The notes below the pieces were generated by a model. That model saw nothing but the letters and a program-made list of their open reading frames with translations, was not told where the DNA came from and searched no databases. From Candidatus Hydrogenedentota bacterium (lineage in GTDB: Bacteria; Hydrogenedentota; Hydrogenedentia; Hydrogenedentales; SLHB01): a DNA stretch of 64,000 nt. The stretch spans positions 1 through 64,000 of the forward strand of contig JAIBAQ010000001.1 in the NCBI GenBank assembly GCA_019695095.1. Direction: 5' to 3'. Of this stretch, positions 1 to 64,000 are shown piece by piece. A program made the translations under genes and the position numbers. Position 1 is the first letter of the stretch; each line of letters starts with the position of its first letter.

Positions 1-104
1 TTGTAGCAGGCCAGGCACAATCCATGGCTGATTTCCTGCGAACGTCTTGCTTCTGCCGGGATGTCCGGCAGTTGTGCCCCACACCAGGAACAGACTCTCT
101 TCAT
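1..104 (-). CDS. Small zinc-ribbon protein, N-terminal part only (runs off left edge)
   Basis: Reading the minus strand from an ATG at 104 gives an open frame to the window edge beginning MKRVCSWCGAQLPDIPAE and continuing to ISHGLCLACY. The two cysteine pairs (CSWC at residues 5-8 and CLAC near 30-33) with a His-Gly before the second pair look like a treble-clef or zinc-ribbon knuckle; the combination of CSWC with SHGxCxxC is familiar from short C-terminal modules of signalling proteins, here standing at the start of an independent gene. The Shine-Dalgarno signal is weak. A dispersed repeat (114-192) lies 9 bp upstream of the start codon. Only 34 residues are visible, so function cannot be assigned. 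Confidence 0.55.
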   Translation of the reverse strand, partial: MKRVCSWCGAQLPDIPAEARRSQEISHGLCLACY

Positions 105-113
105 GCGGCAAGG

Positions 114-192
114 CTCATGGCATAACCGCAACTTCTAGCACGTGAGCAATTTGCGTCGGCGCTCTATCGCGCCCATGCAAATTGTGGATTAT
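114..192 (+). repeat. Dispersed structured repeat, copy A (short form)
   Basis: Contains the family signature CTCATGGCATAACC, then GCACGTGAGCAATTTGCG, a GC-rich middle and a closing CAAATTG arm, so the right half can fold as a hairpin (long subtype, as in the copy at 33721-33912). It lacks the large hairpin module of the full copies. Its CTCATGG end faces, 9 bp away, the start codon of the minus-strand gene at 1-104. Confidence 0.75.
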
Positions 193-291
193 CGGGCTTC
201 TCACAGGCGCGCTTGATAGCGAACGGAAGCACGTTTCTCCCGTGCCTTACTCTGTCTCCGGTTGTGCGGTTGGCGTCGGCAGCCTGGCCGC

Positions 292-1725
292 TCAGATGAC
301 TTCCCACTCGCTCTCATGAGCGGCTCCGTAAATGCGGCGCCGATCGGACTCCAGAACGCGAGGACGCTGCTGCAGGGCGGTATCGATGTTCGGAAAACCG
401 TCGAATCGAGCGCGAGCTTTCTGGTAGCGGGCCACAATATCCAGATGCAGAAGCAGGCGCGCCGTGCGCATCTGTCGCTGCGTGGAACAGTAAATTACAA
501 GCCCGCTTTCTATGGCATGCCGCAGGCTATCCGTGAGCGCTTTGGGACGTTTCGAATCGATTTCCGACCATCCAAATAGATCCAGGTCCTTCGCGCCTTC
601 CGGTCGCGCGCCTGAACTCATTTCGAACTCTGTCCCCAACCGGTCATAGACTTCCAACAATCGATCCAGCCAATGAAAGATGGCGCGATAACCTTCTTCT
701 TCGACATCCAGTTCAATGCGCGCTTCGTCGATCGTGTCGAACTTCTGTTGAGCCAAATAGGCCTGCCGCTCGACATTCTCTTCGGGAATCATACGGACGC
801 GCGCCTTTTCCGAAGCGTCGCCGTAGTTGAAGCTCTCCAGGATCGTGGGAATTGTGAACTTTGCGCGGGACAGCAATCCGAATTCACGCAACAGAGGCGC
901 GGTCAATGCGTCCTGTTCGAAAAGGGCTTCGACCGGCGAGTACGGTGCGAATAGCGCGGCATTCCAATCGCGGTGCAGCGAAGCAAAGAAAGCGGTCAGA
1001 CGTTTGCCGCATCCTGGTGCGGGCGCACCTGCCGTGCTCGAAACGACGCGGTCGAACTTCTCTGCCAGCGACCAGTCGGGTCCTCGCAATACGTCATGCT
1101 CTATCAAATAACGCAACGCAACCAGCCGGTCAAGTGCCACGCCAACGACATCGGGTCGTGCTTGCCATTCGACTTCAAGAGTCTCAGACCAGCGTTGAAT
1201 CCACTCGCGGAGCAAGCGGGCCGCGTAACTGCGGGGTTGACGCCGGATTTCGTCGAGTTCACCGTCGGCTACGCTCGAACGGTGCAACACGTCTCCGAAT
1301 TCCTGAACAAACTGGGACGGCGTATCGGCATAAACCAGAAGATCGTCGGTCGTCGCGTCGTACAGGTACGAACGGAACAGGTCCGTGATAAACGCGTAGG
1401 GGGCGCGAAACAGACGGTTGTTGTTGACCAAGGCTCGCGTGACCTCGCAAAAATCCAGGCCTCGCTTTACCACTGCGCCCGGGGGATCGAGCACACCCGG
1501 AAGCACGAAGTAGCAGATCACGGCGTTTTGGTCATTGTGCCGCAATACATACGAGATAGTCGTGGGTTGACCGGGCACGGCCGCCGGCTCGATGTCCTGA
1601 CTGTCAGACCAGCCCAGAAGCGACAAAAACTTCTCCGCAAACCGGTACTGATCGTCCCGAGTGGACTTCGAGAGATTCTCCCACCACGATTCGCACAGCC
1701 TCTGAATTCCGTTCGTCGGTTGCAT
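292..1725 (-). CDS. Conserved-looking protein of unknown function, coupled to a winged-helix regulator
   Basis: 477 residues starting MQPTNGIQRLCESWW. The ATG at 1725 overlaps the upstream gene's TGA (ATGA), so translation is coupled; a longer start 19 codons upstream would lie inside that gene. No signal peptide or membrane segment is visible, so it is probably cytoplasmic. The first about 150 residues (QYRFAEKFLSLLGW, then a strand-rich stretch with FCEVTRALVNNNRLFRAPYA) faintly recall the N-terminal nuclease-like regions of restriction-type enzymes, but I see no clear PD-(D/E)xK signature, so this is only a lead. The C-terminal third is rich in charged helices. Pairing with a DNA-binding protein behind one strong promoter suggests a two-gene accessory module. 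Confidence 0.6.
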   Translation of the reverse strand: MQPTNGIQRLCESWWENLSKSTRDDQYRFAEKFLSLLGWSDSQDIEPAAVPGQPTTISYVLRHNDQNAVICYFVLPGVLDPPGAVVKRGLDFCEVTRALVNNNRLFRAPYAFITDLFRSYLYDATTDDLLVYADTPSQFVQEFGDVLHRSSVADGELDEIRRQPRSYAARLLREWIQRWSETLEVEWQARPDVVGVALDRLVALRYLIEHDVLRGPDWSLAEKFDRVVSSTAGAPAPGCGKRLTAFFASLHRDWNAALFAPYSPVEALFEQDALTAPLLREFGLLSRAKFTIPTILESFNYGDASEKARVRMIPEENVERQAYLAQQKFDTIDEARIELDVEEEGYRAIFHWLDRLLEVYDRLGTEFEMSSGARPEGAKDLDLFGWSEIDSKRPKALTDSLRHAIESGLVIYCSTQRQMRTARLLLHLDIVARYQKARARFDGFPNIDTALQQRPRVLESDRRRIYGAAHESEWEVI

Positions 1726-2330
1726 CACGCCACGCCTTTGCCTTTGCGGACGAGGTACCCGGCGGCTTCGATACGCCGCCATATCACATCGTCCCGTCTA
1801 CCCAATATGTCAACCCCTTCCCGCAGGTACGGGTCGAGGGTTACCCCCTTATCCGACAAGAGTCTCAGGAACTCTTCGCGAGTAATAGATTCCGCTTTGA
1901 AGCCATCCGGGAGGACAAGATTCCCGTCGGCCGTGCTGGCAGTGACCACCAGCACCCGTTTCATCGCCTCATTCAGAAACGCCAATTGCACCGTGGGCTC
2001 AAGCGCCAACGAACCTCGCAGCCGGTCAATCTCGGTGCCTGCCTTCAAGATCATCGTGCGCAATTCCGAGAACAGAGGAAATTGCGTGTCGACCCGGTAA
2101 TACGTTCGATTGCCTTCGGCATGCCGGTACAACAGATTGATAGATGAGAGGCGTTCTAGCTCACGCTGTACAGCGCGAATGGGAAGACCTGTCGCCGCCT
2201 CGATTTGGCGTTGATAGTACGCGCGCGTGGGATCGACCATGAACAACCACAGCACCGTGATCCTCGCACCTGAGGCAAATAGGGCTGTCAGGCTCTCGTC
2301 GATGGTCGTCTGTATCGCTTCAGCGGGCAT
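1725..2330 (-). CDS. Winged helix-turn-helix transcriptional regulator with degenerate nucleotidyltransferase-like C-terminus
   Basis: 201 residues. Residues about 18-75 (SGARITVLWLFMVDPTRAYY, QIEAATGLPIRAVQRELERL, LLYRHAEGNRTYYRVD) form an ArsR/MarR-like winged helix with the recognition helix around AVQRELERL. The second half (KRVLVVTAS..., ITREEFLRLLSDKGV) resembles the fold that follows this HTH in HTH-nucleotidyltransferase proteins, but the catalytic GSxxxGxxxxxSDxD signature is absent. It probably binds DNA in the cytoplasm. It is the first gene of a two-gene unit overlapping the next gene by 4 nt. A near-consensus promoter overlapped by inverted repeats lies about 80 bp upstream, so autoregulation is likely (inference). 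Confidence 0.7.
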   Translation of the reverse strand: MPAEAIQTTIDESLTALFASGARITVLWLFMVDPTRAYYQRQIEAATGLPIRAVQRELERLSSINLLYRHAEGNRTYYRVDTQFPLFSELRTMILKAGTEIDRLRGSLALEPTVQLAFLNEAMKRVLVVTASTADGNLVLPDGFKAESITREEFLRLLSDKGVTLDPYLREGVDILGRRDDVIWRRIEAAGYLVRKGKGVA

Positions 2331-2395
2331 TCTAACGTGCGCTTTATGTGGATTCTGAACGGCGTTGTTTTGTTCTTATTTGTCGAGTTTCGCTT

Positions 2396-2440
2396 GATCT
2401 TGACAAAAGTATACTCTTGGTAGTCAATCATGTCAACAAT
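2396..2440 (-). promoter_or_regulatory. Near-consensus sigma-70 promoter with overlapping inverted repeat (candidate operator)
   Basis: On the minus strand: -35 TTGACA at 2436-2431, a 17-bp spacer, and -10 TATACT at 2413-2408. The expected start is near 2401, about 70 nt before the regulator's ATG at 2330. TTGACA at 2400-2405 on the plus strand mirrors the TTGACA of the -35 box, so a TTGACA/TGTCAA inverted repeat brackets the promoter, as expected of a repressor site. The surrounding 2340-2520 stretch is visibly AT-richer than the rest of the window. Confidence 0.75.
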
Positions 2441-2877
2441 AAAGATCGTTTGTATTTTCTTGGCGCGCCTTTAGTTCCAAATGTGCGCCAATCGATTCGG
2501 ATTCTGAGTACAAAGTTATCCACAAGTACTCGATTGACAACGACACCGACCCATTTGACGCGGCAAGGACCGGGAATTAGCAGGCGCATAGCCTATCTCG
2601 GGCCGCAGTCCTTCTGATAGGCATCGCCAAGGGACCGGTGGATGCATTCGCGTAGCCTCAACTGACGAAACCTACATTTAGGTACAGTCTGGTAGAGAAC
2701 ACCTGCATGGAAGTTACCGTTCTGTAGGGTTGCTTCGGTGGAAGTCTCCCGTACGCTAGAACAAGCGGTGACGTTAAACACATCTGCCTTTTCTATCGCA
2801 ACTTCGCGAGGGACTATGGGTTAGCTATTCAGGCGCCACCTCAGTGAGGCGGGCTGTGCCTTTATTCGAACGTAATT
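2441..2877. other. Gene-free stretch upstream of glnB
   Basis: No convincing ORF on either strand. Visible structure: a 7-bp inverted repeat GCCTATC (2591-2597) and GATAGGC (2616-2622), and a short hairpin around CGCCACCTCAGTGAGGCG near 2835-2852. The stretch could hold an enhancer for the sigma-54 promoter at 2878 or an unrecognised small RNA; I recognise neither. Confidence 0.4.
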
Positions 2878-2893
2878 TGGCACAGCGACTGCA
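2878..2893 (+). promoter_or_regulatory. Sigma-54 (RpoN) -24/-12 promoter of glnB-amtB
   Basis: TTGGCACAGCGACTGCAT has the -24 GG (2879-2880) and -12 GC (2891-2892) with the invariant 10-bp spacing between the dinucleotides and matches TGGCAC-N5-TTGC at all but one position. It lies about 90 bp before the GTG start of glnB. A sigma-54 promoter is the usual control of PII and ammonium transporter genes under nitrogen limitation via NtrC; no clear NtrC site was identified by eye. Confidence 0.8.
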
Positions 2894-2916
2894 TATCGGA
2901 GCCCCCATAGTGTCTG

Positions 2917-2943
2917 AGCGTTCCCGCCCTGCGGAGGGACGCT
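2917..2943 (+). promoter_or_regulatory. Hairpin in the glnB 5' leader
   Basis: AGCGT (2917-2921) pairs with ACGCT (2939-2943), and CCC (2923-2925) with GGG (2936-2938), giving a stable stem 39 nt before the GTG start. It could be a leader structure or an mRNA stabiliser; no U-tract follows, so it is not an intrinsic terminator. Confidence 0.45.
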
Positions 2944-2960
2944 ACAAAGGGAAGTAGTAG

Positions 2961-3323
<363 letters not shown>

Positions 3324-3468
3324 CGCCGGACTCACCTCGTGATGCTTCGCGTTTCCGAGACTCACATTCGCGGACATTAAGTGCTGAGAGACTGAGAAAA
3401 AACCGAGAAGGAGGCGTTCCCCTTGCGCCCAGCGTGGCCGGGCGACGCGGAGTCAAGAAGGAGGAGTT

Positions 3469-4914
3469 ATGTTGAGCACAGAACGAAGGAAAAGAGAAGA
3501 AGGAGGAGGTCGTCTAGCGATGCGTAGAATCCACCCGTTCACCGGCGTCGGCATGATACGGTTCGTGGCAGTATGTCTGCTGTTCATGGCCGTTGTGGCT
3601 GGACCCATGATTGCGTTTGCCCAGGAAGCTCCGCCCGCGGAGGCGGCCGCGGCTGAGGCCGCGCCTGCGCCGACAATTGACAGCGGCGATACGGCATGGT
3701 TGCTAACGTCGACTGCGCTCGTCCTATTCATGACAATACCCGGTCTGTCGCTATTCTACGGAGGCTTGGTCCGGACAAAGAACGTGTTGTCCGTTCTGAT
3801 GCAGTGTTTCGCGATTACGGCCCTCGTGACTGTGCTTTGGGTCATCTATGGCTATACGATGGCTTTTGATACGACCGGCATGGCGAAGGGTGTCATGAAT
3901 CTGAATTCGCTTGTCGGTGGATTCTCCAAGCTCTTCATGAAGGGCATTGACGCAAGCAGCGTGACGCTGACGATCCCGGAAACCGTATTTGCCTGTTTCC
4001 AGTTGACCTTCGCGATCATTACTCCCGCCCTTATCGTGGGGGCATTCGCCGAACGCATGAAGTTCTCCGCGGTCCTCGTCTTCACGACGCTGTGGTTCAC
4101 CTTTGTCTACGTACCAATTTGTCATATGGTGTGGGCAGGTGACGGGTCTCTTATAGGCAGCCACTGGGGCGTGCTTGATTTCGCGGGTGGCACAGTCGTC
4201 CACATCAACGCCGGTATTGCGGCACTGGTCTCCTGTATTCTGATAGGCAAACGGCTGGGTTATCCGACGACGCCGATGGCTCCGCACAATATGACCATGA
4301 CTGTGACTGGCGCCGGTATGCTATGGGTCGGCTGGTTCGGGTTCAATGCGGGTAGCGCGGTCGCCGCAAACGGCTCCGCAGGCATGGCGATGCTGGTCAC
4401 TCAGACCGCTACTGCGATGGCGGCACTCACCTGGATGTTCATTGAATGGTTCAAGCACGGTAAGCCGAGCGCGTTGGGTACAGTCACTGGCGCGGTCGCA
4501 GGGCTGGTAGCCATCACTCCTGCTTCGGGTACCGTTGGCCCGCTGGGCGCACTGGCAATTGGGTTTGCCGTGTCTGTCATCTGCTTCTTCGCGGCAACCA
4601 CCATGAAGCGCGCACTGGGATACGACGACTCTCTTGACGCCTTCGGCGTGCACGGAGTTGGCGGGTTTGTGGGCGCGGTGCTGACCGGCGTGTTCGCGTC
4701 CGACGCTTTGGGCGGTCAGGTTGCCGGCCTCAATATCGGTTCGCAGGTAGTCGCCCAGTTGATGGGTGCCGGCCTTACCATCGTGTACTGCGGAATCGTG
4801 AGTGCGGTCATACTGAAAGTCGTGGACCTTATCATCGGTTTGCGCGTGGACGAGCAGGAAGAGACCCAGGGTCTCGATCTTACGCTCCACAACGAAGCTG
4901 GTTACAATCTCTAG
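3469..4914 (+). CDS. amtB: Ammonium transporter AmtB
   Basis: 481 residues. An N-terminal signal-type segment (MIRFVAVCLLFMAVVAGPMIAFA, in two runs) is followed by an Ala/Pro/Glu linker and about 11 membrane helices. The pore twin-histidine positions are visible in GGTVVHINAGIAA and DAFGVHGVGGFVGA, and FYGGLVRTKN and the aromatic gate surroundings are typical. It conducts ammonium across the inner membrane as a trimer blocked by PII. Two starts have good ribosome sites: the ATG at 3469 (AAGGAGGAGTT before it) and an ATG at 3520 (GGAGGAGGTCGTC before it). The latter gives a signal peptide nearer the N-terminus. The C-terminal tail is short, and a terminator follows. Confidence 0.95.
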   Translation: MLSTERRKREEGGGRLAMRRIHPFTGVGMIRFVAVCLLFMAVVAGPMIAFAQEAPPAEAAAAEAAPAPTIDSGDTAWLLTSTALVLFMTIPGLSLFYGGLVRTKNVLSVLMQCFAITALVTVLWVIYGYTMAFDTTGMAKGVMNLNSLVGGFSKLFMKGIDASSVTLTIPETVFACFQLTFAIITPALIVGAFAERMKFSAVLVFTTLWFTFVYVPICHMVWAGDGSLIGSHWGVLDFAGGTVVHINAGIAALVSCILIGKRLGYPTTPMAPHNMTMTVTGAGMLWVGWFGFNAGSAVAANGSAGMAMLVTQTATAMAALTWMFIEWFKHGKPSALGTVTGAVAGLVAITPASGTVGPLGALAIGFAVSVICFFAATTMKRALGYDDSLDAFGVHGVGGFVGAVLTGVFASDALGGQVAGLNIGSQVVAQLMGAGLTIVYCGIVSAVILKVVDLIIGLRVDEQEETQGLDLTLHNEAGYNL

Positions 4915-4941
4915 CTCGAATTGCGAATTGAGTAGCACTAC

Positions 4942-4975
4942 AAGGGCGGACGTCGAAAGGCGTCCGCCCTTTGTC
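4942..4975 (+). terminator. Intrinsic terminator after amtB
   Basis: An 11-bp perfect stem AAGGGCGGACG / CGTCCGCCCTT with an 8-nt loop (4953-4960), then TTGTCATT. The T-run is short but the stem is strong and lies 28 bp after the amtB stop. Confidence 0.8.
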
Positions 4976-5069
4976 ATTGAGTGCCAAATGCCTGGTGAGT
5001 ATCCCGTTTTTCCGGTTTTTAGCTCTGGGCTATGATATACTTGGTGTAAGGCTAAAGGAGGGTATTCCA

Positions 5070-5852
5070 ATGCGTTTGTGTGCGATCGCTCTCGGCGGTC
5101 TGTTCCTCGCCGTGAGCCTATCCGGCTGCCTCGTTGACATGATGGCTTCGACGGCCATTGAAGGCACATTGCAGGCCGAGCAAATGTCGACCTACAAGAA
5201 GACGCTCGACAACGTCAAGGGCGATACTTCCGAGCTCGAGTTGACCAAGGCCATTCAGGCGTACCAAGCAGAGAACGGGAAAAACCCGGCCTCGTTGCAG
5301 GATTTGGTTCCCTCGTACTTCACCGTCCTTCCAACCAAACCCGACGGAAGCCAATTTGACTACGACCCGGCAACCGGCCGCATTGGCGGTGGACCCTCTG
5401 CGATGATGAATGCAGCCTCTGCGAGCAGCAGCGCCTCCGATCAGGCGAAGCTCCAGCAGATTCGCGAAGCCATTGGTAAGTTCGCCGCGGCTACCGGTTT
5501 CTATCCGGGCAATCTGCAGCAACTGGTACCCGTGTATCTCCCCTCTTTGCCCAAGGAAGCCAACGGGAACGATTTCACGTACGACCCGTCCACGGGTTCG
5601 GTGAACTCGGCAGCCCAGGCACGAGCCGCCAGGCAGGTTCTGAGCGGTCAATCGCTGCAACGTCAACCGATGGGCGGTGGCGGCGGACCGATGGCCGAAA
5701 CCATGACGGGTATCGGTATCTCAAACCAACTCGACAACATGAGTTCAGCCGGTTCAAGCGCGGTCGGTACTCGTGTTCGGGGCGACGCTCGCGGTATCGG
5801 TCAGGAGCATGACCAACAGCAGCAAGCCGCGATGGACAACCTGGGCCTGTGA
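5070..5852 (+). CDS. Lipoprotein with two tandem pseudopilin-C-terminal-like repeats
   Basis: 260 residues from an ATG preceded by TAAAGGAGGGT. The signal peptide ends in lipobox LSGC (Cys20), so it is membrane-anchored and probably periplasmic. Residues about 48-92 (LTKAIQAYQAENGKNPASLQ, DLVPSYFTVLPTKPDG, FDYDPATG) and 128-172 (REAIGKFAAATGFYPGNLQQ, LVPVYLPSLPKEANGN, FTYDPSTG) are two copies of the globular motif found after the N-terminal helix of GspG-type major pseudopilins. The prepilin leader and the long N-terminal helix are missing. The rest is low-complexity Ser/Gly/Gln. It may use the pseudopilin fold as a soluble module, for example binding secretion parts; this is inference. A TATGAT-like -10 lies just upstream (about 5032). 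Confidence 0.8.
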   Translation: MRLCAIALGGLFLAVSLSGCLVDMMASTAIEGTLQAEQMSTYKKTLDNVKGDTSELELTKAIQAYQAENGKNPASLQDLVPSYFTVLPTKPDGSQFDYDPATGRIGGGPSAMMNAASASSSASDQAKLQQIREAIGKFAAATGFYPGNLQQLVPVYLPSLPKEANGNDFTYDPSTGSVNSAAQARAARQVLSGQSLQRQPMGGGGGPMAETMTGIGISNQLDNMSSAGSSAVGTRVRGDARGIGQEHDQQQQAAMDNLGL

Positions 5853-6338
5853 GGTAGGGGCTAGGGTTTAGGGTTTGGGGTCTGGCGAGTTGCGTTTGAG
5901 GCTCGTGCCGGTGAGGGCGTGGTTGTGTCTTCTCGGACCATCAATGCCCAATTCGTACTACAACCAGTCATTTTCTTTGTTTTTTCGCAGAAGTTGGTCT
6001 CCAATACGATTCATTTCCGTCTCTTCAAAATATGGACTCGTCCGCAGTTCCCCGTGCTCCCAGTGTTCCCCGTGGTTTGAAGTCATTCGAGCCTGATTGT
6101 TCCTTTTATCGGAGTTCATCGGAGTTCATCTGTGGTTGAGTTCCGTTTGGTTACGGCTATGCTGCGCTGTGAAACTCGCAGCCAACACAAAGTATCACGG
6201 CATTACCTCAGAGTCTTGCACGTGAGTGTATCGAAGAATAACCTTCTGCGGCGTCAACACCCAAAGACGAGAGACATCAGAACTCGATAGAGACCAATAG
6301 CCTGCGGTTTGTCAATCCCAGACCCCAGACCCCAAACC
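5853..6338. repeat. Gene-free repeat island bounded by a 17-bp inverted repeat
   Basis: TAGGGTTTGGGGTCTGG at 5869-5885 is exactly inverted at 6325-6341, the right copy running 3 bp into the end of the next gene. Inside are a tandem ATCGGAGTTC (6108-6127), a stretch (about 6030-6095) that matches 17120-17165 (CCCGTGGTTTGAAGTCATTC against CCCTTGGTTTGAAATCATAT), and a partial copy of the structured repeat (6195-6226). No believable ORF. Genes on both sides converge here. Confidence 0.65.
6195..6226 (+). repeat. Dispersed structured repeat, partial copy E
   Basis: ATCACGGCATTACCTCAGAG followed by TCTTGCACGTGAG matches the first half of the family (CTCATGGCATAACCTCAAGA, TCTTGCACGTGAG). The palindromic half is missing, so this is a truncated or decayed copy. 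Confidence 0.6.
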
Positions 6339-7049
6339 CTATTCTCCCTTGGGCGGCGGGGGAGGGGGTAGCGCTTCGTTGGGTAGCGGTTGTGGCGGCG
6401 GACCGTTATCCGGCGCTTCACCACGGATGCGGCGTGGCCGCTCGCCGGGCCGGCGGTCCGGTCCAAAGCCAGCGGGGTCGCCTCCTTCATCGCGCAGACG
6501 CATGAGGCGTTCGCTGCCCAATTCCTTGGCGCGTTGGATCAAGCGCTTCATGTGGTTTTCGAAATCCATAATGAAAACATACAATTGGGCTTGCTGTTTG
6601 GGTGTCATGCCTTCGGCTACGCTCTTGAAGGCATTCTGACGCATTTCCGCCTGTTTCTTATCAAGTTCAACTACCGCGCTGAGCTTTTTCTGAAGGACAT
6701 CGTCCGCCGCGTTCGTTGAGATAGCCTCTTTGAGTTCTTTGAACGCGCGGTTTCTGTCGGCAATGATTCCTTCGATCGCTTCCCTGTGCTCTCCGAAGCG
6801 CCGCATCATGATCACGGTTTGCTCGTCCGTGAGATTCAACTCCCGGGCAATGCGCGCCATCATTACCGCGTGCACTAGTTCCTTGACGTCGCGATCATTC
6901 CAGTCGGAAGGCAACCCGGGTCCGGGCGCCTTGTCCGCAGGCGCCCTATGGGGTGGCTTAGGTTGGTCAGGCTGTTGCCCATGTACTGCCGCCGCCGCTA
7001 GGACGAATGCGGCAAGAATGCCTATCCATATCGTTCCCCGTTTACTCAT
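6339..7049 (-). CDS. Spy/CpxP/CnrX-like periplasmic protein with proline-rich tail
   Basis: 236 residues. A signal peptide (MSKRGTIWIGILAAFVLAAA, cleaved near VHGQQ) is followed by a helical domain, residues about 45-170, containing LNLTDEQTVIMMRRF and MTPKQQAQLYVFIMDFE, the LTxxQ-type pattern of the Spy/CpxP and metal-sensor CnrX fold. The last 60 residues are Pro/Arg/Gly-rich, ending PPPPPPKGE. It is the third gene of a sigma, anti-sigma, sensor operon and overlaps the anti-sigma gene by 4 nt. By analogy with CnrYXH it could sense an envelope stress or metal and act on the anti-sigma factor (inference). The same arrangement recurs at 30000-31415. Confidence 0.75.
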   Translation of the reverse strand: MSKRGTIWIGILAAFVLAAAAVHGQQPDQPKPPHRAPADKAPGPGLPSDWNDRDVKELVHAVMMARIARELNLTDEQTVIMMRRFGEHREAIEGIIADRNRAFKELKEAISTNAADDVLQKKLSAVVELDKKQAEMRQNAFKSVAEGMTPKQQAQLYVFIMDFENHMKRLIQRAKELGSERLMRLRDEGGDPAGFGPDRRPGERPRRIRGEAPDNGPPPQPLPNEALPPPPPPKGE

Positions 7050-7672
7050 ATCGATCGGCTCCCTTCCGCATACTCGGCAAGCAAGGCTTTGAAAGCCTGC
7101 AACTCGGAATCGCTCAGCGAGTTCAGCATTGAATCCAAATCCGCGTTGGCAGTGTATGAATCTTCTTCTTGTTCGAGTACTTCGACGCTGGCTAGCGTGT
7201 CTTCATAGTCAATCTGGGGACTGTCAGGGTATAGACTTCCGGGATCGTCCGGCGGTACGGGTTCGGCGCCTTCAATCGGGAGCGGTCCATGTTCCGTCGA
7301 GACGCGCGCCAAGTGCGGATTCCCGTCAAGACTGTCCTTGGATTGCCCCATACGCGCGAAGAGCGTCACTGCAACGGCCATGACGACGATAAACCCGAGT
7401 CCTGCCAATGCCCATGCTACTCGTCGTGGGCTAAACCACGGGATTCCCGAGGCCTCGGCCTCTTCTCGCGCGTGGGCCAGCACGCGGGTTGCAAAGGCCG
7501 GGGACACTTCGGGAGCGGGCAGGCTTCTCAGGTGCTCGGAAAGGGCAGCGAACTGGGCATAACGTTGCGCCGCCTCCGGGTCTCCCCGCAAGACTTGTCC
7601 TACCGAGGCGGGATCGTCGGATTCGCCATCGAGGTAGGCGGACAATTCTTCGTTGATGAAATCGTTGTTCAT
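7046..7672 (-). CDS. Membrane-anchored anti-sigma factor
   Basis: 208 residues. The N-terminal cytoplasmic part (EELSAYLDGESDDPASVGQV, AQRYAQFAALSEHLRSL) is the typical anti-sigma domain. The HxxxCxxC zinc motif of ZAS proteins is absent. One membrane helix (AWALAGLGFIVVMAVAVTLF, about residues 87-106) separates it from an acidic periplasmic part. The ATG overlaps the sigma gene's TGA by 4 nt and its own stop overlaps the next start. It should hold the ECF sigma factor inactive until a periplasmic signal arrives. Confidence 0.8.
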   Translation of the reverse strand: MNNDFINEELSAYLDGESDDPASVGQVLRGDPEAAQRYAQFAALSEHLRSLPAPEVSPAFATRVLAHAREEAEASGIPWFSPRRVAWALAGLGFIVVMAVAVTLFARMGQSKDSLDGNPHLARVSTEHGPLPIEGAEPVPPDDPGSLYPDSPQIDYEDTLASVEVLEQEEDSYTANADLDSMLNSLSDSELQAFKALLAEYAEGSRSI

Positions 7673-8247
7673 AGGAGTTCACCCCCCAATTCAATCAATC
7701 GGAGCCGGAGTTGTTCACGAGCGCGCGCCAACCGGCTCTTCACGGTACCTTTCTGGCATTGGACAACTGAAGCAATCGCCTCGTAATCCATCCCTTGCAT
7801 TTCCCGGAGGATGAGAATCTCCCGGTGTTCGGGAGACAAGTCCTCCAGTGCGCGCTCGATTAATCCTTCAATTTCCTTGTGCCGGGCGACCGCGTCGGGG
7901 CGGTGGCCCACGTCCTCGACCACCACTTCCGAATCGTCTTCGCGCGTCATCGAGAGAACTCTGCCGCGACCTCGGCGAGCCGAGTCGCGCAGAAAGTTCA
8001 GTGTGAGGTTCCGCGCCATTCCGAAGAGGACCGTCGAGAATTTGGCATCGGGGGTGAGCCGCTGCAGATAGCGGTACAGCCGGACAAAGCTATCCTGGGC
8101 GATATCCTGGGCGTCTTGTTGGGAGCCAACCATCCGGTAGCAGAAATGTACCAGCGGACGTTCGTACCGATGGACTAACTGCCCAAAGGCGTCCATGTCG
8201 CCCGAGCGCGCTCGCGCCACCAATTCCCAGTCTGTCAGGTCACTCAT
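7669..8247 (-). CDS. ECF-type RNA polymerase sigma factor
   Basis: 192 residues. Region 2 (DMDAFGQLVHRYERPLVHFC, then QDAQDIAQDSFVRLYRYLQR) and region 4 (LSPEHREILILREMQGMDYE, AIASVVQCQKGTVKSRLARA) are both complete, with the short linker of ECF factors and no region 1 or 3. It is first in an operon with an anti-sigma factor and a Spy-like protein, all joined by 4-nt overlaps, so it likely directs an envelope-stress or metal regulon. Confidence 0.93.
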   Translation of the reverse strand: MSDLTDWELVARARSGDMDAFGQLVHRYERPLVHFCYRMVGSQQDAQDIAQDSFVRLYRYLQRLTPDAKFSTVLFGMARNLTLNFLRDSARRGRGRVLSMTREDDSEVVVEDVGHRPDAVARHKEIEGLIERALEDLSPEHREILILREMQGMDYEAIASVVQCQKGTVKSRLARAREQLRLRLIELGGELL

Positions 8248-8404
8248 CCGTCGCGGCGCCTCGACCTCAACGTATTCAACACCAAGGAGAGTGTGAAGTT
8301 CCGCCCCGTGCGCCGGGAGGTCCTACCGGATACGCGGCACCCTTCCCCAATGAACAGAGTCTAACACAGGCAACAGGAAACCGGCGCCATATGAAGTCGT
8401 TATT

Positions 8405-9802
8405 TTACGCGGGCTTAACCCGGGGGCCGTCCGCCGTGTCTTCGAGAATCCAACCTTTTTCGGTCAATTCGCCGCGGATGGCGTCGGCGCGCTTGAAGTC
8501 TTTATCGCGGCGGGCCTGCTGACGTTCTTTGACCAGGTCGAGTACCCACGCCGGTGTCTCCGCCTTGGCGGGGGCGGCGAACAATCCTGTCACCCGGTCA
8601 AGCCGGTCCAGGAGGGCTAGCGCCCGCTGGGCGCCGCCGGCGCCGAGTTCGTGTTTGTCCAGAATTCGGTTGACCTCGCGGACGAAATCGAAAACGGCAG
8701 CAATCGCCCCGGAGATGTTGAGGTCGTCGTCCAATGCCTCGCCAAATGCGAGCTCGCAGTTGGCCGCTTCTTGTTCGATGTCGGAACCTTCGCCGCGGAC
8801 CTCTTCGAGTCGTATACGGAAATCACGGATCCGCCGCAACGCTTCGCCGGCCGCTTCCAATCCGTCGAACGTGAAATTACTGGGTTGGCGGTAGTGGGTC
8901 TGAATCAGAGCCCAGCGGATGGCTTTGGGATCGTGACCCTTTTCAACCAAGTCCCGCAGGGTGTAGATGTTCCCCAGCGACTTCGACATCTTCTTGCCTT
9001 CAACGAACAGATGCGCGCTGTGCAGCCAGTAGCGCACGAAGGGCTTACCCGTTGCCGCCTCCGATTGCGCGATTTCGTTTTCGTGATGCGGAAACATGTT
9101 GTCGATGCCGCCGCAATGGATATCGAACGTCTCGCCCAAGTACTTCATGCTCATGCAGGAGCATTCGATGTGCCAGCCTGGCCGGCCCTTGCCAATTTCA
9201 GTTTCCCAGAACACCGCGCCGTCGTCTTCGTCGTAGGCTTTCCAGAGGGCGAAATCGCGGGCGTCTTCGGTTTCGTATTCATCGGAATCGACGCGGCCAC
9301 TGGCCCCAGTCTGGAGCTGTTGCATATCGAACTTGCTGAGTTGTCCGTAGTGTGGAAACGTGCTAAGCCGGAAGTAGATGCTTCCATCCACTTCATAGGT
9401 GCAACCCTTTTCACGCAACGTTTTGATGATATCCACCATCTCCGCGATGTGGTCAGTTGCCGCCGGATAATGCTCCGCGCGCTCGATGCCCAGCGTGTCG
9501 AGATCTTCGAAGAACGCCTGTGTATAGCGGCCGGTCAGGGCCTTGAGCGATTCGCCGGTTTCGCGACAAGTGCGGATGATCTTGTCCTCCACGTCGGTGA
9601 GGTTCATGACGTGCGTGACCTTGAAACCGCGGTACTTGAGGTGACGGCGCAGCAGGTCTTCAAAGAGGAACGTGCGCAGGTTGCCGATGTGCGCGAAGTT
9701 GTAGACCGTCGGGCCGCAGGTATACATCCGCACCTCGCCCGGAGACAGGGGCGTGAAGACTTCCTTCGTGCGTGTCAGCGTGTTGTGATAACGAATCGGC
9801 AT
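8405..9802 (-). CDS. cysS: Cysteinyl-tRNA synthetase
   Basis: 465 residues, normal for the bacterial enzyme that charges tRNA-Cys. The class I signatures are present: HIGN at residues 38-41 within CGPTVYNFAHIGN and KMSKS near residue 270. Zinc ligands are visible as Cys29 and in ECSCMSMKYLG and FPHHENEIAQSE. The C-terminal anticodon region ends FKRADAIRGELTEKGWILED, standard for CysS. It is a single gene here with a CAGGAG ribosome site upstream. A copy of the dispersed repeat lies 55 bp before the start. Confidence 0.97.
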   Translation of the reverse strand: MPIRYHNTLTRTKEVFTPLSPGEVRMYTCGPTVYNFAHIGNLRTFLFEDLLRRHLKYRGFKVTHVMNLTDVEDKIIRTCRETGESLKALTGRYTQAFFEDLDTLGIERAEHYPAATDHIAEMVDIIKTLREKGCTYEVDGSIYFRLSTFPHYGQLSKFDMQQLQTGASGRVDSDEYETEDARDFALWKAYDEDDGAVFWETEIGKGRPGWHIECSCMSMKYLGETFDIHCGGIDNMFPHHENEIAQSEAATGKPFVRYWLHSAHLFVEGKKMSKSLGNIYTLRDLVEKGHDPKAIRWALIQTHYRQPSNFTFDGLEAAGEALRRIRDFRIRLEEVRGEGSDIEQEAANCELAFGEALDDDLNISGAIAAVFDFVREVNRILDKHELGAGGAQRALALLDRLDRVTGLFAAPAKAETPAWVLDLVKERQQARRDKDFKRADAIRGELTEKGWILEDTADGPRVKPA

Positions 9803-9856
9803 AACGTACCCCGAGACTCCTGATCGTGAAATCGTTGCGTGAATCCGCGAATTCTA

Positions 9857-9918
9857 GCCCGCAAGTTGCGCCGGCGCAAATTGCCCACGTGCAAGACGCT
9901 GAGGTAGTGCCTTGAGGG
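9857..9918 (-). repeat. Dispersed structured repeat, copy D (short form, short palindrome)
   Basis: Read on the minus strand it gives CCTCAAGGCACTACCTCAGC, TCTTGCACGTGGGCAATTTG, CGCCGGCGCAACTTGCGGG, the same order as the copy at 52813-52873. The palindrome GCAATTTGCGCCGGCGCAA can form a tight hairpin, which might also act as a transcription barrier between the HDOD gene and cysS. Confidence 0.7.
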
Positions 9919-9969
9919 CGTCGGTCAATCCCCCCCGGGGGCAGAGTCGTTGACTAGACGGAGGCGAGC

Positions 9970-11001
9970 CTAAGACTCGGCAGCGGAGCTAATCTCCAGC
10001 ATAGGCGCGAGCTTCTCTTCGATGTCGACGCGCAAGGCCGCGAGCTTGATGTCGTTCAGTCCCAGCGCATGGGCCGAGGGGTGCGCACTCACGGAAACTG
10101 CGGGCTCTCGTGTGCCAAATCCGGAGACTTCGGCGATGAGCTCTGCCAATGCAACCGTGTGGACCATCGGAAGGAGATCCTTCGATGGCGTCGAAGCCGG
10201 GGATTTGTGGAAGAAGGTCGTGAACGCGAATTCCGGCGGCAGTTTCCATTTGGCCGTGACGTGCAGCCCGATGAAGGGCGCCAAGCGCGATTCGACCTCG
10301 AGCAGGAGCTTGGGGTTGTCGCGCAAACCGGCCAAAGGCCCCTTGTAGCGATTGCTGACCACTTCAAGTATTACAAGCTTTCCGACATCGTGAACGAGTC
10401 CTGCCACAAACAGCGATTCGGACCGGGGCAAGGCAAGAATGTGTGCCAACTCCGACGCGCAATACGCGGTGGCCAGAGCGTGCCGCCAGAGTGTGCGCAT
10501 GCGATCGCGGAAGAGCGCATTGCCCGTTATGTAGAGTTTCCCGTTGGCTACAGCCTGTACCGCGTTCGAGATGGTCTTAAGCCCCAGACGCGCGCACGCG
10601 GCCTTGATGTCCGTGACCGGCTGCAAGCCGCCGAAGGTGACGCTATTGGCAAGCCGCAAGAGCTTGATAGTCAGGGTCTGATCTTCACTAACAACAGCGG
10701 ACAAATCGGACAGCGATACATTGATGTCGCGAACCAAAGTCAGAATTCGCTGGGAGAACTCGGGGAGAACCGGAAGACTCTCGATAGCCCTGGGCATCTC
10801 GGCGAGGATGGCTCCCGTCATGGAATCTGGCTGGGCGAAATTGCGGATGTCTTCCCATCCCGCGATCGGAGCCGCAGTCTCGTCCAATAGGCCTTCCGCC
10901 ACAAGGGGATTCAGGCAGGTACGGCAGACCACCAGCCGATGGGCAGTGCCGCCCTTTGCTTCTTCGACGAATTCGGCATTGCAGTAGGGACAGATAAGCA
11001 T
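9970..11001 (-). CDS. HDOD-domain signalling protein with N-terminal zinc ribbon
   Basis: 343 residues. N-terminal CPYC (4-7) and CRTC (26-29) form a zinc knuckle. From about residue 75 (LPVLPEFSQRILTLVRDINV, SEDQTLTIKLLRLANSV) the HDOD domain extends to about 275 and retains GLVHDVGKLVILEVV. HDOD proteins are non-catalytic or weakly catalytic relatives of HD-GYP phosphodiesterases, used as scaffolds in motility and c-di-GMP signalling. It is 12 bp downstream of the GspE/PilB ATPase gene on the same strand, suggesting a role in pilus or secretion control. Confidence 0.88.
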   Translation of the reverse strand: MLICPYCNAEFVEEAKGGTAHRLVVCRTCLNPLVAEGLLDETAAPIAGWEDIRNFAQPDSMTGAILAEMPRAIESLPVLPEFSQRILTLVRDINVSLSDLSAVVSEDQTLTIKLLRLANSVTFGGLQPVTDIKAACARLGLKTISNAVQAVANGKLYITGNALFRDRMRTLWRHALATAYCASELAHILALPRSESLFVAGLVHDVGKLVILEVVSNRYKGPLAGLRDNPKLLLEVESRLAPFIGLHVTAKWKLPPEFAFTTFFHKSPASTPSKDLLPMVHTVALAELIAEVSGFGTREPAVSVSAHPSAHALGLNDIKLAALRVDIEEKLAPMLEISSAAES

Positions 11002-11013
11002 TGTGACAATCTT

Positions 11014-12900
11014 TCAGTGGGTCATGGCAAGAATATTGCGTAAAGGCCGCATCTCGAACACGCGAGGCGTCTGACGCAGCGCTTCTTCAAATGTGGTAAA
11101 TCCGCGGATGACTTTCGCTACTGCGTCTTCACGCATACTGATGAGCCCCGTGGTGTCCGTACTGATCTTGCGGATTTCGAACGCAGGGCGTTTAGCCAAA
11201 ATTGCCGCGCGCACATCCTCATTGAGGATCAACAACTCGTAAACGGCTATCCGTCCGTGGTATCCCGTGTAATTGCAGTGCTTGCATCCCATGCCGCGCG
11301 CAAACTCGAACTCGCGCACATCTTCGACGCGTAATCCCAATCGGTCCAATTCGCGGACTTGCGGAACGTAGGGCGCCGTGCAGTGGGAGCAAATGCGCCG
11401 GAGCAGACGCTGAGCCAACACGGAGATGACCGTAGACGAAATGAGAAAGGTCTCGATATCCATGTCAATCAGTCGCAGAAGGCCGCCGATGGTATCTTCC
11501 GTATGAAAAGTCGAATAGACCTTGTGTCCGGTGAGGGCCGCTTGGATGGCCGTTTCGGCGCTTATACGGTCGCGGATTTCGCCCAGCACGATGATGTCGG
11601 GATCTTGGCGGACGATTTCACGCAAGGTGCTCTCAAAGGTCCTGCCGACTTTGTCGAATATAGAGCACTGAACAAGACCATCGATCATGTATTCAACCGG
11701 ATCTTCGGCGGTAATGATCTTTACGTCGGTCTTGTTGCTGTATTCGAGGCTGCTGTAGAGCGTGGTTGTCTTACCCGAACCCGTGGGGCCAGTGATGAGC
11801 ACGACGCCGGTGGGCACGTCGAGGACATCGTCCCTGAAGCGCTCCATCATTCTCGGATTCATGCCCAACTCATCCAGGCTTACCAAGCCGGACTGCTTGC
11901 TAAGCAGCCGCAGTACCACGCACTCGCCGTGTACGGTAACGTAGACGGAAAGCCGTAGATCGTATTCGCGTCCGCCAACCTCAAATAGAAATCGTCCCCC
12001 CTCGTGACGCTGGTGTTCTGTAATGTTGCATTCCGCAAGAATCTTGATGCGCGACACAATCTTGGGCAGTAGGTCGCGCGGAAGATCCGTCTTGTACACA
12101 AGCACCCCATCGATGCGATAGCGCAACCGGATGCGGTCGGACATCGGCTCGATGTGGATATCGCTGGCTCGATCCTGAATGGCTTGGCTGACAATGTGAT
12201 CGACGAGTTTTGTTACGGAATCTTCGGCGACCTCAATCGATTGTCCGCGGCCTTTGTCCTTGTCCGTGCGGAACTGCCTGAAGTCCTCGATGGCTTGCCG
12301 TATCGCGTCGGCGGGTCCCAGGGCCAGCGAGAAACTTTCCTTATACAGCTCTTGTACCGCGGAGAGCGCGGCGGTGTCTTGCAGATCCGTGACGACGACT
12401 GTGGTTATTCCCGAATCGCTTCTGGAAAAGGGGAGGATTTGATTGCGTTGCAGGTAGTCTGGAGAGACACCACGGAGCAGTCCCGTTTCGATGATGGCGA
12501 ATTCCGGCTCGATATAGGGTACGCCGGCTTGCGTTGCGAGGTTTCGGAGAAGAGTGCGTTCGTTGATTGCGCCGGTGGCAATGAGAGCGGCTCCGAGTCT
12601 GATTCCCCGTTCTTGCTGTGTAACGAGAGCCGTGTCGAGGTCTGTTTTGCTAACCAGGCCCTGTTCGACCAGCATCTCACCGAGGCGCATGCCGCTGCCG
12701 TGTTTCTTGATGGCATCGGAGATGTTGCGCTTGCTGGCGTATCCCAGTTCGATGAGAATATCGCCGAGCTGGCGGGGTTGTTCCAGTAGGCTTTGAACGC
12801 GCAATGCGCGTTCCAGTTGCTGCTCATTGAGCACACCTTCGCGCAGCAGGGCCTCTCCCAAGAGAGACGGCCGATGGTGTGACTCTTTCGGAACCCCCAT
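11014..12900 (-). CDS. GspE/PilB-type secretion or type IV pilus assembly ATPase
   Basis: 628 residues. The N-terminus has three MshEN/GspE-N-type repeats (LLGEALLREGVLNEQQLERA; LGDILIELGYASKRNISDAI; LGEMLVEQGLVSKTDLDTAL), a unit that in relatives binds c-di-GMP or the platform. Then comes the ATPase with SDIHIEP (247-253), Walker A GPTGSGKTTT (371-380), Walker B IIVLGEIRD (437-445) and the four-cysteine zinc element C504, C507, C539, C542. The hexameric motor powers pseudopilus or pilus extension at the inner membrane. The start ATG has AGGA six to nine bases upstream. It is followed by an HDOD gene. GspE versus PilB cannot be decided without the partner genes, which are not in the window. 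Confidence 0.92.
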   Translation of the reverse strand: MGVPKESHHRPSLLGEALLREGVLNEQQLERALRVQSLLEQPRQLGDILIELGYASKRNISDAIKKHGSGMRLGEMLVEQGLVSKTDLDTALVTQQERGIRLGAALIATGAINERTLLRNLATQAGVPYIEPEFAIIETGLLRGVSPDYLQRNQILPFSRSDSGITTVVVTDLQDTAALSAVQELYKESFSLALGPADAIRQAIEDFRQFRTDKDKGRGQSIEVAEDSVTKLVDHIVSQAIQDRASDIHIEPMSDRIRLRYRIDGVLVYKTDLPRDLLPKIVSRIKILAECNITEHQRHEGGRFLFEVGGREYDLRLSVYVTVHGECVVLRLLSKQSGLVSLDELGMNPRMMERFRDDVLDVPTGVVLITGPTGSGKTTTLYSSLEYSNKTDVKIITAEDPVEYMIDGLVQCSIFDKVGRTFESTLREIVRQDPDIIVLGEIRDRISAETAIQAALTGHKVYSTFHTEDTIGGLLRLIDMDIETFLISSTVISVLAQRLLRRICSHCTAPYVPQVRELDRLGLRVEDVREFEFARGMGCKHCNYTGYHGRIAVYELLILNEDVRAAILAKRPAFEIRKISTDTTGLISMREDAVAKVIRGFTTFEEALRQTPRVFEMRPLRNILAMTH

Positions 12901-13003
12901 GCAAAGTCCTCCCTCACCATATCCACGGCCTACATATCATAACAAATAGTGATCGTAGACAATGCAAAAAATGCTGCCGCGCTCCGGAACCTTGAGACTT
13001 CCG

Positions 13004-14335
13004 TCACGCTCCGTAAATGGGAACCGGGGATCGCGAGGACCATTGGCCCGATGTGAAATCCGGAAAGTCGACCGTATTGGACTCCACGACCGATTGGATC
13101 GAAAGGGGGACGATCGCGCTCCATGTCGCCGCGTCATAGACATCCTGCGGAGGTGCCGTTCGATTCTTCACCGCTTTGACGAACTCGTAGACTGTGATGT
13201 AATCGGACCCGCCGTGGCCCCCGTTTTTCGAGGCTTCCGCCTCCAGGTCCGTCCAGAGCGGGTGTGCGTATTTCTCCATGTATGGCTCGAAGGGTTCATA
13301 GGCGTCGGCTTGTGGAGACACTCCTTCCAGGTAAATTTGTCTGGAAGAACCAAAGTGGATTCCCTTGGTTCCGTCGAGGCGAAGGATGAGATCGTAGGGA
13401 CGCGGCGTGCACAGGTCGAAGTAGAGCACCACGGTTAGGCCGTTCGCCGTTTCGAGAAGTGTCGTGTTGATATCTCCCAGAGCGTACGTCTTCTTCGCTA
13501 ACGGATGATCGGGACCGAACTTCTTTGCGGCATAGTTGTTCATGCCCCGCGATTTGGTGCTGCGACTCGTGAGGCGCGTGAACCGGTCGCCGCGGTTGAT
13601 GTTGAACCATTGAGCGATGGGCCCTATGGGGTGGGTAGGGTACAGATTGCCATTCAAAGCCTCGGCGTGTTTGCCGCGCCACGTGAGTTCGCCCGAGTCG
13701 GTGAACATGAGGAACCGGCAGTCGTGTTGATATCCCGCTTCGGCATGCAGCAGATCGCCAAAGGCATTCTCGCGGACCATCCGCAGTAAGGTCAGGGCTT
13801 CGCGAAAGTAACAGACATTCTCCAACATCATGCACGGCAGGCCGGTTTCCTCCGAAACGCGGACCAATTCGCGGCACTCATCGAGCGTCAACGCGGCGGG
13901 TACTTCGGTGGCGGCGTATTTGCCTGCACGCATGGCGGCGACCGAAACCGGGGTGTGCCATTCCCAATAGGTGGCGCAGACGACGGCGTCGAGGTCGTCG
14001 CGGGCTACGAGACGCTCGTAGTCACGTTCACCGTTGGTGTACGTGTCCGGACGATTGCCGCGCGCCTTTTCAACCAGCGATTGAGCATTTACGGCGCGGT
14101 CTGGAACCAAGTCGCCGATCGCTAGAACGTCCACATACGGGATCTGCAAGAGTGTGTTAAGCAATCCCGTACCTCGATTTCCAACTCCTACGATGCCTAC
14201 GCGAACACGATCAAGGGGAGGTTTCGGATCGGTCTGCGCGGAAGACATTTGGCCAAGGAGGATGGATGCGGCTCCCGCCGCTGCCGTGGATTGAATAAAC
14301 GAACGCCGTGATAGGGTTTGCCCGGACTCGGTCAT
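13004..14335 (-). CDS. Tat-exported Gfo/Idh/MocA family oxidoreductase
   Basis: 443 residues from the ATG at 14335, preferred over an ATG six codons upstream because GGAGGT lies 7 nt before it. The Tat signal LSRRSFIQSTAAAGAASILL precedes the Rossmann fold (VRVGIVGVGNRGTGLLNTLL). ALTLDECRELVRVSEETGLP and the lack of the EKP lysine-proline (here TEVPAALT) are notable: the usual catalytic Lys of EKPxA is replaced. GFO/IDH proteins of this exported class act on sugars or inositol-like substrates with NAD(P) or are solute-binding; the exact reaction is unknown. It stands alone between repeats. Confidence 0.85.
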   Translation of the reverse strand: MTESGQTLSRRSFIQSTAAAGAASILLGQMSSAQTDPKPPLDRVRVGIVGVGNRGTGLLNTLLQIPYVDVLAIGDLVPDRAVNAQSLVEKARGNRPDTYTNGERDYERLVARDDLDAVVCATYWEWHTPVSVAAMRAGKYAATEVPAALTLDECRELVRVSEETGLPCMMLENVCYFREALTLLRMVRENAFGDLLHAEAGYQHDCRFLMFTDSGELTWRGKHAEALNGNLYPTHPIGPIAQWFNINRGDRFTRLTSRSTKSRGMNNYAAKKFGPDHPLAKKTYALGDINTTLLETANGLTVVLYFDLCTPRPYDLILRLDGTKGIHFGSSRQIYLEGVSPQADAYEPFEPYMEKYAHPLWTDLEAEASKNGGHGGSDYITVYEFVKAVKNRTAPPQDVYDAATWSAIVPLSIQSVVESNTVDFPDFTSGQWSSRSPVPIYGA

Positions 14336-14663
14336 GATAAGCACCTCCGTCATTTGGCCGCATTATGCAGAAAGGCGCAGGGGGTGATCACCCCCTACGG
14401 AATTTGACGGTTCAAGGGGGTGTCCCGGAAGAGAGAACTCTCGCGCAGAGGCGCGGAGACGCAGGGAGCGCGGTGTTGGTCGCAGGTTCTCGGGTCTGCG
14501 GAATTCAACCTCCGATGAACGCCGATGCACTCCGATGCCCATAAAGGACATTTTGCATTTCGTAGTGCCGGTCTCTGTGCCGGGCGGATTTTGCAGAAGA
14601 GGGTCTCCGCCGACACTCCCTTCCACAGCCGGGTATCATTTGTCGCGCTCTTTCGCCGCTCAC
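14336..14663. repeat. Gene-free spacer with degenerate low-identity repeats
   Basis: Contains CTCTCGCGCAGAGGCGCGGA followed by GACGCAGGG (about 14438-14465), and CTCCGATGAACGCCGATGCA followed by CTCCGATG (about 14511-14538). Relatives of the first occur at 20172-20205 (TCACGCAAAGGTGCGAAGGC); relatives of the second at 6108-6136 (ATCGGAGTTC tandem). No believable ORF. Confidence 0.6.
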
Positions 14664-16040
14664 CTACAGCTTCGCCAGATCAAACACAAACGCGATGTCA
14701 CCATAGTCACTCTGCTGACCCGAATCCGAGTACTTCTTTCCGCCGTCGTCCGAACGATTGAGACCAGTGCTGTATACGGTGAAGCCATCACCTTTCGCAA
14801 CGTATCGCAGTGTCTGACCGTCGAAGGGATCCGTGGGAACAGCCTTGAGGTAAGTAGGCACGAGTTCATCAAGCTTTACGGGTAATTTCTTTTCCGCAAG
14901 TTGAAACCGCCGCAATGCCAACGCCGTCTCCGTTACAGTCAGCGTCGCCGTATCCCGCGCCACGGCGCGAGAACACTTCATTAGACTCGGCAGAGTGGAT
15001 GCAACCAACTTGGAATTTCCTGACACGTTGGACTGATTTGCCAGATCGACACCATCGGCAAGTGCCTCCGCCTCGTCCAGCATTTGTGGGAACGGCTGCG
15101 CCGCGATAGCAATCCCCTTCTCCATCGCGTCCAGAAACGCTACTTGTTCACGCGCCATGACATCCGGATCATCCTTGATCGCCAAGAATACTGCCTCGTT
15201 CTCTTTATCCAGCGGCAACGTCCCCTGCTGCACGGCGTCGGCTATCGTCAACCCTAGGCACCGTTCGCTAATGAGCGCGCGGCGGTACTCGCCGGGCTCG
15301 CGCATAGTTGCCACCATTGACTGCAACGCCGTCAACTGCGATGCGTCAAGACGGACGCGATTCAGCGCCTGTTCCGTGGCCGTTGAGGCGATAGACCGCA
15401 GAGCGATGCGTACAAGGAGGTTGATCATCATGGGATCGCTACGCAGATCCTCGGAAAGCTTGTACGCCCCCCGCAGCGACATGTAGGCGCCGTTGGCATC
15501 GCCCTTCGCAGCGCAGACCAACGAATTCAGGCACAACAACCGTTCCATGTCCCGCATCTTCGACAAGTGGGAGACGTCCATTCCCGCCCCCCTCTCATAG
15601 GTCAACGGGAAGAGGCAATCCTTCTTGTCCTGCGTTTTCTCCAGCAAAGAAAGGCATTCCGCGTTCCTATCCAACAGCGTCTTCGCTGCCAAAACCATTT
15701 CACCCGGGATAGCCTCGCCAGGAATCGTAAGCAGTTGCAGGTTAAAGAACGGAAGTGTCGTCTCCGCATTCGGCCCGGCATCGAACTTGGTAAACGCCTG
15801 CTGAAGAATCGGCGCGGCGTTGTCCGCGTCAGTCACCTTCTGCAGTGTCGCCCTCAACTCGTCCATTGTCACCGGCTCGCCCACCGCTCGAATAGCCGCC
15901 AGCCGCTCCTCAAGCTGCTGCGCGTTGCTCTTCTCCTTCTGACACGAACCAGCCAATGCCGCCAAAAGAATCGCGACGAGAACCACCTCTACGCCTCTAA
16001 ACCGCGTGAATTCCCAAGCCGTCCGATTCCGGTACCGCAT
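14664..16040 (-). CDS. Putative lipoprotein of a planctomycete-type family, function unknown
   Basis: 458 residues. A signal segment (VEVVLVAILLAALAGSC) leads to a probable acylated cysteine at residue 33, though the lipobox is weak. The middle is alpha-helical with a conserved look (MRDMERLLCLNSLVCAAKGD, ANGAYMSLRGAYKLSEDLRS). The C-terminus carries LPVKLDELVPTYLKAVPTDP, FDGQTLRYVAKGDGFTVYST and GLNRSDDGGKK, the pattern seen at the ends of many uncharacterised Planctomycetes/Lentisphaerae proteins and resembling the globular part of type II pseudopilins. AAGGGGTGATC before the ATG supports the start. Confidence 0.75.
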   Translation of the reverse strand: MRYRNRTAWEFTRFRGVEVVLVAILLAALAGSCQKEKSNAQQLEERLAAIRAVGEPVTMDELRATLQKVTDADNAAPILQQAFTKFDAGPNAETTLPFFNLQLLTIPGEAIPGEMVLAAKTLLDRNAECLSLLEKTQDKKDCLFPLTYERGAGMDVSHLSKMRDMERLLCLNSLVCAAKGDANGAYMSLRGAYKLSEDLRSDPMMINLLVRIALRSIASTATEQALNRVRLDASQLTALQSMVATMREPGEYRRALISERCLGLTIADAVQQGTLPLDKENEAVFLAIKDDPDVMAREQVAFLDAMEKGIAIAAQPFPQMLDEAEALADGVDLANQSNVSGNSKLVASTLPSLMKCSRAVARDTATLTVTETALALRRFQLAEKKLPVKLDELVPTYLKAVPTDPFDGQTLRYVAKGDGFTVYSTGLNRSDDGGKKYSDSGQQSDYGDIAFVFDLAKL

Positions 16041-16200
16041 ACGCGATCACCCCTTCTTCACTTCAACCGTAGTACCTACGCCCCCTTACCCAACATTCAC
16101 TTGTCCATCACATGGTAAATCTATCAGGTATCCTGCGCCTATGTGAAGTAGGTGATCCCGCCCACCATGGAAAGCGGGCGCTGTCTACGGGGGCCGCGGC

Positions 16201-16881
16201 CTACGGTGCGACGTCTTCCATTGAGTCCGGCACGTGGATGGGTGCGCCAGGCGACGGAGGGCCGGTGTAGGTCGCGTTTCGTTTGACACCGAGCGCGTAG
16301 ACTTCCTTCATCAGCTCGTCGCATTCGTCGATCATAGTGAGCACTTCCGGCGAAATGCCGCAACCGTTTCCTTTATTCGTCGGCTTGGGCCCGGCTCCAA
16401 CGAGGTCTCCCACGTCTTTTCGCGCTTTCCGCGCGTGTTCAATCGCTTTGTACAACGCATCGTTTTCGGTTGTTCGTCCGCGCGCCGCAGACGCCTTCGG
16501 CGTCTTCGTCTTGCTTTGTCCGCGAGTGGGCACAGAATCGCTGCCGTCTTGGCCGGGCGTGTCTCCGTTCTGACCTCCGGCCAGTTCCGGCGGAGTCTCG
16601 TCGAGCACACGCATAGGGCTGGTGCGTTGCAGGGCTTGCATGGTCTCGCGGTGCGCGAGGATGTCCAGGGCCACAGCCTCGTCGATGGCGAATAACACTT
16701 CCAGCGGCGGCGTGCCGCCGTAATGGGCGCGGGCCTCCCGGAGCCTTTTGCGGCAATGGAACTTGGCGCGGGTCTTCTCCGCGCCGGTGAGATCGTCGTT
16801 GGTTTCCTTCAGCCACATGCCGAGGATAGCCATCACAGCGCCGACGCGCTTGGGCCGTTGGGTATCGGTGAGAGTGTCCAT
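16201..16881 (-). CDS. Hypothetical cytoplasmic protein
   Basis: 226 residues from the ATG at 16881, chosen because GAGGAGGTAATCCCA precedes it; the longer frame upstream runs through repeat sequence. No signal peptide or membrane helix. The N-terminal 90 residues (KRVGAVMAILGMWLKETNDD, KFHCRKRLREARAHYGG) look helical and basic; residues 90-145 are low-complexity (Gln/Gly/Thr/Lys); the C-terminal part has LYKAIEHARKARKDVGDLV and ISPEVLTMIDECDELMKEVY, possibly coiled coil. I do not recognise a family. Its leader contains a CATATATATGAGG block duplicated at about 17317-17330. Confidence 0.6.
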   Translation of the reverse strand: MDTLTDTQRPKRVGAVMAILGMWLKETNDDLTGAEKTRAKFHCRKRLREARAHYGGTPPLEVLFAIDEAVALDILAHRETMQALQRTSPMRVLDETPPELAGGQNGDTPGQDGSDSVPTRGQSKTKTPKASAARGRTTENDALYKAIEHARKARKDVGDLVGAGPKPTNKGNGCGISPEVLTMIDECDELMKEVYALGVKRNATYTGPPSPGAPIHVPDSMEDVAP

Positions 16882-17606
16882 TGGGATTACCTCCTCATAT
16901 ATATGGGGAAGTCCGTTGCACTGCAAGGGCGGTTTTACCGCGAAAGAACTCAAAGAAATCAAAGGAGAATAGAGGAAATTGAGAGCGCAGAACAGGCGCG
17001 TGGGGGTGCACGGTCTGGCGGCGGCCGGAAGTAGCATGAACTCGCGCAGAGCTACGGCCCCATCAAAATCACGCGGGGGCACGCCCCCAGGTCCCTATTC
17101 CTCAAGATCGTTAAAGAGTCACGTATTCCCCCGTGCTCCCCTTGGTTTGAAATCATATGCGCCGGATTGATCTCTCTCATTCGCATAGTTCGTGTATATC
17201 GTGGTCAACAGCCTTCTCTCAGGATCGGCTTATGTCTCATTCACCGCGACGTGTTCGCCTCGCACATCAACCGACCAATCCCCTCCCCGCCGCTTCTGTC
17301 GAGTGCAACAAACTCGCGCATATATATGAGGCGCAACATTCGAGAGCCACAACCATGTCTGCACAAACCCGTGCCCGAATCCCTGAACTCCAAGCCGTAT
17401 ACTCGCGAGCGACAGACCGCTCCCTGCTCCTCGGCGCGAGTCCCTGACCCCTCCGGCATACCCTTGAATCGACAAATGGACTCCTGCTGTGGAAACACGT
17501 GCCGCAAGACAGGCCCTTGCCCCGTCAAAAAGGCAGAGGGATGCCCCTCTCCCCGTCCAGAGCTAAGTGATTCAATCATAAGCACGAAGCTACTCGACTT
17601 GCGCAG
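16882..17606. other. Long gene-free spacer with several repeat fragments
   Basis: No convincing ORF in 725 bp. It contains AAAGAACTCAAAGAAATCAA near 16943 (the CTTTGAGTTCTTTCGCGG repeat type on the other strand), a block at 17125-17165 matching 6060-6095, a GTGGTCAACAGCC-type piece near 17200, and GTGCAAC...CATATATATGAGG at about 17303-17330, which echoes the leader of the gene at 16201-16881 read on the opposite strand. It may be a graveyard of repeat insertions. Confidence 0.55.
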
Positions 17607-20075
17607 CTACAAGGCCACTCGCCACGTGCACGTCTCTTCGCCCACCGTTATGGGCAGTAGCCAGGCGCCCTTGGATGAAGCCGTCATGGCCACCGCTTTG
17701 CCGTTGACCTCCGCCAGACGGGGTTCCTTTCCGCCGGTGTCGATCACAAGGTAGCCTTGCTCTCCCGACGGACGAGCGACCTCGCCGGATAAGGTTGAAC
17801 GCTGCGCGTCCCAAGCGACGCGTTTCAGTTCTGCACCGCAACTTTGGTGAAAGCTGGTTCCAACAACCCAAGGATGTTCGCGCGCAGTCCGTAAACAGAG
17901 CAATTTCACACCGGGGCCGTAGAAGGCGATGTCGAGACGGCTCGGGTCGTTTCCGGTCATCAAGTCCTGATAATCGCCGGGGTGTTGGTAGCCGCGCGGG
18001 TTGGTGCGCCGCGACGGGACTTCGCCAAGCGCCATTCCCGACCAGAACTCGTAGCCCCACCGTTTCACGCCGGGAGCCAAGCCCAACCTTTCAAGAGGGA
18101 TAACGAAACGGCTCATCTCGGGGTCCTGACCCGGAACTACCGTGTCGTAGGAGAACACAGCGACGAGGTCCCATTCGTCCCAGTCCGTCTTGACATGCGT
18201 GTGCCACACGGAACCGGGAGTATGCTCGGCGAGGATTTCATCCGACTGGGCTTTGTTGGGATCATAGTGAGCGGGCGCGCGATACACCGGCTCAAAGAGG
18301 TCCACCGGTTTAGCCGCGACACCGAGGGTGGGCAGCGTGGACGTAAGGATGTGCCAGCGATCTTCGGGTAACGTCGTGAGCGTGTCGCCGATATCGACCT
18401 GTCCGCCGGCCATGAATGCGATCGTGGCTCGCAGCCGCGCGTCCTCCACGGTTCCGGGAAGGCCGACACAGAGGCACGATGGCTGCAATACACCCCATCG
18501 GAAGTTCTTAAAGAGATGGCAGGCGACAGTTTGGTAGTTGTCGCGTTGGAAACCCGCGGTGATGAATCCGCTATTGCCGGTGTCGCTGCATGTGTAGAGC
18601 AACGGCCAATAACCGGTCCCTGGCATTTCAGGACCGCCGCAATTCAGCAGCAAGGCGTCGGGCATGGCTTCGCGGATGATGCGCGCTCCAATGCGCGCGG
18701 CTTCCACCCCGCCCCCTCCAACAATGCGGGGGTCGTAACGGCGCTTGGCCGCACCGCCGGAAACGCAGCCGATGAAGTCGGATTTCAGGTATTTCACGCC
18801 GCGCTCGTGCAGACTGGCTGCCTTACTTCGAAGCCATTCCTGCGCTCCAGGATGGGTAAGGTCAAGGATGTACACGTTTCCATGCGGTTCCCAGAACCAC
18901 TGTCCGTTGGGCAAGGGTTTGCCATCTTCGCCGGCGACCAGCCACTCCGGGTGCTCGCGCGCAAGCGGGTCAAACTCGCTGATGCTGTACGGCGCTTTCC
19001 AGACGCCGAGATCGAACCCGTATTCGGCGAGCCGCTCGGAAAGCCACTTCAGCCCGTGGGGAAACTGCTCGTTCTCCTCAAAGGTGCTGGGCAACTGCTC
19101 CTTCTCCCAGCCGAGGTCAAGCTCGATCACGCTCAGCCCCAGCGGTTTCAGGCGCTTCGCGGCAATGCGCGCAGTCTCGATGGCACGATCCTCGGTAACG
19201 CCCAGGCGATACGGATACCAACTGCACCACGAGACCGGTGGAGTCGCGGGGAATTGCGGGTTGAATCGAGCGCGTACCGCGTCGGCGTAGGACTCAAGCA
19301 TGTGCCAAGGGTCTTGGCCCGTCGCGAGTAGCATGGTCTCCAACCGGATTTCTTCACCCGCTTTCATCATCAGATTGCCGCCGTCGAATTCCGCCGTCAG
19401 TGTGACTGTGTTCGGATTTACGCGCGATTGCACCGTGCCCACCCAGCGCTCCGATGATTCGAAACCCGCGAAGAAAGCGCGCTTCTCGTTTCGGTCGTAC
19501 GCGAGCCAAGCAAACGTAGATGTGCGCGGCGGCGTCTCGGGCGCGCCGCCAGGTTCCGTGCTTTGTTTCTTCTCCTTGGCCGGCGCTTCCGTGAGAGGCA
19601 CGACGCGGCCTGAGTAATTTGATTGTTCGAGAACGCGTACGGCAGCAGGATCTGCGCCGAGACACGCCGAATCGGTCTGAAGCAAAATGACATGATTCAG
19701 GACGGCGTCTTTTGCAGAAACATTGCGCAACGCAGATTGAATACGCAGACCGGGTAAGGCACTAGGCTCAATAATCATCGTCACGACCGCGCGATCGGCA
19801 AAGATGTATTGGATCCGAAGGGATTTCCCCTCGCGGTGGACAACGGCCACCGTGGGCGTCAGTGCCGCGCCGTCTACGACGAGTTGCGGCAGCATGTTGT
19901 CCGCGTGGAACGCGTTCCACTCGGGAGACGAGAGCGTGAGTGCGCCGCTCGTGGAGCCCGCCTTGACTCGCAATGAGCCCGACGAAATGGACAGATCGCT
20001 TTGTGCGAAAGCCTGAGTCCCGTACAAATAGACTGTGCCAAGCGCGACCAAGACGATTGAAAGATACGAGCGCAT
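17607..20075 (-). CDS. Secreted alpha-galactosidase-like glycoside hydrolase (GH36/raffinose-synthase fold)
   Basis: 822 residues. A signal peptide (MRSYLSIVLVALGTVYLYGT, cleaved near AFAQ) and an N-terminal beta-sandwich (30-280) precede a TIM barrel from about 282 (SWCSWYPYRLG, LSVIELDLGWEKE, FDLGVWKAPYSISEFDP). The nucleophile candidate is Asp433 in KYLKSDFIG; a SDTGNSG segment near 505 could hold the acid/base. A C-terminal beta domain ends the protein. It probably releases galactose or a related sugar from oligosaccharides in the periplasm or outside. GAGGAGGGGAAGCA precedes the ATG. It is divergent from a GxGYxYP gene at 20283. Confidence 0.82.
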   Translation of the reverse strand: MRSYLSIVLVALGTVYLYGTQAFAQSDLSISSGSLRVKAGSTSGALTLSSPEWNAFHADNMLPQLVVDGAALTPTVAVVHREGKSLRIQYIFADRAVVTMIIEPSALPGLRIQSALRNVSAKDAVLNHVILLQTDSACLGADPAAVRVLEQSNYSGRVVPLTEAPAKEKKQSTEPGGAPETPPRTSTFAWLAYDRNEKRAFFAGFESSERWVGTVQSRVNPNTVTLTAEFDGGNLMMKAGEEIRLETMLLATGQDPWHMLESYADAVRARFNPQFPATPPVSWCSWYPYRLGVTEDRAIETARIAAKRLKPLGLSVIELDLGWEKEQLPSTFEENEQFPHGLKWLSERLAEYGFDLGVWKAPYSISEFDPLAREHPEWLVAGEDGKPLPNGQWFWEPHGNVYILDLTHPGAQEWLRSKAASLHERGVKYLKSDFIGCVSGGAAKRRYDPRIVGGGGVEAARIGARIIREAMPDALLLNCGGPEMPGTGYWPLLYTCSDTGNSGFITAGFQRDNYQTVACHLFKNFRWGVLQPSCLCVGLPGTVEDARLRATIAFMAGGQVDIGDTLTTLPEDRWHILTSTLPTLGVAAKPVDLFEPVYRAPAHYDPNKAQSDEILAEHTPGSVWHTHVKTDWDEWDLVAVFSYDTVVPGQDPEMSRFVIPLERLGLAPGVKRWGYEFWSGMALGEVPSRRTNPRGYQHPGDYQDLMTGNDPSRLDIAFYGPGVKLLCLRTAREHPWVVGTSFHQSCGAELKRVAWDAQRSTLSGEVARPSGEQGYLVIDTGGKEPRLAEVNGKAVAMTASSKGAWLLPITVGEETCTWRVAL

Positions 20076-20159
20076 TGCTTCCCCTCCTCACGCAATACGA
20101 ATGACGTTGGACACGACTTCAATTGTCTCAAAACGGCGGAAGGTAGTCACGCTCGAAAG

Positions 20160-20225
20160 CCTTGCAACCGGCAATGCCTCACGCAAAGGTGCGAAGGCGC
20201 GGAGAACCCAGAGAGCACTTGAATT
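20160..20225. repeat. Degenerate repeat of the CGCAAAGGCGCGAAGGCGCGGAG type
   Basis: TCACGCAAAGGTGCGAAGGC continuing GCGGAGAACCCAGAGAG lies between the divergent genes at 20075 and 20283; a related block lies at about 14438-14465. Promoters of both genes must sit in or beside it, but none is obvious. Confidence 0.5.
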
Positions 20226-20282
20226 GACACATGAGACCGGGCCTGCAATGATCGGAGAATCGTTAACCGAGGGGGATTTGTC

Positions 20283-22058
20283 ATGGCGTGTTTCATTGCG
20301 TTGGCCGCGCTCTTCGCGCAAGTGGAAGAGCCAATCGTGTACTTCGACCTGGCGGCCTGCGTGGCTTCACTTCCGGACGATTCAGTCTTGCGCTATGACA
20401 CGGTGAAGTTCGTGGCGGCCCTGCAAGGACTTGTCAATCGCGAACGCCCTCGGCTTATTGTGCGATTCTTCGATGGCAGCAGCCCGACAGGCCCCATCAA
20501 CGTCGATGATTACTGGTTCGAGAAGATGCGCGCGGAGTGGCTGAAAGGTCGCACAGTCGAACGGACCTCCAAACTGGACGATCTCATTGCGCGCTATTCC
20601 GAGGCGCGCAATGGCGTCGTGGTGTGGGACCAGACCGTCCCTGCCACGGCCAACGTCGCGGCAACGGTCTGCGGCGTTGAAGGCTGGCTGCCCGTGCGCG
20701 CGGGGGGTGCACTGTATGCGCAGTTGGTCAATGCGGGGCCAAAGCTGCCGGTAAAGCTGTCGTTGGCGGGCAAATTCACCGGTGCGGAATCGGGCAGCGC
20801 GAAATGCGACGCCTATCTGTGGGCGATGCATACGTACATTGAAACGGGCCGTTGCAACAACGCGCTCATGGCCTATTACCTGGATGGCTATACGCACCGG
20901 CCCGACCTGCCGGGTATTCAATACAACGATCTGAGCAACGGGGGCATTGCGAATCAAGACTATTACATCGCGCGCAAGGCTTTCGTGTTCGATCTGGGGC
21001 CATGGGCTGATGAAGCCCCGGTGGACGATCCGAAGCAGCCGCTCGGGACGGACCGCGCTACATTGTGCGCGATTCTCAAGGCGCAGGTGTTGCAAAACGA
21101 CGGCAAGTCCTTCACGACGGTCGGCGGTTTCGTTCCATGGAATCTGAAGTACACGGATGCAGCGTTGTCCGGCGGCAAGCATGGCGCCGTGCCCACGGAG
21201 TGGGAGTACGCGGCGATTCTCTCGGCGCACAACGCCGTGATGGACGCGGATGCGCTGGGACTCGTTGGATTGGCGAATGCGTCGGCGTATATGCACTACC
21301 CGCTGGCGAAACACTACACGCAGAATCCCAAACCCAAGCTGCCGCCCTTGGAAGACAAGACGTATGTCCTGGTGTATATGGGCGACTACGACTCGGCGGC
21401 GTGGCTTTCGAGGCAGATACCGGCGGCATGGGACGACCCCGCGCGCGGGCAGATGCCGATTGCATGGGCATTTAATCCGAACCTGGCAGACCGCGTGCCC
21501 TATGTGTTCGACACGATCATGCGGACGAAATCCGCGAACGATTGGTTCATCGGCGGCGATTCGGGCGCGGGATACTTGAATCCCAATTTGCTGACAGGCG
21601 ACCGGCTCGGCAGTGGCGTGCCCGATGCGCTCGATCTGTGGGTCACACACAACAAGGCGTGGTACGAACGGTTCGACTACTCGATTACCGGTTTCGTCAT
21701 CAACGGTTTCCACGGAGACATGCCGCTGCGTGTGCAAGAAGCCTACGCGAAGTTTTCGCCAGACGGTGTTGGCATGCAACTTGGTTTCGAAAAGCCAATT
21801 GTCAACGGAACGCCGTTCATTCGGCACGTTTCGGACATCTACCCCGATCCAAAACACCTTGAGGTGGCCGCCCAACAAATGGCTGGGTTTGCGAAACCAG
21901 AGAGGCCGCAGTTCCTGATCTTTCGAATGATCCTTCAAACCCCATCAACCATCGTCGGAATCCGGGATCGCTTGTTGAAAGACTATCCCGAACATCAGTG
22001 GGAGTTTCCCGATCCGTACACGTTCTTCGCGCTGGCAAAAGAGACCCTGGCGAAGTGA
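20283..22058 (+). CDS. GxGYxYP-family putative glycoside hydrolase
   Basis: 591 residues, ATG preceded by CGAGGGGGATTTGTC. A short hydrophobic N-terminus (MACFIALAALFAQ) may be a signal peptide. The family motif appears as GGDSGAGYLNP (about residue 425), with the preceding strand KTYVLVYMGDYDSAAWLSRQ and KFVAALQGLVNRERPRLIVR at the N-terminus, both typical of the GxGYxYP N- and C-terminal domains. The biochemical activity of the family is unproved; a TIM-barrel glycosidase is assumed. Neighbouring genes (GH36, symporter) fit carbohydrate use. Confidence 0.82.
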   Translation: MACFIALAALFAQVEEPIVYFDLAACVASLPDDSVLRYDTVKFVAALQGLVNRERPRLIVRFFDGSSPTGPINVDDYWFEKMRAEWLKGRTVERTSKLDDLIARYSEARNGVVVWDQTVPATANVAATVCGVEGWLPVRAGGALYAQLVNAGPKLPVKLSLAGKFTGAESGSAKCDAYLWAMHTYIETGRCNNALMAYYLDGYTHRPDLPGIQYNDLSNGGIANQDYYIARKAFVFDLGPWADEAPVDDPKQPLGTDRATLCAILKAQVLQNDGKSFTTVGGFVPWNLKYTDAALSGGKHGAVPTEWEYAAILSAHNAVMDADALGLVGLANASAYMHYPLAKHYTQNPKPKLPPLEDKTYVLVYMGDYDSAAWLSRQIPAAWDDPARGQMPIAWAFNPNLADRVPYVFDTIMRTKSANDWFIGGDSGAGYLNPNLLTGDRLGSGVPDALDLWVTHNKAWYERFDYSITGFVINGFHGDMPLRVQEAYAKFSPDGVGMQLGFEKPIVNGTPFIRHVSDIYPDPKHLEVAAQQMAGFAKPERPQFLIFRMILQTPSTIVGIRDRLLKDYPEHQWEFPDPYTFFALAKETLAK

Positions 22059-22129
22059 AGCAGCCCTTGCCCCAAGTGTCGGAAGCGATTGACAAAGCAG
22101 GCGCTTCAAGAACCTACGTCTAGGATTGC

Positions 22130-23881
22130 CTATCCGCTGAAATACACGTAAGCGGCGAGTATGGCGCAAAGCACACCGATGGTGGCGATGAGATCGCGCC
22201 AGTCCCAACTGCGGCGAGACTCAGCGCGGTGCTCGTCGGTAACAGTCGCGTACGTGAGGCCCGCGAGGCGTTCATATGCCGGTGGCGCGGTCATGTAACT
22301 GACGACAACCATGACCACGCAACAGACGAGGAAGATCACGAGACTGTAGTATTGGAAGAACATGTTGTTCACGATCCAGAGGAAAGACCCTTCGGGATAT
22401 CCTCCCTCGAAACCGGCCATCTTGAGCTTTACGGGCGTATCCACGGCTAGGCGGAACAGCCCGAGCAGGAAGCCCACAATGAGCGTCGCGACACATCCGG
22501 GGCCATTCAATCGTTTGTGGAAAAGGCCGAGGAAGAACACGACGAAGATCGGCGGCGCGAGGTATCCCTGGACGCCTTGGAGGTAATCGTAGAGGCCGCG
22601 GCCACCGCGAATAACGGGGATCCATAGCAGCCCGATGATTACCATGACCACGGTGGCCATTCGGCCAATCCAAACGAGTTGCTTTTCCGAAACTCCCTTG
22701 TGCATGCGAGAGTAGAAGTCCATGGTAAACAGCGTTGCCGAGGCGTTGAATGCGCCTGCGAGCGAACTCATAAGCGCTGCAAGCAAACCCGCCACGACGA
22801 TACCGCGAATGCCGACGGGCAATACCTCTCGGACGAGCATCGGGAACGCTTGTTGCGCGGCGTCGCGGTTGAGTTGGTCTCCCTGGAAGAGCGCCTCCCG
22901 CATTCCGGCATCCTTGCCGCTGGCAGCGAGAGCAAAGGCAATCATACCGGGGATAATGAAGATGAAGACGGGAAGCAACTTCAGATATGCGGCGCAGATC
23001 GTGCCGCGCCGGGCTTCGCGTTCACTTGGCGCGCCAAGGGTGCGCTGCACAATGTACTGGTCCGTACACCAATACCAGAGGCCGGTAATCGGTGCGCAGA
23101 ATAGCATGCTGAGCCACGGGTAGTTGTCGTTGAAGTACCAGGCCATGCGCCCGGCTTCCTTAACGGGAGCCCACGTCCCTTCAATGCCCGCGGGCACGAG
23201 CGGCTTCCACAGGTTGAACATCTCCGATCCTGCGATCTGGCGCAGTTCATTCCAACCGCCAAGGGCTCTAATTCCGAACACCGTTACCAGCGCAGAACCT
23301 ATAATGAGGATGACCGTCTGCAAGGCTTCCGTGTACGCGACTGTGCGCATGCCACCTAAGATTGTATACAGGCCGGTCAGCACGATGACGAGAATTGAGC
23401 CAATCCAGAAACTGTCCAGCGGTCCAAGGCGCATCTCAGGGATGAGGACGGCGAAAACTACTCCGCCCGCGAAGATACCGACGGCCATTTTCGTGAGCAC
23501 GTAAGCAACGAGAGATATGAGTGAAAGAATCCAGCGACTGGTGGCATTGAATCGGCGTTCGAGAAACTCGGGCATCGTGAAGACTTGCGAGCGTGTGTAG
23601 AACGGCACAAACACCCAACCAAGAACCAACAGACACCACGCGTGAAGTTCATAGTGGGCCAGCGCAACGCCGTCGGTGGCTCCGGCCCCGGCAAGCCCCA
23701 CGAGGTGCTCAGAGCCGATGTTCGACGCGAAGATCGAGGCTCCGACTACAAACCAGCCGAGGTTTCTCCCCGCGAGGAAGTAGTCGTCCGTCGTGTTCTT
23801 GCTCTTGCGAATTACCCACCAAGCCAATCCAAAGAGCAATCCGAAGTAGCCTGCAATCATCAGCCAATCGAGCAGTTGCAT
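22130..23881 (-). CDS. Sodium/solute symporter (SSS family, SglT-like)
   Basis: 583 residues with about 14 membrane helices, starting MQLLDWLMIAGYFGLLFGLA. DDYFLAGRNLGWFVVGASIF and ASNIGSEHLVGLAGAGATDG are the signature of sugar-type SSS transporters, and VLTGLYTILGGMRTVAYTEA and the last-third GIVVAGLLAALMSSLAGAFN hold the sodium-site helices. It imports a sugar or related solute with sodium. GAGAGGG precedes the ATG. A possible 25-residue membrane peptide gene lies 267 bp upstream on the same strand. Confidence 0.93.
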   Translation of the reverse strand: MQLLDWLMIAGYFGLLFGLAWWVIRKSKNTTDDYFLAGRNLGWFVVGASIFASNIGSEHLVGLAGAGATDGVALAHYELHAWCLLVLGWVFVPFYTRSQVFTMPEFLERRFNATSRWILSLISLVAYVLTKMAVGIFAGGVVFAVLIPEMRLGPLDSFWIGSILVIVLTGLYTILGGMRTVAYTEALQTVILIIGSALVTVFGIRALGGWNELRQIAGSEMFNLWKPLVPAGIEGTWAPVKEAGRMAWYFNDNYPWLSMLFCAPITGLWYWCTDQYIVQRTLGAPSEREARRGTICAAYLKLLPVFIFIIPGMIAFALAASGKDAGMREALFQGDQLNRDAAQQAFPMLVREVLPVGIRGIVVAGLLAALMSSLAGAFNASATLFTMDFYSRMHKGVSEKQLVWIGRMATVVMVIIGLLWIPVIRGGRGLYDYLQGVQGYLAPPIFVVFFLGLFHKRLNGPGCVATLIVGFLLGLFRLAVDTPVKLKMAGFEGGYPEGSFLWIVNNMFFQYYSLVIFLVCCVVMVVVSYMTAPPAYERLAGLTYATVTDEHRAESRRSWDWRDLIATIGVLCAILAAYVYFSG

Positions 23882-23948
23882 GGTGTGCCCTCTCCCCCTG
23901 CTAAATCCGCGTTGTTGACCCGGCGGGCATTATAGCTTGCATTTCATT

Positions 23949-23980
23949 CTGGCGCGACTGAACGCCGGCGTCGAATTGGC
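23949..23980 (-). repeat. Dispersed structured repeat, decayed copy F
   Basis: GGCGCGACTGAACGCCGGCG matches GGCGCGATTGAGCGCCGACG of the copy at 33721-33912 in 17 of 20 positions; flanking CAAATTGC arms are damaged (TCGAATTGGC). Lower confidence than the other copies. Confidence 0.4.
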
Positions 23981-24147
23981 GCTAAAGCGTCGTCGCGAGA
24001 CATCAGGGCCTATCAAATCTGGCGGAGAATGTCGAGGAGGGTATCACGGACACCAACGGGAGGTCACCGTGAAAAAAGTCCCACGGCGTGCGTAAAGCGA
24101 ATATCCAGACGCACCGTCGTGGGACCGAAAAACAAGCGTTCGCGAGG

Positions 24148-24225
24148 CTATGGCGCCATCGCGATAATCAGCGGCGAAAGCGTGTAGAGAATCAGAAAGA
24201 TGATCGAGTACAGAAGGCTCAGCAT
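24148..24225 (-). CDS. 25-residue hydrophobic membrane peptide
   Basis: ATG at 24225 gives MLSLLYSIIFLILYTLSPLI followed by IAMAP and TAG. It is almost wholly a single membrane helix and has a strong ribosome site AAAAGGAGA eight bases upstream, which is what separates it from chance. Peptides of this type accompany sodium symporters (small accessory subunits) or Kdp-like transporters. The SSS symporter is the next gene on the same strand, though 267 bp away. Function is inference. Confidence 0.5.
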   Translation of the reverse strand: MLSLLYSIIFLILYTLSPLIIAMAP

Positions 24226-24293
24226 GGTGGTCGTCTCCTTTTCTTTCAGGCGATCATACTACGGGCTCGGACCTCAATTCATTACGTATCCGC

Positions 24294-24770
24294 TCACTTC
24301 TTTGGAGTCCAGACTTCGCCTTTGATGGCAGCCTCAATCTGCTCGATGTGATGCCATGTGTGGAAATCGAGGACGTGCGCCACCTTGGCCAACGTCATGG
24401 ACCCCGCCTCAGAATGGACAACCTCCCGAACAAGGCCTGCCTCGTCGGTTGACGCCAGCAGCTCGATCACGCGATCGCGCGCCGCCGAGAACAGGCACTC
24501 GCCGACTCCCAACGAACGGGTATCGTATTGCAGAGCGGCCACCCATTTGTCCTGATCGAAGCCTTCCACGTCGCTACCCGGTTCGGCGGACGCGCGGCAC
24601 AGCCGCCACAAATAGACAAATTCAACGTCAGCAAGGTGAAGCAGAATTTGGCGCGCGGTCCATTTTCCGGGTGCGTAGGACTTTGCAAGGTCCACTTCGG
24701 CCACGTCGAAGTAATTCAAGACGGCGTCGCGCGATTTGCGGAGGGACTCAATAGTCGCGGTGTGAATCAT
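24294..24770 (-). CDS. DinB-family protein
   Basis: 158 residues from the ATG at 24770, preceded by GGAAGGAGCCCAAGTT; upstream ATGs lack a site. The four-helix DinB/YfiT fold shows KWTARQILLHLADVE (His45) and FHTWHHIEQIE (His137 and His141), the usual three-histidine metal site. Members are thiol-dependent or metal-dependent transferases or hydrolases, often of bacillithiol or mycothiol type; the substrate cannot be told here. It follows the NAD operon on the same strand with a 115-bp gap. Confidence 0.85.
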   Translation of the reverse strand: MIHTATIESLRKSRDAVLNYFDVAEVDLAKSYAPGKWTARQILLHLADVEFVYLWRLCRASAEPGSDVEGFDQDKWVAALQYDTRSLGVGECLFSAARDRVIELLASTDEAGLVREVVHSEAGSMTLAKVAHVLDFHTWHHIEQIEAAIKGEVWTPKK

Positions 24771-24885
24771 AACTTGGGCTCCTTCCATTGGGGTGTGTCC
24801 AAGTGGGCGGTACTTCACCCTCGTGTGCACTATGCAGTCTCTGGGCCGAATTTATAGCCCTGCGAGACAACGCCGGGAATGGACG

Positions 24886-26811
24886 TTACATTTCCGCTTT
24901 CGCGAGTTCGTCCAATTCGTCTTGAATACTCTGGGTCACCGGGAACCGGAATCCGGTCTTCGGATCCAGATCCAAGTCGAGTACTTTTAATGTCACTGGA
25001 AGCTGTTCCCGCTTCCATTGATTGTATGCGAAAAGTCTGCCGAAGGCTGCTGTCCATGCCCGTAATTGTTCGGTGTCATGCTCGATACGGCGATGCGCAA
25101 GCACACGCCAGCAATCGCTCAACGACATGCGCCTCCGCGCGAACAGATACAACAGATCATCCAGCACCACGTATGGCATGAGGTCGGCTTCGTCCCTTTG
25201 GTCCGGAGCCAGTTCGGCACTGGGCGGAATCGCCAAGACCTTCTGCAATGAGACAAGATTGTCACGTTTTGCGATATGCTCGATTAACGTAGAAACCAAC
25301 GTTTTCGGCACATTGGCAATCGGCGAATAGCCGCCCTGATTGTCGCCGCCCGTAGTGGTGTAACCGACAGCCGCCTCGCTCAAATTCGATGTAACAAGTA
25401 GAAGCGCCTTGGCGCTGTTGGCCCAATTCAGCATCATGTTGCCGCGTACGCGCGCCTGCAGATTCTGTTTTGCGAGAGGCGTTACGTGCTCCGCGCCATC
25501 CATAAGCTCAGCCGCCTTCGCCAGCGCGATTTCGGCTTCTTCGCCGATGGATACTACACGAAACGGCACGCCAAGTTCCGCCGCTACGGCGCGCGCGGCA
25601 TCTTCCGTACCCTGGCTGCTGAATGCCTTGTTGGGGAGATAGACAGTGGAGACGCGCTCGGCATAGCGCTTTGCCTCGCGCCCTTCCTTCATTGCCTTGG
25701 CGGCATGGACCGCAATCAGCAGACACAACGCGCTGTCTCGGCCTCCCGATAACGCCACCAGAAATCGCTCGAACGCGCCCACTTTCTCGAAATAGTCGCG
25801 CAAGCCCAGCACGAGGGCGTCGAACAACTCATCCAGAAAGCGCTCGGCGCTATTGACAACACGCGGCGTCTCCGGCAAGAAGAAGCTGGACGGCATCTGC
25901 GCCACATATTCGCCCATCGGTGCGGGGCGAAACTCGCTACGCGGTGCTTCCACCGTGCGCACGGTGGAGTTCTCGTCGCGGCGCGACGCCTCCTGCCGCC
26001 ACGTGGTGTTTTCGGAACGAACCCGCGCGATATCGTCGAGATCGACAATTGCCGAAGACAACGTCCAATAGCGCGTGGAGAGGACCTCGCCTTCGGCTAC
26101 CACGCCTTCCGGTGTCGCGACGAAACCGCCGCCGTCAAACACAAGACGGCTGTTGTCGCAACCCAGGATGTTCGAATAAGCGTAGACACATGCGAGGTTG
26201 TTTGCGGCTCCCAGAACAAGTCTGCGCCGCTGCTCGTTTTTCAGAGGCGTAAACGGAGATGCGCTCGGGTTGCAGATAATCTCCGCTCCCGCGCGCACGC
26301 GGGCGTATGCGGGCGAATTGGTGGACCACAGGTCCTCGCAAATCTCGGCACTGACCTTGCCGAAGGGAAGTTTGAACACAAGGTCGCCCGCGGGCACGCC
26401 GTTGACTTCGGTCACGCCCTGAGTCCAAGCCGTCCAATTGCGTCCCTCGTAGAAGATGCTGTATGTCGGCAAATACTTCTTGAAGATGAGGCCTAGCGCG
26501 CGACCGTCATGGATGAGGGCGGCAGCGTTGTACATGAAGGAGTCGATCCGTACGGGCAGACCCAGGAATACACTGATGCCCGTGCACGCTTCCGCAAGTT
26601 CCTGCAGCGTTTGCCAACTGCGGCGCGTGATGTCAGGCCACCAAATTCGGTCTTCCAGGCTGTAGCCGGAAATGCAGAGCTCCGGCGTTACAAGCAGGTG
26701 AATGCCCCGCCGCTTGGACTCCTCGATGACTGCGCGCAGCCGTTCGGCATTGCCGGAAAAATCGCCGACTTTCACCGACACCGCCGCTACGCCAATTCGT
26801 ATGAGTCGCAC
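24886..26811 (-). CDS. nadE: Glutamine-dependent NAD+ synthetase
   Basis: 641 residues from a GTG at 26811 with CGAGGAGTAACAAG before it. The nitrilase-type glutaminase domain has Glu44 (TPELCISGY), Lys112 (KKYLP) and Cys158 (SAEICEDLWS), a complete catalytic triad. The synthetase domain carries the P-loop LSGGRDSALC (SGGRDS 355-360) and TSNLSEAAVGYTTTGGD. It amidates nicotinic acid adenine dinucleotide to NAD+ using ammonia channelled from glutamine. Last gene of the nudix-pncA-pncB-nadE unit, 90 bp after pncB. Confidence 0.96.
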   Translation of the reverse strand: MRLIRIGVAAVSVKVGDFSGNAERLRAVIEESKRRGIHLLVTPELCISGYSLEDRIWWPDITRRSWQTLQELAEACTGISVFLGLPVRIDSFMYNAAALIHDGRALGLIFKKYLPTYSIFYEGRNWTAWTQGVTEVNGVPAGDLVFKLPFGKVSAEICEDLWSTNSPAYARVRAGAEIICNPSASPFTPLKNEQRRRLVLGAANNLACVYAYSNILGCDNSRLVFDGGGFVATPEGVVAEGEVLSTRYWTLSSAIVDLDDIARVRSENTTWRQEASRRDENSTVRTVEAPRSEFRPAPMGEYVAQMPSSFFLPETPRVVNSAERFLDELFDALVLGLRDYFEKVGAFERFLVALSGGRDSALCLLIAVHAAKAMKEGREAKRYAERVSTVYLPNKAFSSQGTEDAARAVAAELGVPFRVVSIGEEAEIALAKAAELMDGAEHVTPLAKQNLQARVRGNMMLNWANSAKALLLVTSNLSEAAVGYTTTGGDNQGGYSPIANVPKTLVSTLIEHIAKRDNLVSLQKVLAIPPSAELAPDQRDEADLMPYVVLDDLLYLFARRRMSLSDCWRVLAHRRIEHDTEQLRAWTAAFGRLFAYNQWKREQLPVTLKVLDLDLDPKTGFRFPVTQSIQDELDELAKAEM

Positions 26812-26901
26812 CTTGTTACTCCTCGATATCCGTCCAGTACAGACCAACGCAGTGACAGGATATCAGACTACGGTATAGAGTTCGCATCCGCCCCAATTAC
26901 T

Positions 26902-28368
26902 CTACTCGATGTCAGGGCCTTTCAGAAGGTCGTCCTTTAGTATCCCTACCTTTTCCGAGAGGATGACCCGATAAATTTCCGGATTACGGAGACGCTTGTA
27001 CTCCTCGGGCAGAGCGGCAATATGCGCCAGGGCGCGTTCGCGAATCACCCCGATCGGCGGCGTGGGTTTGACGATGCGCCCTTTCTCAAAAACCGTTTCC
27101 AGAAGGGATTCCGCACGCGCTGCGCCTCGCAATCGGGCTTCATTGTGCGGCAGACGCCGGTGGCGTCCCACAACGGTACCGTTCTCGGGCCACGTTTCAT
27201 CGCAATCGTAGAGCACGTCTCCGAGCGGACTCCCCGCCGTGTCGTAGTACCGGACAATGTTCTTCTTGCACGGGTCGGTTGCTTTCATCAGATTGGAGGA
27301 GATCTTGATTCGCGGCATCCACTGTCCATCTTCATGGACCGAGACTAGCTTGTACACGCCGTTTAGCGACGGGCAATCGTTCGAAGTGATGAGATGTGTT
27401 CCCACGCCCCACGCATTGATTTTCGCGCCTTGGCGCTTCAAGTCTGCGATCAGGTCTTCTTCCAAGTCATTTGAGGCGACAATCAGCGGATTCTCAAGCC
27501 CGGCCTCAATCATCATTCTGTAGGCAGCCTTGCTAAGCTTGGCCAAATCGCCGGAATCGAGCCGGATTGCAGGCCGCACCATCTTGCCTTGACTGTGCAG
27601 TTCGCGAAAGACAGTTATGGCGTTGGGCACACCGGACTCGATGGTGTCGTACGTATCGACCAACAGAACGCAGCGCTCGGGATAGTTGCGCGCGAATGCC
27701 CGAAAAGCCTCCAACTCGTTGGAGAAGCTCATCACCCAACTGTGGGCGTGCGTGCCCGACACGGGGATACCGTAGGTCTTGCCCGCAAGTACGTTCGACG
27801 TGGAGCTGCATCCGCCGATGTACGAAGCGCGCGAACCACTGATGCCGCCGTCGGGACCGTGCGCTCGCCGCAGGCCGAACTCCATAACGGGATCGCCGTT
27901 GGCGGCAAGGCAAACGCGCGCGGCCTTCGTCGCAATGAGTGTCTCGTAATTGAAGAAGTTCAGCAACGCCGTTTCGAGCAGTTGCGCTTCGAAAATGGGG
28001 CCCTCAACCTGAACGACTGGCTCCGAAGGGAAGACAAGGGTACCTTCACTAACGGCGCGCACCGTGCACGTGGGCCGGAATTCGCGCAGATACCCCAAGA
28101 AGTCCTCGTCGAAGATGTTCAACGAACGCAGATACGCGATGTCGCTGTCGGTGAAGCGCAGATTCTCAAGATAGTCGAGAAAGGGCCCCAGGCCCGCCGC
28201 TACGCCGAACCCGGCATGCGTGGGCAGGCTTCTAAAGAAGTACTCGAAGCAAACGGGAAGATCGGCGCGGCCTTCCTTGCGATAGCCCGCGATCATGGTC
28301 AGTTGATACAGATCGGTGAGTAAAGCGATACCTTCGCGCCGCAACCAGGGATCCGGCGATTCCGTCAT
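26902..28368 (-). CDS. pncB: Nicotinate phosphoribosyltransferase
   Basis: 488 residues. The ATG at 28368 overlaps the pncA stop (ATGA) and has CGGAGGAACTCGA before it; an ATG seven codons earlier lies within pncA. ALLTDLYQLTMIAGYRKEGR, VSGTHAHSWVMSF, IRLDSGDLAKLSKAAY and IVASNDLEEDLIADL are characteristic of PncB/NAPRTase, including the SGTHAHS histidine loop. It makes nicotinate mononucleotide from nicotinate and PRPP with ATP. Translationally coupled to pncA, so deamidation and ribosylation are produced together. Confidence 0.96.
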   Translation of the reverse strand: MTESPDPWLRREGIALLTDLYQLTMIAGYRKEGRADLPVCFEYFFRSLPTHAGFGVAAGLGPFLDYLENLRFTDSDIAYLRSLNIFDEDFLGYLREFRPTCTVRAVSEGTLVFPSEPVVQVEGPIFEAQLLETALLNFFNYETLIATKAARVCLAANGDPVMEFGLRRAHGPDGGISGSRASYIGGCSSTSNVLAGKTYGIPVSGTHAHSWVMSFSNELEAFRAFARNYPERCVLLVDTYDTIESGVPNAITVFRELHSQGKMVRPAIRLDSGDLAKLSKAAYRMMIEAGLENPLIVASNDLEEDLIADLKRQGAKINAWGVGTHLITSNDCPSLNGVYKLVSVHEDGQWMPRIKISSNLMKATDPCKKNIVRYYDTAGSPLGDVLYDCDETWPENGTVVGRHRRLPHNEARLRGAARAESLLETVFEKGRIVKPTPPIGVIRERALAHIAALPEEYKRLRNPEIYRVILSEKVGILKDDLLKGPDIE

Positions 28369-28940
28369 TCGAGTTCCTCCGAGCGGCATATAGTCACACC
28401 GGCTTCGCGCAATTCCTCAAGCGCGGTGGCGACGCTGCCCTCGGGCACGTCCACACCCTTGCACAAGTCTTCGATCACGATGGTTTCCAGACCGTTTCTT
28501 CGGGAGTCGAGCGCCGTGGCCTTCACGCAGTAATCCGTCGCAATTCCGCATACGAATACCTTGGTGACGCCCTTCCCCTTGAGGCGGTTCGCCAAGTCCG
28601 AATCCTGGAAGCTACTGTACGCTTCCTTGTCGGTCCTGTGGCCCTTGCTGACGATCCATGCGCGCGACGGCACCTCGAGGGCGGGATGAAATGCAGCTCC
28701 GATTGTGCCTTGGACACAATGCACAGGCCAGCTCTTATCCATAAACTGAGGCACATCGCTGAAACTGCAATGATCCACGGGATGCCAGTCGCGTGTATAC
28801 ACAAGATACTTGAATCGCGGCAGGAGGGCGTTCACGCCCGGCACAATGGCGTCACCATTCGCGACAGCCAGTGCTCCGCCGGGACAGAAGTCATTTTGGA
28901 TGTCAGTGACTATGAGGGCGTCTTCTGCACCGATACGCAT
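28365..28940 (-). CDS. pncA: Nicotinamidase
   Basis: 191 residues. The catalytic triad is Asp13 (VTDIQNDFCPGG), Lys99 (WIVSKGH) and Cys138 (GIATDYCVKATALD). The metal ligands Asp51, His53 and His57 (RDWHPVDHCSF) are present, as in the classical enzyme. It hydrolyses nicotinamide to nicotinate, feeding pncB, with which it shares a 4-nt overlap. Twelve bases separate it from the upstream nudix gene. Confidence 0.95.
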   Translation of the reverse strand: MRIGAEDALIVTDIQNDFCPGGALAVANGDAIVPGVNALLPRFKYLVYTRDWHPVDHCSFSDVPQFMDKSWPVHCVQGTIGAAFHPALEVPSRAWIVSKGHRTDKEAYSSFQDSDLANRLKGKGVTKVFVCGIATDYCVKATALDSRRNGLETIVIEDLCKGVDVPEGSVATALEELREAGVTICRSEELE

Positions 28941-28952
28941 GAATCACCTCGC

Positions 28953-29495
28953 TCATTGACCCAAGGCTTGCGATGCGATTTCGAGGCAGTCCCGGAAAGC
29001 AGACGTCTCACCCGCACCGAAGCTCGATGGCCAATAGGTTGTCATGAATTCATTACGATCCGCGTTTATGCGCAGCCAATCAAGAGCGTAGCGCACGATA
29101 CCGTCGTGGTCAAACGCGAGCGGTGGCATTGCCGCGATGGGATACCAGTCCGCCGCCACCGCGTCGTCGCCATACTGCAATGGATGGGCACGGTGGTCGA
29201 TCACGGCGATATACACCACGCTTACCGTCCAGCCGCGCGGGTCACGACCAGGGTCGCCGAAACACCTCCATTGACACATGGGGATTCCCGTCAGCCCGGT
29301 TTCCTCACGCAATTCGCGCGCGGCGGCAACGTCCAGCGGTTCGTATTCGTTCACAAACCCGCCCGGCAGGGCGTAGCATCCCTCATAGGGTTCGTGGCCG
29401 CGCCGAATCAATACGATCTGGACGGCACCGTCCTTGAGCGTGAAAACGATGGAATCGGCCGCCATGATGGGGCGTGGATGGGAATACGTATACAT
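28953..29495 (-). CDS. Nudix hydrolase in the NAD salvage operon
   Basis: 180 residues from the ATG at 29495 (MYTYSHPRPIMAADSIVF); the longer frame upstream has no ribosome site. A perfect Nudix box (GFVNEYEPLDVAAARELREE, then TGL) lies near residues 52-75. The C-terminal 60 residues continue as LAFDHDGIVRYALDWLRINA, seen also in the NrtR family, but the winged-helix DNA-binding part of NrtR seems too short here. It may be an ADP-ribose pyrophosphatase recycling NAD breakdown products, or a reduced NAD-metabolism sensor. First gene of the operon. Confidence 0.85.
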   Translation of the reverse strand: MYTYSHPRPIMAADSIVFTLKDGAVQIVLIRRGHEPYEGCYALPGGFVNEYEPLDVAAARELREETGLTGIPMCQWRCFGDPGRDPRGWTVSVVYIAVIDHRAHPLQYGDDAVAADWYPIAAMPPLAFDHDGIVRYALDWLRINADRNEFMTTYWPSSFGAGETSAFRDCLEIASQALGQ

Positions 29496-29999
29496 CGGAT
29501 AACCTGTGGTGTTGCGGTTTACCGGAGTATACAACAGGGAAAATACGAATGGGAGAATGGGGAAGCGCCGCCGACCGGTTGCATCGGCTGGATAGGCTAG
29601 GGTTTCCACCCGCGGCTGGCGGCGCTTCTTGGGTATGGAGCGGGATGTAGGCCCGATCAAGCCTGTATCCGGCGCTATCCCTCGTCGGTACAAGCCCTTG
29701 TAATCGTTCACCTGGGGCGGCTGACTGCTACCGTCCTCTGCCTATACGAGTGGCAGGAGTTCCAGGAGTTGTTACAGCGGGCTGCCACTCTGCCCTGTAA
29801 CACGTCGCCGCCCAGTTTCCACCTGAATAAGCGGAAACAGCGTAAGAGGTGCGCAGACAGGATGTGCCGAGTGATGGGATGATTCCCGTACCGGACAGAC
29901 AAGATGACCTGAGGTGTCGTGCATGGGATTCATGCCGGACTCGCCGGAAGGCGTAGCGGGCCGGGGCACCTTACGGGCTGCTAATGGTCAAGTCGGAGA
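29496..29999. other. Divergent spacer with competing inverted repeats
   Basis: No gene seen. GAGTGGCAG (29748-29756) pairs perfectly with CTGCCACTC (29782-29790); the right arm also lies in the loop of a second hairpin, TACAGCGGGC...GCCCTGTA (about 29773-29799). Between them AGGAGTT occurs twice. The stretch should hold the promoters of the nudix operon and the sigma operon; neither is obvious. Confidence 0.5.
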
Positions 30000-30701
30000 A
30001 TGGCCATGTATAGTGTTGGCCAGATTGCAGTGAGGGCGCCGCAAGGATGGGGCCGGTGCGACAAAACGGCGCGGGCTGAAACCTCTGTGGAGAGTCTGGA
30101 CACGAATAGCGAAGTCAGGCCTGTAGACGGAGAGGACCTGCGCGATATCGCCGCCGTGCTGGCAGGCGACGCGGACTCCTATGAGCGGATAGTACGCCGT
30201 TACCAAGGGGTGCTGGCGGCTTACATGTGGCGCTTCACGCGGAATCCGTCCGTGTGCGAAGAACTTGTGCACGAGGCCTTCGTTCAGGCGTATTTCAGTC
30301 TGCATACGTTTCGGGCGAGCGCTCCATTCCTGCACTGGCTGCGCAAGATTGCCACGCGGGTAGGTTATCATCATTGGAAGCGGGAGGCCCGAGAGCGGGC
30401 GCACCGCCGGATTCAGGCGGAAGAATATGCCTATTCGTTGCCAATGTCGCGGGGAGTCCGCGCGGAATCTGACGATAAGGGCGATGAGCTTCACCGAATT
30501 CTCGACGGATTAAGTCCGCGCGATCGGCTGGTACTTACGTTACTATATCTTGAGGAACTGGACACGCGTCAGATTGCCGAGGTCACCGGATGGAGTCATT
30601 CGTTGGTGCGCGTTCAGGCGTTTCGAGCGCGAAATCGGCTGAAGAAGCTGTTGGAATCGCGAGAGAGGAGTAAGCGAGATGGAACACCCGGACTCATTTG
30701 A
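30000..30701 (+). CDS. ECF-type RNA polymerase sigma factor (second system)
   Basis: 233 residues. Region 2 (DADSYERIVRRYQGVLAAYM, VCEELVHEAFVQAYFSLHTF) and region 4 (LSPRDRLVLTLLYLEELDTR, QIAEVTGWSHSLVRVQAFRA) are complete. The 45-residue N-terminal extension before region 2 is longer than usual, so a later start is possible. It heads an operon with a small membrane protein and a Spy-like protein in the same order as at 6339-8247, though the proteins are only distantly similar. Confidence 0.92.
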   Translation: MAMYSVGQIAVRAPQGWGRCDKTARAETSVESLDTNSEVRPVDGEDLRDIAAVLAGDADSYERIVRRYQGVLAAYMWRFTRNPSVCEELVHEAFVQAYFSLHTFRASAPFLHWLRKIATRVGYHHWKREARERAHRRIQAEEYAYSLPMSRGVRAESDDKGDELHRILDGLSPRDRLVLTLLYLEELDTRQIAEVTGWSHSLVRVQAFRARNRLKKLLESRERSKRDGTPGLI

Positions 30702-30942
30702 TGAGATGGTGAAGCAGTCGCGTCGCGCGGCTCCTCCCGCATTCGACGTGAGCGGCCGCGTAATGCAGAGCATCCGCGCCCAGACGCCGGTTAGCCGCAG
30801 AGGCATCGAACGCGATCTGACGTGGGAAGCCATCGTCGCAGTCGCCGTGGCTGCGCTGGTGGTTCTGCCCGCGCTGAGCGCATGGCAGACGTTGGTTAGC
30901 CCAATGACGGTCCTCTTCGGATCGATACAGGCGGCGCTATGA
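30679..30942 (+). CDS. Small single-span membrane protein, probable anti-sigma factor
   Basis: 87 residues, overlapping the sigma gene by 23 nt and the next gene by 4 nt. The first 45 residues are cytoplasmic and include DSFDEMVKQSRRAAPPAFDV and VMQSIRAQTPVSR, followed by one membrane helix (AIVAVAVAALVVLPALSAW). No zinc motif. Position between an ECF sigma and a Spy-like protein points to a minimal anti-sigma factor like CnrY (inference from order and topology). AGAGAGGAGTAAGCGAG precedes the ATG. Confidence 0.65.
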   Translation: MEHPDSFDEMVKQSRRAAPPAFDVSGRVMQSIRAQTPVSRRGIERDLTWEAIVAVAVAALVVLPALSAWQTLVSPMTVLFGSIQAAL

Positions 30943-31415
30943 GCGAGGCATCCAAACCTGAGTCTATCCCATCGGCAGCCTTGCCGCGTAAGGGCGGGCG
31001 ACGAGCTGTTTCTTTGCTGTTGGGCTTCGTCATCTTCGCATCGGGCGTGCTGGTAGGGGCGGGTGGAGCGGTACTTTCGATCCACGCCATGGTGACCTAC
31101 CGTTTCAAGCACCCCGAAAATGCGTATGCAAGAGTCGTGGATCGCATCGATAGCGACGTGCACTTGACGCCGGAGCAGCGCGCGAAGGTCGAAGAAATAA
31201 TTGAGAAGAAACGGCAGGAATTCATGCAACTCATCTCGGAAGGCCAGCCAAAGATGGAAGCCCATTGGCAGTCCGTTCGTAATGAGATCGCCGCCGTACT
31301 TGACGAAAAACAAGCTGCCGTTTGGAAAGAGAAATTCGATTCAATGCACAGCAGACTAATGCCACCCTTCCTTCTGCCACCGGATGCATTTGGCCCGCCC
31401 CCTCCTCCGCATTGA
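30939..31415 (+). CDS. Membrane-anchored Spy/CnrX-like protein
   Basis: 158 residues. An N-terminal membrane segment (SLLLGFVIFASGVLVGAGGA, about 25-45) is followed by a helical periplasmic domain with LTPEQRAKVEEIIEKKRQEF and EIAAVLDEKQAAVWKEKFDS, the LTPEQ pattern of the Spy/CpxP/metal-resist fold. The tail is proline-rich (FGPPPPPH). CnrX is anchored in the same way and relays metal occupancy to the anti-sigma protein; I infer a comparable role. Start overlaps the previous stop by 4 nt. Confidence 0.75.
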   Translation: MSEASKPESIPSAALPRKGGRRAVSLLLGFVIFASGVLVGAGGAVLSIHAMVTYRFKHPENAYARVVDRIDSDVHLTPEQRAKVEEIIEKKRQEFMQLISEGQPKMEAHWQSVRNEIAAVLDEKQAAVWKEKFDSMHSRLMPPFLLPPDAFGPPPPPH

Positions 31416-31507
31416 TAGTCAGTGCTTCCTTTCGTCTCCCGTCTCGTGCATCGCCTCTCCTGGGTCTGAGGCGAACCAGAAGTACCGTCTCTGGTAGAGT
31501 TCCCGCC

Positions 31508-32221
31508 ATGCGACTACCCGACATCTCAAATACCCTGACCGATGACCTGCGCCAACTCCGGTTCTCCGCGCCGATTACACATGTCTACAATCCACTCGAA
31601 TATGCCCGCGCACCGCACAATCGCTATCTTGAACGCTACGGAAACGCGCCAAAAGAGGCTCTCTTTCTGGGCATGAATCCGGGTCCATTCGGGATGGCAC
31701 AGACCGGGGTGCCGTTTGGCGATGTCGTGCTTGTGCGCGACTGGATGGGCATCGACGAGCCGGTGGGTAAGCCTGTACGCGAGCACCCCAAGCGGCCTAT
31801 CGACGGATTTGCCTGCAGGAGAAGGGAAGTGAGTGGGTCGCGCCTATGGGGGTGGGCACGAGACACATTCGGTGCGCCTGAGTCCTTTTTTGCCCGCTTC
31901 TTTGTGTGGAACTACTGCCCCCTCTGCTTCATGGAGGAGAGCGGACGGAACTTCACCCCGGACAAGTTGCCTGCGCCGGAGCGTGCTGCGGTCAATGCGG
32001 CCTGCGACCGAGCGCTTCGGCACGTTGTGGAAGCACTAGGTCCAGGCCGTGTCTACGGTGTCGGCGCCTTTGCGGAAGCGAGGGCCCGGGAAGCCTTGGC
32101 GGGCGCAAACGTTACGATTGGCAGGATTCCCCACCCAAGTCCAGCAAGTCCCGCTGCAAACCGGGGCTGGGCGGAACAAGTAACAAAAGCGTTGCTTGCG
32201 GACGGGATATGGCTCGGCTGA
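31508..32221 (+). CDS. SMUG1-type uracil-DNA glycosylase
   Basis: 237 residues from the ATG at 31508. Two SMUG1 motifs stand out: GMNPGPFGMAQTGVPFG (residues 55-71, with the catalytic Asn57) and HPSPASPAANRGW (from His209, the leaving-group loop that inserts into DNA). It excises uracil and oxidised pyrimidines such as 5-hydroxymethyluracil. This family-3 UDG is common in animals and sporadic in bacteria. It is monocistronic here, with a hairpin CGCCTC/GAGGCG at 31452-31473 upstream. Confidence 0.9.
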   Translation: MRLPDISNTLTDDLRQLRFSAPITHVYNPLEYARAPHNRYLERYGNAPKEALFLGMNPGPFGMAQTGVPFGDVVLVRDWMGIDEPVGKPVREHPKRPIDGFACRRREVSGSRLWGWARDTFGAPESFFARFFVWNYCPLCFMEESGRNFTPDKLPAPERAAVNAACDRALRHVVEALGPGRVYGVGAFAEARAREALAGANVTIGRIPHPSPASPAANRGWAEQVTKALLADGIWLG

Positions 32222-32381
32222 CGAAAGGGTCACGCACGCTAACCCGCAATTTGCGTCAAGGACCATGATTGAGTCCGAACGAAATCGTGGACCAGTCTTC
32301 TTCACTTGTATCCCCCGGCACAGCGCGCAATAATATTCCGGGGTGTACGAACGAACCAGCCGCACGAAAGGTTTGAATTCA

Positions 32382-33653
32382 ATGAGCACTAAGAACGCTT
32401 TGTCTCGTCGTAATTTTATGAAGACCACGGCGATTGCCATGGGGGCGGCGGCACTTTCCGCCAAGAGCTATGCGCGGGTTGTCGGCGCAAATGACCGGCT
32501 GAACATGGCCTTCATCGGTTGCGGCGGTATGGCCAGCGCACATCTGGGCGCGTTGATCGCGCTTCGCGAAGAGGAGAATCTGGGATTCCTGGCGACGTGC
32601 GATATTTACAAGACGCGCGCCGAGACTTTCAGCCGCAAACTCAAGGAGGCAGGAGCAGGCGAGCCGAAAATCACTCAGGACTACCAAGAAGTTTTGGCCA
32701 TGAGCGACCTCGATTATGTGCTGGTCGCGGTGCCGGAACATGCTCACGCCTATCTTACGCTCGCGGCGCTTGAAGCAGGCAAGCATGTCTATTGCGAGAA
32801 GCCGTTGACCCACACCATTGAAGACGCGTTAAAGGTTGTGAAGAAGGCGAAGGAGACTGGTCTGAAGCTTCAGGTGGGTGTGCAGGCGACGGCTGACGAC
32901 AGTTATTCGAGCGCAAACGAAGCCATCAAAGCGGGGAAACTCGGACCGGTGGTTGAAGCGCAAATCGATTACGTGCGCAATTACGCCAAGGAAGCGGGCC
33001 CGTGGCGCACGGGCGCTAGTTCCGACGATCCAAAGCCTGCCGATCTCGATTGGGACGCGTGGTTGAAGCCTGCGAAGAAGCGTCCGTGGGACGCGCGCCG
33101 CTATCACGATTGGCGCTGCTACCGTGAGTATTCCGGCGGGATTGCCACCGACCTGTTCATTCACCGCATCACGCGATTGATTCGCGCGTGCGACTTGACC
33201 TTCCCAGAGAGAGCCGTGGGAATGGGCGGAATCTACCTGTGGCCCGATGGACGCGATCTGCCTGACAATTTCGAGATGCTGCTTGAGTATCCCGCCGTGA
33301 AAGGGATTACGCCCGGCATGTCGGTTCACGTGTTGGGGACCATGGCCAATCAGTACGCCAACCCGCACTGCATTCGTGGCCACGCAGCCACATTGGTGTT
33401 CACATCGACCGGTTGGGACATCATCGAGGAGAAATCGGGTAAGGTACTCGAATCGCACAAGAAAACCGGCGGCGAGGACATTGTGCCGCATCACAAGAAT
33501 CATCACGCGGCCATCCGCAGCGGCGCTGCGCTGAACTGCCCGCCCGAGCTTGGACTCTACGGCGTGGTGGCCGTGAACATGGGCAATCTTTCCTGGTTTA
33601 AGCACCGGATGGTGCGTTGGGACTCTCGCCGCAACCGGCAAGTGCTGGCTTAG
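32382..33653 (+). CDS. Tat-exported Gfo/Idh/MocA family oxidoreductase
   Basis: 423 residues from the ATG at 32382, with GAAAGG upstream. Tat signal LSRRNFMKTTAIAMGAAALS, Rossmann start LNMAFIGCGGMASAHLGALI, and the EKP motif GKHVYCEKPLTHTIEDA with the catalytic lysine intact. ATDLFIHRITRLIRACDLTF marks the C-terminal substrate domain of the planctomycete-type family. It probably oxidises a sugar or cyclitol in the periplasm. A strong hairpin (33679-33711) ends the unit. Confidence 0.88.
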   Translation: MSTKNALSRRNFMKTTAIAMGAAALSAKSYARVVGANDRLNMAFIGCGGMASAHLGALIALREEENLGFLATCDIYKTRAETFSRKLKEAGAGEPKITQDYQEVLAMSDLDYVLVAVPEHAHAYLTLAALEAGKHVYCEKPLTHTIEDALKVVKKAKETGLKLQVGVQATADDSYSSANEAIKAGKLGPVVEAQIDYVRNYAKEAGPWRTGASSDDPKPADLDWDAWLKPAKKRPWDARRYHDWRCYREYSGGIATDLFIHRITRLIRACDLTFPERAVGMGGIYLWPDGRDLPDNFEMLLEYPAVKGITPGMSVHVLGTMANQYANPHCIRGHAATLVFTSTGWDIIEEKSGKVLESHKKTGGEDIVPHHKNHHAAIRSGAALNCPPELGLYGVVAVNMGNLSWFKHRMVRWDSRRNRQVLA

Positions 33654-33678
33654 GCTGGGTATCTCGAATACACACACT

Positions 33679-33711
33679 GGGGGCGCGAGCGGGTAAGTCC
33701 GTCGCGCCCCC
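33679..33711 (+). terminator. Strong hairpin after the oxidoreductase gene
   Basis: A perfect 10-bp stem GGGGGCGCGA / TCGCGCCCCC with a 13-nt loop. No T-run follows, so termination would need Rho or the hairpin may protect the mRNA end. Confidence 0.65.
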
Positions 33712-33720
33712 GAACCATAT

Positions 33721-33912
33721 AGTCCGCAATTTGCACCGGCGCGATTGAGCGCCGACGCAAATTGCTCACGTGCATGACTTTGAGGCTATGCCATGAGGAT
33801 TTCTCGCGAACACACACTGTCTTCGGAGAACCTCTCTGTTTTTCGCCATAAGTCTCGAAAGCACAATGCTTACGAGATAGGTTCAAGTGTGTTCGTGAGA
33901 AATCCGGGATAG
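33721..33912 (+). repeat. Dispersed structured repeat, copy C (full length), directly before an MFS gene
   Basis: Read in the direction of the following gene it shows: a palindrome (GCAATTTGCACCGGCGCGAT to GCCGACGCAAATTGC, 33726-33764); a linker with CACGTGCATGACTTTGAGG and CTATGCCATGA; then a 19-bp near-perfect inverted repeat GGATTTCTCGCGAACACAC (33797-33815) with GTGTGTTCGTGAGAAATCC (33887-33905). The loop between holds CTTCGGAGAACC and an inner TCTCG...CGAGA stem (about 33852-33876). It ends 11 bp before the MFS start codon. The same architecture occurs inverted at 52702-52873. Confidence 0.85.
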
Positions 33913-33923
33913 CAAAACGCGAC

Positions 33924-35210
33924 ATGAGCAACGACAAAGATTCCATTCCCAGTCCTTCCACGATGGACACGATTCCGCTCTCGGTGCACCGCTGGAACTA
34001 CTGGATAAGTTCCTTCGAATGCGCCCTCTACATCATGGCCACCAATATGATCGGCCCCATGACGTTGATTCCGTTCTTGTTCAAGCAGACGGGAATCGAC
34101 AGTTCCTATTTGGGGTTGTTTACCATCTCCACGCTCATCGTTGCTCTTAGCGGACCCATTGGCGCGACGTTAATGTCCGGTCAACGCCGAATGTTGCCGT
34201 TCTGCGTGACAGTAGGCATTTTTCAGCGACTCGTCTTCTTGATGGTCCCGCTTGGCGTAATGTTCTTTCACGGGAAACCCGCTCCGTTGTTGTGGATTCT
34301 TGCCACCGTGTGGCTGGCCAGCAATTTTATCGGCGGGATTGCCACGCCGACGTTCATGGTGATGATCACCAACGGGACTCGGGAACGTTGGTGGGGACGG
34401 TTGATGGGGATGCGCAGCTTGCTTGGAGCCGCGTCGGGGTTGGTTGCAACAATTCTGGTATGGGGCGTCAATCGGATTTCATCGTATCCCAACAACTACA
34501 CCATTCTCGGATGGATTGGCGTGCTCCTCTTGTTCGGCTCATTGTATGGCGTGTCGCGTTTTCGAGAGGTCATGACACCCACGACCCGGGAGGCTCCTAA
34601 TACCGGATTCGCCAAGGAATGGGTCCGGACTCTGCAGATTTGGCGAGAAGATACGCGCGTGAGGTGGATCGTGCTCGGCCGCACGTTTCGATCCTTTGGA
34701 TTCTTCACGGGAACCTACATCACGGCCATGTTTATCGCTCGGTGCGATTTGACGGACTCGCTGATGTGGCTGCCCGTTATTTTGTTTAGCGTCTCGGACA
34801 TGGTGACCAATTACGTCTCAGGTAGAATCATCGACCATTTCGGGTCAAAGCCCGCGCTTGTGCTCTCGTCACTGCTTGTCGCATTCAGCGCGGCATTTCT
34901 CACGCAGTGCTACAGCGTGCCCTTCTTTGTGATTTGCATCCCGATACTGTCGTTGGGCGGCAGTCTTATCAATAACGGATGGCCGACTTTTCTTCTGAAG
35001 ATGTCGCCCCCCGGAGACCGGACTGCCTACTTCAGCACAGTCTCGCTGTTGTCCGCACCCCCGTCTATATTCATTAGTGTGGCCGGTGTATTCCTGGTGC
35101 AATGGCTTGACTACAATCCGACCATGTGGATTAGCGCGGTGGGCGGGCTTATCGGCGCACTTGTCTTTCAGTTCAAACTGCCCAACATCCGCCAAGCCCC
35201 GTCGCGTTAA
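33924..35210 (+). CDS. Major facilitator superfamily transporter
   Basis: 428 residues with about 12 membrane helices, for example LGLFTISTLIVALSGPIGAT and WLPVILFSVSDMVTNYVSGR (with RIIDHFGSKPALVLSSLLVA, the second MFS motif-A-like loop). Substrate unknown. No clear Shine-Dalgarno sequence precedes the ATG; instead a full structured repeat ends 11 bp upstream, which may carry the promoter and translation control. The stop codon overlaps the stop of the converging E2 gene in TTAA. Confidence 0.85.
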   Translation: MSNDKDSIPSPSTMDTIPLSVHRWNYWISSFECALYIMATNMIGPMTLIPFLFKQTGIDSSYLGLFTISTLIVALSGPIGATLMSGQRRMLPFCVTVGIFQRLVFLMVPLGVMFFHGKPAPLLWILATVWLASNFIGGIATPTFMVMITNGTRERWWGRLMGMRSLLGAASGLVATILVWGVNRISSYPNNYTILGWIGVLLLFGSLYGVSRFREVMTPTTREAPNTGFAKEWVRTLQIWREDTRVRWIVLGRTFRSFGFFTGTYITAMFIARCDLTDSLMWLPVILFSVSDMVTNYVSGRIIDHFGSKPALVLSSLLVAFSAAFLTQCYSVPFFVICIPILSLGGSLINNGWPTFLLKMSPPGDRTAYFSTVSLLSAPPSIFISVAGVFLVQWLDYNPTMWISAVGGLIGALVFQFKLPNIRQAPSR

Positions 35211-36394
35211 CTCAAGGAAAGACCCGCGTTCGGCAACGCGGCGACACGATCCCGAATCTCGTTGAGAAATCGCGCGGCGGCAACACCGTTGATGATCCGG
35301 TGGTCGAACGTCATCGTCATGTGCGCGACACGCTCGAAAGAGGGTCCTTTGGGCCCGGGCTCCACCATCATCATGTGTGGTGTTCCAAGGAACAAAGTCG
35401 CGACGGACGGCGGCACGACCACGGGCGCCGCCGTGTAGACGCCGTAGGCTTCCATGCTCGACAGGGAGATGTGCACGACCGAGTCTGCCGCTTGGTCTTT
35501 CCCTGCTCGTGCGCGCGCAATCTGGATACGGCTTTCCCGGACAAATGCCGCAAAGCTGAGCGCATCCGCTTTCTCGACGACGGCCGTCGCGAGTTCGTCG
35601 TCGGGCAAGGCTACGGCAATTCCCAAGTTCACATGCCGGTAACGGCGCAGGTGGTTCACGTCAACAACCACCGAACGAAACTTCGGATGTTTCGCAATGA
35701 TTTGCGTAACACACCACGCGACCAGCAGGAAACGCGTCGGGCGTTCATCTGAAGAGGATTGTGAATCCTGTTTGAATCGCTGATAGGTATCTTCAACGGG
35801 CTGCCATGGAATGATGACTTCGATGGTCCCGGGTACAACCTGTTGCTGAGCGCGCGATAACCGGTAGAACAGCGTTCGCTGCCGCGTGGACATGGGGACT
35901 TCTTCGTATTCGGGCCCGGCAGATGAAACGGAAGATTCGCTCTTCCGCTCTGAGAGATACTGGTCGATATCCGTGGGCAACAACCTGTTTCCCGCGAATG
36001 GAATCTGCGCCAGCTCGCTTTCCTCAAGTCCTTTTTCGCGTGCGTAGGCGCGCGTCCTCGGAGGAATTGCGTTTCGCAGAGACTTGGATTGCGGCTCCGC
36101 TGCAGACACGGACGCTGAAGGCCGTTCGGGCGCCACGTTTGCTTGCTCGGCCTGCTCGACATGGATGCGCGCCACCACATCGCCCACGGCTTTAATATCG
36201 TCGGCCTGCACGCACCACGATTCCAGCACGCCGCTGACCGGGCTCTCGATCTCCGAAACGGCTTTATCCGTCTCCATTTCGTACACGGGTTCGTCGCGCT
36301 GGATGCGGTCGCCCGGCTTCTTGAACAACCGCACGATGCGCGCCTCGCGCAAGCCCTCGCCCAATTGAGGTATCTTCAGTTCGTACAGCGACAC
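35207..36394 (-). CDS. Dihydrolipoamide acyltransferase (E2) of a 2-oxoacid dehydrogenase complex
   Basis: 395 residues from the GTG at 36394, chosen for GAGGTG five bases upstream; a GTG at 36406 is an alternative. One lipoyl domain (Lys44 in METDKA), a Pro/Ala/Ser linker, a peripheral-subunit-binding domain (RTRAYAREKGLEESELAQIP) and the catalytic core from about 170. The active-site motif reads TFDHRIINGVAAARFL: the histidine is kept, but the usual aspartate (HRxxDG) is asparagine. It transfers acyl groups from E1 to CoA. No E3 gene is near. Located 8 bp after the fused E1. Confidence 0.92.
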   Translation of the reverse strand: MSLYELKIPQLGEGLREARIVRLFKKPGDRIQRDEPVYEMETDKAVSEIESPVSGVLESWCVQADDIKAVGDVVARIHVEQAEQANVAPERPSASVSAAEPQSKSLRNAIPPRTRAYAREKGLEESELAQIPFAGNRLLPTDIDQYLSERKSESSVSSAGPEYEEVPMSTRQRTLFYRLSRAQQQVVPGTIEVIIPWQPVEDTYQRFKQDSQSSSDERPTRFLLVAWCVTQIIAKHPKFRSVVVDVNHLRRYRHVNLGIAVALPDDELATAVVEKADALSFAAFVRESRIQIARARAGKDQAADSVVHISLSSMEAYGVYTAAPVVVPPSVATLFLGTPHMMMVEPGPKGPSFERVAHMTMTFDHRIINGVAAARFLNEIRDRVAALPNAGLSLS

Positions 36395-36402
36395 AATGCA
36401 CC

Positions 36403-38388
36403 TCACGTCATGGTTGTATGGACGGCATCAAGCACCTGCTCGATGCTCGGCAAGGCTGCCTCTTCCAGGATTGGATGATACGGAACCGGGATATCCGGCC
36501 TGGTGACCAATTGCGGCGGGGCCAAGAACAACTCCCATCGCTCCGTGGCGCTCGTCATTTCCGCGATGATCGACTGTCCGAAGCCGGTAGTGCGAGTGTC
36601 TTCATGGACTACAACGAGCCTGCCTGTCTTTGCGAGACTTGCCTCAATCGCCGGCCAGTCGCACGGGACGAGCGTACGCAGGTCTACAACCTCGACGGAA
36701 ACACCTTGGGGCGCGGCGCGTTCCGCCGCTTCGAGCGCCAGTTCGACGCAATTGCCCCATGTCACAATCGACACATCGTTGCCTTCGCGGCGCACGGCTG
36801 CTTTTCCAAACGGAAGATGCTCCGGCGTCAAGGGAAGCGCGGCCCGCGCCCGGAACAGATGTTTGGGCAACAGCACGAGCGTTGGGTCTTCACCGTGGAT
36901 TGCAGTCCATAACAAAGCAGACGCGTCGGCAGGTGTGCTTGGAACCGCGATGCATAGACCGGGGATATGCGCCAGCAATCCGTCGTTGCTCTGGCTATGC
37001 CACATGCCGCCTGCGGGCAGATACGCGCCGTAGGGTGCAAGCACGACCAACGGACAGGTCCACTCTCCCATCGTGCGCCAGCGAAGCGACGACGCATGCG
37101 CCGTGAGTTGGTTCAATGCCGGTCCAATGAAGTCGACAAACTGCAGTTCAAAGACGGGGCGACTTCTGGCCGCCGCCATGCCAATGCCCAGTCCCACGAT
37201 GGTTGCCTCGGCCAACGGAGAATTCACAACGCGACCGGGGAACTCGGTGGACAGACCCTTTGTCAGACCGAAGACTCCGCCCTTCGGGTCTTCGATGTCT
37301 TCGCCGAACAACACGACTTCTACGTTTTGCTTCAGCGCCTGCCGCAACGTTTGATTGATAGCGGACACCATCGTCGCGGAACCATCCAGCGGCGCGAGAG
37401 GCGCGGGAACGTTCGTGGCGGCAGGAGCAAGCACATGATCGCAAATCTGTGCGGGATTTGGCGGCGCGGCTTTCTCGGCAGCCTGGTAATCACGGTCGAC
37501 GGATTCGGCGATCGCGCGTTTCATGTCAGCCCACGCGCCCTCGGTAACAACACCTTCAGCCATGAGCTTGCCGGCAAATGTGTCTATTGGATCACGCTGC
37601 GCGACGATCTCCAGTTCCTCGGCGGATCGGTAGATTCGTTGATCGTCCGAACAGGTGTGCGAACAGAGCCGGTCCACCTCGAGCCACAGCACCGCAGGCC
37701 CTTTGCCGCTTCGGGCATTTTCAAAGACTTCCTGCCCCAACGCGTACACGGCATCGGGGTCGCGGCCATCCATTCGCCTGCAATGCGCCATGTCAAGCGC
37801 TTGCAGCGTGTAGGGATTCATGGGGGCTGTTCGGGTGCTGATTCCAAACTCGTTGTCTTCCACAAGAAAGACTACGGGCAGATTCTCTTGAAGGGCCATG
37901 CTCACCGCTTCGTAGAACTCCCCCTGACGCGTGGCGGCATCGCCGATTGTGCACAGCACTACTCCCCCGCCACCCGCACGTTTCAACGCCCACGCGGCAC
38001 CCGTGGCAGGCAAGCACTGGGAACCCGTCGGCGTCGCGACGCTGAACACGTTCAACGAGCGCGAACTGAAGTGACTTGGCATGGTGCGTCCGCCCGAACT
38101 GGAATCCGCCGTCGCGAAGTAGGCGAAGGCCAGCTCTCGCGTAGTAATCCCGCGCGCGAGCGCAATCGCGCGATCACGGTAGTATGGAAACACATAGTCA
38201 CCCGGCCGCAGCGACCACGCTAAAGCGCCCAGCGCCTCGTGACCCCACGCGGAGACCTGAAACCACCCCCTGCTCTGGCGCATCAGGAGGCCTTCTCGCC
38301 GATCGCCTTCGCGCGACTCGACCATCAAGCGTAGATAGTCCAGCCGCTGAAACCCCTCCCCGCGATCCCCCGTTGGTTTCGTCTGCAT
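36403..38388 (-). CDS. Fused alpha/beta E1 component of a 2-oxoacid dehydrogenase (branched-chain or acetoin type)
   Basis: 661 residues. The E1-alpha part (1-320) carries the thiamine diphosphate motif GDAATRQGEFYEAVSMALQE (from 149) closing at Asn179 in VEDNEFGIST. The E1-beta part (about 345-655) has VEVVLFGEDIEDPKGGVFGL and SPLAEATIVGLGIGMAAARS, then VHEDTRTTGFGQSIIAEM. Single-chain alpha-beta fusions of this length occur for branched-chain 2-oxoacid dehydrogenases in Bacteroidetes and relatives. It decarboxylates the oxoacid and acylates E2, encoded 8 bp downstream. AGGGGAG precedes the ATG. Confidence 0.93.
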   Translation of the reverse strand: MQTKPTGDRGEGFQRLDYLRLMVESREGDRREGLLMRQSRGWFQVSAWGHEALGALAWSLRPGDYVFPYYRDRAIALARGITTRELAFAYFATADSSSGGRTMPSHFSSRSLNVFSVATPTGSQCLPATGAAWALKRAGGGGVVLCTIGDAATRQGEFYEAVSMALQENLPVVFLVEDNEFGISTRTAPMNPYTLQALDMAHCRRMDGRDPDAVYALGQEVFENARSGKGPAVLWLEVDRLCSHTCSDDQRIYRSAEELEIVAQRDPIDTFAGKLMAEGVVTEGAWADMKRAIAESVDRDYQAAEKAAPPNPAQICDHVLAPAATNVPAPLAPLDGSATMVSAINQTLRQALKQNVEVVLFGEDIEDPKGGVFGLTKGLSTEFPGRVVNSPLAEATIVGLGIGMAAARSRPVFELQFVDFIGPALNQLTAHASSLRWRTMGEWTCPLVVLAPYGAYLPAGGMWHSQSNDGLLAHIPGLCIAVPSTPADASALLWTAIHGEDPTLVLLPKHLFRARAALPLTPEHLPFGKAAVRREGNDVSIVTWGNCVELALEAAERAAPQGVSVEVVDLRTLVPCDWPAIEASLAKTGRLVVVHEDTRTTGFGQSIIAEMTSATERWELFLAPPQLVTRPDIPVPYHPILEEAALPSIEQVLDAVHTTMT

Positions 38389-38603
38389 AACTCCCCTGTC
38401 GTATGGTCAATGCCTGCGAATTCTTGGGTGCAGGCATGTGTATCCAGTGCTCGGTACCACTCCGCACATTGGATTCAATCTGTCGCCGACGATTCCCGCG
38501 TCAATCGTTAGTACCGTGATGATTCTCGCAGGACAGAACGCCCCTTGGAATCATCCATGGATTTTACATCAGATTGCATGCAGACATCCTGCCGAGCCGA
38601 CGG

Positions 38604-39908
38604 CTATTCGGTTTCGCGGCTCGCGGATGACGTATCGATCTCCGCCGTCTTCTCGCCTGGTTTTGCTTTCTCGGGAAGATAGGCGGCTTCCGTGTAACGG
38701 TTCTGGGCGTTCCAGAAGATCCATTCGGCATAACCCGCGTCTTTTGCTGCCTTGATTTGCGCTCGGACTTCGTCAACACCGTAGTTCATGTAGTGACCGG
38801 AGCCCAGCCATGACGCCGTGAAATCCTGGAGGTAAGGCCGCATGCGAGCAGTCTCGCACCAGCGAACGGCCTTGATACGTTCCTGGGCCGTATCCAAAGT
38901 TCCCTTGACGACTGCGTATGGACTCTTGTCAGGCGACGCGTACTTCTTGCTCTGAATCACCTGCCCTTTGGCATAGTGCGACGGATACACCATGGGCGAG
39001 AGGTAGTCAACGTTTTGCGCGACCAATTCAAGGTACTGCCCGATATCCTCGGTATCCCCGGCGCTCACGCACATGATCCCGAACACGTCGGCCGAAATGA
39101 CGACGTCGGGCATTTGTTCGCGCGCATACGAGAGAAAGCCGTTTACGGCCTCGTGTTTGGGGCCTGGGTCTTTTCCATAGTCGATTGTATGCACCGGGCC
39201 GTCGCTCGGAAAGCGAACATAGTCGAACTGAATCTCGTCGAAGCCAAGCGTCAACGCCTCTTTCGCAATGTCGACCAGATACTCCCACGCCTTTTCGTTA
39301 TACGGATTCAACCAGCTCGACTTCTTGACATCCGTCCACAACTTGCCGTTCTTCGTCTTCAGGGCCATGTCGGGTTCCTTCGCGGAAGCAACCGGATCGC
39401 GAAAACAGGCCACGCGGCCTATCACACGCAGGTTGTGCGCGTGAAAGGTCTCAATGACTGTTAGCGGATCATAGCGTTTCTCGAATGCGCCGTATTCAAC
39501 GACCTTGGGCACGGCGGATTTGTATCCAACGTGACCGTCCATGTCCTTGATATCCACCACGTACGCAGTCAGCACCGTCTTGTCGGCGAGCTCCGCATAG
39601 TGCTTGAGCTGTGAGGGGATTCCCACGGTCCAGCCTGTCAGATACAGCGCACGAACTGCGATAGGAGAGGCTTTTTTCGGAAGGCATGGGAATGGATTGC
39701 CGGGAATGTCCGTAACAGACCCGGGTTCCGGCAAGAGCCACGGCGCTGGCAGTACCAGCATTCCCCACGGATCGGGGATTGTCTTCGGTAAAGGAACCGT
39801 ATCTTCCGCTAATGCGGACAGGGCAATACCAGCGAAGAGTAGCATGAGACATGAAACGCAACGCCAGAAAGCGCACGACTCGCGGGTTGTGAAGCCTGAA
39901 GTTGGCAT
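38604..39908 (-). CDS. DUF4015 putative glycoside hydrolase, secreted
   Basis: 434 residues with a hydrophobic signal segment (VSCLMLLFAGIALSALAE). The DUF4015 TIM barrel begins near residue 80 (VRALYLTGWTVG) and includes VLTAYVVDIKDMDGHVGY and GFDEIQFDYVRFPSDG, the hallmark of the family, with the acidic residues expected at the active site. Members are thought to act on exopolysaccharides, but no activity is proved for close relatives. An ATG 21 codons later is an alternative start; neither has a strong ribosome site. Confidence 0.85.
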   Translation of the reverse strand: MPTSGFTTRESCAFWRCVSCLMLLFAGIALSALAEDTVPLPKTIPDPWGMLVLPAPWLLPEPGSVTDIPGNPFPCLPKKASPIAVRALYLTGWTVGIPSQLKHYAELADKTVLTAYVVDIKDMDGHVGYKSAVPKVVEYGAFEKRYDPLTVIETFHAHNLRVIGRVACFRDPVASAKEPDMALKTKNGKLWTDVKKSSWLNPYNEKAWEYLVDIAKEALTLGFDEIQFDYVRFPSDGPVHTIDYGKDPGPKHEAVNGFLSYAREQMPDVVISADVFGIMCVSAGDTEDIGQYLELVAQNVDYLSPMVYPSHYAKGQVIQSKKYASPDKSPYAVVKGTLDTAQERIKAVRWCETARMRPYLQDFTASWLGSGHYMNYGVDEVRAQIKAAKDAGYAEWIFWNAQNRYTEAAYLPEKAKPGEKTAEIDTSSASRETE

Positions 39909-39982
39909 AGGTTTATCGCGGGCCGTTAGCGGGGACGAGACACTACGTCACCAGAATGTAACGGCTACCACCTATTCCAACG

Positions 39983-40981
39983 CTAACCGAGCGGATTCAG
40001 CAGCTTTTGAACCTCGAGATCGTTCAGATTCTGCTGCGTGACAATGGTCACTCCGGTATCGATACGCTTCTCCACCTTCTCGCCCTTGATGTAGTCATAC
40101 GCGGCCTTGACGCCCTCGTAGCCCATCTTGAACGGGTTTTGAACTACGAGCGCCTGAATCGTCCCTTCCTTCAGCGCACTAATCTCGTCGTCCGACGCAT
40201 CGAAAGCAACGATCTTAATCTGACCGGCCTTCCCCGCCGCTTTGATGGCCTGAGCCGCACCCAGGGCTGCTGGTTCGTTGGCGGCGAAGATCCCCTTAAG
40301 ATTTGGGTTGGACGTGAGCATATCCTCGGTGATATTCATGGCCTTGGAGACATCGCTCTGGCAATGTTGCACCGATACGACCTTGATGTTCGGAAACTCC
40401 GCGATACCTTTCATGAAACCCTGCTCGCGCAATTCAGACGTCGCGGCTCCCTTTACAAACGGTATGACGCCAACTTCGCCTTCATTTCCAATGAGTTGAG
40501 CAAGTTCCTTGGCGGCTGCAGAGGCCCCGGCGGTGTTGTCGGTCGCGACGAATGACACGGGGATGTCCGAGTTGACACCCGAATCGATTGTCACGACGGT
40601 GACACCTTTTTCGGAGGCGCGCTTGACTACATCCACCAGCGCATCCTGATCGCAGGCCGCCATGACAATCCCATTCACGCCGCTGCCGAGCATGTCTTCG
40701 ATAATGTTGATCTGCTTGACGACGTCCGTCTCTTTCTCGGGTCCAAGCCACGTCATCTTGATGTTACGCTCGGAGGCAGCCGTTTCGGCGCCCTTCTTGA
40801 CCGTCAACCAGAACTGATGGGTAAGACCTTTTGGGACTACCGCGAAATTCATCTCGCCGGTGCTCTCCGCGCCGCCGGCAGGTTGCGAAGGGGCGACAGA
40901 GCCGGCGTCGCTGCCCGGTTGTTGCGGGGTGCACCCAAGAACGGCCAAACCAATTGCCACGACGGTTAGTAGATGTTTCAT
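39983..40981 (-). CDS. Sugar ABC transporter substrate-binding lipoprotein (RbsB family)
   Basis: 332 residues, ATG preceded by GGGAGGCGATACG. Lipobox LAVLGC places the acylated Cys near residue 17. NFAVVPKGLTHQFWLTVKKG, NGIVMAACDQDALVDVVKRA and VVTIDSGVNSDIPVSFVATD are the periplasmic-binding-protein type I pattern for ribose, xylose or inositol-like ligands. Fourth gene of a unit that runs isomerase, dehydrogenase, permease, binding protein. No ATPase is encoded in the unit. Confidence 0.93.
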   Translation of the reverse strand: MKHLLTVVAIGLAVLGCTPQQPGSDAGSVAPSQPAGGAESTGEMNFAVVPKGLTHQFWLTVKKGAETAASERNIKMTWLGPEKETDVVKQINIIEDMLGSGVNGIVMAACDQDALVDVVKRASEKGVTVVTIDSGVNSDIPVSFVATDNTAGASAAAKELAQLIGNEGEVGVIPFVKGAATSELREQGFMKGIAEFPNIKVVSVQHCQSDVSKAMNITEDMLTSNPNLKGIFAANEPAALGAAQAIKAAGKAGQIKIVAFDASDDEISALKEGTIQALVVQNPFKMGYEGVKAAYDYIKGEKVEKRIDTGVTIVTQQNLNDLEVQKLLNPLG

Positions 40982-41012
40982 CGTATCGCCTCCCGGTCAG
41001 CGAAGTCGGCTG

Positions 41013-41978
41013 CTAGTCGATAAGCTTTCCGCTTCGACGCTTTCGCATGTTGTCGAAAAACACGAGAACGACAATGAGCGTGCCGACAACAATGCGTTGC
41101 CATTCGTCGCTCATGCCATTCAATTGGCACAGATTGATTAACGCCCCAATGATGAGCGCGCCGAATAGGGCTCCGAAAGCCCCTCCTTCACCGCCCATCA
41201 AGCTCGCTCCACCCACGACACACGCGGCAATGGCATCCAGCTCCATACCTTCGGCCATGGTGGGGTCGCCCACGCCGGTCCGCGCGACGATCATGACACC
41301 GGCAAATCCTGCGAGCGCTCCACACAACGCGTACACCGCAAATCGCACTTTATCCACGGGTACCCCGGACAAACGGGCACTGACCAAGTTGCCACCAGCG
41401 GCATACACTTGGCGTCCAAACCGAGTGTGAGATAGCACAACCGCGAAAAGGGCAACAAAGAGCAACGTTACAAGGAACGGAAACCACGAGACTTGTTGCA
41501 GTGGCAACCAGTCCACCGGCCTACCACCCAGCAGATCGATGCCGGCTGGAAGACCGGAGATTCTGCTACCTCCGGTGAGCAAATGGGCTGCGCCACGCGC
41601 TGCCAGCATCATGCCCAGCGTAGCGATGAATGGAGGGATCTTCCCTTTGGTCACCAGCCCGCCGTTGATGCCTCCGCAGACAAGTCCCATCAATGTTCCA
41701 GCGAGAATCCCCACAATCACTGGCGCGCCCGGCATATCGCGCATCACCTTGGCGGACACCACGCCCGAAAGCGCGGCCACGCTGCCGACCGACAGATCGA
41801 TTCCCCCCGTGAGAATGACGAGCGTTTCACCAACCGCCGTGACAGTCTCGGCGCTGATGCGCCGAATCAGGTTCAGGAGATTTCCTTCCGTAATGAACTT
41901 GGGCGAGTACCATGCCAGCACGAGGCACACCGCCCCCATGACAAGGATCAACAGGTTCTTCGAAATGAATCGCTTCAT
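41013..41978 (-). CDS. Sugar ABC transporter permease (RbsC family)
   Basis: 321 residues, about 9-10 membrane helices. ETVTAVGETLVILTGGIDLS, VGSVAALSGVVSAKVMRD and MELDAIAACVVGGASLMGGE with GGAFGALFGALIIGALINLC are standard for RbsC-type permeases, including the EAA-like loop DAIAACVVGG that contacts the ATPase. The contacted RbsA-type ATPase is not in the window. It lies 21 bp after the dehydrogenase gene and 34 bp before the binding-protein gene. Confidence 0.93.
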   Translation of the reverse strand: MKRFISKNLLILVMGAVCLVLAWYSPKFITEGNLLNLIRRISAETVTAVGETLVILTGGIDLSVGSVAALSGVVSAKVMRDMPGAPVIVGILAGTLMGLVCGGINGGLVTKGKIPPFIATLGMMLAARGAAHLLTGGSRISGLPAGIDLLGGRPVDWLPLQQVSWFPFLVTLLFVALFAVVLSHTRFGRQVYAAGGNLVSARLSGVPVDKVRFAVYALCGALAGFAGVMIVARTGVGDPTMAEGMELDAIAACVVGGASLMGGEGGAFGALFGALIIGALINLCQLNGMSDEWQRIVVGTLIVVLVFFDNMRKRRSGKLID

Positions 41979-41999
41979 ATTCTTTCGATTTGGGCTTTT

Positions 42000-43028
42000 C
42001 TACGGCAACGGCAGTTTCACCGGGCGCCCCTCCTTGCCCGATAGATCCGCCGCGAAACACACCTCATGCGTCTTGTATGCATCAGCGACGTTGCAGTGGG
42101 ATTCCTTGCCGCTCTTTATGCAGTCAAGCAGATGACTCAACTCGATCTGGAACGGATGGTGTGTCACATCGCCGCTGTCGGGCATGATGGTTGGAATCGT
42201 GGCCCAACCGGTCTGGCCCGGCATCTTCGGTTTCGAGTAGAGCAGGTTGTTGCGTATCGTCCCCTGCGTGCCAACGAGATTGATGTTGAACACATAGGGT
42301 TGAATGCACTCGATGCACGAGGCCACTTTACCCATGCGCCCATCGGCAAACTTGCAGATGGTCACCGAGGTTGGGTCGTACTCGTAGGCTGCCAAATCGC
42401 CATACTTACCGCCGCCCGAATACTGGAACACTTCGACGATGTCGCCGCCCATGAACCAACGAAGCGCGTCCATCGCGTGGCAACCCGCCGAAAGCAGCGA
42501 GCTTCCGCCCACTTCCTTCTTCACATTCCACGCGAACTGCTTGTACCAGGGGCCGATGCCGTGGAAGTAATCCACTTCGCCCAGGAACACGCTGCCGATA
42601 GCGTTGTCCGCTAGCTGCGTCTTGATGATTTCGAACAACGGATTCCAACGCAGCACAAAGCTCACGACCGACTTAACGCCCGCCTTGGCCACGGCGTCGC
42701 GAATTGCGCGCGCGTCCTCCAGCGTCGTTGACATGGCCTTCTCGAGCACGAGATGCTTGCCGGCATCCGCGGCTGCCACGGCCTGCTCACGGTGCACGTT
42801 TGGCGGTGTGGCGACGACGACGATATCGATGTCCGGAAGCGCCAGCATCTTGTCAAGGTCGGTGAAGATGTCGCACTTCGCTCCGCACTCCGCAGCCTTG
42901 TCGCGCGCGGCCCGTTCCTTGCGCGCACAGATGCCTATCAGCTTCGTATCGGGATTGGCGTCTGCCGCGCGAATGTACTCGCCCGCGACCCACCCTGCAC
43001 CAACAACTCCAACGCCGAGAGTACTCAT
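42000..43028 (-). CDS. Gfo/Idh/MocA family oxidoreductase, cytoplasmic
   Basis: 342 residues from the ATG at 43028 with CAGGAGCGCGAAGC upstream. It starts directly with the NAD-binding fold (STLGVGVVGAGWVAGEYIRA) and has no Tat signal, unlike the two other paralogues in the window. AGKHLVLEKAMSTTLEDARA shows EKA instead of EKP, with the lysine kept. GSVFLGEVDYFHGIGPWYKQ and GGSSLLSAGCHAMDALRWFM are in the substrate domain. Likely a sugar or inositol dehydrogenase acting on what the linked ABC system imports. Confidence 0.9.
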   Translation of the reverse strand: MSTLGVGVVGAGWVAGEYIRAADANPDTKLIGICARKERAARDKAAECGAKCDIFTDLDKMLALPDIDIVVVATPPNVHREQAVAAADAGKHLVLEKAMSTTLEDARAIRDAVAKAGVKSVVSFVLRWNPLFEIIKTQLADNAIGSVFLGEVDYFHGIGPWYKQFAWNVKKEVGGSSLLSAGCHAMDALRWFMGGDIVEVFQYSGGGKYGDLAAYEYDPTSVTICKFADGRMGKVASCIECIQPYVFNINLVGTQGTIRNNLLYSKPKMPGQTGWATIPTIMPDSGDVTHHPFQIELSHLLDCIKSGKESHCNVADAYKTHEVCFAADLSGKEGRPVKLPLP

Positions 43029-43047
43029 GCTTCGCGCTCCTGTTCCG

Positions 43048-44472
43048 TTAAGCCTGGTGCCAGTAACAGTCCCAACCGAGATAGACGGTGAATGCCTCAT
43101 GGACAGCGCGGGCCACTTGACCGTGGTTGGCCGCAACGTGGTGTTCAAAGCCGTTCTGACAGATGTGCTGCAGCAGACCCTGCAGATCGGGCACCTGCGC
43201 GACACCAAATCCGCCAAAGGTGTCGAGCGCGTCGTTGGTGAACGCGCCTTCGCCGACGTAGGCGCGGATCATGCCGTAGGTATCGAACGTGCTCATGCGG
43301 CAATAGGTCATCGGGTGCGCCTTGATACGGCCTTGCAGCGAACCGTAGGTATTGTCCTTGCCCACCGTACCGGCGATGATATCCTGGTAGATCATCGTGG
43401 TGTTCGTTTCGTGGAAGCAGCTCTTGGGCAGGTTCGAGCAGTGGAAACACACGCACTTGTCGGGCTCGTCGCCGTAGTTGTTGTTCCAATCGAGCAGGAA
43501 GCTCGGGGTCTGCGATGCCAGCGCCAGCGCGTGCATGCTGATGGCGCCCGCCACGTCCGTCTCGCACGCGGACGACGAAAGCTGATCGCTCATCATGCTC
43601 ATCACGGTACAGGGGACGATACCGTAGAATTCCTCCATGCTGGTCCAGCACTGGAGCGCCGTCACGTTAAGGTCGAGTGCTGTCTTCCACTCGTCGATGA
43701 CCTGTGCCAGTTTCGCCATCTTCACGAGGGCAGGATTCGGCACGCCCTTCGTGTTTGTGTAGCCTTTGATGGCCTCGATCCGCGCCTTCACCTTGGCATC
43801 GGTGTCGCTAAGCCGCGCCGCACGCCCGAACACTTCCGACAGGTCCAGTGTCTCGATGCTGATACCCGATTCCTGCAACAGTCTCTCGCTGTAGCGAACC
43901 GTGTTGAATGCCGCAGGCCGTGCGCCCACCGCGCCTACGCGGCAGTTGCGCAATCCGCACACCACGCGGCACGTCGCCGCGAACGTGCGCAATTCGTTCT
44001 CGAACTCTTCCGTCTCCGGATTTAGCGTATGACGCGCCGTCAGCGAATAGGGTATGCCATATTGCCGCAGGTTGTTGCACGCGCTCATCTTGCCGCAGAA
44101 GGAGTCGCGACGGTGCTTCAGCGACATTTTCTTCGCGTCGTCTTGCCACGCATGCACAAGGACGGGCACATCCAGTCCGGACAGCTTCAACGAATCGGCA
44201 ATCCCGCGCTCATCGCCGAAATTGGGAAGGGTAACGATTACACCGTTGATCTTGTCTTTGTTCTTCTTGAAAAGCTCGGCGCACTTCTTGGCATCGTCCC
44301 ACGTTTCTACGCTTCCGTACTTGGTATCTTTGTCCGACAGGACAACGACGCCGTAGCCCAGCTTCTTCAATAACTTAGTCATGAAAGCGTGGCCTTCGCG
44401 GGCCAACTCATCCGGGAAGAATCCCCGGTTTCCGACGATCAAACCGAAAGTGACGTTGGTCTTGCCTGGCAT
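43048..44472 (-). CDS. L-fucose/L-arabinose isomerase-like protein
   Basis: 474 residues from the ATG at 44472, with AAGGAGATATCTCACC before it; the long upstream frame is not used. NGVIVTLPNFGDERGIADSL, SACNNLRQYGIPYSLTARHT, LDLNVTALQCWTSMEEFYGI and SNLPKSCFHETNTTMIYQDI match the FucI/AraA-like ketol isomerase fold, with candidate metal ligands Glu and His in SMEEFYG and HHVAANHGQ. It probably interconverts an aldose and ketose, or may be a sulfoquinovose-like pathway member; substrate unknown. First gene of the sugar unit. Confidence 0.82.
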   Translation of the reverse strand: MPGKTNVTFGLIVGNRGFFPDELAREGHAFMTKLLKKLGYGVVVLSDKDTKYGSVETWDDAKKCAELFKKNKDKINGVIVTLPNFGDERGIADSLKLSGLDVPVLVHAWQDDAKKMSLKHRRDSFCGKMSACNNLRQYGIPYSLTARHTLNPETEEFENELRTFAATCRVVCGLRNCRVGAVGARPAAFNTVRYSERLLQESGISIETLDLSEVFGRAARLSDTDAKVKARIEAIKGYTNTKGVPNPALVKMAKLAQVIDEWKTALDLNVTALQCWTSMEEFYGIVPCTVMSMMSDQLSSSACETDVAGAISMHALALASQTPSFLLDWNNNYGDEPDKCVCFHCSNLPKSCFHETNTTMIYQDIIAGTVGKDNTYGSLQGRIKAHPMTYCRMSTFDTYGMIRAYVGEGAFTNDALDTFGGFGVAQVPDLQGLLQHICQNGFEHHVAANHGQVARAVHEAFTVYLGWDCYWHQA

Positions 44473-44668
44473 GGTGAGATATCTCCTTCCGACCCGGGTG
44501 GGTTCCCCTGTGCTTTCCGCACGCCCAATCCCGGCATTGTATCCGCCGAACCTTCCCCAGGCAACTTGTAGACCGGACAGGTAATCCGGCATTGCCGCCA
44601 CCCCCTCCCACGCGCATTCCCGGACCTCGCGTGCTATGCTCTTTGTTCGAGACAGGAGGCCCCGAGAC

Positions 44669-46117
44669 ATGAATCCTACCAATAACGTTGAAATGCCTCG
44701 TCGCGAGTTTCTACGCCGTGTCGCGGGGGCCGCTTGCGGTACCGCCATGATTTCAAGCCTCCTCCAGGCTTCCGCCTCAGAACGACCGCCAAACTTCGTT
44801 ATCATCTTTACAGACGACCAGGGCTATGCGGACGTGGGTTGTTTCGGCGCGCCGGACATCAAGACACCTCGCCTTGACCGGATGGCCACTGAAGGCATGC
44901 GGTTTACCGATTTCTATTCCGCCGCGCCCGTATGCACGCCGTCACGCGCGGCACTCATGACCGGGTGTTACCCGCAGCGTGTCGGCATGGCGGAAATGCC
45001 CCGCAAGAAAGGCCGCGGACACGTCATCTTCCCAGACATGACCTGCGGACTGAATCCTGATGAGGTCACTATCGCCGAGCTTCTGAAGAGCAAGGGGTAC
45101 GCCACGGCCTGCGTGGGCAAGTGGCATCTTGGACACAAGCCGCCGTTCCTTCCCACACGTAATGGTTTTGACTCGTACTTTGGCATTCCTTACAGCAACG
45201 ACATGAAGCCAAGTCCGCTCATGCGGAACGAGGAGACCGTCGAGGAACCGGCAAACCAAGACACGCTCACCGAGCGATACACCGAAGAGGCCGTGCGCTT
45301 CATTCGGGAAAACAAGGAGTGTCCATTCTTTCTGTATATGCCGCATAACATGCCGCACACGCCGTTGCACGTTTCGGATCGGTTTCGCGGCAAGTCTGCG
45401 GGTGGGCTCTATGGCGATGTCATAGAAATGATCGATTGGAGTGTGGGAACCGTGCTGGACGCGCTGACTGAAGCAGGCGTTGACGGTAACACGCTGGTTG
45501 TGTTCACGTCGGATAACGGTCCTTGGTATTCACAAGGCGAAGACGGTGGACACGCGACACCATTCCGCGCGGGCAAGGGGACAACCTTTGAAGGCGGCAT
45601 GCGCGAGCCCTGCATCATGCGCTGGCCGGGACATATTCCGGCGGGTTCCGTCTGTCACGAACTCGCGACAACTATGGACATCTTGCCTACATTCGCAGGA
45701 ATTGCAGGCGCGGCCGTTCCAACCGACCGCACAATCGATGGTAAGGACATCCTGCCTCTCATATCGGGAGAGGCGAACGCCAAGACGCCTCACGAAGCCT
45801 TCTTCTATTACAACGGTAACCAGCTCGATGCTGTGCGTAGCGGGGATTGGAAGCTTCGCGTGGCAACTCCTCTCCGCGAAGAACAAATCCGGGGATTGCC
45901 TGCGAAGGATATCGAATCCCCGGAAGCCTTGTTCAACCTGCGCACCGATCCCGGCGAACAGAAGTCGGTCATTAGCGATCACCCTGAAATCGCAGAGCGT
46001 TTGCGAGGTCTTCTGCAGCAAGCCCGCGAAGATCTCGGAGACGCCCGTACCGCCACGGTGGGCAAGAACGTGCGTCCCGTCGGGCTTTGGAATGAATCCG
46101 AATCACCAGACGCTTGA
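44669..46117 (+). CDS. Tat-exported sulfatase (formylglycine-dependent)
   Basis: 482 residues, ATG preceded by AGGAGGCCCCGAGAC. Tat-type signal PRREFLRRVAGAACGTAMI. The formylglycine motif CTPSR begins at Cys89; the metal-binding start FVIIFTDDQGYADVGCFG has Asp49 and Asp50, and TACVGKWHLGH and VFTSDNGPW are the further active-site loops. It removes sulfate from a sulfated glycan or glycoside outside the cytoplasm. The cysteine must be oxidised by a maturase not seen in the window. C-terminal ALFNLRTDPGEQKSV is the usual sulfatase ending. Confidence 0.96.
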   Translation: MNPTNNVEMPRREFLRRVAGAACGTAMISSLLQASASERPPNFVIIFTDDQGYADVGCFGAPDIKTPRLDRMATEGMRFTDFYSAAPVCTPSRAALMTGCYPQRVGMAEMPRKKGRGHVIFPDMTCGLNPDEVTIAELLKSKGYATACVGKWHLGHKPPFLPTRNGFDSYFGIPYSNDMKPSPLMRNEETVEEPANQDTLTERYTEEAVRFIRENKECPFFLYMPHNMPHTPLHVSDRFRGKSAGGLYGDVIEMIDWSVGTVLDALTEAGVDGNTLVVFTSDNGPWYSQGEDGGHATPFRAGKGTTFEGGMREPCIMRWPGHIPAGSVCHELATTMDILPTFAGIAGAAVPTDRTIDGKDILPLISGEANAKTPHEAFFYYNGNQLDAVRSGDWKLRVATPLREEQIRGLPAKDIESPEALFNLRTDPGEQKSVISDHPEIAERLRGLLQQAREDLGDARTATVGKNVRPVGLWNESESPDA

Positions 46118-46149
46118 CAAACCGATAGTCACAGCGCAGCTTCGCCCGC

Positions 46150-47334
46150 CTAGCCTTGCGTGCCAAGAAACTTCAGGGCAAGCAAGGTAATATCGTCTGA
46201 TTGCGGATAACCGTCCGTGAAGGCGCGCACTTCCGACACGATGCCCTCGATGAGTACGTCCGGTGTCTGCGCCTGAAGACGCGTCACGGTATCGAGCAAA
46301 CGGGACTCGGAAAACAACCGGTGTGACTTGTCCATGGCCTCGCTCACGCCGTCCGTGTAGAGCAACAGACCTTCATGTGGCTTGAGCTTGATCGTGTCTG
46401 TGACATAGACCGCGTCGCCGGCAACTCCGAGCACAAGACCGCCGGTACGCGGCAACTCGCGCGCCATGCCGCCTCCGCCAATCAGAATGGGTGGCAAGTG
46501 GCCCGCAATGCTGTACTCGACGATCCCCGTTCGGGTATCGAGAATACCGTAGACTAACGTCACGAAAAGTCCTGCGCCGTTGTCGGCGCACACCAGCGTG
46601 TTCACGTGCCGGAGGCAGTCGCCTGGGGTCATCCCTGTAACAGCCGTCGCCTTCAGCAAGGTGCGGCAGACCGCCATGAACAGTGCCGCCGGCATCCCCT
46701 TGCCCGCCACGTCGCCGATGACAATCCCCAACCGGTGCTCGTTGATAAAGAAGAAGTCGTAGAAATCACCGCCGATTTGTCGCGCGGGGATCATCTCCGC
46801 GTAGATATCGAATTCGGTTCGGTCGGGGAAGGGCGGAAATATCTGCGGGAGAATAGCCTGTTGAATGCGCGCCGCCACATCCAATTCGCGCTGCACCGCG
46901 GAAAGGTTCTCGCGTGCCTCGCGCGCAAGCTTCATTGTTCGCAGTTCCTGGCGCGTCTTTTCCAGCGTAATCTCAAGATCCTTGAAATCGATAGGCTTTG
47001 TGATGAAGTCGAAAGCGCCGCGATTCATGGCGGCGCGAATGTTCTCCATATCGCCGTACGCGGACACGATCAACGACTTGCGGACCGCTTCCAACTCCGC
47101 CAAGTGAGACAGCAAGGTCAATCCATCCATCTCCGGCATGTTGATATCGGTCAACACGACTTCGATGGACTCGTCGTCCCGCAATTTATCCAACGCCTCG
47201 ACTCCGTTTCGCGCAAAGAGGAAGTCGTAGCGGCCTTCGCGGATTCTCCCGCGAAACCGCTGCCGTATCAGCGTTTCCAGATCCGGTTCGTCGTCGACGA
47301 CCAGAATTCTCATGGGTGTAGAGTCAGCTATCAT
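46150..47334 (-). CDS. Response regulator with SpoIIE/PP2C phosphatase output
   Basis: 394 residues. Receiver domain (phosphoacceptor Asp63 in VVLTDINMPEMDG), a coiled-coil linker about 125-155 (ETRQELRTMKLAREARENLS type), then a SpoIIE phosphatase: AARIQQAILPQIFPPFPDRT, IPARQIGGDFYDFFFINEHR, GVVIGDVAGKGMPAALFMAV-type motif with IGDVAGKGMPAAL present, and LLLYTDGVSEAMDKSHRLFS. Such proteins dephosphorylate anti-sigma antagonists in partner switching; no STAS or HPK7 partner is nearby. Coupled by 4 nt to the single-domain receiver upstream. Confidence 0.94.
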   Translation of the reverse strand: MIADSTPMRILVVDDEPDLETLIRQRFRGRIREGRYDFLFARNGVEALDKLRDDESIEVVLTDINMPEMDGLTLLSHLAELEAVRKSLIVSAYGDMENIRAAMNRGAFDFITKPIDFKDLEITLEKTRQELRTMKLAREARENLSAVQRELDVAARIQQAILPQIFPPFPDRTEFDIYAEMIPARQIGGDFYDFFFINEHRLGIVIGDVAGKGMPAALFMAVCRTLLKATAVTGMTPGDCLRHVNTLVCADNGAGLFVTLVYGILDTRTGIVEYSIAGHLPPILIGGGGMARELPRTGGLVLGVAGDAVYVTDTIKLKPHEGLLLYTDGVSEAMDKSHRLFSESRLLDTVTRLQAQTPDVLIEGIVSEVRAFTDGYPQSDDITLLALKFLGTQG

Positions 47335-47717
47335 CCCTGTCGCTCTATCAGTTCGTGAATTCTCACTTTCAAACCATCGAAATCTATCGGCTTGGCTATA
47401 TAGCCGTCCGCGCCTGCCGTCATGGCGGCCTGGTAATTCGTATCGTCATGATACGCGGTAATCATATACACCGTGAGGTGGGGTTTCGTTTCTTTGATAC
47501 GGCGAAGCAGTTCAATGCCGTTCATTCCCGGCATATTGATGTCCGAGAGAATCAGCACCAGGTCCGCCATGCCGTCTTGTTCCAGATACTGAAGCGCGCC
47601 TTCGCCCGAAAACGCGAAGTGCAGCTCGACTTCTCCAGACTTCACTTCTTTGCGAAACCGCTGCAGAAACAGGGTCTCGATGTCGTGCTCGTCATCGACA
47701 ACCAGTACCTTAATCAT
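47331..47717 (-). CDS. Single-domain response regulator (CheY-like)
   Basis: 128 residues, one receiver domain with Asp8 and Asp9 (VLVVDDEHD), phosphoacceptor Asp59 (LILSDINMPGMNG) and the KPID lysine near 113. Both ends overlap neighbouring genes by 4 nt, giving a translationally coupled kinase, receiver, phosphatase trio. It may be a phosphate sink or shuttle between the kinase and the PP2C protein. Confidence 0.95.
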   Translation of the reverse strand: MIKVLVVDDEHDIETLFLQRFRKEVKSGEVELHFAFSGEGALQYLEQDGMADLVLILSDINMPGMNGIELLRRIKETKPHLTVYMITAYHDDTNYQAAMTAGADGYIAKPIDFDGLKVRIHELIERQG

Positions 47718-50401
47718 ATCCCCCCTCCCACATCGGGCAGTTCTTTCGGCAGCGTGATGCGAACCTCGGTGAACGATCCCTTTTCCGAGTCGATCGCGAT
47801 CTGTCCTCCGTGTTCGCTTACAACGATGTCGTAACAGATCGACAGTCCAAGGCCCGTTCCCTCACCGGCGGGCTTTGTTGTGAAGAACGGCGTGAACACG
47901 GATTCCCGGATGTCCTCCGGAATCCCCACGCCGTTATCGCGCACGCGAAACTCCACGCTGTCGGCCTTGTTCGTCGTCTGCACGATGACTTCGGGCGCGA
48001 ACTCACCGCCCGTGGCGCGCTTTCGCTCATAGGCCGCATAGCACGCATTGTTGACGAGGTTGAGCACGACGCGGCTAATGTCTTGCGACACGACGGGAAT
48101 CGGCGGAATTGTATCGTCGAGTCTCATGTCGATCTTCACGCGGAACGAAGCATCTCGGGCGCGCATACCGTGATACGCCAACTTTACGAACTCGGTCACG
48201 ATCGCATTCAAATCGGCGGGGCGCCGCTGGTCTGTCTTGCCCCGAGAATGCAGTAACATGCTCTGCACAATGCCGTCGGCACGGCGGCCGTGCTCACGAA
48301 TTCGCGCCGCATTCTGCGAAATGTCGTTGAACAATTCGAACAAGGCTTCGCCGTCCGTACCGGCGATCTTTTCTCCGTGCTTCTCCAGGAGCACACGCGC
48401 TTCGTCGACCAACTCGACCGTGAGCTCGGCGAAGTTGTTCACGAAGTTAAGCGGGTTCTTGATTTCGTGTGCAATTCCCGCGGTCAGTACGCCCAAGGAA
48501 GCCATCTTCTCTTGGATGATCATGCGGCTCTGCGTCTGGCGCAATTTCTCAAGCGTGGCTTCGAGTTCAAGGTTCTTCGCCTCGATTTCCTGTGTCCGGG
48601 CAGCTACCTGCTCTTCCAGGGTGAGGCTGTAGTTTTTGTGCAACTCCTGCGCCCACTTGCGCTCCCTGATATCGGTCACACTGCCGCGGATCAGTTGTCG
48701 CCCCGTGGCCGGCAGCCGAACGAGTCTGACTTCGCACGGGATCCCCCGGCCACTCGCATTCCTGCAATTCCATTCGAACTTCGGGCTTTCGCCCGACAAA
48801 GCCTGGCGAATCCGGTCGTGCACCAACTCACTATTGTACGTTCCAACCGATTGCTCGGTTGCGCTGACTTCCAGCGGCCCCACCGTCATGAGTTGTTCAC
48901 GACTCAGTCCGAACAGCCGTTCGGCGTTGTGGTTTGCATCGACGAATTTCAGTGTCTCCACGTCAATCACCACAATGGCCTCGGGCGCATGCTCGACTAG
49001 AGTGCGAAATCGCTCTTCACTTTCGTGAAGAGCCTTCTCCGTCGCTTTACGTTCCGAGATATCCCGAAGAAACGCGCTGAACGTGTGCGATCCGCCCACG
49101 AGACTGTGTGTGACCGATAATTCGACCGGAAACTCGTGACCATCGCGATGCAGCCCGGTAAGTTCCACGCGACGGCGCATCCGCTCCGTGTTCCCCGTCT
49201 GCAAGAATCGCTTGAAACCGTCGACGTGCGCCTGACGTAGGCGCTCCGGCACGATCAGGGAACTGAGATCCTTGCCGATGGCGCTCTCCCTTGGCCATCC
49301 GAACACAACCTCCGCCTGCCCATTCCAGCCCGTTACAATGCCCGATTCATCCATCGACACAAATGCGTCCAGCGCATTCTCAATGACCGCACTGTTCCGC
49401 TGTTCGCTCTCGCGAATGGCTTTCTCCCACACTTTTCGTTCCGTGGCGTCACGGAAGTGCAGCACAATGCCTTGAATATCCGGGTCACCCATGAGGTTCA
49501 CGCTCACGGATTCGATGTGCCGCCAGGTTCCCTCGCGGTGTCGAAGGCGGAACTCCAGGAAATGCGAGGTGGCCGGGCTTTCGAGGCGAGGCAGCAGCGC
49601 CGAGTTCAGCGTTGCGTAGTCATCGGGGTGTACGTAGGTGTCGAGGTGCTTGTACAGCATCTCTTCGGTTCGATAGCCCAAGGCGCGCTGAATAGTTGGC
49701 GTAACATATGTAATTCGATGATTGTGATCGACAACCAGCGTGTGGTCGAGCGCCTGATCCGGTAGTTCTTGCAAGGATTCTCGCAGTCGAACCGACCCCG
49801 CTCCGACCCGCGAGGCCGTATCGAGCACGATTGCCGCAAACTTGGCGATGGCGAGCGCGAAGTTCTCCTCGTCGGATTGCCACTCGCGTGGCGCCCCCAC
49901 GTGCTCGTGACACACGACGCCAATGACTTCGCCGCGATCCCAGATGGGCACATCAAGCATGGACGAAATGCCGAGCGGGGTCAGGTAAGAGACCGAGAAC
50001 TCCGCGGTCCGGGGGTCGGCATGTGCGTCATGCGCGACAATCGTGAAGTCCTCATCAATTGCCGCGAAGTACGCGGGGTAGTCTGTTCTGCGAAGCACCG
50101 CCCCCGAAGTAAATTCACCCGTGGAGCGTTGAAACAGAGCCATTTGGTAGAGCTGGCCCGCAGTCCGTTCGTATCTCCAGATACCGACGCGATCGCAATC
50201 CAGGGTCCGCGCGGCCACTTCAACCAAGGCGCGTAACGTTGCCTCGGGATCCTTGTCTTCCGACACGTTGACCTTCGACAACTCGACCAGCGCGCTGTTT
50301 TGCGAGCGTAAACGTTGCTCCAACGCGAGCGCATGAGCCCTCGCCTGGCTATCTTTAGAAATGTGTGAATCGCTAGACAAAATACCAGCCTTATCGTTCA
50401 T
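47714..50401 (-). CDS. Multi-sensor (GAF, PAS) histidine kinase
   Basis: 895 residues if the ATG at 50401 is used, 907 from the ATG at 50437; neither has a strong ribosome site. Order: GAF domain (about 30-195, [20 protein letters not shown]), three PAS domains with PAC signatures (about 215-345, 345-465, 470-590; [39 protein letters not shown]), a coiled coil, HisKA with phospho-histidine in [16 protein letters not shown], and HATPase with [20 protein letters not shown] and [13 protein letters not shown]. No membrane helix, so it senses cytoplasmic cues. It probably phosphorylates the two receivers encoded downstream. Confidence 0.95.
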
Positions 50402-50461
50402 TCGGCAGCCTAAGAACGGGTATTGTACCCCATTCACGGCAGTTTGCGAAGCAGTGCCAGA

Positions 50462-52684
50462 CTACTTCGGCTCGGCGATGTACCCGTAGCAGCGGCCCAT
50501 CCAGTACGGCATTAGCCAAGCCACGCCTTCGGCCTCGGAGTAGCCGTCCATTCCCTGCACAGCGATCCAGGGATTGCGGTCCCATTGCGCGACGGCCCGT
50601 TCACTGGGCGGCACCAGGCGATCGGTCTGCAACGGGTCTATTTCCGGACGGCGCACCAGGCGCAAATCCTCGCGCGAGGTGTTGTCCATGGTCCATTCGA
50701 TCAGGTCGAGTGGCGCGTCGCGCATGTACTCGACAGATTGCTTCACGTCCGTGTCGCGTCCGGAGCACAGACGGTATACAAAGTCGAACCAATAGCTCTG
50801 GTCGTCCTTGAGTCCGCTGTACCATTGTTCAAGACCGCGAAGGTAGTACTCCCGCAACGTGGGGTCCTTCTCGCTAAGCAGCAATCCTGGCAGCGTCATC
50901 GCCAACAACTCATCGTCGATATGCGTTCGTTGTGACAGAATGAATGTCTTGCAGTTGCTGGCATTCTTGGCGTAGCCGTGCTTCTCGATGAGTTCGCGGT
51001 ATACCCGGTCGTACTTCGCGTCACCCGTTATCGTATGAGCAACTTTCAAGAATGACAGAATCTCCATGGAATTGATCCCGCGCTCCGCAGTCCAATTGGG
51101 ATCGTGGTTGAGCCGTTCGGGCGCCCAAACGCCCCACCGCGTGTGTGTGCCGTCGATGTCCGTAAGCACCAGGCCGCCATCCACGATGTGGTCCGTCACA
51201 CGACGCACGTGTTGGCGGACGTATTCCTTCTCGGCATCGTCCGCAACCAGCGTGTAATAGAAGAAGTAGCCGAAATAATGGCCAACGGTTTCATCCGAGC
51301 TTGTGTCGCCCTTCCACAGCCACTTCCCGTCCGCACTGGGCCGCCAGCGCTCGTCCACCTGCTTCCAGCGGGCTTCCCGAACCCTGCGCTCGGCAATCAC
51401 GTCCCCGGTCACTTCTTCATTCGCATCGTTCACCTTGCCCCAATCGACGGGCACGATCGTGCGCGCGAAGAAACCCTCGGTACCCGTGACGCGCTGCAAC
51501 AGGACCAGTACATCAAAGGCCCGCTTGGCCTCGGCACGTGCATCGGGGTCTTTCGTCGCGGCATAGCGGAATGCCTGCATGACCAAATAGTAGGCCGTAT
51601 AAGAACCGTCGTTATCGTCGTCGATGAACTGCGAAGTCGAAACGTCTCCCTGTACCTTCAATGCGCAACGCCGCACGATTCCCGGCTCGCGAATATGCCG
51701 CGCCCGGCATACTTTCATGAACTCGTCGGCCTTGGCGGCCAACGTCATGTCTCTACGCTTTATCGCGCTGACGCCCTTGTCCGTGGCCACCCACACGGCC
51801 CCGTCCGAGGCCACCGCAAGATCGCGGACGTCGTTGCTCACGAGCCACCGGAGTCCGTGACGCAAAGACCAGGTCCCGTCATAGCGCACAACGCCCAGTT
51901 CCGTACCCATCCACACGGCGCCGTCTGGCGCGATAGCCAGCGCGCGCACGTTGTAGTTGGGCAGACCTTCCGCAGCCGTGAGGTGTTTGAGGCGTTGACC
52001 GTTACGGTAGACATCAACGCCGCCGAGTTGCCCTATCCACAGACGGCCATCGGCGCCCATCGCAAGTGCCTGTACGAAACCCGATACCAACTCGTTCTCG
52101 CGGACAAGTACCGAATCGCCCTTCAGCGACCGTTCGAACAGGCCATGCGTCGTTCCCAGTTGGAAACCGTTATTGGGGAGGGGGCACACGGCGCGCGGGG
52201 ATCCGGACCAGGGTCCTTCAATTCGCTTCCACTTCTTCCCGTCGAAGCGCCAGATCACATCGATTCCAGCGGCAATCAAACCGTCTTGATTGAGACCAAT
52301 AGCAGCAACGGGGCCTTTAACTTCATCGATCTTCTCGACCGTCTCACTGGAAAACCGGTACAGGCCATCCCACGCTCCCACCCACACGGATCCATCCGTG
52401 CCGGCAGCGACATCGAATGTCTTTCCGATGTCGCCCTTGCCGCCAATATTGCTCCATGCCCCATCGCGCAATACCCGCACACCCATCTTGGTGGCGATCC
52501 ACGCGGAGCCGCTTGTGTCGACCGCGATGGCTCGTACGTCGTTCTCATCGGGAGTAGCCAGGGGATACCGCTCGTGATACTCCTGTACGTAGGGCACGTC
52601 GGGTTCGGGTCCCCCTCCTGCCATAGAATGGGGTGTTATGGTAATTGCGAGAAGGCACACAAAAAGCGCGGGGAATCGAGACAT
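50462..52684 (-). CDS. Secreted beta-propeller protein with a helical C-terminal domain
   Basis: 740 residues, signal peptide MSRFPALFVCLLAITITPHS. Residues about 40-315 hold at least five two-component-propeller-type repeats, seen as VRAIAVDTSGSAWIATKMGV, LAMGADGRLWIGQLGGVDVY, VRALAIAPDGAVWMGTELGV and VRDLAVASDGAVWVATDKGV. Residues about 330-740 look like an alpha/alpha toroid (TVGHYFGYFFYYTLVADDAE, INSMEILSFLKVAHTITGDA), as in glycan-processing enzymes. The propeller is of the kind found in sensor halves of hybrid systems that bind glycan fragments; here no kinase follows. A full structured repeat ends 18 bp upstream of its start codon. Confidence 0.75.
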   Translation of the reverse strand: MSRFPALFVCLLAITITPHSMAGGGPEPDVPYVQEYHERYPLATPDENDVRAIAVDTSGSAWIATKMGVRVLRDGAWSNIGGKGDIGKTFDVAAGTDGSVWVGAWDGLYRFSSETVEKIDEVKGPVAAIGLNQDGLIAAGIDVIWRFDGKKWKRIEGPWSGSPRAVCPLPNNGFQLGTTHGLFERSLKGDSVLVRENELVSGFVQALAMGADGRLWIGQLGGVDVYRNGQRLKHLTAAEGLPNYNVRALAIAPDGAVWMGTELGVVRYDGTWSLRHGLRWLVSNDVRDLAVASDGAVWVATDKGVSAIKRRDMTLAAKADEFMKVCRARHIREPGIVRRCALKVQGDVSTSQFIDDDNDGSYTAYYLVMQAFRYAATKDPDARAEAKRAFDVLVLLQRVTGTEGFFARTIVPVDWGKVNDANEEVTGDVIAERRVREARWKQVDERWRPSADGKWLWKGDTSSDETVGHYFGYFFYYTLVADDAEKEYVRQHVRRVTDHIVDGGLVLTDIDGTHTRWGVWAPERLNHDPNWTAERGINSMEILSFLKVAHTITGDAKYDRVYRELIEKHGYAKNASNCKTFILSQRTHIDDELLAMTLPGLLLSEKDPTLREYYLRGLEQWYSGLKDDQSYWFDFVYRLCSGRDTDVKQSVEYMRDAPLDLIEWTMDNTSREDLRLVRRPEIDPLQTDRLVPPSERAVAQWDRNPWIAVQGMDGYSEAEGVAWLMPYWMGRCYGYIAEPK

Positions 52685-52701
52685 GCGGAGTCCTCCCTGG
52701 A

Positions 52702-52873
52702 TAGTCCGGATTTCTCACGAACACTTAACTTGTCTCGTAACCAGAGCGTTTGCGAGACTTGCGGTCAAAGACTAGGCGGTTCTCCGCAAACGGAACGAGT
52801 TCGCGAGAAATCCTCATGGCATAACCTCAAGATCTTGCACGTGAGCAATTTGCGCCGGCGCAAATTGCGGGAT
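52702..52873 (-). repeat. Dispersed structured repeat, copy B (full length), directly before the propeller gene
   Basis: Read on the minus strand towards the propeller gene: short palindrome GCAATTTGCGCCGGCGCAAA (about 52846-52869), CACGTGCAAGATCTTGAGG and TTATGCCATGA linker, then GGATTTCTCGCGAAC (52813-52799) paired with GTTCGTGAGAAATCC (52722-52708), loop with TTGCGGAGAACCGCC and inner TCTCG/CGAGA stem. Layout, spacing and asymmetric CGCG/CGTG hairpin arms agree with copy C at 33721-33912. Confidence 0.85.
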
Positions 52874-52909
52874 TGTGGCACACGAGCGTCGAGAATCAGG
52901 ACGGGCCCT

Positions 52910-53416
52910 TCACACTCCTTCTTGCTGCAGGAAGATCCCTTTGTCGACCTGCGCGAAGAACTGCTGGTAGAAGGCGGCGTCCGTGATGGGGCTGGCAGAC
53001 ATCGTCGCGCCGTTCGTGCCCAATACACGCTGCTGGAAATTGACGCGAACGCGCGACTGCTTGCCGAATGCACTCACGTTGGCCGTGCAGTCCAACACAA
53101 GCGTCTTCGACAATAGCTCTTCTTTCTTCTGCGCGCGTTTGATTTCCCGTTTCGAGTGGGCGATGTCGGTCATTTTGTTTGCGGATAGCAGGCCAAGCTG
53201 CGTGTCCGCGTTGTTGATGATGAATCCCATGTCCTGCAGCACATTCACCATAGCCTTCATGACCAGGCGCATGTCCTGCGTGTCGTACTCGCGTGTCTGG
53301 AAACCGCGCAGTTCAAGTTGCGTGGGCGGGGGAGGACTTCCTCCGTCGGACAGGCAACCCGCACCGGCCAGCACCGTTCCGACAAGGGCGGCGATTGATA
53401 CGATTCGGCTGCGCAT
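52910..53416 (-). CDS. Putative lipoprotein of unknown function
   Basis: 168 residues, lipobox LAGAGC (Cys21). It contains LVMKAMVNVLQDMGFIINNA and DTQLGLLSANKMTD, a pattern seen in small envelope lipoproteins that include a two-strand, two-helix domain, and a C-terminal strand region (SRVRVNFQQRVLGTNGATMS). It starts 1 nt after the stop of the upstream lipoprotein gene, so the two are made together. The partner may be a SmpA-like protein; possible role in envelope assembly. Confidence 0.7.
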   Translation of the reverse strand: MRSRIVSIAALVGTVLAGAGCLSDGGSPPPPTQLELRGFQTREYDTQDMRLVMKAMVNVLQDMGFIINNADTQLGLLSANKMTDIAHSKREIKRAQKKEELLSKTLVLDCTANVSAFGKQSRVRVNFQQRVLGTNGATMSASPITDAAFYQQFFAQVDKGIFLQQEGV

Positions 53417-53417
53417 A

Positions 53418-53867
53418 TCAGAAGGTGCTCGAATGGTACGTGAAGTACTCGACCTTGTCGTCCTTGTCGTAGCGGATAATGACGGTCAAGGTCTTCTGCG
53501 TCGTTGCGGATGAACCGCGATTCTTCGAGCGTCCCGCGTTGACGTTGCCAAGTACCAGCACGTTGCCGGGCACGCCCGCCGCATTCAGTCCCGCGCCCGC
53601 GTTCGAACTGGAGTTCTTGTACGACGCCTCGGTCGCGATTTTGTCGTAGATCCAGGTTTCTTTGCCTTCGCTGTCGCGACGCACCATGTTGGGCGAACCT
53701 AACGCCTCGGCCACTTCGACCGACGTCATGCCCATGTGGATCTCTTTCTGCACGATACCCAGTGTCATGTTGCGTTCCTGCTCCGAATGGAGCTTGCGGG
53801 CGCAACCGGGGGTCAGCAAAGCCGCCAATGCGAGCCCTGCGGATAGAAATGCTATTCCAAACCTCAT
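53418..53867 (-). CDS. SmpA/OmlA-like small lipoprotein
   Basis: 149 residues from the ATG at 53867 (CTGGAGAATTGCC upstream). Lipobox ALLTPGC (Cys22). MTLGIVQKEIHMGMTSVEVA and EALGSPNMVRRDSEGKETWI show the BamE/SmpA-like motif in which a G-M-T-x-x-x-V turn and a conserved Trp (WIYDK) are typical. The C-terminal half has a Gly/Asn-rich insert (SSSNAGAGLNAAGVPGNVLV) that BamE lacks. Likely outer-membrane-associated; cooperating with the next lipoprotein. Confidence 0.72.
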   Translation of the reverse strand: MRFGIAFLSAGLALAALLTPGCARKLHSEQERNMTLGIVQKEIHMGMTSVEVAEALGSPNMVRRDSEGKETWIYDKIATEASYKNSSSNAGAGLNAAGVPGNVLVLGNVNAGRSKNRGSSATTQKTLTVIIRYDKDDKVEYFTYHSSTF

Positions 53868-53971
53868 GGCAATTCTCCAGAGTTGAACTTCTGCCCATGA
53901 TCCTACGGTGCGGGCGGGCATAATGCAAAAGATGAGGCGCGGGCACTACGCCAGCCGGCGCTTCGCCGCAA

Positions 53972-54085
53972 CTACTTCACACTGGCGGATCGCACAAGCA
54001 GGATAACGATGACGAAAGGCACCAGCCCTGCCAACCACCACTTGTTCTGCAGTACCCAGATGTAGATGTCGGCGAGACCGATCAT
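53972..54085 (-). CDS. 37-residue single-span membrane protein
   Basis: MIGLADIYIWVLQNKWWLAG then LVPFVIVILLVRSASVK. One membrane helix (LAGLVPFVIVILLV) with a basic C-terminal end. It begins 9 bp after the stop of the zinc-ribbon membrane protein on the same strand, so it is likely co-transcribed. Ribosome site weak (AGG twelve bases upstream). Confidence 0.5.
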   Translation of the reverse strand: MIGLADIYIWVLQNKWWLAGLVPFVIVILLVRSASVK

Positions 54086-54094
54086 GGTTAGAAC

Positions 54095-54778
54095 CTATTC
54101 GTATCGTTTCAGCGTTCTCTCGCGCCAATCCTTCAGTTGGTCTGGCGTCATTTGCTTGCGGACCTCTTCCATGGATTTGACCTGCGCTTGAGCGGCCGCT
54201 GCGGGATCGGTGCGCACGGCAACTACCGACAGTATCAGCGTCAGCACAGCCAGCCCAATTCCGATGAAGCACTTCGAACGGTCACGGAAAAACTCGACTC
54301 GAATAATCCCGACTGTCGCCCACACCACCGCGATGAGCGGAATCAGCAGCATCACGTACGGCGTCGGGATGTAGGAGGTAGGACCAAGGGGAATGCGCCG
54401 GAACGAGGGGAAGACAAACATCAACAATACGGCAAGCAGACCGGCCGAGGCGATATACAGACTCACTTGCCAGGGTTGCGGCATCTTTCTGGCACTGCCG
54501 ACCAAGGCCACCTCGGCAACCTCCGGGGTAACCTGGGCGGGGACTGCCTCGTCGTCATGGGCGCGTTCTGCCGCGGCTTTGGCCTGTGCGCGCTTCGCCT
54601 GACGGTCCTCATAGCACTTTATGCACAGCTTTCTACCGCTACGCGTCTCATGAATATGGGTGGGACATGACGGACTGCCGCATTGCTCGCAAGGAACGCC
54701 GCACGTCTCGCAAAGCAACCCTTGGCATTCGGCGCAGAACCCAACCGAACTCCGGATCTGACATACCAGGCATTCCAT
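54095..54778 (-). CDS. B-box-like zinc-ribbon membrane protein
   Basis: 227 residues from the ATG at 54778, with AAAAGGAGGCGTAGGGTT upstream. The first 60 residues are rich in Cys and His (CLVCQ, CAECQ, CETC, CEQCG, SCPTHIHE, CIKCYED), enough for two or three zinc sites. A helical basic/acidic linker (RQAKRAQAKAAAERAHDDEA) follows, then three membrane segments (QVSLYIASAGLLAVLLMFVF, YVMLLIPLIAVVWATVGIIR, CFIGIGLAVLTLILSVVAV) and a short helical tail. Function unknown. Confidence 0.75.
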   Translation of the reverse strand: MECLVCQIRSSVGFCAECQGLLCETCGVPCEQCGSPSCPTHIHETRSGRKLCIKCYEDRQAKRAQAKAAAERAHDDEAVPAQVTPEVAEVALVGSARKMPQPWQVSLYIASAGLLAVLLMFVFPSFRRIPLGPTSYIPTPYVMLLIPLIAVVWATVGIIRVEFFRDRSKCFIGIGLAVLTLILSVVAVRTDPAAAAQAQVKSMEEVRKQMTPDQLKDWRERTLKRYE

Positions 54779-54931
54779 AACCCTACGCCTCCTTTTGAAT
54801 CCCCTCGGACGCCTCAATCTAGCACAGGGTTGAATCCTTTGCAATCGGCAATCACTCCAGCCCCCAAACACCTGAATAGCTGCCAGCTGCTTAAACAGAA
54901 TCGAGGTCCACAGCGTTCCCGGTCGCGCCCG

Positions 54932-55828
54932 TTAGCGCGGCAATTCGTTAGCGTTTCTCCGTTTCGCGATGTAGAACAAACCGACTCCAACCACAAGCCA
55001 AGTGACCATGCCCACTACGCCTGTAAAACCGCCTATGATCGGGTTTACGTCGGGGAAGAGTAACCGCCATATGCCATAGGCTTGCCCGTTGAATGCCCCG
55101 TGAATCCAAGCCGCGAGAAAGACGCTTCTGTGGCGCAGCGTCAATTCGTTGACGTATACGCCAAAGCAGGTTGTCATGCACGCCATGGCAACTATTCCGA
55201 GAATTGGGTATCCGGGGTAATTGAAGCCAACCAAGATGAGCGGAGCATGCCATAGGCCCCAGATAACGCCTACGATCAGGTAGGCCTTCCTTTTACCCAG
55301 CGGCATGAGCCTAGGCAGCAAGTAACCTCGCCAGCCAAGCTCTTCGCCAAAAGCGAAGAGACCGTTGAGAACTGGCCCCATCAGGATACTCGCCGTCAAG
55401 ATTCCGGGGAGAATGACGGTTGCCGGCGGAAACGCCTGCTCACTCATACCCCGCTCCGTCAACATGCTTTTGAATACAGTCAATTGCCAATCCGGAGAGG
55501 CGATGCCAAAAACACTGGATACTGCGTAAATTATGAAGAAACAGGCTGGCACAACGAGCATGCTAAAGAGATAGGGCTTTAAGGATCCGAAACGAAGATT
55601 CAGTGCTCCAAACCCTTCACGGGTGACAAGACGGACAACGACAGCCGCAGACAATGCAGGTATCCACATGGCCAAGCCAACCAATAGCGCGGCGTATGGA
55701 GGGGCCATTGGAAGTTTGGATGACGCCCCGAAATTCATCCCTACCCCGGCGGCAATGAGACACCCTTCGTAGAAATAGGTCATTCCGAAGGTCAATAGCA
55801 GAAATGCGACGAGACCCCTGCGATTCAC
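54932..55828 (-). CDS. CPBP-family intramembrane metalloprotease
   Basis: 298 residues if the GTG at 55828 is the start (GGGGGCAAGAACT before it); the frame is open further upstream but would run under the divergent GH36 gene, so this start is preferred. Eight or so membrane helices. FAFGEELGWRGYLLPRLM is the EExxxR motif, HAPLILVGF and HGAFNG carry the further histidine, the standard CPBP (Abi) active site. These proteases cleave prenylated or bacteriocin-related substrates or act on regulatory membrane proteins. Convergent or divergent neighbours give no clue. Confidence 0.85.
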   Translation of the reverse strand: MNRRGLVAFLLLTFGMTYFYEGCLIAAGVGMNFGASSKLPMAPPYAALLVGLAMWIPALSAAVVVRLVTREGFGALNLRFGSLKPYLFSMLVVPACFFIIYAVSSVFGIASPDWQLTVFKSMLTERGMSEQAFPPATVILPGILTASILMGPVLNGLFAFGEELGWRGYLLPRLMPLGKRKAYLIVGVIWGLWHAPLILVGFNYPGYPILGIVAMACMTTCFGVYVNELTLRHRSVFLAAWIHGAFNGQAYGIWRLLFPDVNPIIGGFTGVVGMVTWLVVGVGLFYIAKRRNANELPR

Positions 55829-55990
55829 AGTTCTTGCCCCCGAGTTTCCCCCGCAACGGTGTATGGCGGCCTGATCCTTGGATGCAATCGGACGTAACAA
55901 CGTTGCATAGGTTGAACGTATACTAGCGTCCGAATCGGACAAAATCAGGCAACCACGCGTATACCTTCGATTGAAAAGGGGGGATAGGGA

Positions 55991-58000
55991 ATGACGATAG
56001 CTCGTGCTTTTGCCGCTCTTCTGGCACTTAGCTTGCCGGTGTACCCAGATACGGTTGCCCGTACGGCTGATATTTCGGCGATGGTTACTTGGTCCGACAC
56101 TCACCTGCTGCGTGGCACCGGTGAAGATACGGCGTTTGCATTCCGTTACGCACACAAACCTTCCAGCGAGTTCTTGCCTTCGTGGGATCATGCGCAATCG
56201 GAGGAGCACGGCCGCGTCACTCGCGTCTTCACCGACCCCAAGACGGGATTGCGCGTCACCTGTGAAATCACCACGTTCGAGAAGCTCCCGGTTGTGGAAT
56301 GGGTCGCTCGTGTAACGAACACCGGGAATGCCGATACGCCCCTTATCGAGGATTTGCTTCCCCTCGACGCCGCGTTTGCGGGCATGAACGGCGAAGTCAC
56401 CGTCCATCATTCGCTTGGCGACAGCAATTCAGACAAGAGCTTTGCTCCCGTCGAAGACGTATTCGCCCCAGACCGCCGCGAACCGCTGGCGTTTTCTCCC
56501 AGCGCCGGCCGTTCGTCTGAAGACCATCTTCCGTTCTTCACGCTGGACGCCCACGGACATGGCGTCACGTTGGCCGTTGGCTGGTCGGGCCAATGGAATG
56601 CCGCCTTCCTTCGGGACTCGGACGGCACGTTTCGCGTTCAGGCAGGTCAACAGACCACCAAGTTCGTTCTCCACCCCGGCGAGTCGGTGCGCACGCCGCG
56701 CATGCTGCTTGTGTTTTGGAAAGGCAATGACCCTCTATTGGGGAACAACCTGCTGCGAAGAACGTTGCTTGCTCACTACGTTCCACGGCGCGGAGACAAG
56801 CTCGTGTTCCCGCCGATCTGTGCCAGCGTTACCGTAACCGACCCCGACGGTTCGTACGAAGGACCCCATGTCCGGACCATGCCCGTCATCGCCAAACGAG
56901 GTGCGGAAGTCTTCTGGTCGGACATGGACCCGCAACAGTGGTATCCAAAGGGCTTTCCCGAAGGTACGGGAACCTGGGAACCGGACCTCGCAAAGTACCC
57001 GCGCGGACTTAAGCCCGTCGGCGATGCGGCGCGCGCCGCGGGACTCGGATATCTGCTCTGGTTCGAGCCTGAACGCGTCGCTCCCGGCACGAAAATCGCC
57101 ACCACGAAGCCCCAGTACGTAATCTCGACCAAGGGCGACGGCAGCGGTTTGTACAACCTCGCGGACCCGGAAGCGCGCCAATGGTTGATGGAGTACATCG
57201 ATAAGCAGGTCACTGAGGCCCAAATCGATTGGTTCCGCTGCGATTTCAACATCCAACCGTTGTCGTATTGGCGGGCAAAGGACGAAGCCAATCGGCAGGG
57301 GATCACCGAAAACCACTACATTGAGGGACTCTATTGGATGTGGGACGAGTTGCGGAGCCGGCATCCAGGGCTGGTCATCGACAATTGCGCCAGCGGAGGC
57401 CGTCGTATCGACCTTGAGACGTGCATGCGCGGTTTGCCGCTGTGGCACAGCGACCTCCAATGCTCCGGGAAGCCTGCTCCTGCGGCGGACCAGCTTCAAA
57501 ACGCGGGCCTGTGGCGGTGGATTCCGTTCCACGGCTGCGGCAACTTCGCGCTTGAGCCCAGCTACGAATTCCGAAGCGCGATGACAGCAGGCAATATCCT
57601 CGGTCCCCTGGGCGTAGGAACGCCGGAGACGTTCGACGAAACTGTAGTGCCGGAAGCAATCGCGCGAACGGTAGCGATATCGAAGAAGGTGCGGCCGTTC
57701 TTGCTGGGAGATTTCTACCCCGTTTTCCCCCACGACGCATCGGAACGGCAGTGGTTTGGCTATCAGTTTCACCGGGCCGAATCGAACGATGGCATGATCA
57801 TCGTGTTCCGGCGCTCCGAAAGCCAAGACGCGTCCCGAATCCTTGCGCTGAAAGGAGTCGACCAGAACATGAAGTATGTGATTTCCTTCGAAGATACCCA
57901 AGACACGAAGACCGTGTCAGGAAACGAACTCGCCAAACTGACGATCGAGATTGCGACTGCGCCAGGCGCAGCCATTGTATATTATCGGCCCACGACGTAA
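55991..58000 (+). CDS. Alpha-galactosidase-type glycoside hydrolase (GH36)
   Basis: 669 residues, signal peptide MTIARAFAALLALSLPVYPD. N-terminal beta-supersandwich (about 25-270), then the TIM barrel (about 295-560). Nucleophile Asp418 in DWFRCDFN; acid/base Asp488 in LPLWHSDLQ after CASGGRRIDLE (466-476), both in the order and spacing of GH36. A C-terminal beta domain ends at YYRPTT. It cleaves alpha-galactosides, or alpha-N-acetylgalactosaminides, in the periplasm or outside. A second, more distant relative is at 17607-20075. The ATG has GGGGATAGGGA before it. Confidence 0.93.
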   Translation: MTIARAFAALLALSLPVYPDTVARTADISAMVTWSDTHLLRGTGEDTAFAFRYAHKPSSEFLPSWDHAQSEEHGRVTRVFTDPKTGLRVTCEITTFEKLPVVEWVARVTNTGNADTPLIEDLLPLDAAFAGMNGEVTVHHSLGDSNSDKSFAPVEDVFAPDRREPLAFSPSAGRSSEDHLPFFTLDAHGHGVTLAVGWSGQWNAAFLRDSDGTFRVQAGQQTTKFVLHPGESVRTPRMLLVFWKGNDPLLGNNLLRRTLLAHYVPRRGDKLVFPPICASVTVTDPDGSYEGPHVRTMPVIAKRGAEVFWSDMDPQQWYPKGFPEGTGTWEPDLAKYPRGLKPVGDAARAAGLGYLLWFEPERVAPGTKIATTKPQYVISTKGDGSGLYNLADPEARQWLMEYIDKQVTEAQIDWFRCDFNIQPLSYWRAKDEANRQGITENHYIEGLYWMWDELRSRHPGLVIDNCASGGRRIDLETCMRGLPLWHSDLQCSGKPAPAADQLQNAGLWRWIPFHGCGNFALEPSYEFRSAMTAGNILGPLGVGTPETFDETVVPEAIARTVAISKKVRPFLLGDFYPVFPHDASERQWFGYQFHRAESNDGMIIVFRRSESQDASRILALKGVDQNMKYVISFEDTQDTKTVSGNELAKLTIEIATAPGAAIVYYRPTT

Positions 58001-58119
58001 GCTTGGGGCGTTATGAAGGCTTGTGTTGCGTAATGGCGAATGTGCAGGGGTATCGCCCGCATTGTTTTCGCCACACTCCGGTAGTCCTATCAGCCTAGCC
58101 GACAGGAAAGGAGTCGTAG

Positions 58120-59061
58120 TTGTCTTCGTCTGCGGTACGTATTTCCATCGTTGTTCCTGCGCTCAACGAATCCCCCAATCTAGTCCCATTGTATGAGCGC
58201 TTGACCGATGTCTTGGCCGGGGTGGACTGCGAATGGGAACTGATCGTTGTCGACGATGGCAGCACAGACAATTCTGCGGAAGTTCTTAACGAGCTCCATT
58301 CTCGTGACGCGCGCGTTCGCGCCCTCGTGTTCACGCGCAATTTCGGGCAGGACGCGGCGATAACGGCGGGCTTGCAGGCAGCGACGGGGGATGCCGTCAT
58401 TGTTATGGATGCGGACGGGCAGGATCCCCCCGAGGTCATCCCCGCAATGCTCGCACGCTGGCGGGAAGGCTACAAGATTGTGGCTGGACGCCGCATTCGC
58501 CGGATCGAACACGCCGCGAGCAAACGGGCCTTCGCATTCGTATTCTATCGCGTCATGCGTGCCGCGACCGGATGGGACTACCCTCTCGACACGGGTGAGT
58601 TCCGCGTGTTGGACCGCGCCGTGGTGGATGTCCTGAACGCGTGTCCGCAGCGGAACCGGCTCATGCGCACGCTCAGTTCATGGACGGGATATGCTCATTC
58701 CGTCGTGGACTATACGCAAGAACGCCGCATGCACGGCAAGACGAAGTATTCCTTCCTGAGAAGCCTGCGCCTTGCCGTCACAGGCCTAACAGCGTTTTCG
58801 ACTTTGCCACTTCGGATTGCACTTTGGCTGGGCGTCTTCATCATCTCGATGTCCATGGTTGCGGCGCTGGGGCTCCTGCTTCGGTCGAACCCCGCGTCTT
58901 TGCTGGAATGGGGCATGCTCGGTCTATTGCTCGTGAGCGGCGTCCAATGCTTACTGATTGGCATCATCGGGGAATATGTTGGGCGAGCCATGATTGAGCT
59001 GCAGCAACGACCCCTCTTCGTCATAAGCAAGGCAATCGGGCTTGATTCCCCAAGACAATAG
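58120..59061 (+). CDS. Family 2 glycosyltransferase with C-terminal membrane anchor (dolichyl-phosphate mannosyltransferase-like)
   Basis: 313 residues with a TTG start supported by GGAAAGGAGTCGTAG. ISIVVPALNESPNLVPLYER, WELIVVDDGSTDNSAEVLNE (DDGST) and VIVMDADGQDPPEVIPAMLA (DADGQDPPE) are the nucleotide and metal motifs; the catalytic end region ERRMHGKTKYSFLRSL follows. Two membrane helices (IALWLGVFIISMSMVAALGL, GMLGLLLVSGVQCLLIGIIG) close the protein, as in GtrB/YkoT polyprenyl-phosphate glycosyltransferases. It links a sugar to undecaprenyl phosphate at the inner membrane. Confidence 0.93.
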   Translation: MSSSAVRISIVVPALNESPNLVPLYERLTDVLAGVDCEWELIVVDDGSTDNSAEVLNELHSRDARVRALVFTRNFGQDAAITAGLQAATGDAVIVMDADGQDPPEVIPAMLARWREGYKIVAGRRIRRIEHAASKRAFAFVFYRVMRAATGWDYPLDTGEFRVLDRAVVDVLNACPQRNRLMRTLSSWTGYAHSVVDYTQERRMHGKTKYSFLRSLRLAVTGLTAFSTLPLRIALWLGVFIISMSMVAALGLLLRSNPASLLEWGMLGLLLVSGVQCLLIGIIGEYVGRAMIELQQRPLFVISKAIGLDSPRQ

Positions 59062-59228
59062 CCCTTGTTGGATTAGTAAATTCTTGCCAATTCGATACCT
59101 TTAAACAGAAAGTATGCTCATTTTGGCGACACATTTATCCAAACTTGACAACTCTTGAACCATCGTTCGATTTTCGTGTACTTGCGTAAGGCATTCCTGC
59201 TTAAGCCTTTCCAACTCTGCGCCAAAAT

Positions 59229-59244
59229 CGGCACATCCTATGCT
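59229..59244 (+). promoter_or_regulatory. Sigma-54 promoter of the PEP-CTERM gene
   Basis: TCGGCACATCCTATGCTC has -24 GG at 59230-59231 and -12 GC at 59242-59243 with exact spacing; the -24 side matches GGCAC. The predicted start near 59255 leaves a leader of about 63 nt holding an inverted repeat TTCCCAG (59273-59279) with CTGGGAA (59291-59297). RpoN together with PrsK/PrsR is known to control PEP-CTERM genes in some floc-forming Proteobacteria; prsK and prsR are not in the window. Confidence 0.65.
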
Positions 59245-59317
59245 CTATACCCCCACAAGACTGATGAATACCTTCCCAGTCCAGTTGAGGCTGGGAAAGA
59301 ATGAGGGGGAAGGAAGT

Positions 59318-60013
59318 ATGAAGATCTCGACTCGCCGCCTGGCCGTTGCACTCTCGATCGTTGCACTAGCGTTCGTTGCTCTGCCGGTTGGGGCAACTAT
59401 GATGCCCACGTACTCGACACCGCTTGCCGACATGACAAATCCCGAGGCGTGGCTGCTTGGCCAGAACAGCGCACTGTTTGAAAGCTTGGCGGATCGCGTT
59501 GGAATGTGGGACTGGAATTCGTCTTCAGTTCATACGGCGATTCCGTTCGCCTGGATGCCTGCGACTTCAAGAGGCCAGTTGCGGTACACCCCGTTGGTTG
59601 GCAAGAACCTGCTCAGCCAGCAGCTCTTGGAGAACACGGACGGAATGGCGGCGTTCACAAACGCTTCTTCTTCCGAAGCGGCGTATGCGAAGGGGCTGGA
59701 TTCAAGCGTCATCTCTGGGTGGAGACTTCCACAAGCGACTTTGGGTTCCAACCCGGTCTTTATGACGCCGCAGCAGCCGTCGTTGAATCAGTCTGCGTCG
59801 GCAACGTCGACTTCGTCGGCTTACGCAAGCAATACATTCAGCGTCGCGTCGGCGAGCGAGAGCATCAATGCTTCCGTAAGCGAAGAATTTGGTCAGGGCA
59901 TGGCCAAGTGCCATCCTCCGGCGGTGGTACCGGAACCGGCCTCGATGCTTCTGATGGGCACGGGACTCGCCGGTCTGGCGGCTTCACGCATGGGCAAGAA
60001 GCGCCGCAGCTAA
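59318..60013 (+). CDS. PEP-CTERM domain exported protein
   Basis: 231 residues from the ATG at 59318 (GAGGGGGAAGGAAGT upstream). Signal peptide RLAVALSIVALAFVALPVGA. The C-terminal sorting signal is complete: VPEPASMLLMGTGL (from about residue 204), a hydrophobic helix, and the basic tail MGKKRRS. The mature part is low-complexity Ser/Ala/Asn with no recognised domain, as is common for exopolysaccharide-associated PEP-CTERM proteins. The signal would be cut by an exosortase, which is not in the window. It has its own sigma-54 promoter and terminator, so it is a monocistronic unit. Confidence 0.93.
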   Translation: MKISTRRLAVALSIVALAFVALPVGATMMPTYSTPLADMTNPEAWLLGQNSALFESLADRVGMWDWNSSSVHTAIPFAWMPATSRGQLRYTPLVGKNLLSQQLLENTDGMAAFTNASSSEAAYAKGLDSSVISGWRLPQATLGSNPVFMTPQQPSLNQSASATSTSSAYASNTFSVASASESINASVSEEFGQGMAKCHPPAVVPEPASMLLMGTGLAGLAASRMGKKRRS

Positions 60014-60043
60014 ACCGTCATCGCAAGCTAAGCGATTCGAATA

Positions 60044-60085
60044 GCCGCGTGGAACACGAAGCCGGTTCCACGCGGCAACGTTTTT
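60044..60085 (+). terminator. Intrinsic terminator of the PEP-CTERM gene
   Basis: A 12-bp perfect stem GCCGCGTGGAAC / GTTCCACGCGGC (60044-60055 with 60065-60076), 9-nt loop, followed by AACGTTTTT. Confidence 0.92.
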
Positions 60086-60105
60086 ACTTCCTGTGAAGAA
60101 AAGGA

Positions 60106-61035
60106 CTAGTTCCGCTGCATAATAATCGTCTTGAGTTCGGACAGAGATTTCTCCATTGCTTCAATGCGGCGAATCAACTCATCATCTTTGTGTGATTCGC
60201 CAATCTCGAAATGGGCAACAAGCGGGCGATGATCGCTGTTGTCCCCGTTGCTGCAGTAATCACTGGCCATCGGGATTATCGTGGAATTCGCCTTCCATTG
60301 CTGCGCCGGGCCTGCAGTAAATACAAAGTCAAGGATCGATTTATAGTTTTTGTTACACTGCGACGGAATGAGCGCGCCGGGCTTAACCCAAGCAAACACG
60401 CCATCGCTAATCATATTGTCAAAGCCCTTGTCGTGTCCTTCATCCGATACGCGGTAATCGAAGTTGTAATCGCCGACAGCAATTACGCCCACCGTTGGAT
60501 CCTTTGTCAATTGTGCACGCGTCCACTCGTTCAACTGCGATGCCTGCGTATGCCTCGCATTGTTATTGCTCCGGTAGAGATGGTTAACCATGAAGTAAAA
60601 GGTTGCGCCGGTGTCCTTGTCCAGAAAAGGAATCACCAGCGGAGACCGCACCTTGTTTTCCGGATTAATATAGTGAAGCTCCACAGCTTCGTCCTTGGGT
60701 TCCAGGCGATCTGTACGGTACACGATTGCCATCAGGTCGGTCCTGCCAGTCGTACCTAGCACATACGAGAAGTCGTGTCCACTGGCAGCCTCCACAGCCA
60801 CTTCAAACTGCTGCGCCCAGCTCTTGTCTGTTACTTCACACAGGCCCCACAAATCACATTGTTCGTCTTTCTCCACTGTGGCCAGCGCCTCTGCAGTCTT
60901 GTCCAGAGTGGCTCCGCCTGATTCAACATTGAATGAGCCGACCGTTAATGTCGCGGCATCCGTCGAGACAACTCCCCAAACAAGTGCTAGCGAAAGAGAC
61001 AGCAACTGCAAATACCGAGCGAAACTGCACTGCAT
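60106..61035 (-). CDS. Secreted endonuclease/exonuclease/phosphatase-family protein
   Basis: 309 residues, signal peptide LLSLSLALVWGVVSTDAA. LTVGSFNVESGG (metal Asn), DLWGLCEVTD (metal Glu), MVNHLYRSNN (catalytic His), VIAVGDYNFD (Asp/Asn pair) and GDNSDHRPLVAHF (terminal Asp-His) form the complete EEP active site. Substrate may be nucleic acid, a phosphodiester lipid or another phosphoester. The last 40 residues (DDELIRRIEAMEKSLSELKT) form a coiled coil, unusual for the family. GAGGGAGGGTGAAGCT precedes the ATG. Confidence 0.9.
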   Translation of the reverse strand: MQCSFARYLQLLSLSLALVWGVVSTDAATLTVGSFNVESGGATLDKTAEALATVEKDEQCDLWGLCEVTDKSWAQQFEVAVEAASGHDFSYVLGTTGRTDLMAIVYRTDRLEPKDEAVELHYINPENKVRSPLVIPFLDKDTGATFYFMVNHLYRSNNNARHTQASQLNEWTRAQLTKDPTVGVIAVGDYNFDYRVSDEGHDKGFDNMISDGVFAWVKPGALIPSQCNKNYKSILDFVFTAGPAQQWKANSTIIPMASDYCSNGDNSDHRPLVAHFEIGESHKDDELIRRIEAMEKSLSELKTIIMQRN

Positions 61036-61212
61036 AGCTTCACCCTCCCTCTTAACCTGTTTACGAGAACAGCCCTCAACCCTAAATCTAGCTATCAGTA
61101 TATTCTTCGATTACCGCCACGGCAACAACGCAATGTTGGAAACCGCACCTTCCACTGTTGACATGCCTCCTGAGCCCAACTACAGTTGGACGCCAACACG
61201 CGAGGTGACGCC

Positions 61213-62508
61213 GTGGGAAATAGGAAATGGTCGAATTGGTCCGGCCGTGTTCGTTGCGCCCCGGAACGCATAGAAATACCATCTGGATTGGAAGAGCTTC
61301 AGCGGACAGTCCGCGAAGGCAATTCTCCCATTCGTGTTGTTGGTTCAGGCCACTCCTTTTCCGACATAGTCGCCACAGACGGCACGCTCCTGTCGCTCGA
61401 TGCCATGCAGGGAGTGTTCGATGTCAATCGCGAGATGTGCGAAGCAACGGTATGGGCCGGCACAAAGCTGTGGCGCTTGAATCATCTCTTAGCCGAACAC
61501 GGTTTGGCCATGCCGAATCTTGGCGACATCAATGTTCAGTCCATCGCAGGCGCCGTGAGTACCGGCACCCACGGTACGGGAATCGAATTCGGGTGCCTTT
61601 CCACCTTCATTCAGTCGGTCACGCTTGTCACCGCTGACGGGGAAATTGTCGAATGCGCGCCCGGCTCGGATACGTTGAAGGCCGTTGCGGTCTCTGTTGG
61701 CGCGCTGGGGGTCCTCGCGAAGGTACGGCTCAAACTTGTTCCGTCGTATCGCCTTCATTACGTTGCCGACACGTTACCCGTACGCGAAGCGATCGAACAG
61801 GCGGAATCATTCGCGCGCGAGTGCCGTCACTACGAGTTCTTCGTATTTCCCCACACGAGCATGGCGATGGCCAAGTGGCATCGCAGTACCAGCGCGCCAC
61901 CATCGACGCGTCCCGCAGTGAAATGGGTAGACGAAGTTTTGCTGGAGAATATGTGCTTCGGACTTGTAGGAGCCCTGGGCCGAATAAACTCACGATGGTG
62001 TCCGGCGATCAGCCGTTTCACCGCGCGCACCGCAAACCGCCGTGAGGAAATCGACGACGGACACAGAGTCCTGTCCACGCGCCGTCTCGTACGATTCAAC
62101 GAGATGGAATACGCGCTTCCAGCCGAGCACGGTCCGGAAGCCCTGCACGAGATTCTGCGGCTGGTTGAATCCCGGCGCTTCGGGGTCAGCTTCCCCATCG
62201 AATACCGCTTCGTGAAGGGGGACGACCTTTGGTTGAGCCCATTCTACGGACGTGACAGCGTCACAATCTCGTTGCACCAATTCCGCGGCATGGACTATCA
62301 CGAGTACTTTCACGCGGCAGAACAGGTCTTTCGCAAATATGACGGCCGCCCGCATTGGGGCAAATTGCATAGTCTATCTTCAGATGAACTGGAGGCATCC
62401 TACCCGAAATGGGGGGATTTCCATACGTTGCGGCTTCAACTTGACCCACACGGACGCTTCCTCAATCCGCATCTGCGTGATCTCTTTGGAACTAGACACA
62501 CAACGTGA
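61213..62508 (+). CDS. FAD-linked sugar-lactone oxidase (D-arabinono-1,4-lactone / L-gulonolactone oxidase family)
   Basis: 431 residues from a GTG at 61213 with GAGGTGACGCC before it; an in-frame TTG at 61186 is less likely. The FAD-binding PCMH/BBE domain shows GSGHSFSDIVATDG (GSGHS, in which His is the usual flavin attachment residue) and SIAGAVSTGTHGTG. The C-terminal ALO domain has SFPIEYRFVKGDDLWLSPFY, DYHEYFHAAEQVFRKYDGRP and PHWGKLHSLS. It oxidises an aldonolactone or alditol with oxygen. No signal peptide. Confidence 0.9.
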   Translation: MGNRKWSNWSGRVRCAPERIEIPSGLEELQRTVREGNSPIRVVGSGHSFSDIVATDGTLLSLDAMQGVFDVNREMCEATVWAGTKLWRLNHLLAEHGLAMPNLGDINVQSIAGAVSTGTHGTGIEFGCLSTFIQSVTLVTADGEIVECAPGSDTLKAVAVSVGALGVLAKVRLKLVPSYRLHYVADTLPVREAIEQAESFARECRHYEFFVFPHTSMAMAKWHRSTSAPPSTRPAVKWVDEVLLENMCFGLVGALGRINSRWCPAISRFTARTANRREEIDDGHRVLSTRRLVRFNEMEYALPAEHGPEALHEILRLVESRRFGVSFPIEYRFVKGDDLWLSPFYGRDSVTISLHQFRGMDYHEYFHAAEQVFRKYDGRPHWGKLHSLSSDELEASYPKWGDFHTLRLQLDPHGRFLNPHLRDLFGTRHTT

Positions 62509-62675
62509 TTCAGGATGTCAGCGAGCTTGACTAAAGCCCCCAGGAATTACAGCCGGAGTAGGTTGCAGGAATGCGCCGCTGTTGAACGCGGCATAATGTG
62601 TCTTTCGAGGAACTGCGGGGTAGCAATATGGACAATCCGGTCCGTATGGGTAGGTTTACATTGCCGCGGCGATGA

Positions 62676-63380
62676 TTATTTCAGTTCCTTGACCTTAAGG
62701 TTGCGGAATTCGATGCGATATCCTTCGCCTTCAAGCCCAACAAAACCCTTGGGGTTGCCGCAGTTGTTCACTTTGCAGGTTACCGCGCCATTCACCCATA
62801 GAGTCAGTTCGCTGCCCTTCGCGGTGATTTCCAGCGTATTCCATTCACCGGCAGGTTTCACGCGCCCGTCTTTCACCTCATCTTTGGTGCCAAACGATTT
62901 CTTCTTGCCGTCTGGGCCAAGCGTTTCGCCGAAGAGATAGCCCCCGTCCGCATCACCGAATTGAGCTTGATGCCAAAGTGAACCGTCTTTGGAATTGCGC
63001 GCATACGCGCCGCTATTGTAGCCTGTCTTCCCTTCGACCTTCGTGTAACGAAACTCAAAGTGAAACACGGCATCGCCGAATTCGCGGTCACACAACAACA
63101 TGTCATGACCGCCGTCGCCTTCACAGACCAGCGTTTTCCCGGCATCCTCGACGTGCCACTGCTGCTTGCCAAGCGGATCCTTGGGCGGAACCGCTACGCG
63201 CGACCACCCCTTCAGGTCCGCGGAAGGTATGATGTCCACCCAGCCTTTGGAGTCTGCTTCCAATGCGCTGGGCGTTGGTTCCGCAGCCACTGCGCTTCCT
63301 GCAATCACGAGACTCAGCAGAACCCCCGCAAGGGTCCACTTACCATATTGAATTCGCGAAGAGACGTGTTGAGTTTTCAT
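62676..63380 (-). CDS. DUF1080 (3-keto-disaccharide hydrolase domain) protein, secreted
   Basis: 234 residues, signal peptide LAGVLLSLVIAGSAVA. The DUF1080 beta-jelly-roll runs from about 45: WVDIIPSADLKGWSRVAVPP, FHFEFRYTKVEGKTGYNSGA (the NSGxY motif), GEWNTLEITAKGSELTLWVN and PKGFVGLEGEGYRIEFRNLK with a terminal FRNLKVKEL. The fold is concanavalin-like, and some members hydrolyse 3-keto-glycosides made by Gfo/Idh oxidoreductases, which fits the paralogues in the window. A FAD oxidoreductase fragment follows upstream on the same strand. Confidence 0.92.
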   Translation of the reverse strand: MKTQHVSSRIQYGKWTLAGVLLSLVIAGSAVAAEPTPSALEADSKGWVDIIPSADLKGWSRVAVPPKDPLGKQQWHVEDAGKTLVCEGDGGHDMLLCDREFGDAVFHFEFRYTKVEGKTGYNSGAYARNSKDGSLWHQAQFGDADGGYLFGETLGPDGKKKSFGTKDEVKDGRVKPAGEWNTLEITAKGSELTLWVNGAVTCKVNNCGNPKGFVGLEGEGYRIEFRNLKVKELK

Positions 63381-63460
63381 GGCCGTACGTTAGTCAGTCG
63401 GCTCGGCAAAGTCAACCTTATTCAAGATGTCCCGCGCGAGAAGTCTCGCCACAACTTGGT

Positions 63461-64000
63461 TCAGGGAACCCACGTCAATATCTGCTTGTCTTGCAGTAGG
63501 CGTTCTTGAAGACGCTTCACATCCACTTCCTGGACAGCGCAGCCCGCATCTATGGACATGGACGCAGCCGTCGCGGCGGATTGACCTAACACCATGAACA
63601 CCGGCTCCATCCGTATCGAGCCATACGCAATATGCGACGCGGAAAGGCAAACTGGAACCAGCAGATTAACGCATTCGCTCTGCTTGGGCCGGATCGAACG
63701 ATAGGCTATTGGATATGGCGGGAATCCGCCGACTTCGACATCGCCTTCGTTCCACACGCGTCCGTCCTTGACGTAGCGCTGCACGTTGTGCGAGTCCATC
63801 GTATAGGCGGCGAGACCTACGGCATCGTCGACCACTTCCTGCCCCTGACAATTATGTTGGGTCATCACGTAGTCGGAGATCATACGCCGCGCTTCTCGAA
63901 CATAAAGCTGATGTGGCCAGCCGCCTGAGTCGACAAATTCATCTTTTGGCAACCCCCATTGGTTGACCTCATTCCGCACGTTTTCAGGGACACGCGGGTC
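63461..64000 (-). CDS. FAD-dependent oxidoreductase (PF12831 type), C-terminal part; runs off right edge
   Basis: The open frame continues past base 64000, so only the last about 180 residues are seen. [60 protein letters not shown] and [20 protein letters not shown] are typical of the C-terminal FAD region of the planctomycete/Lentisphaerae FAD-dependent oxidoreductases often paired with sulfatases and DUF1080 proteins. Here it lies 80 bp before DUF1080 on the same strand, suggesting a shared transcript. Confidence 0.85.

What the first reader, a model, noticed from the sequence alone, without database searches (positions are those of the whole stretch)
33721..33912. A 190-bp two-hairpin element sits right before an MFS gene and again, inverted, before a propeller gene
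The full copies at 33721-33912 and 52702-52873 keep the same order in gene direction: palindrome, CACGTGCA linker, 15-19-bp hairpin GGATTTCTCGCGAAC / GTTCGTGAGAAATCC enclosing a conserved loop (CGGAGAACC, AAGTCTCG, TACGAGA inner stem), then 11 or 18 bp to the start codon. Both MFS and propeller genes lack another clear ribosome site nearby. Position, polarity and a G-U-compatible asymmetry kept in both copies suggest a cis-acting leader RNA or a mobile promoter cassette rather than a random repeat. The loop sequences differ around the conserved blocks, as expected of a structure under selection.
Basis: partly seen in the sequence, partly recalled or inferred. Interest (0 to 1): 0.85.

Follow-up and report, generated by a model that had tools for sequence, protein, structure and literature searches.

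The report
Two-hairpin jumping repeat favouring stop codons
The 190-bp repeat is one of roughly 150-200 copies of a small jumping DNA element without genes of its own; it inserts at NTAG/NTAA sequences, often exactly on a gene's stop codon, and relatives with the same two-hairpin design but different stem sequences occur in other members of this bacterial phylum.

Summary
The genome holds roughly 150-200 copies, mostly 165-190 bp, each flanked by a 4-bp target-site duplication NTAR. Orthologous empty sites in sister species of a related genus confirm insertion, so this is a non-autonomous transposable element (MITE), not a leader RNA.

Anatomy: NTAR | YCCGC-hairpin 1-CTC | ~30-nt linker | GAGG-hairpin 2-CCGGR | NTAR. 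Relatives in two other genera of the family and in another family of the order (probably Hydrogenedentota) keep this plan; stem sequences differ but pairing is compensated. Single-hairpin forms with the same tips also carry the duplication.

In a third of copies (30 of 90) the left duplication is the in-frame stop codon of the upstream gene; about 11% was expected. Between co-directional genes, sense orientation outnumbers antisense (20:3 in an unbiased 1.26-Mb sample). Distance to the downstream start codon is not fixed.

The 39-aa ORF across hairpin 2 shows no coding selection. No promoter was found, and neither strand's RNA fold is consistently favoured. The mobilising transposase was not found: the RAYT, IS1380 and IS701 loci checked lack matching ends. 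Movement by a DDE enzyme acting in trans is inferred.

The parts
33719..33722 (+). Copy A: left target-site duplication ATAG
   Evidence: identical to the right copy 33909-33912
33723..33908 (+). Copy A: element body, 186 bp, TCCGCAATTTGC ... GAGAAATCCGGG
   Evidence: alignment of 32 copies and nhmmer scan
33726..33765 (+). Copy A hairpin 1 (GCAATTTGCACCGGCGC / GCGCCGACGCAAATTGC)
33766..33796 (+). Copy A conserved linker (TCACGTGCATGACTTTGAGGCTATGCCATGA)
   Evidence: near-invariant over 32 copies; layout kept in other genera
33797..33905 (+). Copy A hairpin 2 (arms GGATTTCTCGCGAACACAC / GTGTGTTCGTGAGAAATCC)
   Evidence: compensating changes between genera
33793..33912 (+). Copy A: 39-codon open frame across hairpin 2, chance by-product of the founder sequence
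   Evidence: no coding selection
33909..33912 (+). Copy A: right target-site duplication ATAG
52705..52871 (-). Copy B: element body, 167 bp, with a 16-bp deletion in hairpin 1 relative to the consensus
52872..52875 (-). Copy B: left flank CAAT, decayed partner of right flank CTAT
52701..52704 (-). Copy B: right flank CTAT
52708..52813 (-). Copy B hairpin 2
52845..52868 (-). Copy B hairpin 1 (GCAATTTGCGCCGGCGCAAATTGC)
114..190 (-). Left-half-only copy (hairpin 1 and linker)
   Evidence: nhmmer score 69.8, model 2-78
9857..9917 (+). Left-half-only copy (hairpin 1 and linker)
6195..6226 (-). Linker fragment

Best explanation
It is a non-autonomous DNA transposon (MITE) with short terminal inverted repeats (tips YCCGSA) and two subterminal hairpins joined by a linker. 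Shown: copies insert into a 4-bp site NTAR that is duplicated; the element lies in the orientation in which the site reads TAR; in this genome about a third of copies sit on the stop codon of the upstream gene, whose frame is kept because the left copy of the duplication remains the stop. Inferred: a transposase supplied in trans (most likely a DDE enzyme cutting with a 4-bp stagger) recognises the ends; insertions inside genes are purged, stop-codon insertions are tolerated and perhaps preferred. The hairpins probably persist because they are needed for movement, or because they make the transcribed copy harmless. Regulation of single neighbouring genes is possible but secondary.
For: High copy number with a gradient of divergence. 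4-bp duplication measured over 84 copies: the base before TA agrees on both sides in 71% (28% expected), the base after TA in 79% (52% expected), no clear excess further out; CTGG, CGAG and TTAA sites duplicated too. The same duplications in g5, g10 and g34. Precise empty sites in sister species for L116, L110 and L278. Stop codon at the left end in 30 of 90 copies, 2 and 1 in the two other frames, expected about 11%. Same layout with compensated stems in other genera. Single-hairpin forms and tandem copies with the same duplication.
Against: No autonomous element or transposase with these ends was found. Tips shared between families are very short for a classical TIR, and the stems diverge fully, which is odd for sequence-specific recognition. 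About 29% of copies have different first bases in the two duplications (decay, or movement without perfect duplication).
Confidence: 0.87

Rival explanations
1. Cis-acting leader RNA (riboswitch or similar) controlling the downstream gene.
For: Compensating stem changes; sense bias between co-directional genes; layout conserved across genera.
Against: Distance to start codons -1 to 622 bp; 14 of 94 copies lie between convergent genes; a third abut the upstream stop codon; no Rfam match; roughly 150-200 near-identical copies; antisense folds as stable as sense in g1, g5 and g10.
Confidence: 0.04
2. REPIN/BIME-type doublet spread by a RAYT (Y1 HUH) transposase.
For: Two palindromic units in inverted arrangement, TAGNCCG[C/G]AT-hairpin; Y1_Tnp genes present in carriers.
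Against: RAYT loci of this genome carry their own, different repeats and not these hairpins; HUH transposition is not known to duplicate the target, yet a 4-bp duplication and matching empty sites are present; the GTAG tag of REPs is not fixed.
Confidence: 0.04
3. A MITE that has been taken up by the host as a functional 3'-end or intercistronic element (message stabiliser, partial terminator) at many stop codons.
For: Stop-codon enrichment 2.7-fold per site over neighbouring sense TAR sites; orientation bias of 20:3 against target-site odds of 52:48; hairpins kept by compensation. ERIC is a precedent for orientation-dependent effects on messages (PMC2229807).
Against: Tolerance after insertion explains much of it; no U tract after the hairpins; decayed copies abound; no expression data.
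Confidence: 0.2
4. A gene for a 39-aa peptide carried by the repeat.
For: ATG in 70 of 78 copies, open frame in 52 of 78, GAGG upstream.
Against: 172 synonymous and 467 nonsynonymous changes against 184 and 455 expected without selection; equal divergence at the three codon positions; stops in good copies; frame not kept in other genera.
Confidence: 0.02

Closest known systems
Bacterial MITEs: Correia/NEMIS, RUP, ERIC (review PMC2229807)
   Same: 100-200 bp, non-coding, short terminal inverted repeats, TA at the termini, target duplication, strongly folded transcripts, high copy number, mostly outside genes
   Different: Those are described as a single stem formed by their two ends; here there are two separate hairpins and a linker, a 4-bp NTAR duplication and a marked association with stop codons
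CIR (CerM-associated intergenic repeats) of Caulobacter and Brucella (PMC2229807)
   Same: Two long inverted repeats forming two arms joined by a linker, TA at the termini
   Different: Target duplication of CIR is given as unknown and it has no terminal inverted repeat; other lineage; sequences not compared here
IS5-type elements with YTAR target (IS5, PMC10359306; IS711, PMC2266754)
   Same: YTAR is the target motif; IS5 insertion is accompanied by the TSD motif YTAR, as in most g5, g10 and g34 copies here
   Different: In this genome the first base is free (NTAR); no IS5-like transposase with these ends was found in the carriers tested
REPIN/BIME with RAYT (PMC3116915)
   Same: Paired inverted palindromic units at high copy number outside genes
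   Different: Target-site duplication present; not linked to the RAYT genes examined

Membership tests
MITE (non-autonomous TIR element) | Short, non-coding, many dispersed copies | tested here: met
MITE (non-autonomous TIR element) | Terminal inverted repeats | tested here: met
   YCCG...CGGR tips in all groups, longer (about 15 bp) in G058 and in single-hairpin forms
MITE (non-autonomous TIR element) | Target-site duplication and precise empty sites | tested here: met
MITE (non-autonomous TIR element) | Ends shared with an autonomous element that encodes the transposase | tested here: inconclusive
   none found in partial searches of draft assemblies
IS5-derived MITE | YTAR 4-bp target duplication | tested here: inconclusive
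   NTAR in g1; mostly YTAR in g5, g10 and g34
IS5-derived MITE | IS5-family transposase with the same ends | tested here: inconclusive
   DDE_Tnp_1 genes in G000, G004 and G020 lack the ends and G009 has no such gene; other IS5-type profiles were not searched
REPIN/RAYT | RAYT gene flanked by the same palindromes | tested here: not met
REPIN/RAYT | No target-site duplication (single-strand HUH mechanism) | tested here: not met
   4-bp duplication
Cis-regulatory leader RNA | Constant position relative to the start codon of the regulated gene | tested here: not met
   -1 to 622 bp
Cis-regulatory leader RNA | Match to a described RNA family | tested here: not met
   no Rfam match in the window
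Cis-regulatory leader RNA | Covarying secondary structure | tested here: met
   does not separate RNA from a DNA palindrome
CIR | Two arms with a linker and a GANTC motif in a loop | not tested
   only the two-arm plan was compared, from PMC2229807

The most novel reading that the evidence does not exclude
A phylum-wide family of mobile elements whose movement machinery actively prefers stop codons and recognises its DNA by hairpin structure, since the subterminal stems change sequence between genera while pairing and layout stay. This would be a safe-site strategy for a DNA transposon, perhaps tied to transcription or translation termination.
Probability: 0.2. Interest if true: 0.65.

Novelty: new variant of a known kind. 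Interest (0 to 1): 0.42.

Why it matters
It shows how a DNA parasite can reach roughly 150-200 copies in a gene-dense genome: it lands on NTAG/NTAA, keeps the stop codon and leaves the protein intact. The family spans several genera and at least two families of an uncultured phylum with a constant two-hairpin plan and changing stem sequences. That makes it testable whether a transposase can select structure rather than sequence, and whether such 3'-end insertions alter operon expression. It also warns against reading repeated, structured, compensated hairpins upstream of genes as riboswitches.

Tried and rejected
Riboswitch or leader RNA: no Rfam match, no fixed spacing. Peptide gene: no coding selection. 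RAYT/REPIN: the Y1 loci read lack the hairpins. IS1380 as parent: L168 has CCGGATTTCTC about 65 bp outside the probable end of the IS (TTTTTCTAGG); relatives in G030 share that IS end and not the MITE end, so this is probably an IS beside a MITE relic. IS701 in G004 (L171): its ends are CCTAGTCCTACAACGCT. Exact-end searches for a longer element gave coding coincidences, variant MITEs and single-hairpin forms. The single exact 19-mer hit in a public planctomycete contig is about what chance gives in 257 Gb and was not pursued. Strand-specific RNA folding: no consistent sense advantage in g1, g5 and g10, though all 14 g34 copies fold better in sense. Organism names are hidden; Hydrogenedentota is a guess from 68 held genomes that form one order and the whole phylum.

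Full report
Checking the observation. Copies A (33719-33912, +) and B (52875-52701, -) are real and share palindrome, linker and long hairpin in the same order. The genome search shows that they belong to a large family: 40 scored copies out of 191 candidates, 235 arm matches against 6 for a reversed control pattern, and in an unbiased 1.26-Mb sample 52 clusters, about 32 of them near full length, which scales to roughly 170 in 6.77 Mb. The window also carries three partial copies. Two details of the finding fail. The distance to the start codon is not conserved (-1 to 622 bp over 65 copies), and the propeller gene has a good GGGAGG site of its own outside the element. The neighbours themselves are as described: MFS_1 and a Reg_prop propeller.

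Ends and duplication. Aligning copies with their flanks defines the body as YCCGC...CCGGR and shows 4 bp repeated on both sides. Over 84 copies the base before TA agrees between the two sides in 71% (28% expected) and the base after TA in 79% (52% expected), with no clear excess further out; rarer sites such as CTGG, CGAG and TTAA are duplicated as well. The same holds elsewhere: 4 of 5 g10 copies and most g5 copies read have identical 4-mers, and so do 11 of 16 two-ended copies of G042, in another family.

Empty sites. Flanks of g5 and g10 copies, joined without the element, were searched in sister species. L116 (G004, TTAT) is empty in G020 (...GCGGATAGTTAC|CTGTCC), L110 (G020, TTAG) is empty in G004 (...TTGCGCATTAG|CGAACC, with an unrelated 43-bp difference nearby), and L278 (G020) is empty in G004. 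Element plus one 4-bp copy is what was added. This settles insertion for the family; for G000 itself no same-genus genome was held.

Stop codons. With home-made codon-usage gene calls, 30 of 94 copies have the left TAR exactly as stop codon of the upstream gene, against 10.7% expected from all TAR sites outside genes (p about 2e-8). A frame test agrees: in 30 of 90 copies a coding-like open frame of 155-628 codons ends exactly in the duplicated TAR, while only 2 and 1 copies have such a frame in the other two phases. Stop codons are used 2.7 times more per site than sense TAR sites in the 60 bp behind them (p=0.006). Because TAR lies in the duplicated target, the stop was there before insertion and genes are not truncated. 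TAR reads along the element strand in nearly all copies, which explains why left-end stops (30) outnumber right-end stops (5). Tolerance explains much of this; active preference is possible and not shown.

Orientation. Between co-directional genes, sense copies outnumber antisense ones: 45:12 in the selected set, 26:10 without stop-codon copies (p=0.019), and 20:3 in the unbiased sample, while target sites predict 52:48. It may reflect selection on transcribed copies.

Structure across lineages. Relatives found with covariance models occur in genera g5 and g10 of the same family, in g34 of another family, and as one-stem elements in f10 genomes such as G058. The left-end 17-mer AGYCCGCATWTYTCACC occurs 63 times in G042 and 21 times in G058, with no control match in any genome. 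The stems differ in sequence: GGATTTCTCGCGAACACAC in g1, GGATTTCTCACACGCACA in g5, GGATTTTTCACGCGAACAGC in g10, GGATAAATCACGGGCT in g34, each with its complement on the other side. Over g1, g5 and g10, 94.2% of cells pair, 7 of 19 pairs change on both sides, and slid controls reach at most 63.7%. A DNA palindrome kept for movement would give the same pattern, and in g1, g5 and g10 both strands fold about equally well, so this is not evidence for an RNA function.

Building blocks. G042 and G009 carry single-hairpin elements with their own duplications, for example [CTAG]CCCGCATATTTCACC...GGTGAAATATGCGGG[CTAG] in L393 and [CTAT]CCCGGATTT...AAATCCGGG[CTAT] in L271. The two-hairpin element looks like two such units whose inner ends changed to CTC...GAG (inference). 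Tandem copies sharing one duplication occur in G042 (L331, L381).

What it is not. The 39-codon frame over hairpin 2 has 172 synonymous and 467 nonsynonymous changes against 184 and 455 expected, and stops in good copies. No sigma-70-like promoter was found in either window copy and no Rfam family. Transposase genes examined lack these ends; the parent is unknown, perhaps lost or collapsed in these draft assemblies.

Verdict. A MITE family with an unusual, conserved two-hairpin plan and a strong association with stop codons. Insertion, duplication and structure are shown. The enzyme, the role of the hairpins and any effect on genes are inferred. The IS5-like target (YTAR; PMC10359306, PMC2266754) is a lead, not a membership. 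My searches of the held paper library found no description of this family, but that library is partial.

Noticed in passing
L142 (G000:C43:34507-37404) and L153 (G000:C22:16919-20257): Y1/RAYT-like transposase genes (one with an internal TGA) that sit among their own, different short repeats (for example GCGCCCTGAAGGGGCG and GCCCTAGG...GGTAACC), a separate REP-type system in the same genome.
   Followed up: partly
L168/L172 (G020:C771): An IS1380-family transposase gene at a contig end with a relic of the MITE right end (CCGAGAAATCCGGG) about 65 bp beyond the probable IS end.
   Followed up: partly
L331, L381, L387 (G042): Head-to-tail tandem copies of the element spaced about 209 bp, sharing one 4-bp NTAR copy between them; possibly repeated insertion into the element's own target.
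   Followed up: no
L066, L063, L072, L082 (G000): About 140-bp variants in which part of the loop of hairpin 2 is missing while both stem arms and the right end are kept.
   Followed up: no
L210 (G000:C21:18084-18148): A minimal derivative: hairpin 1 joined directly to the terminal GAGAAATCCGGA and followed by CTAG.
   Followed up: no
window 33793-33912: A 39-codon open frame (MRISREHT...RNPG in consensus) with GAGG upstream and its stop in the right target-site copy, open in 52 of 78 copies yet without coding selection.
   Followed up: yes
G009, G004 and G020, many places: Flanks of several copies match tens of other places in the same genomes (query 4596-4686 and 1336-1518), so other unrelated high-copy repeat families are present.
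   Followed up: no
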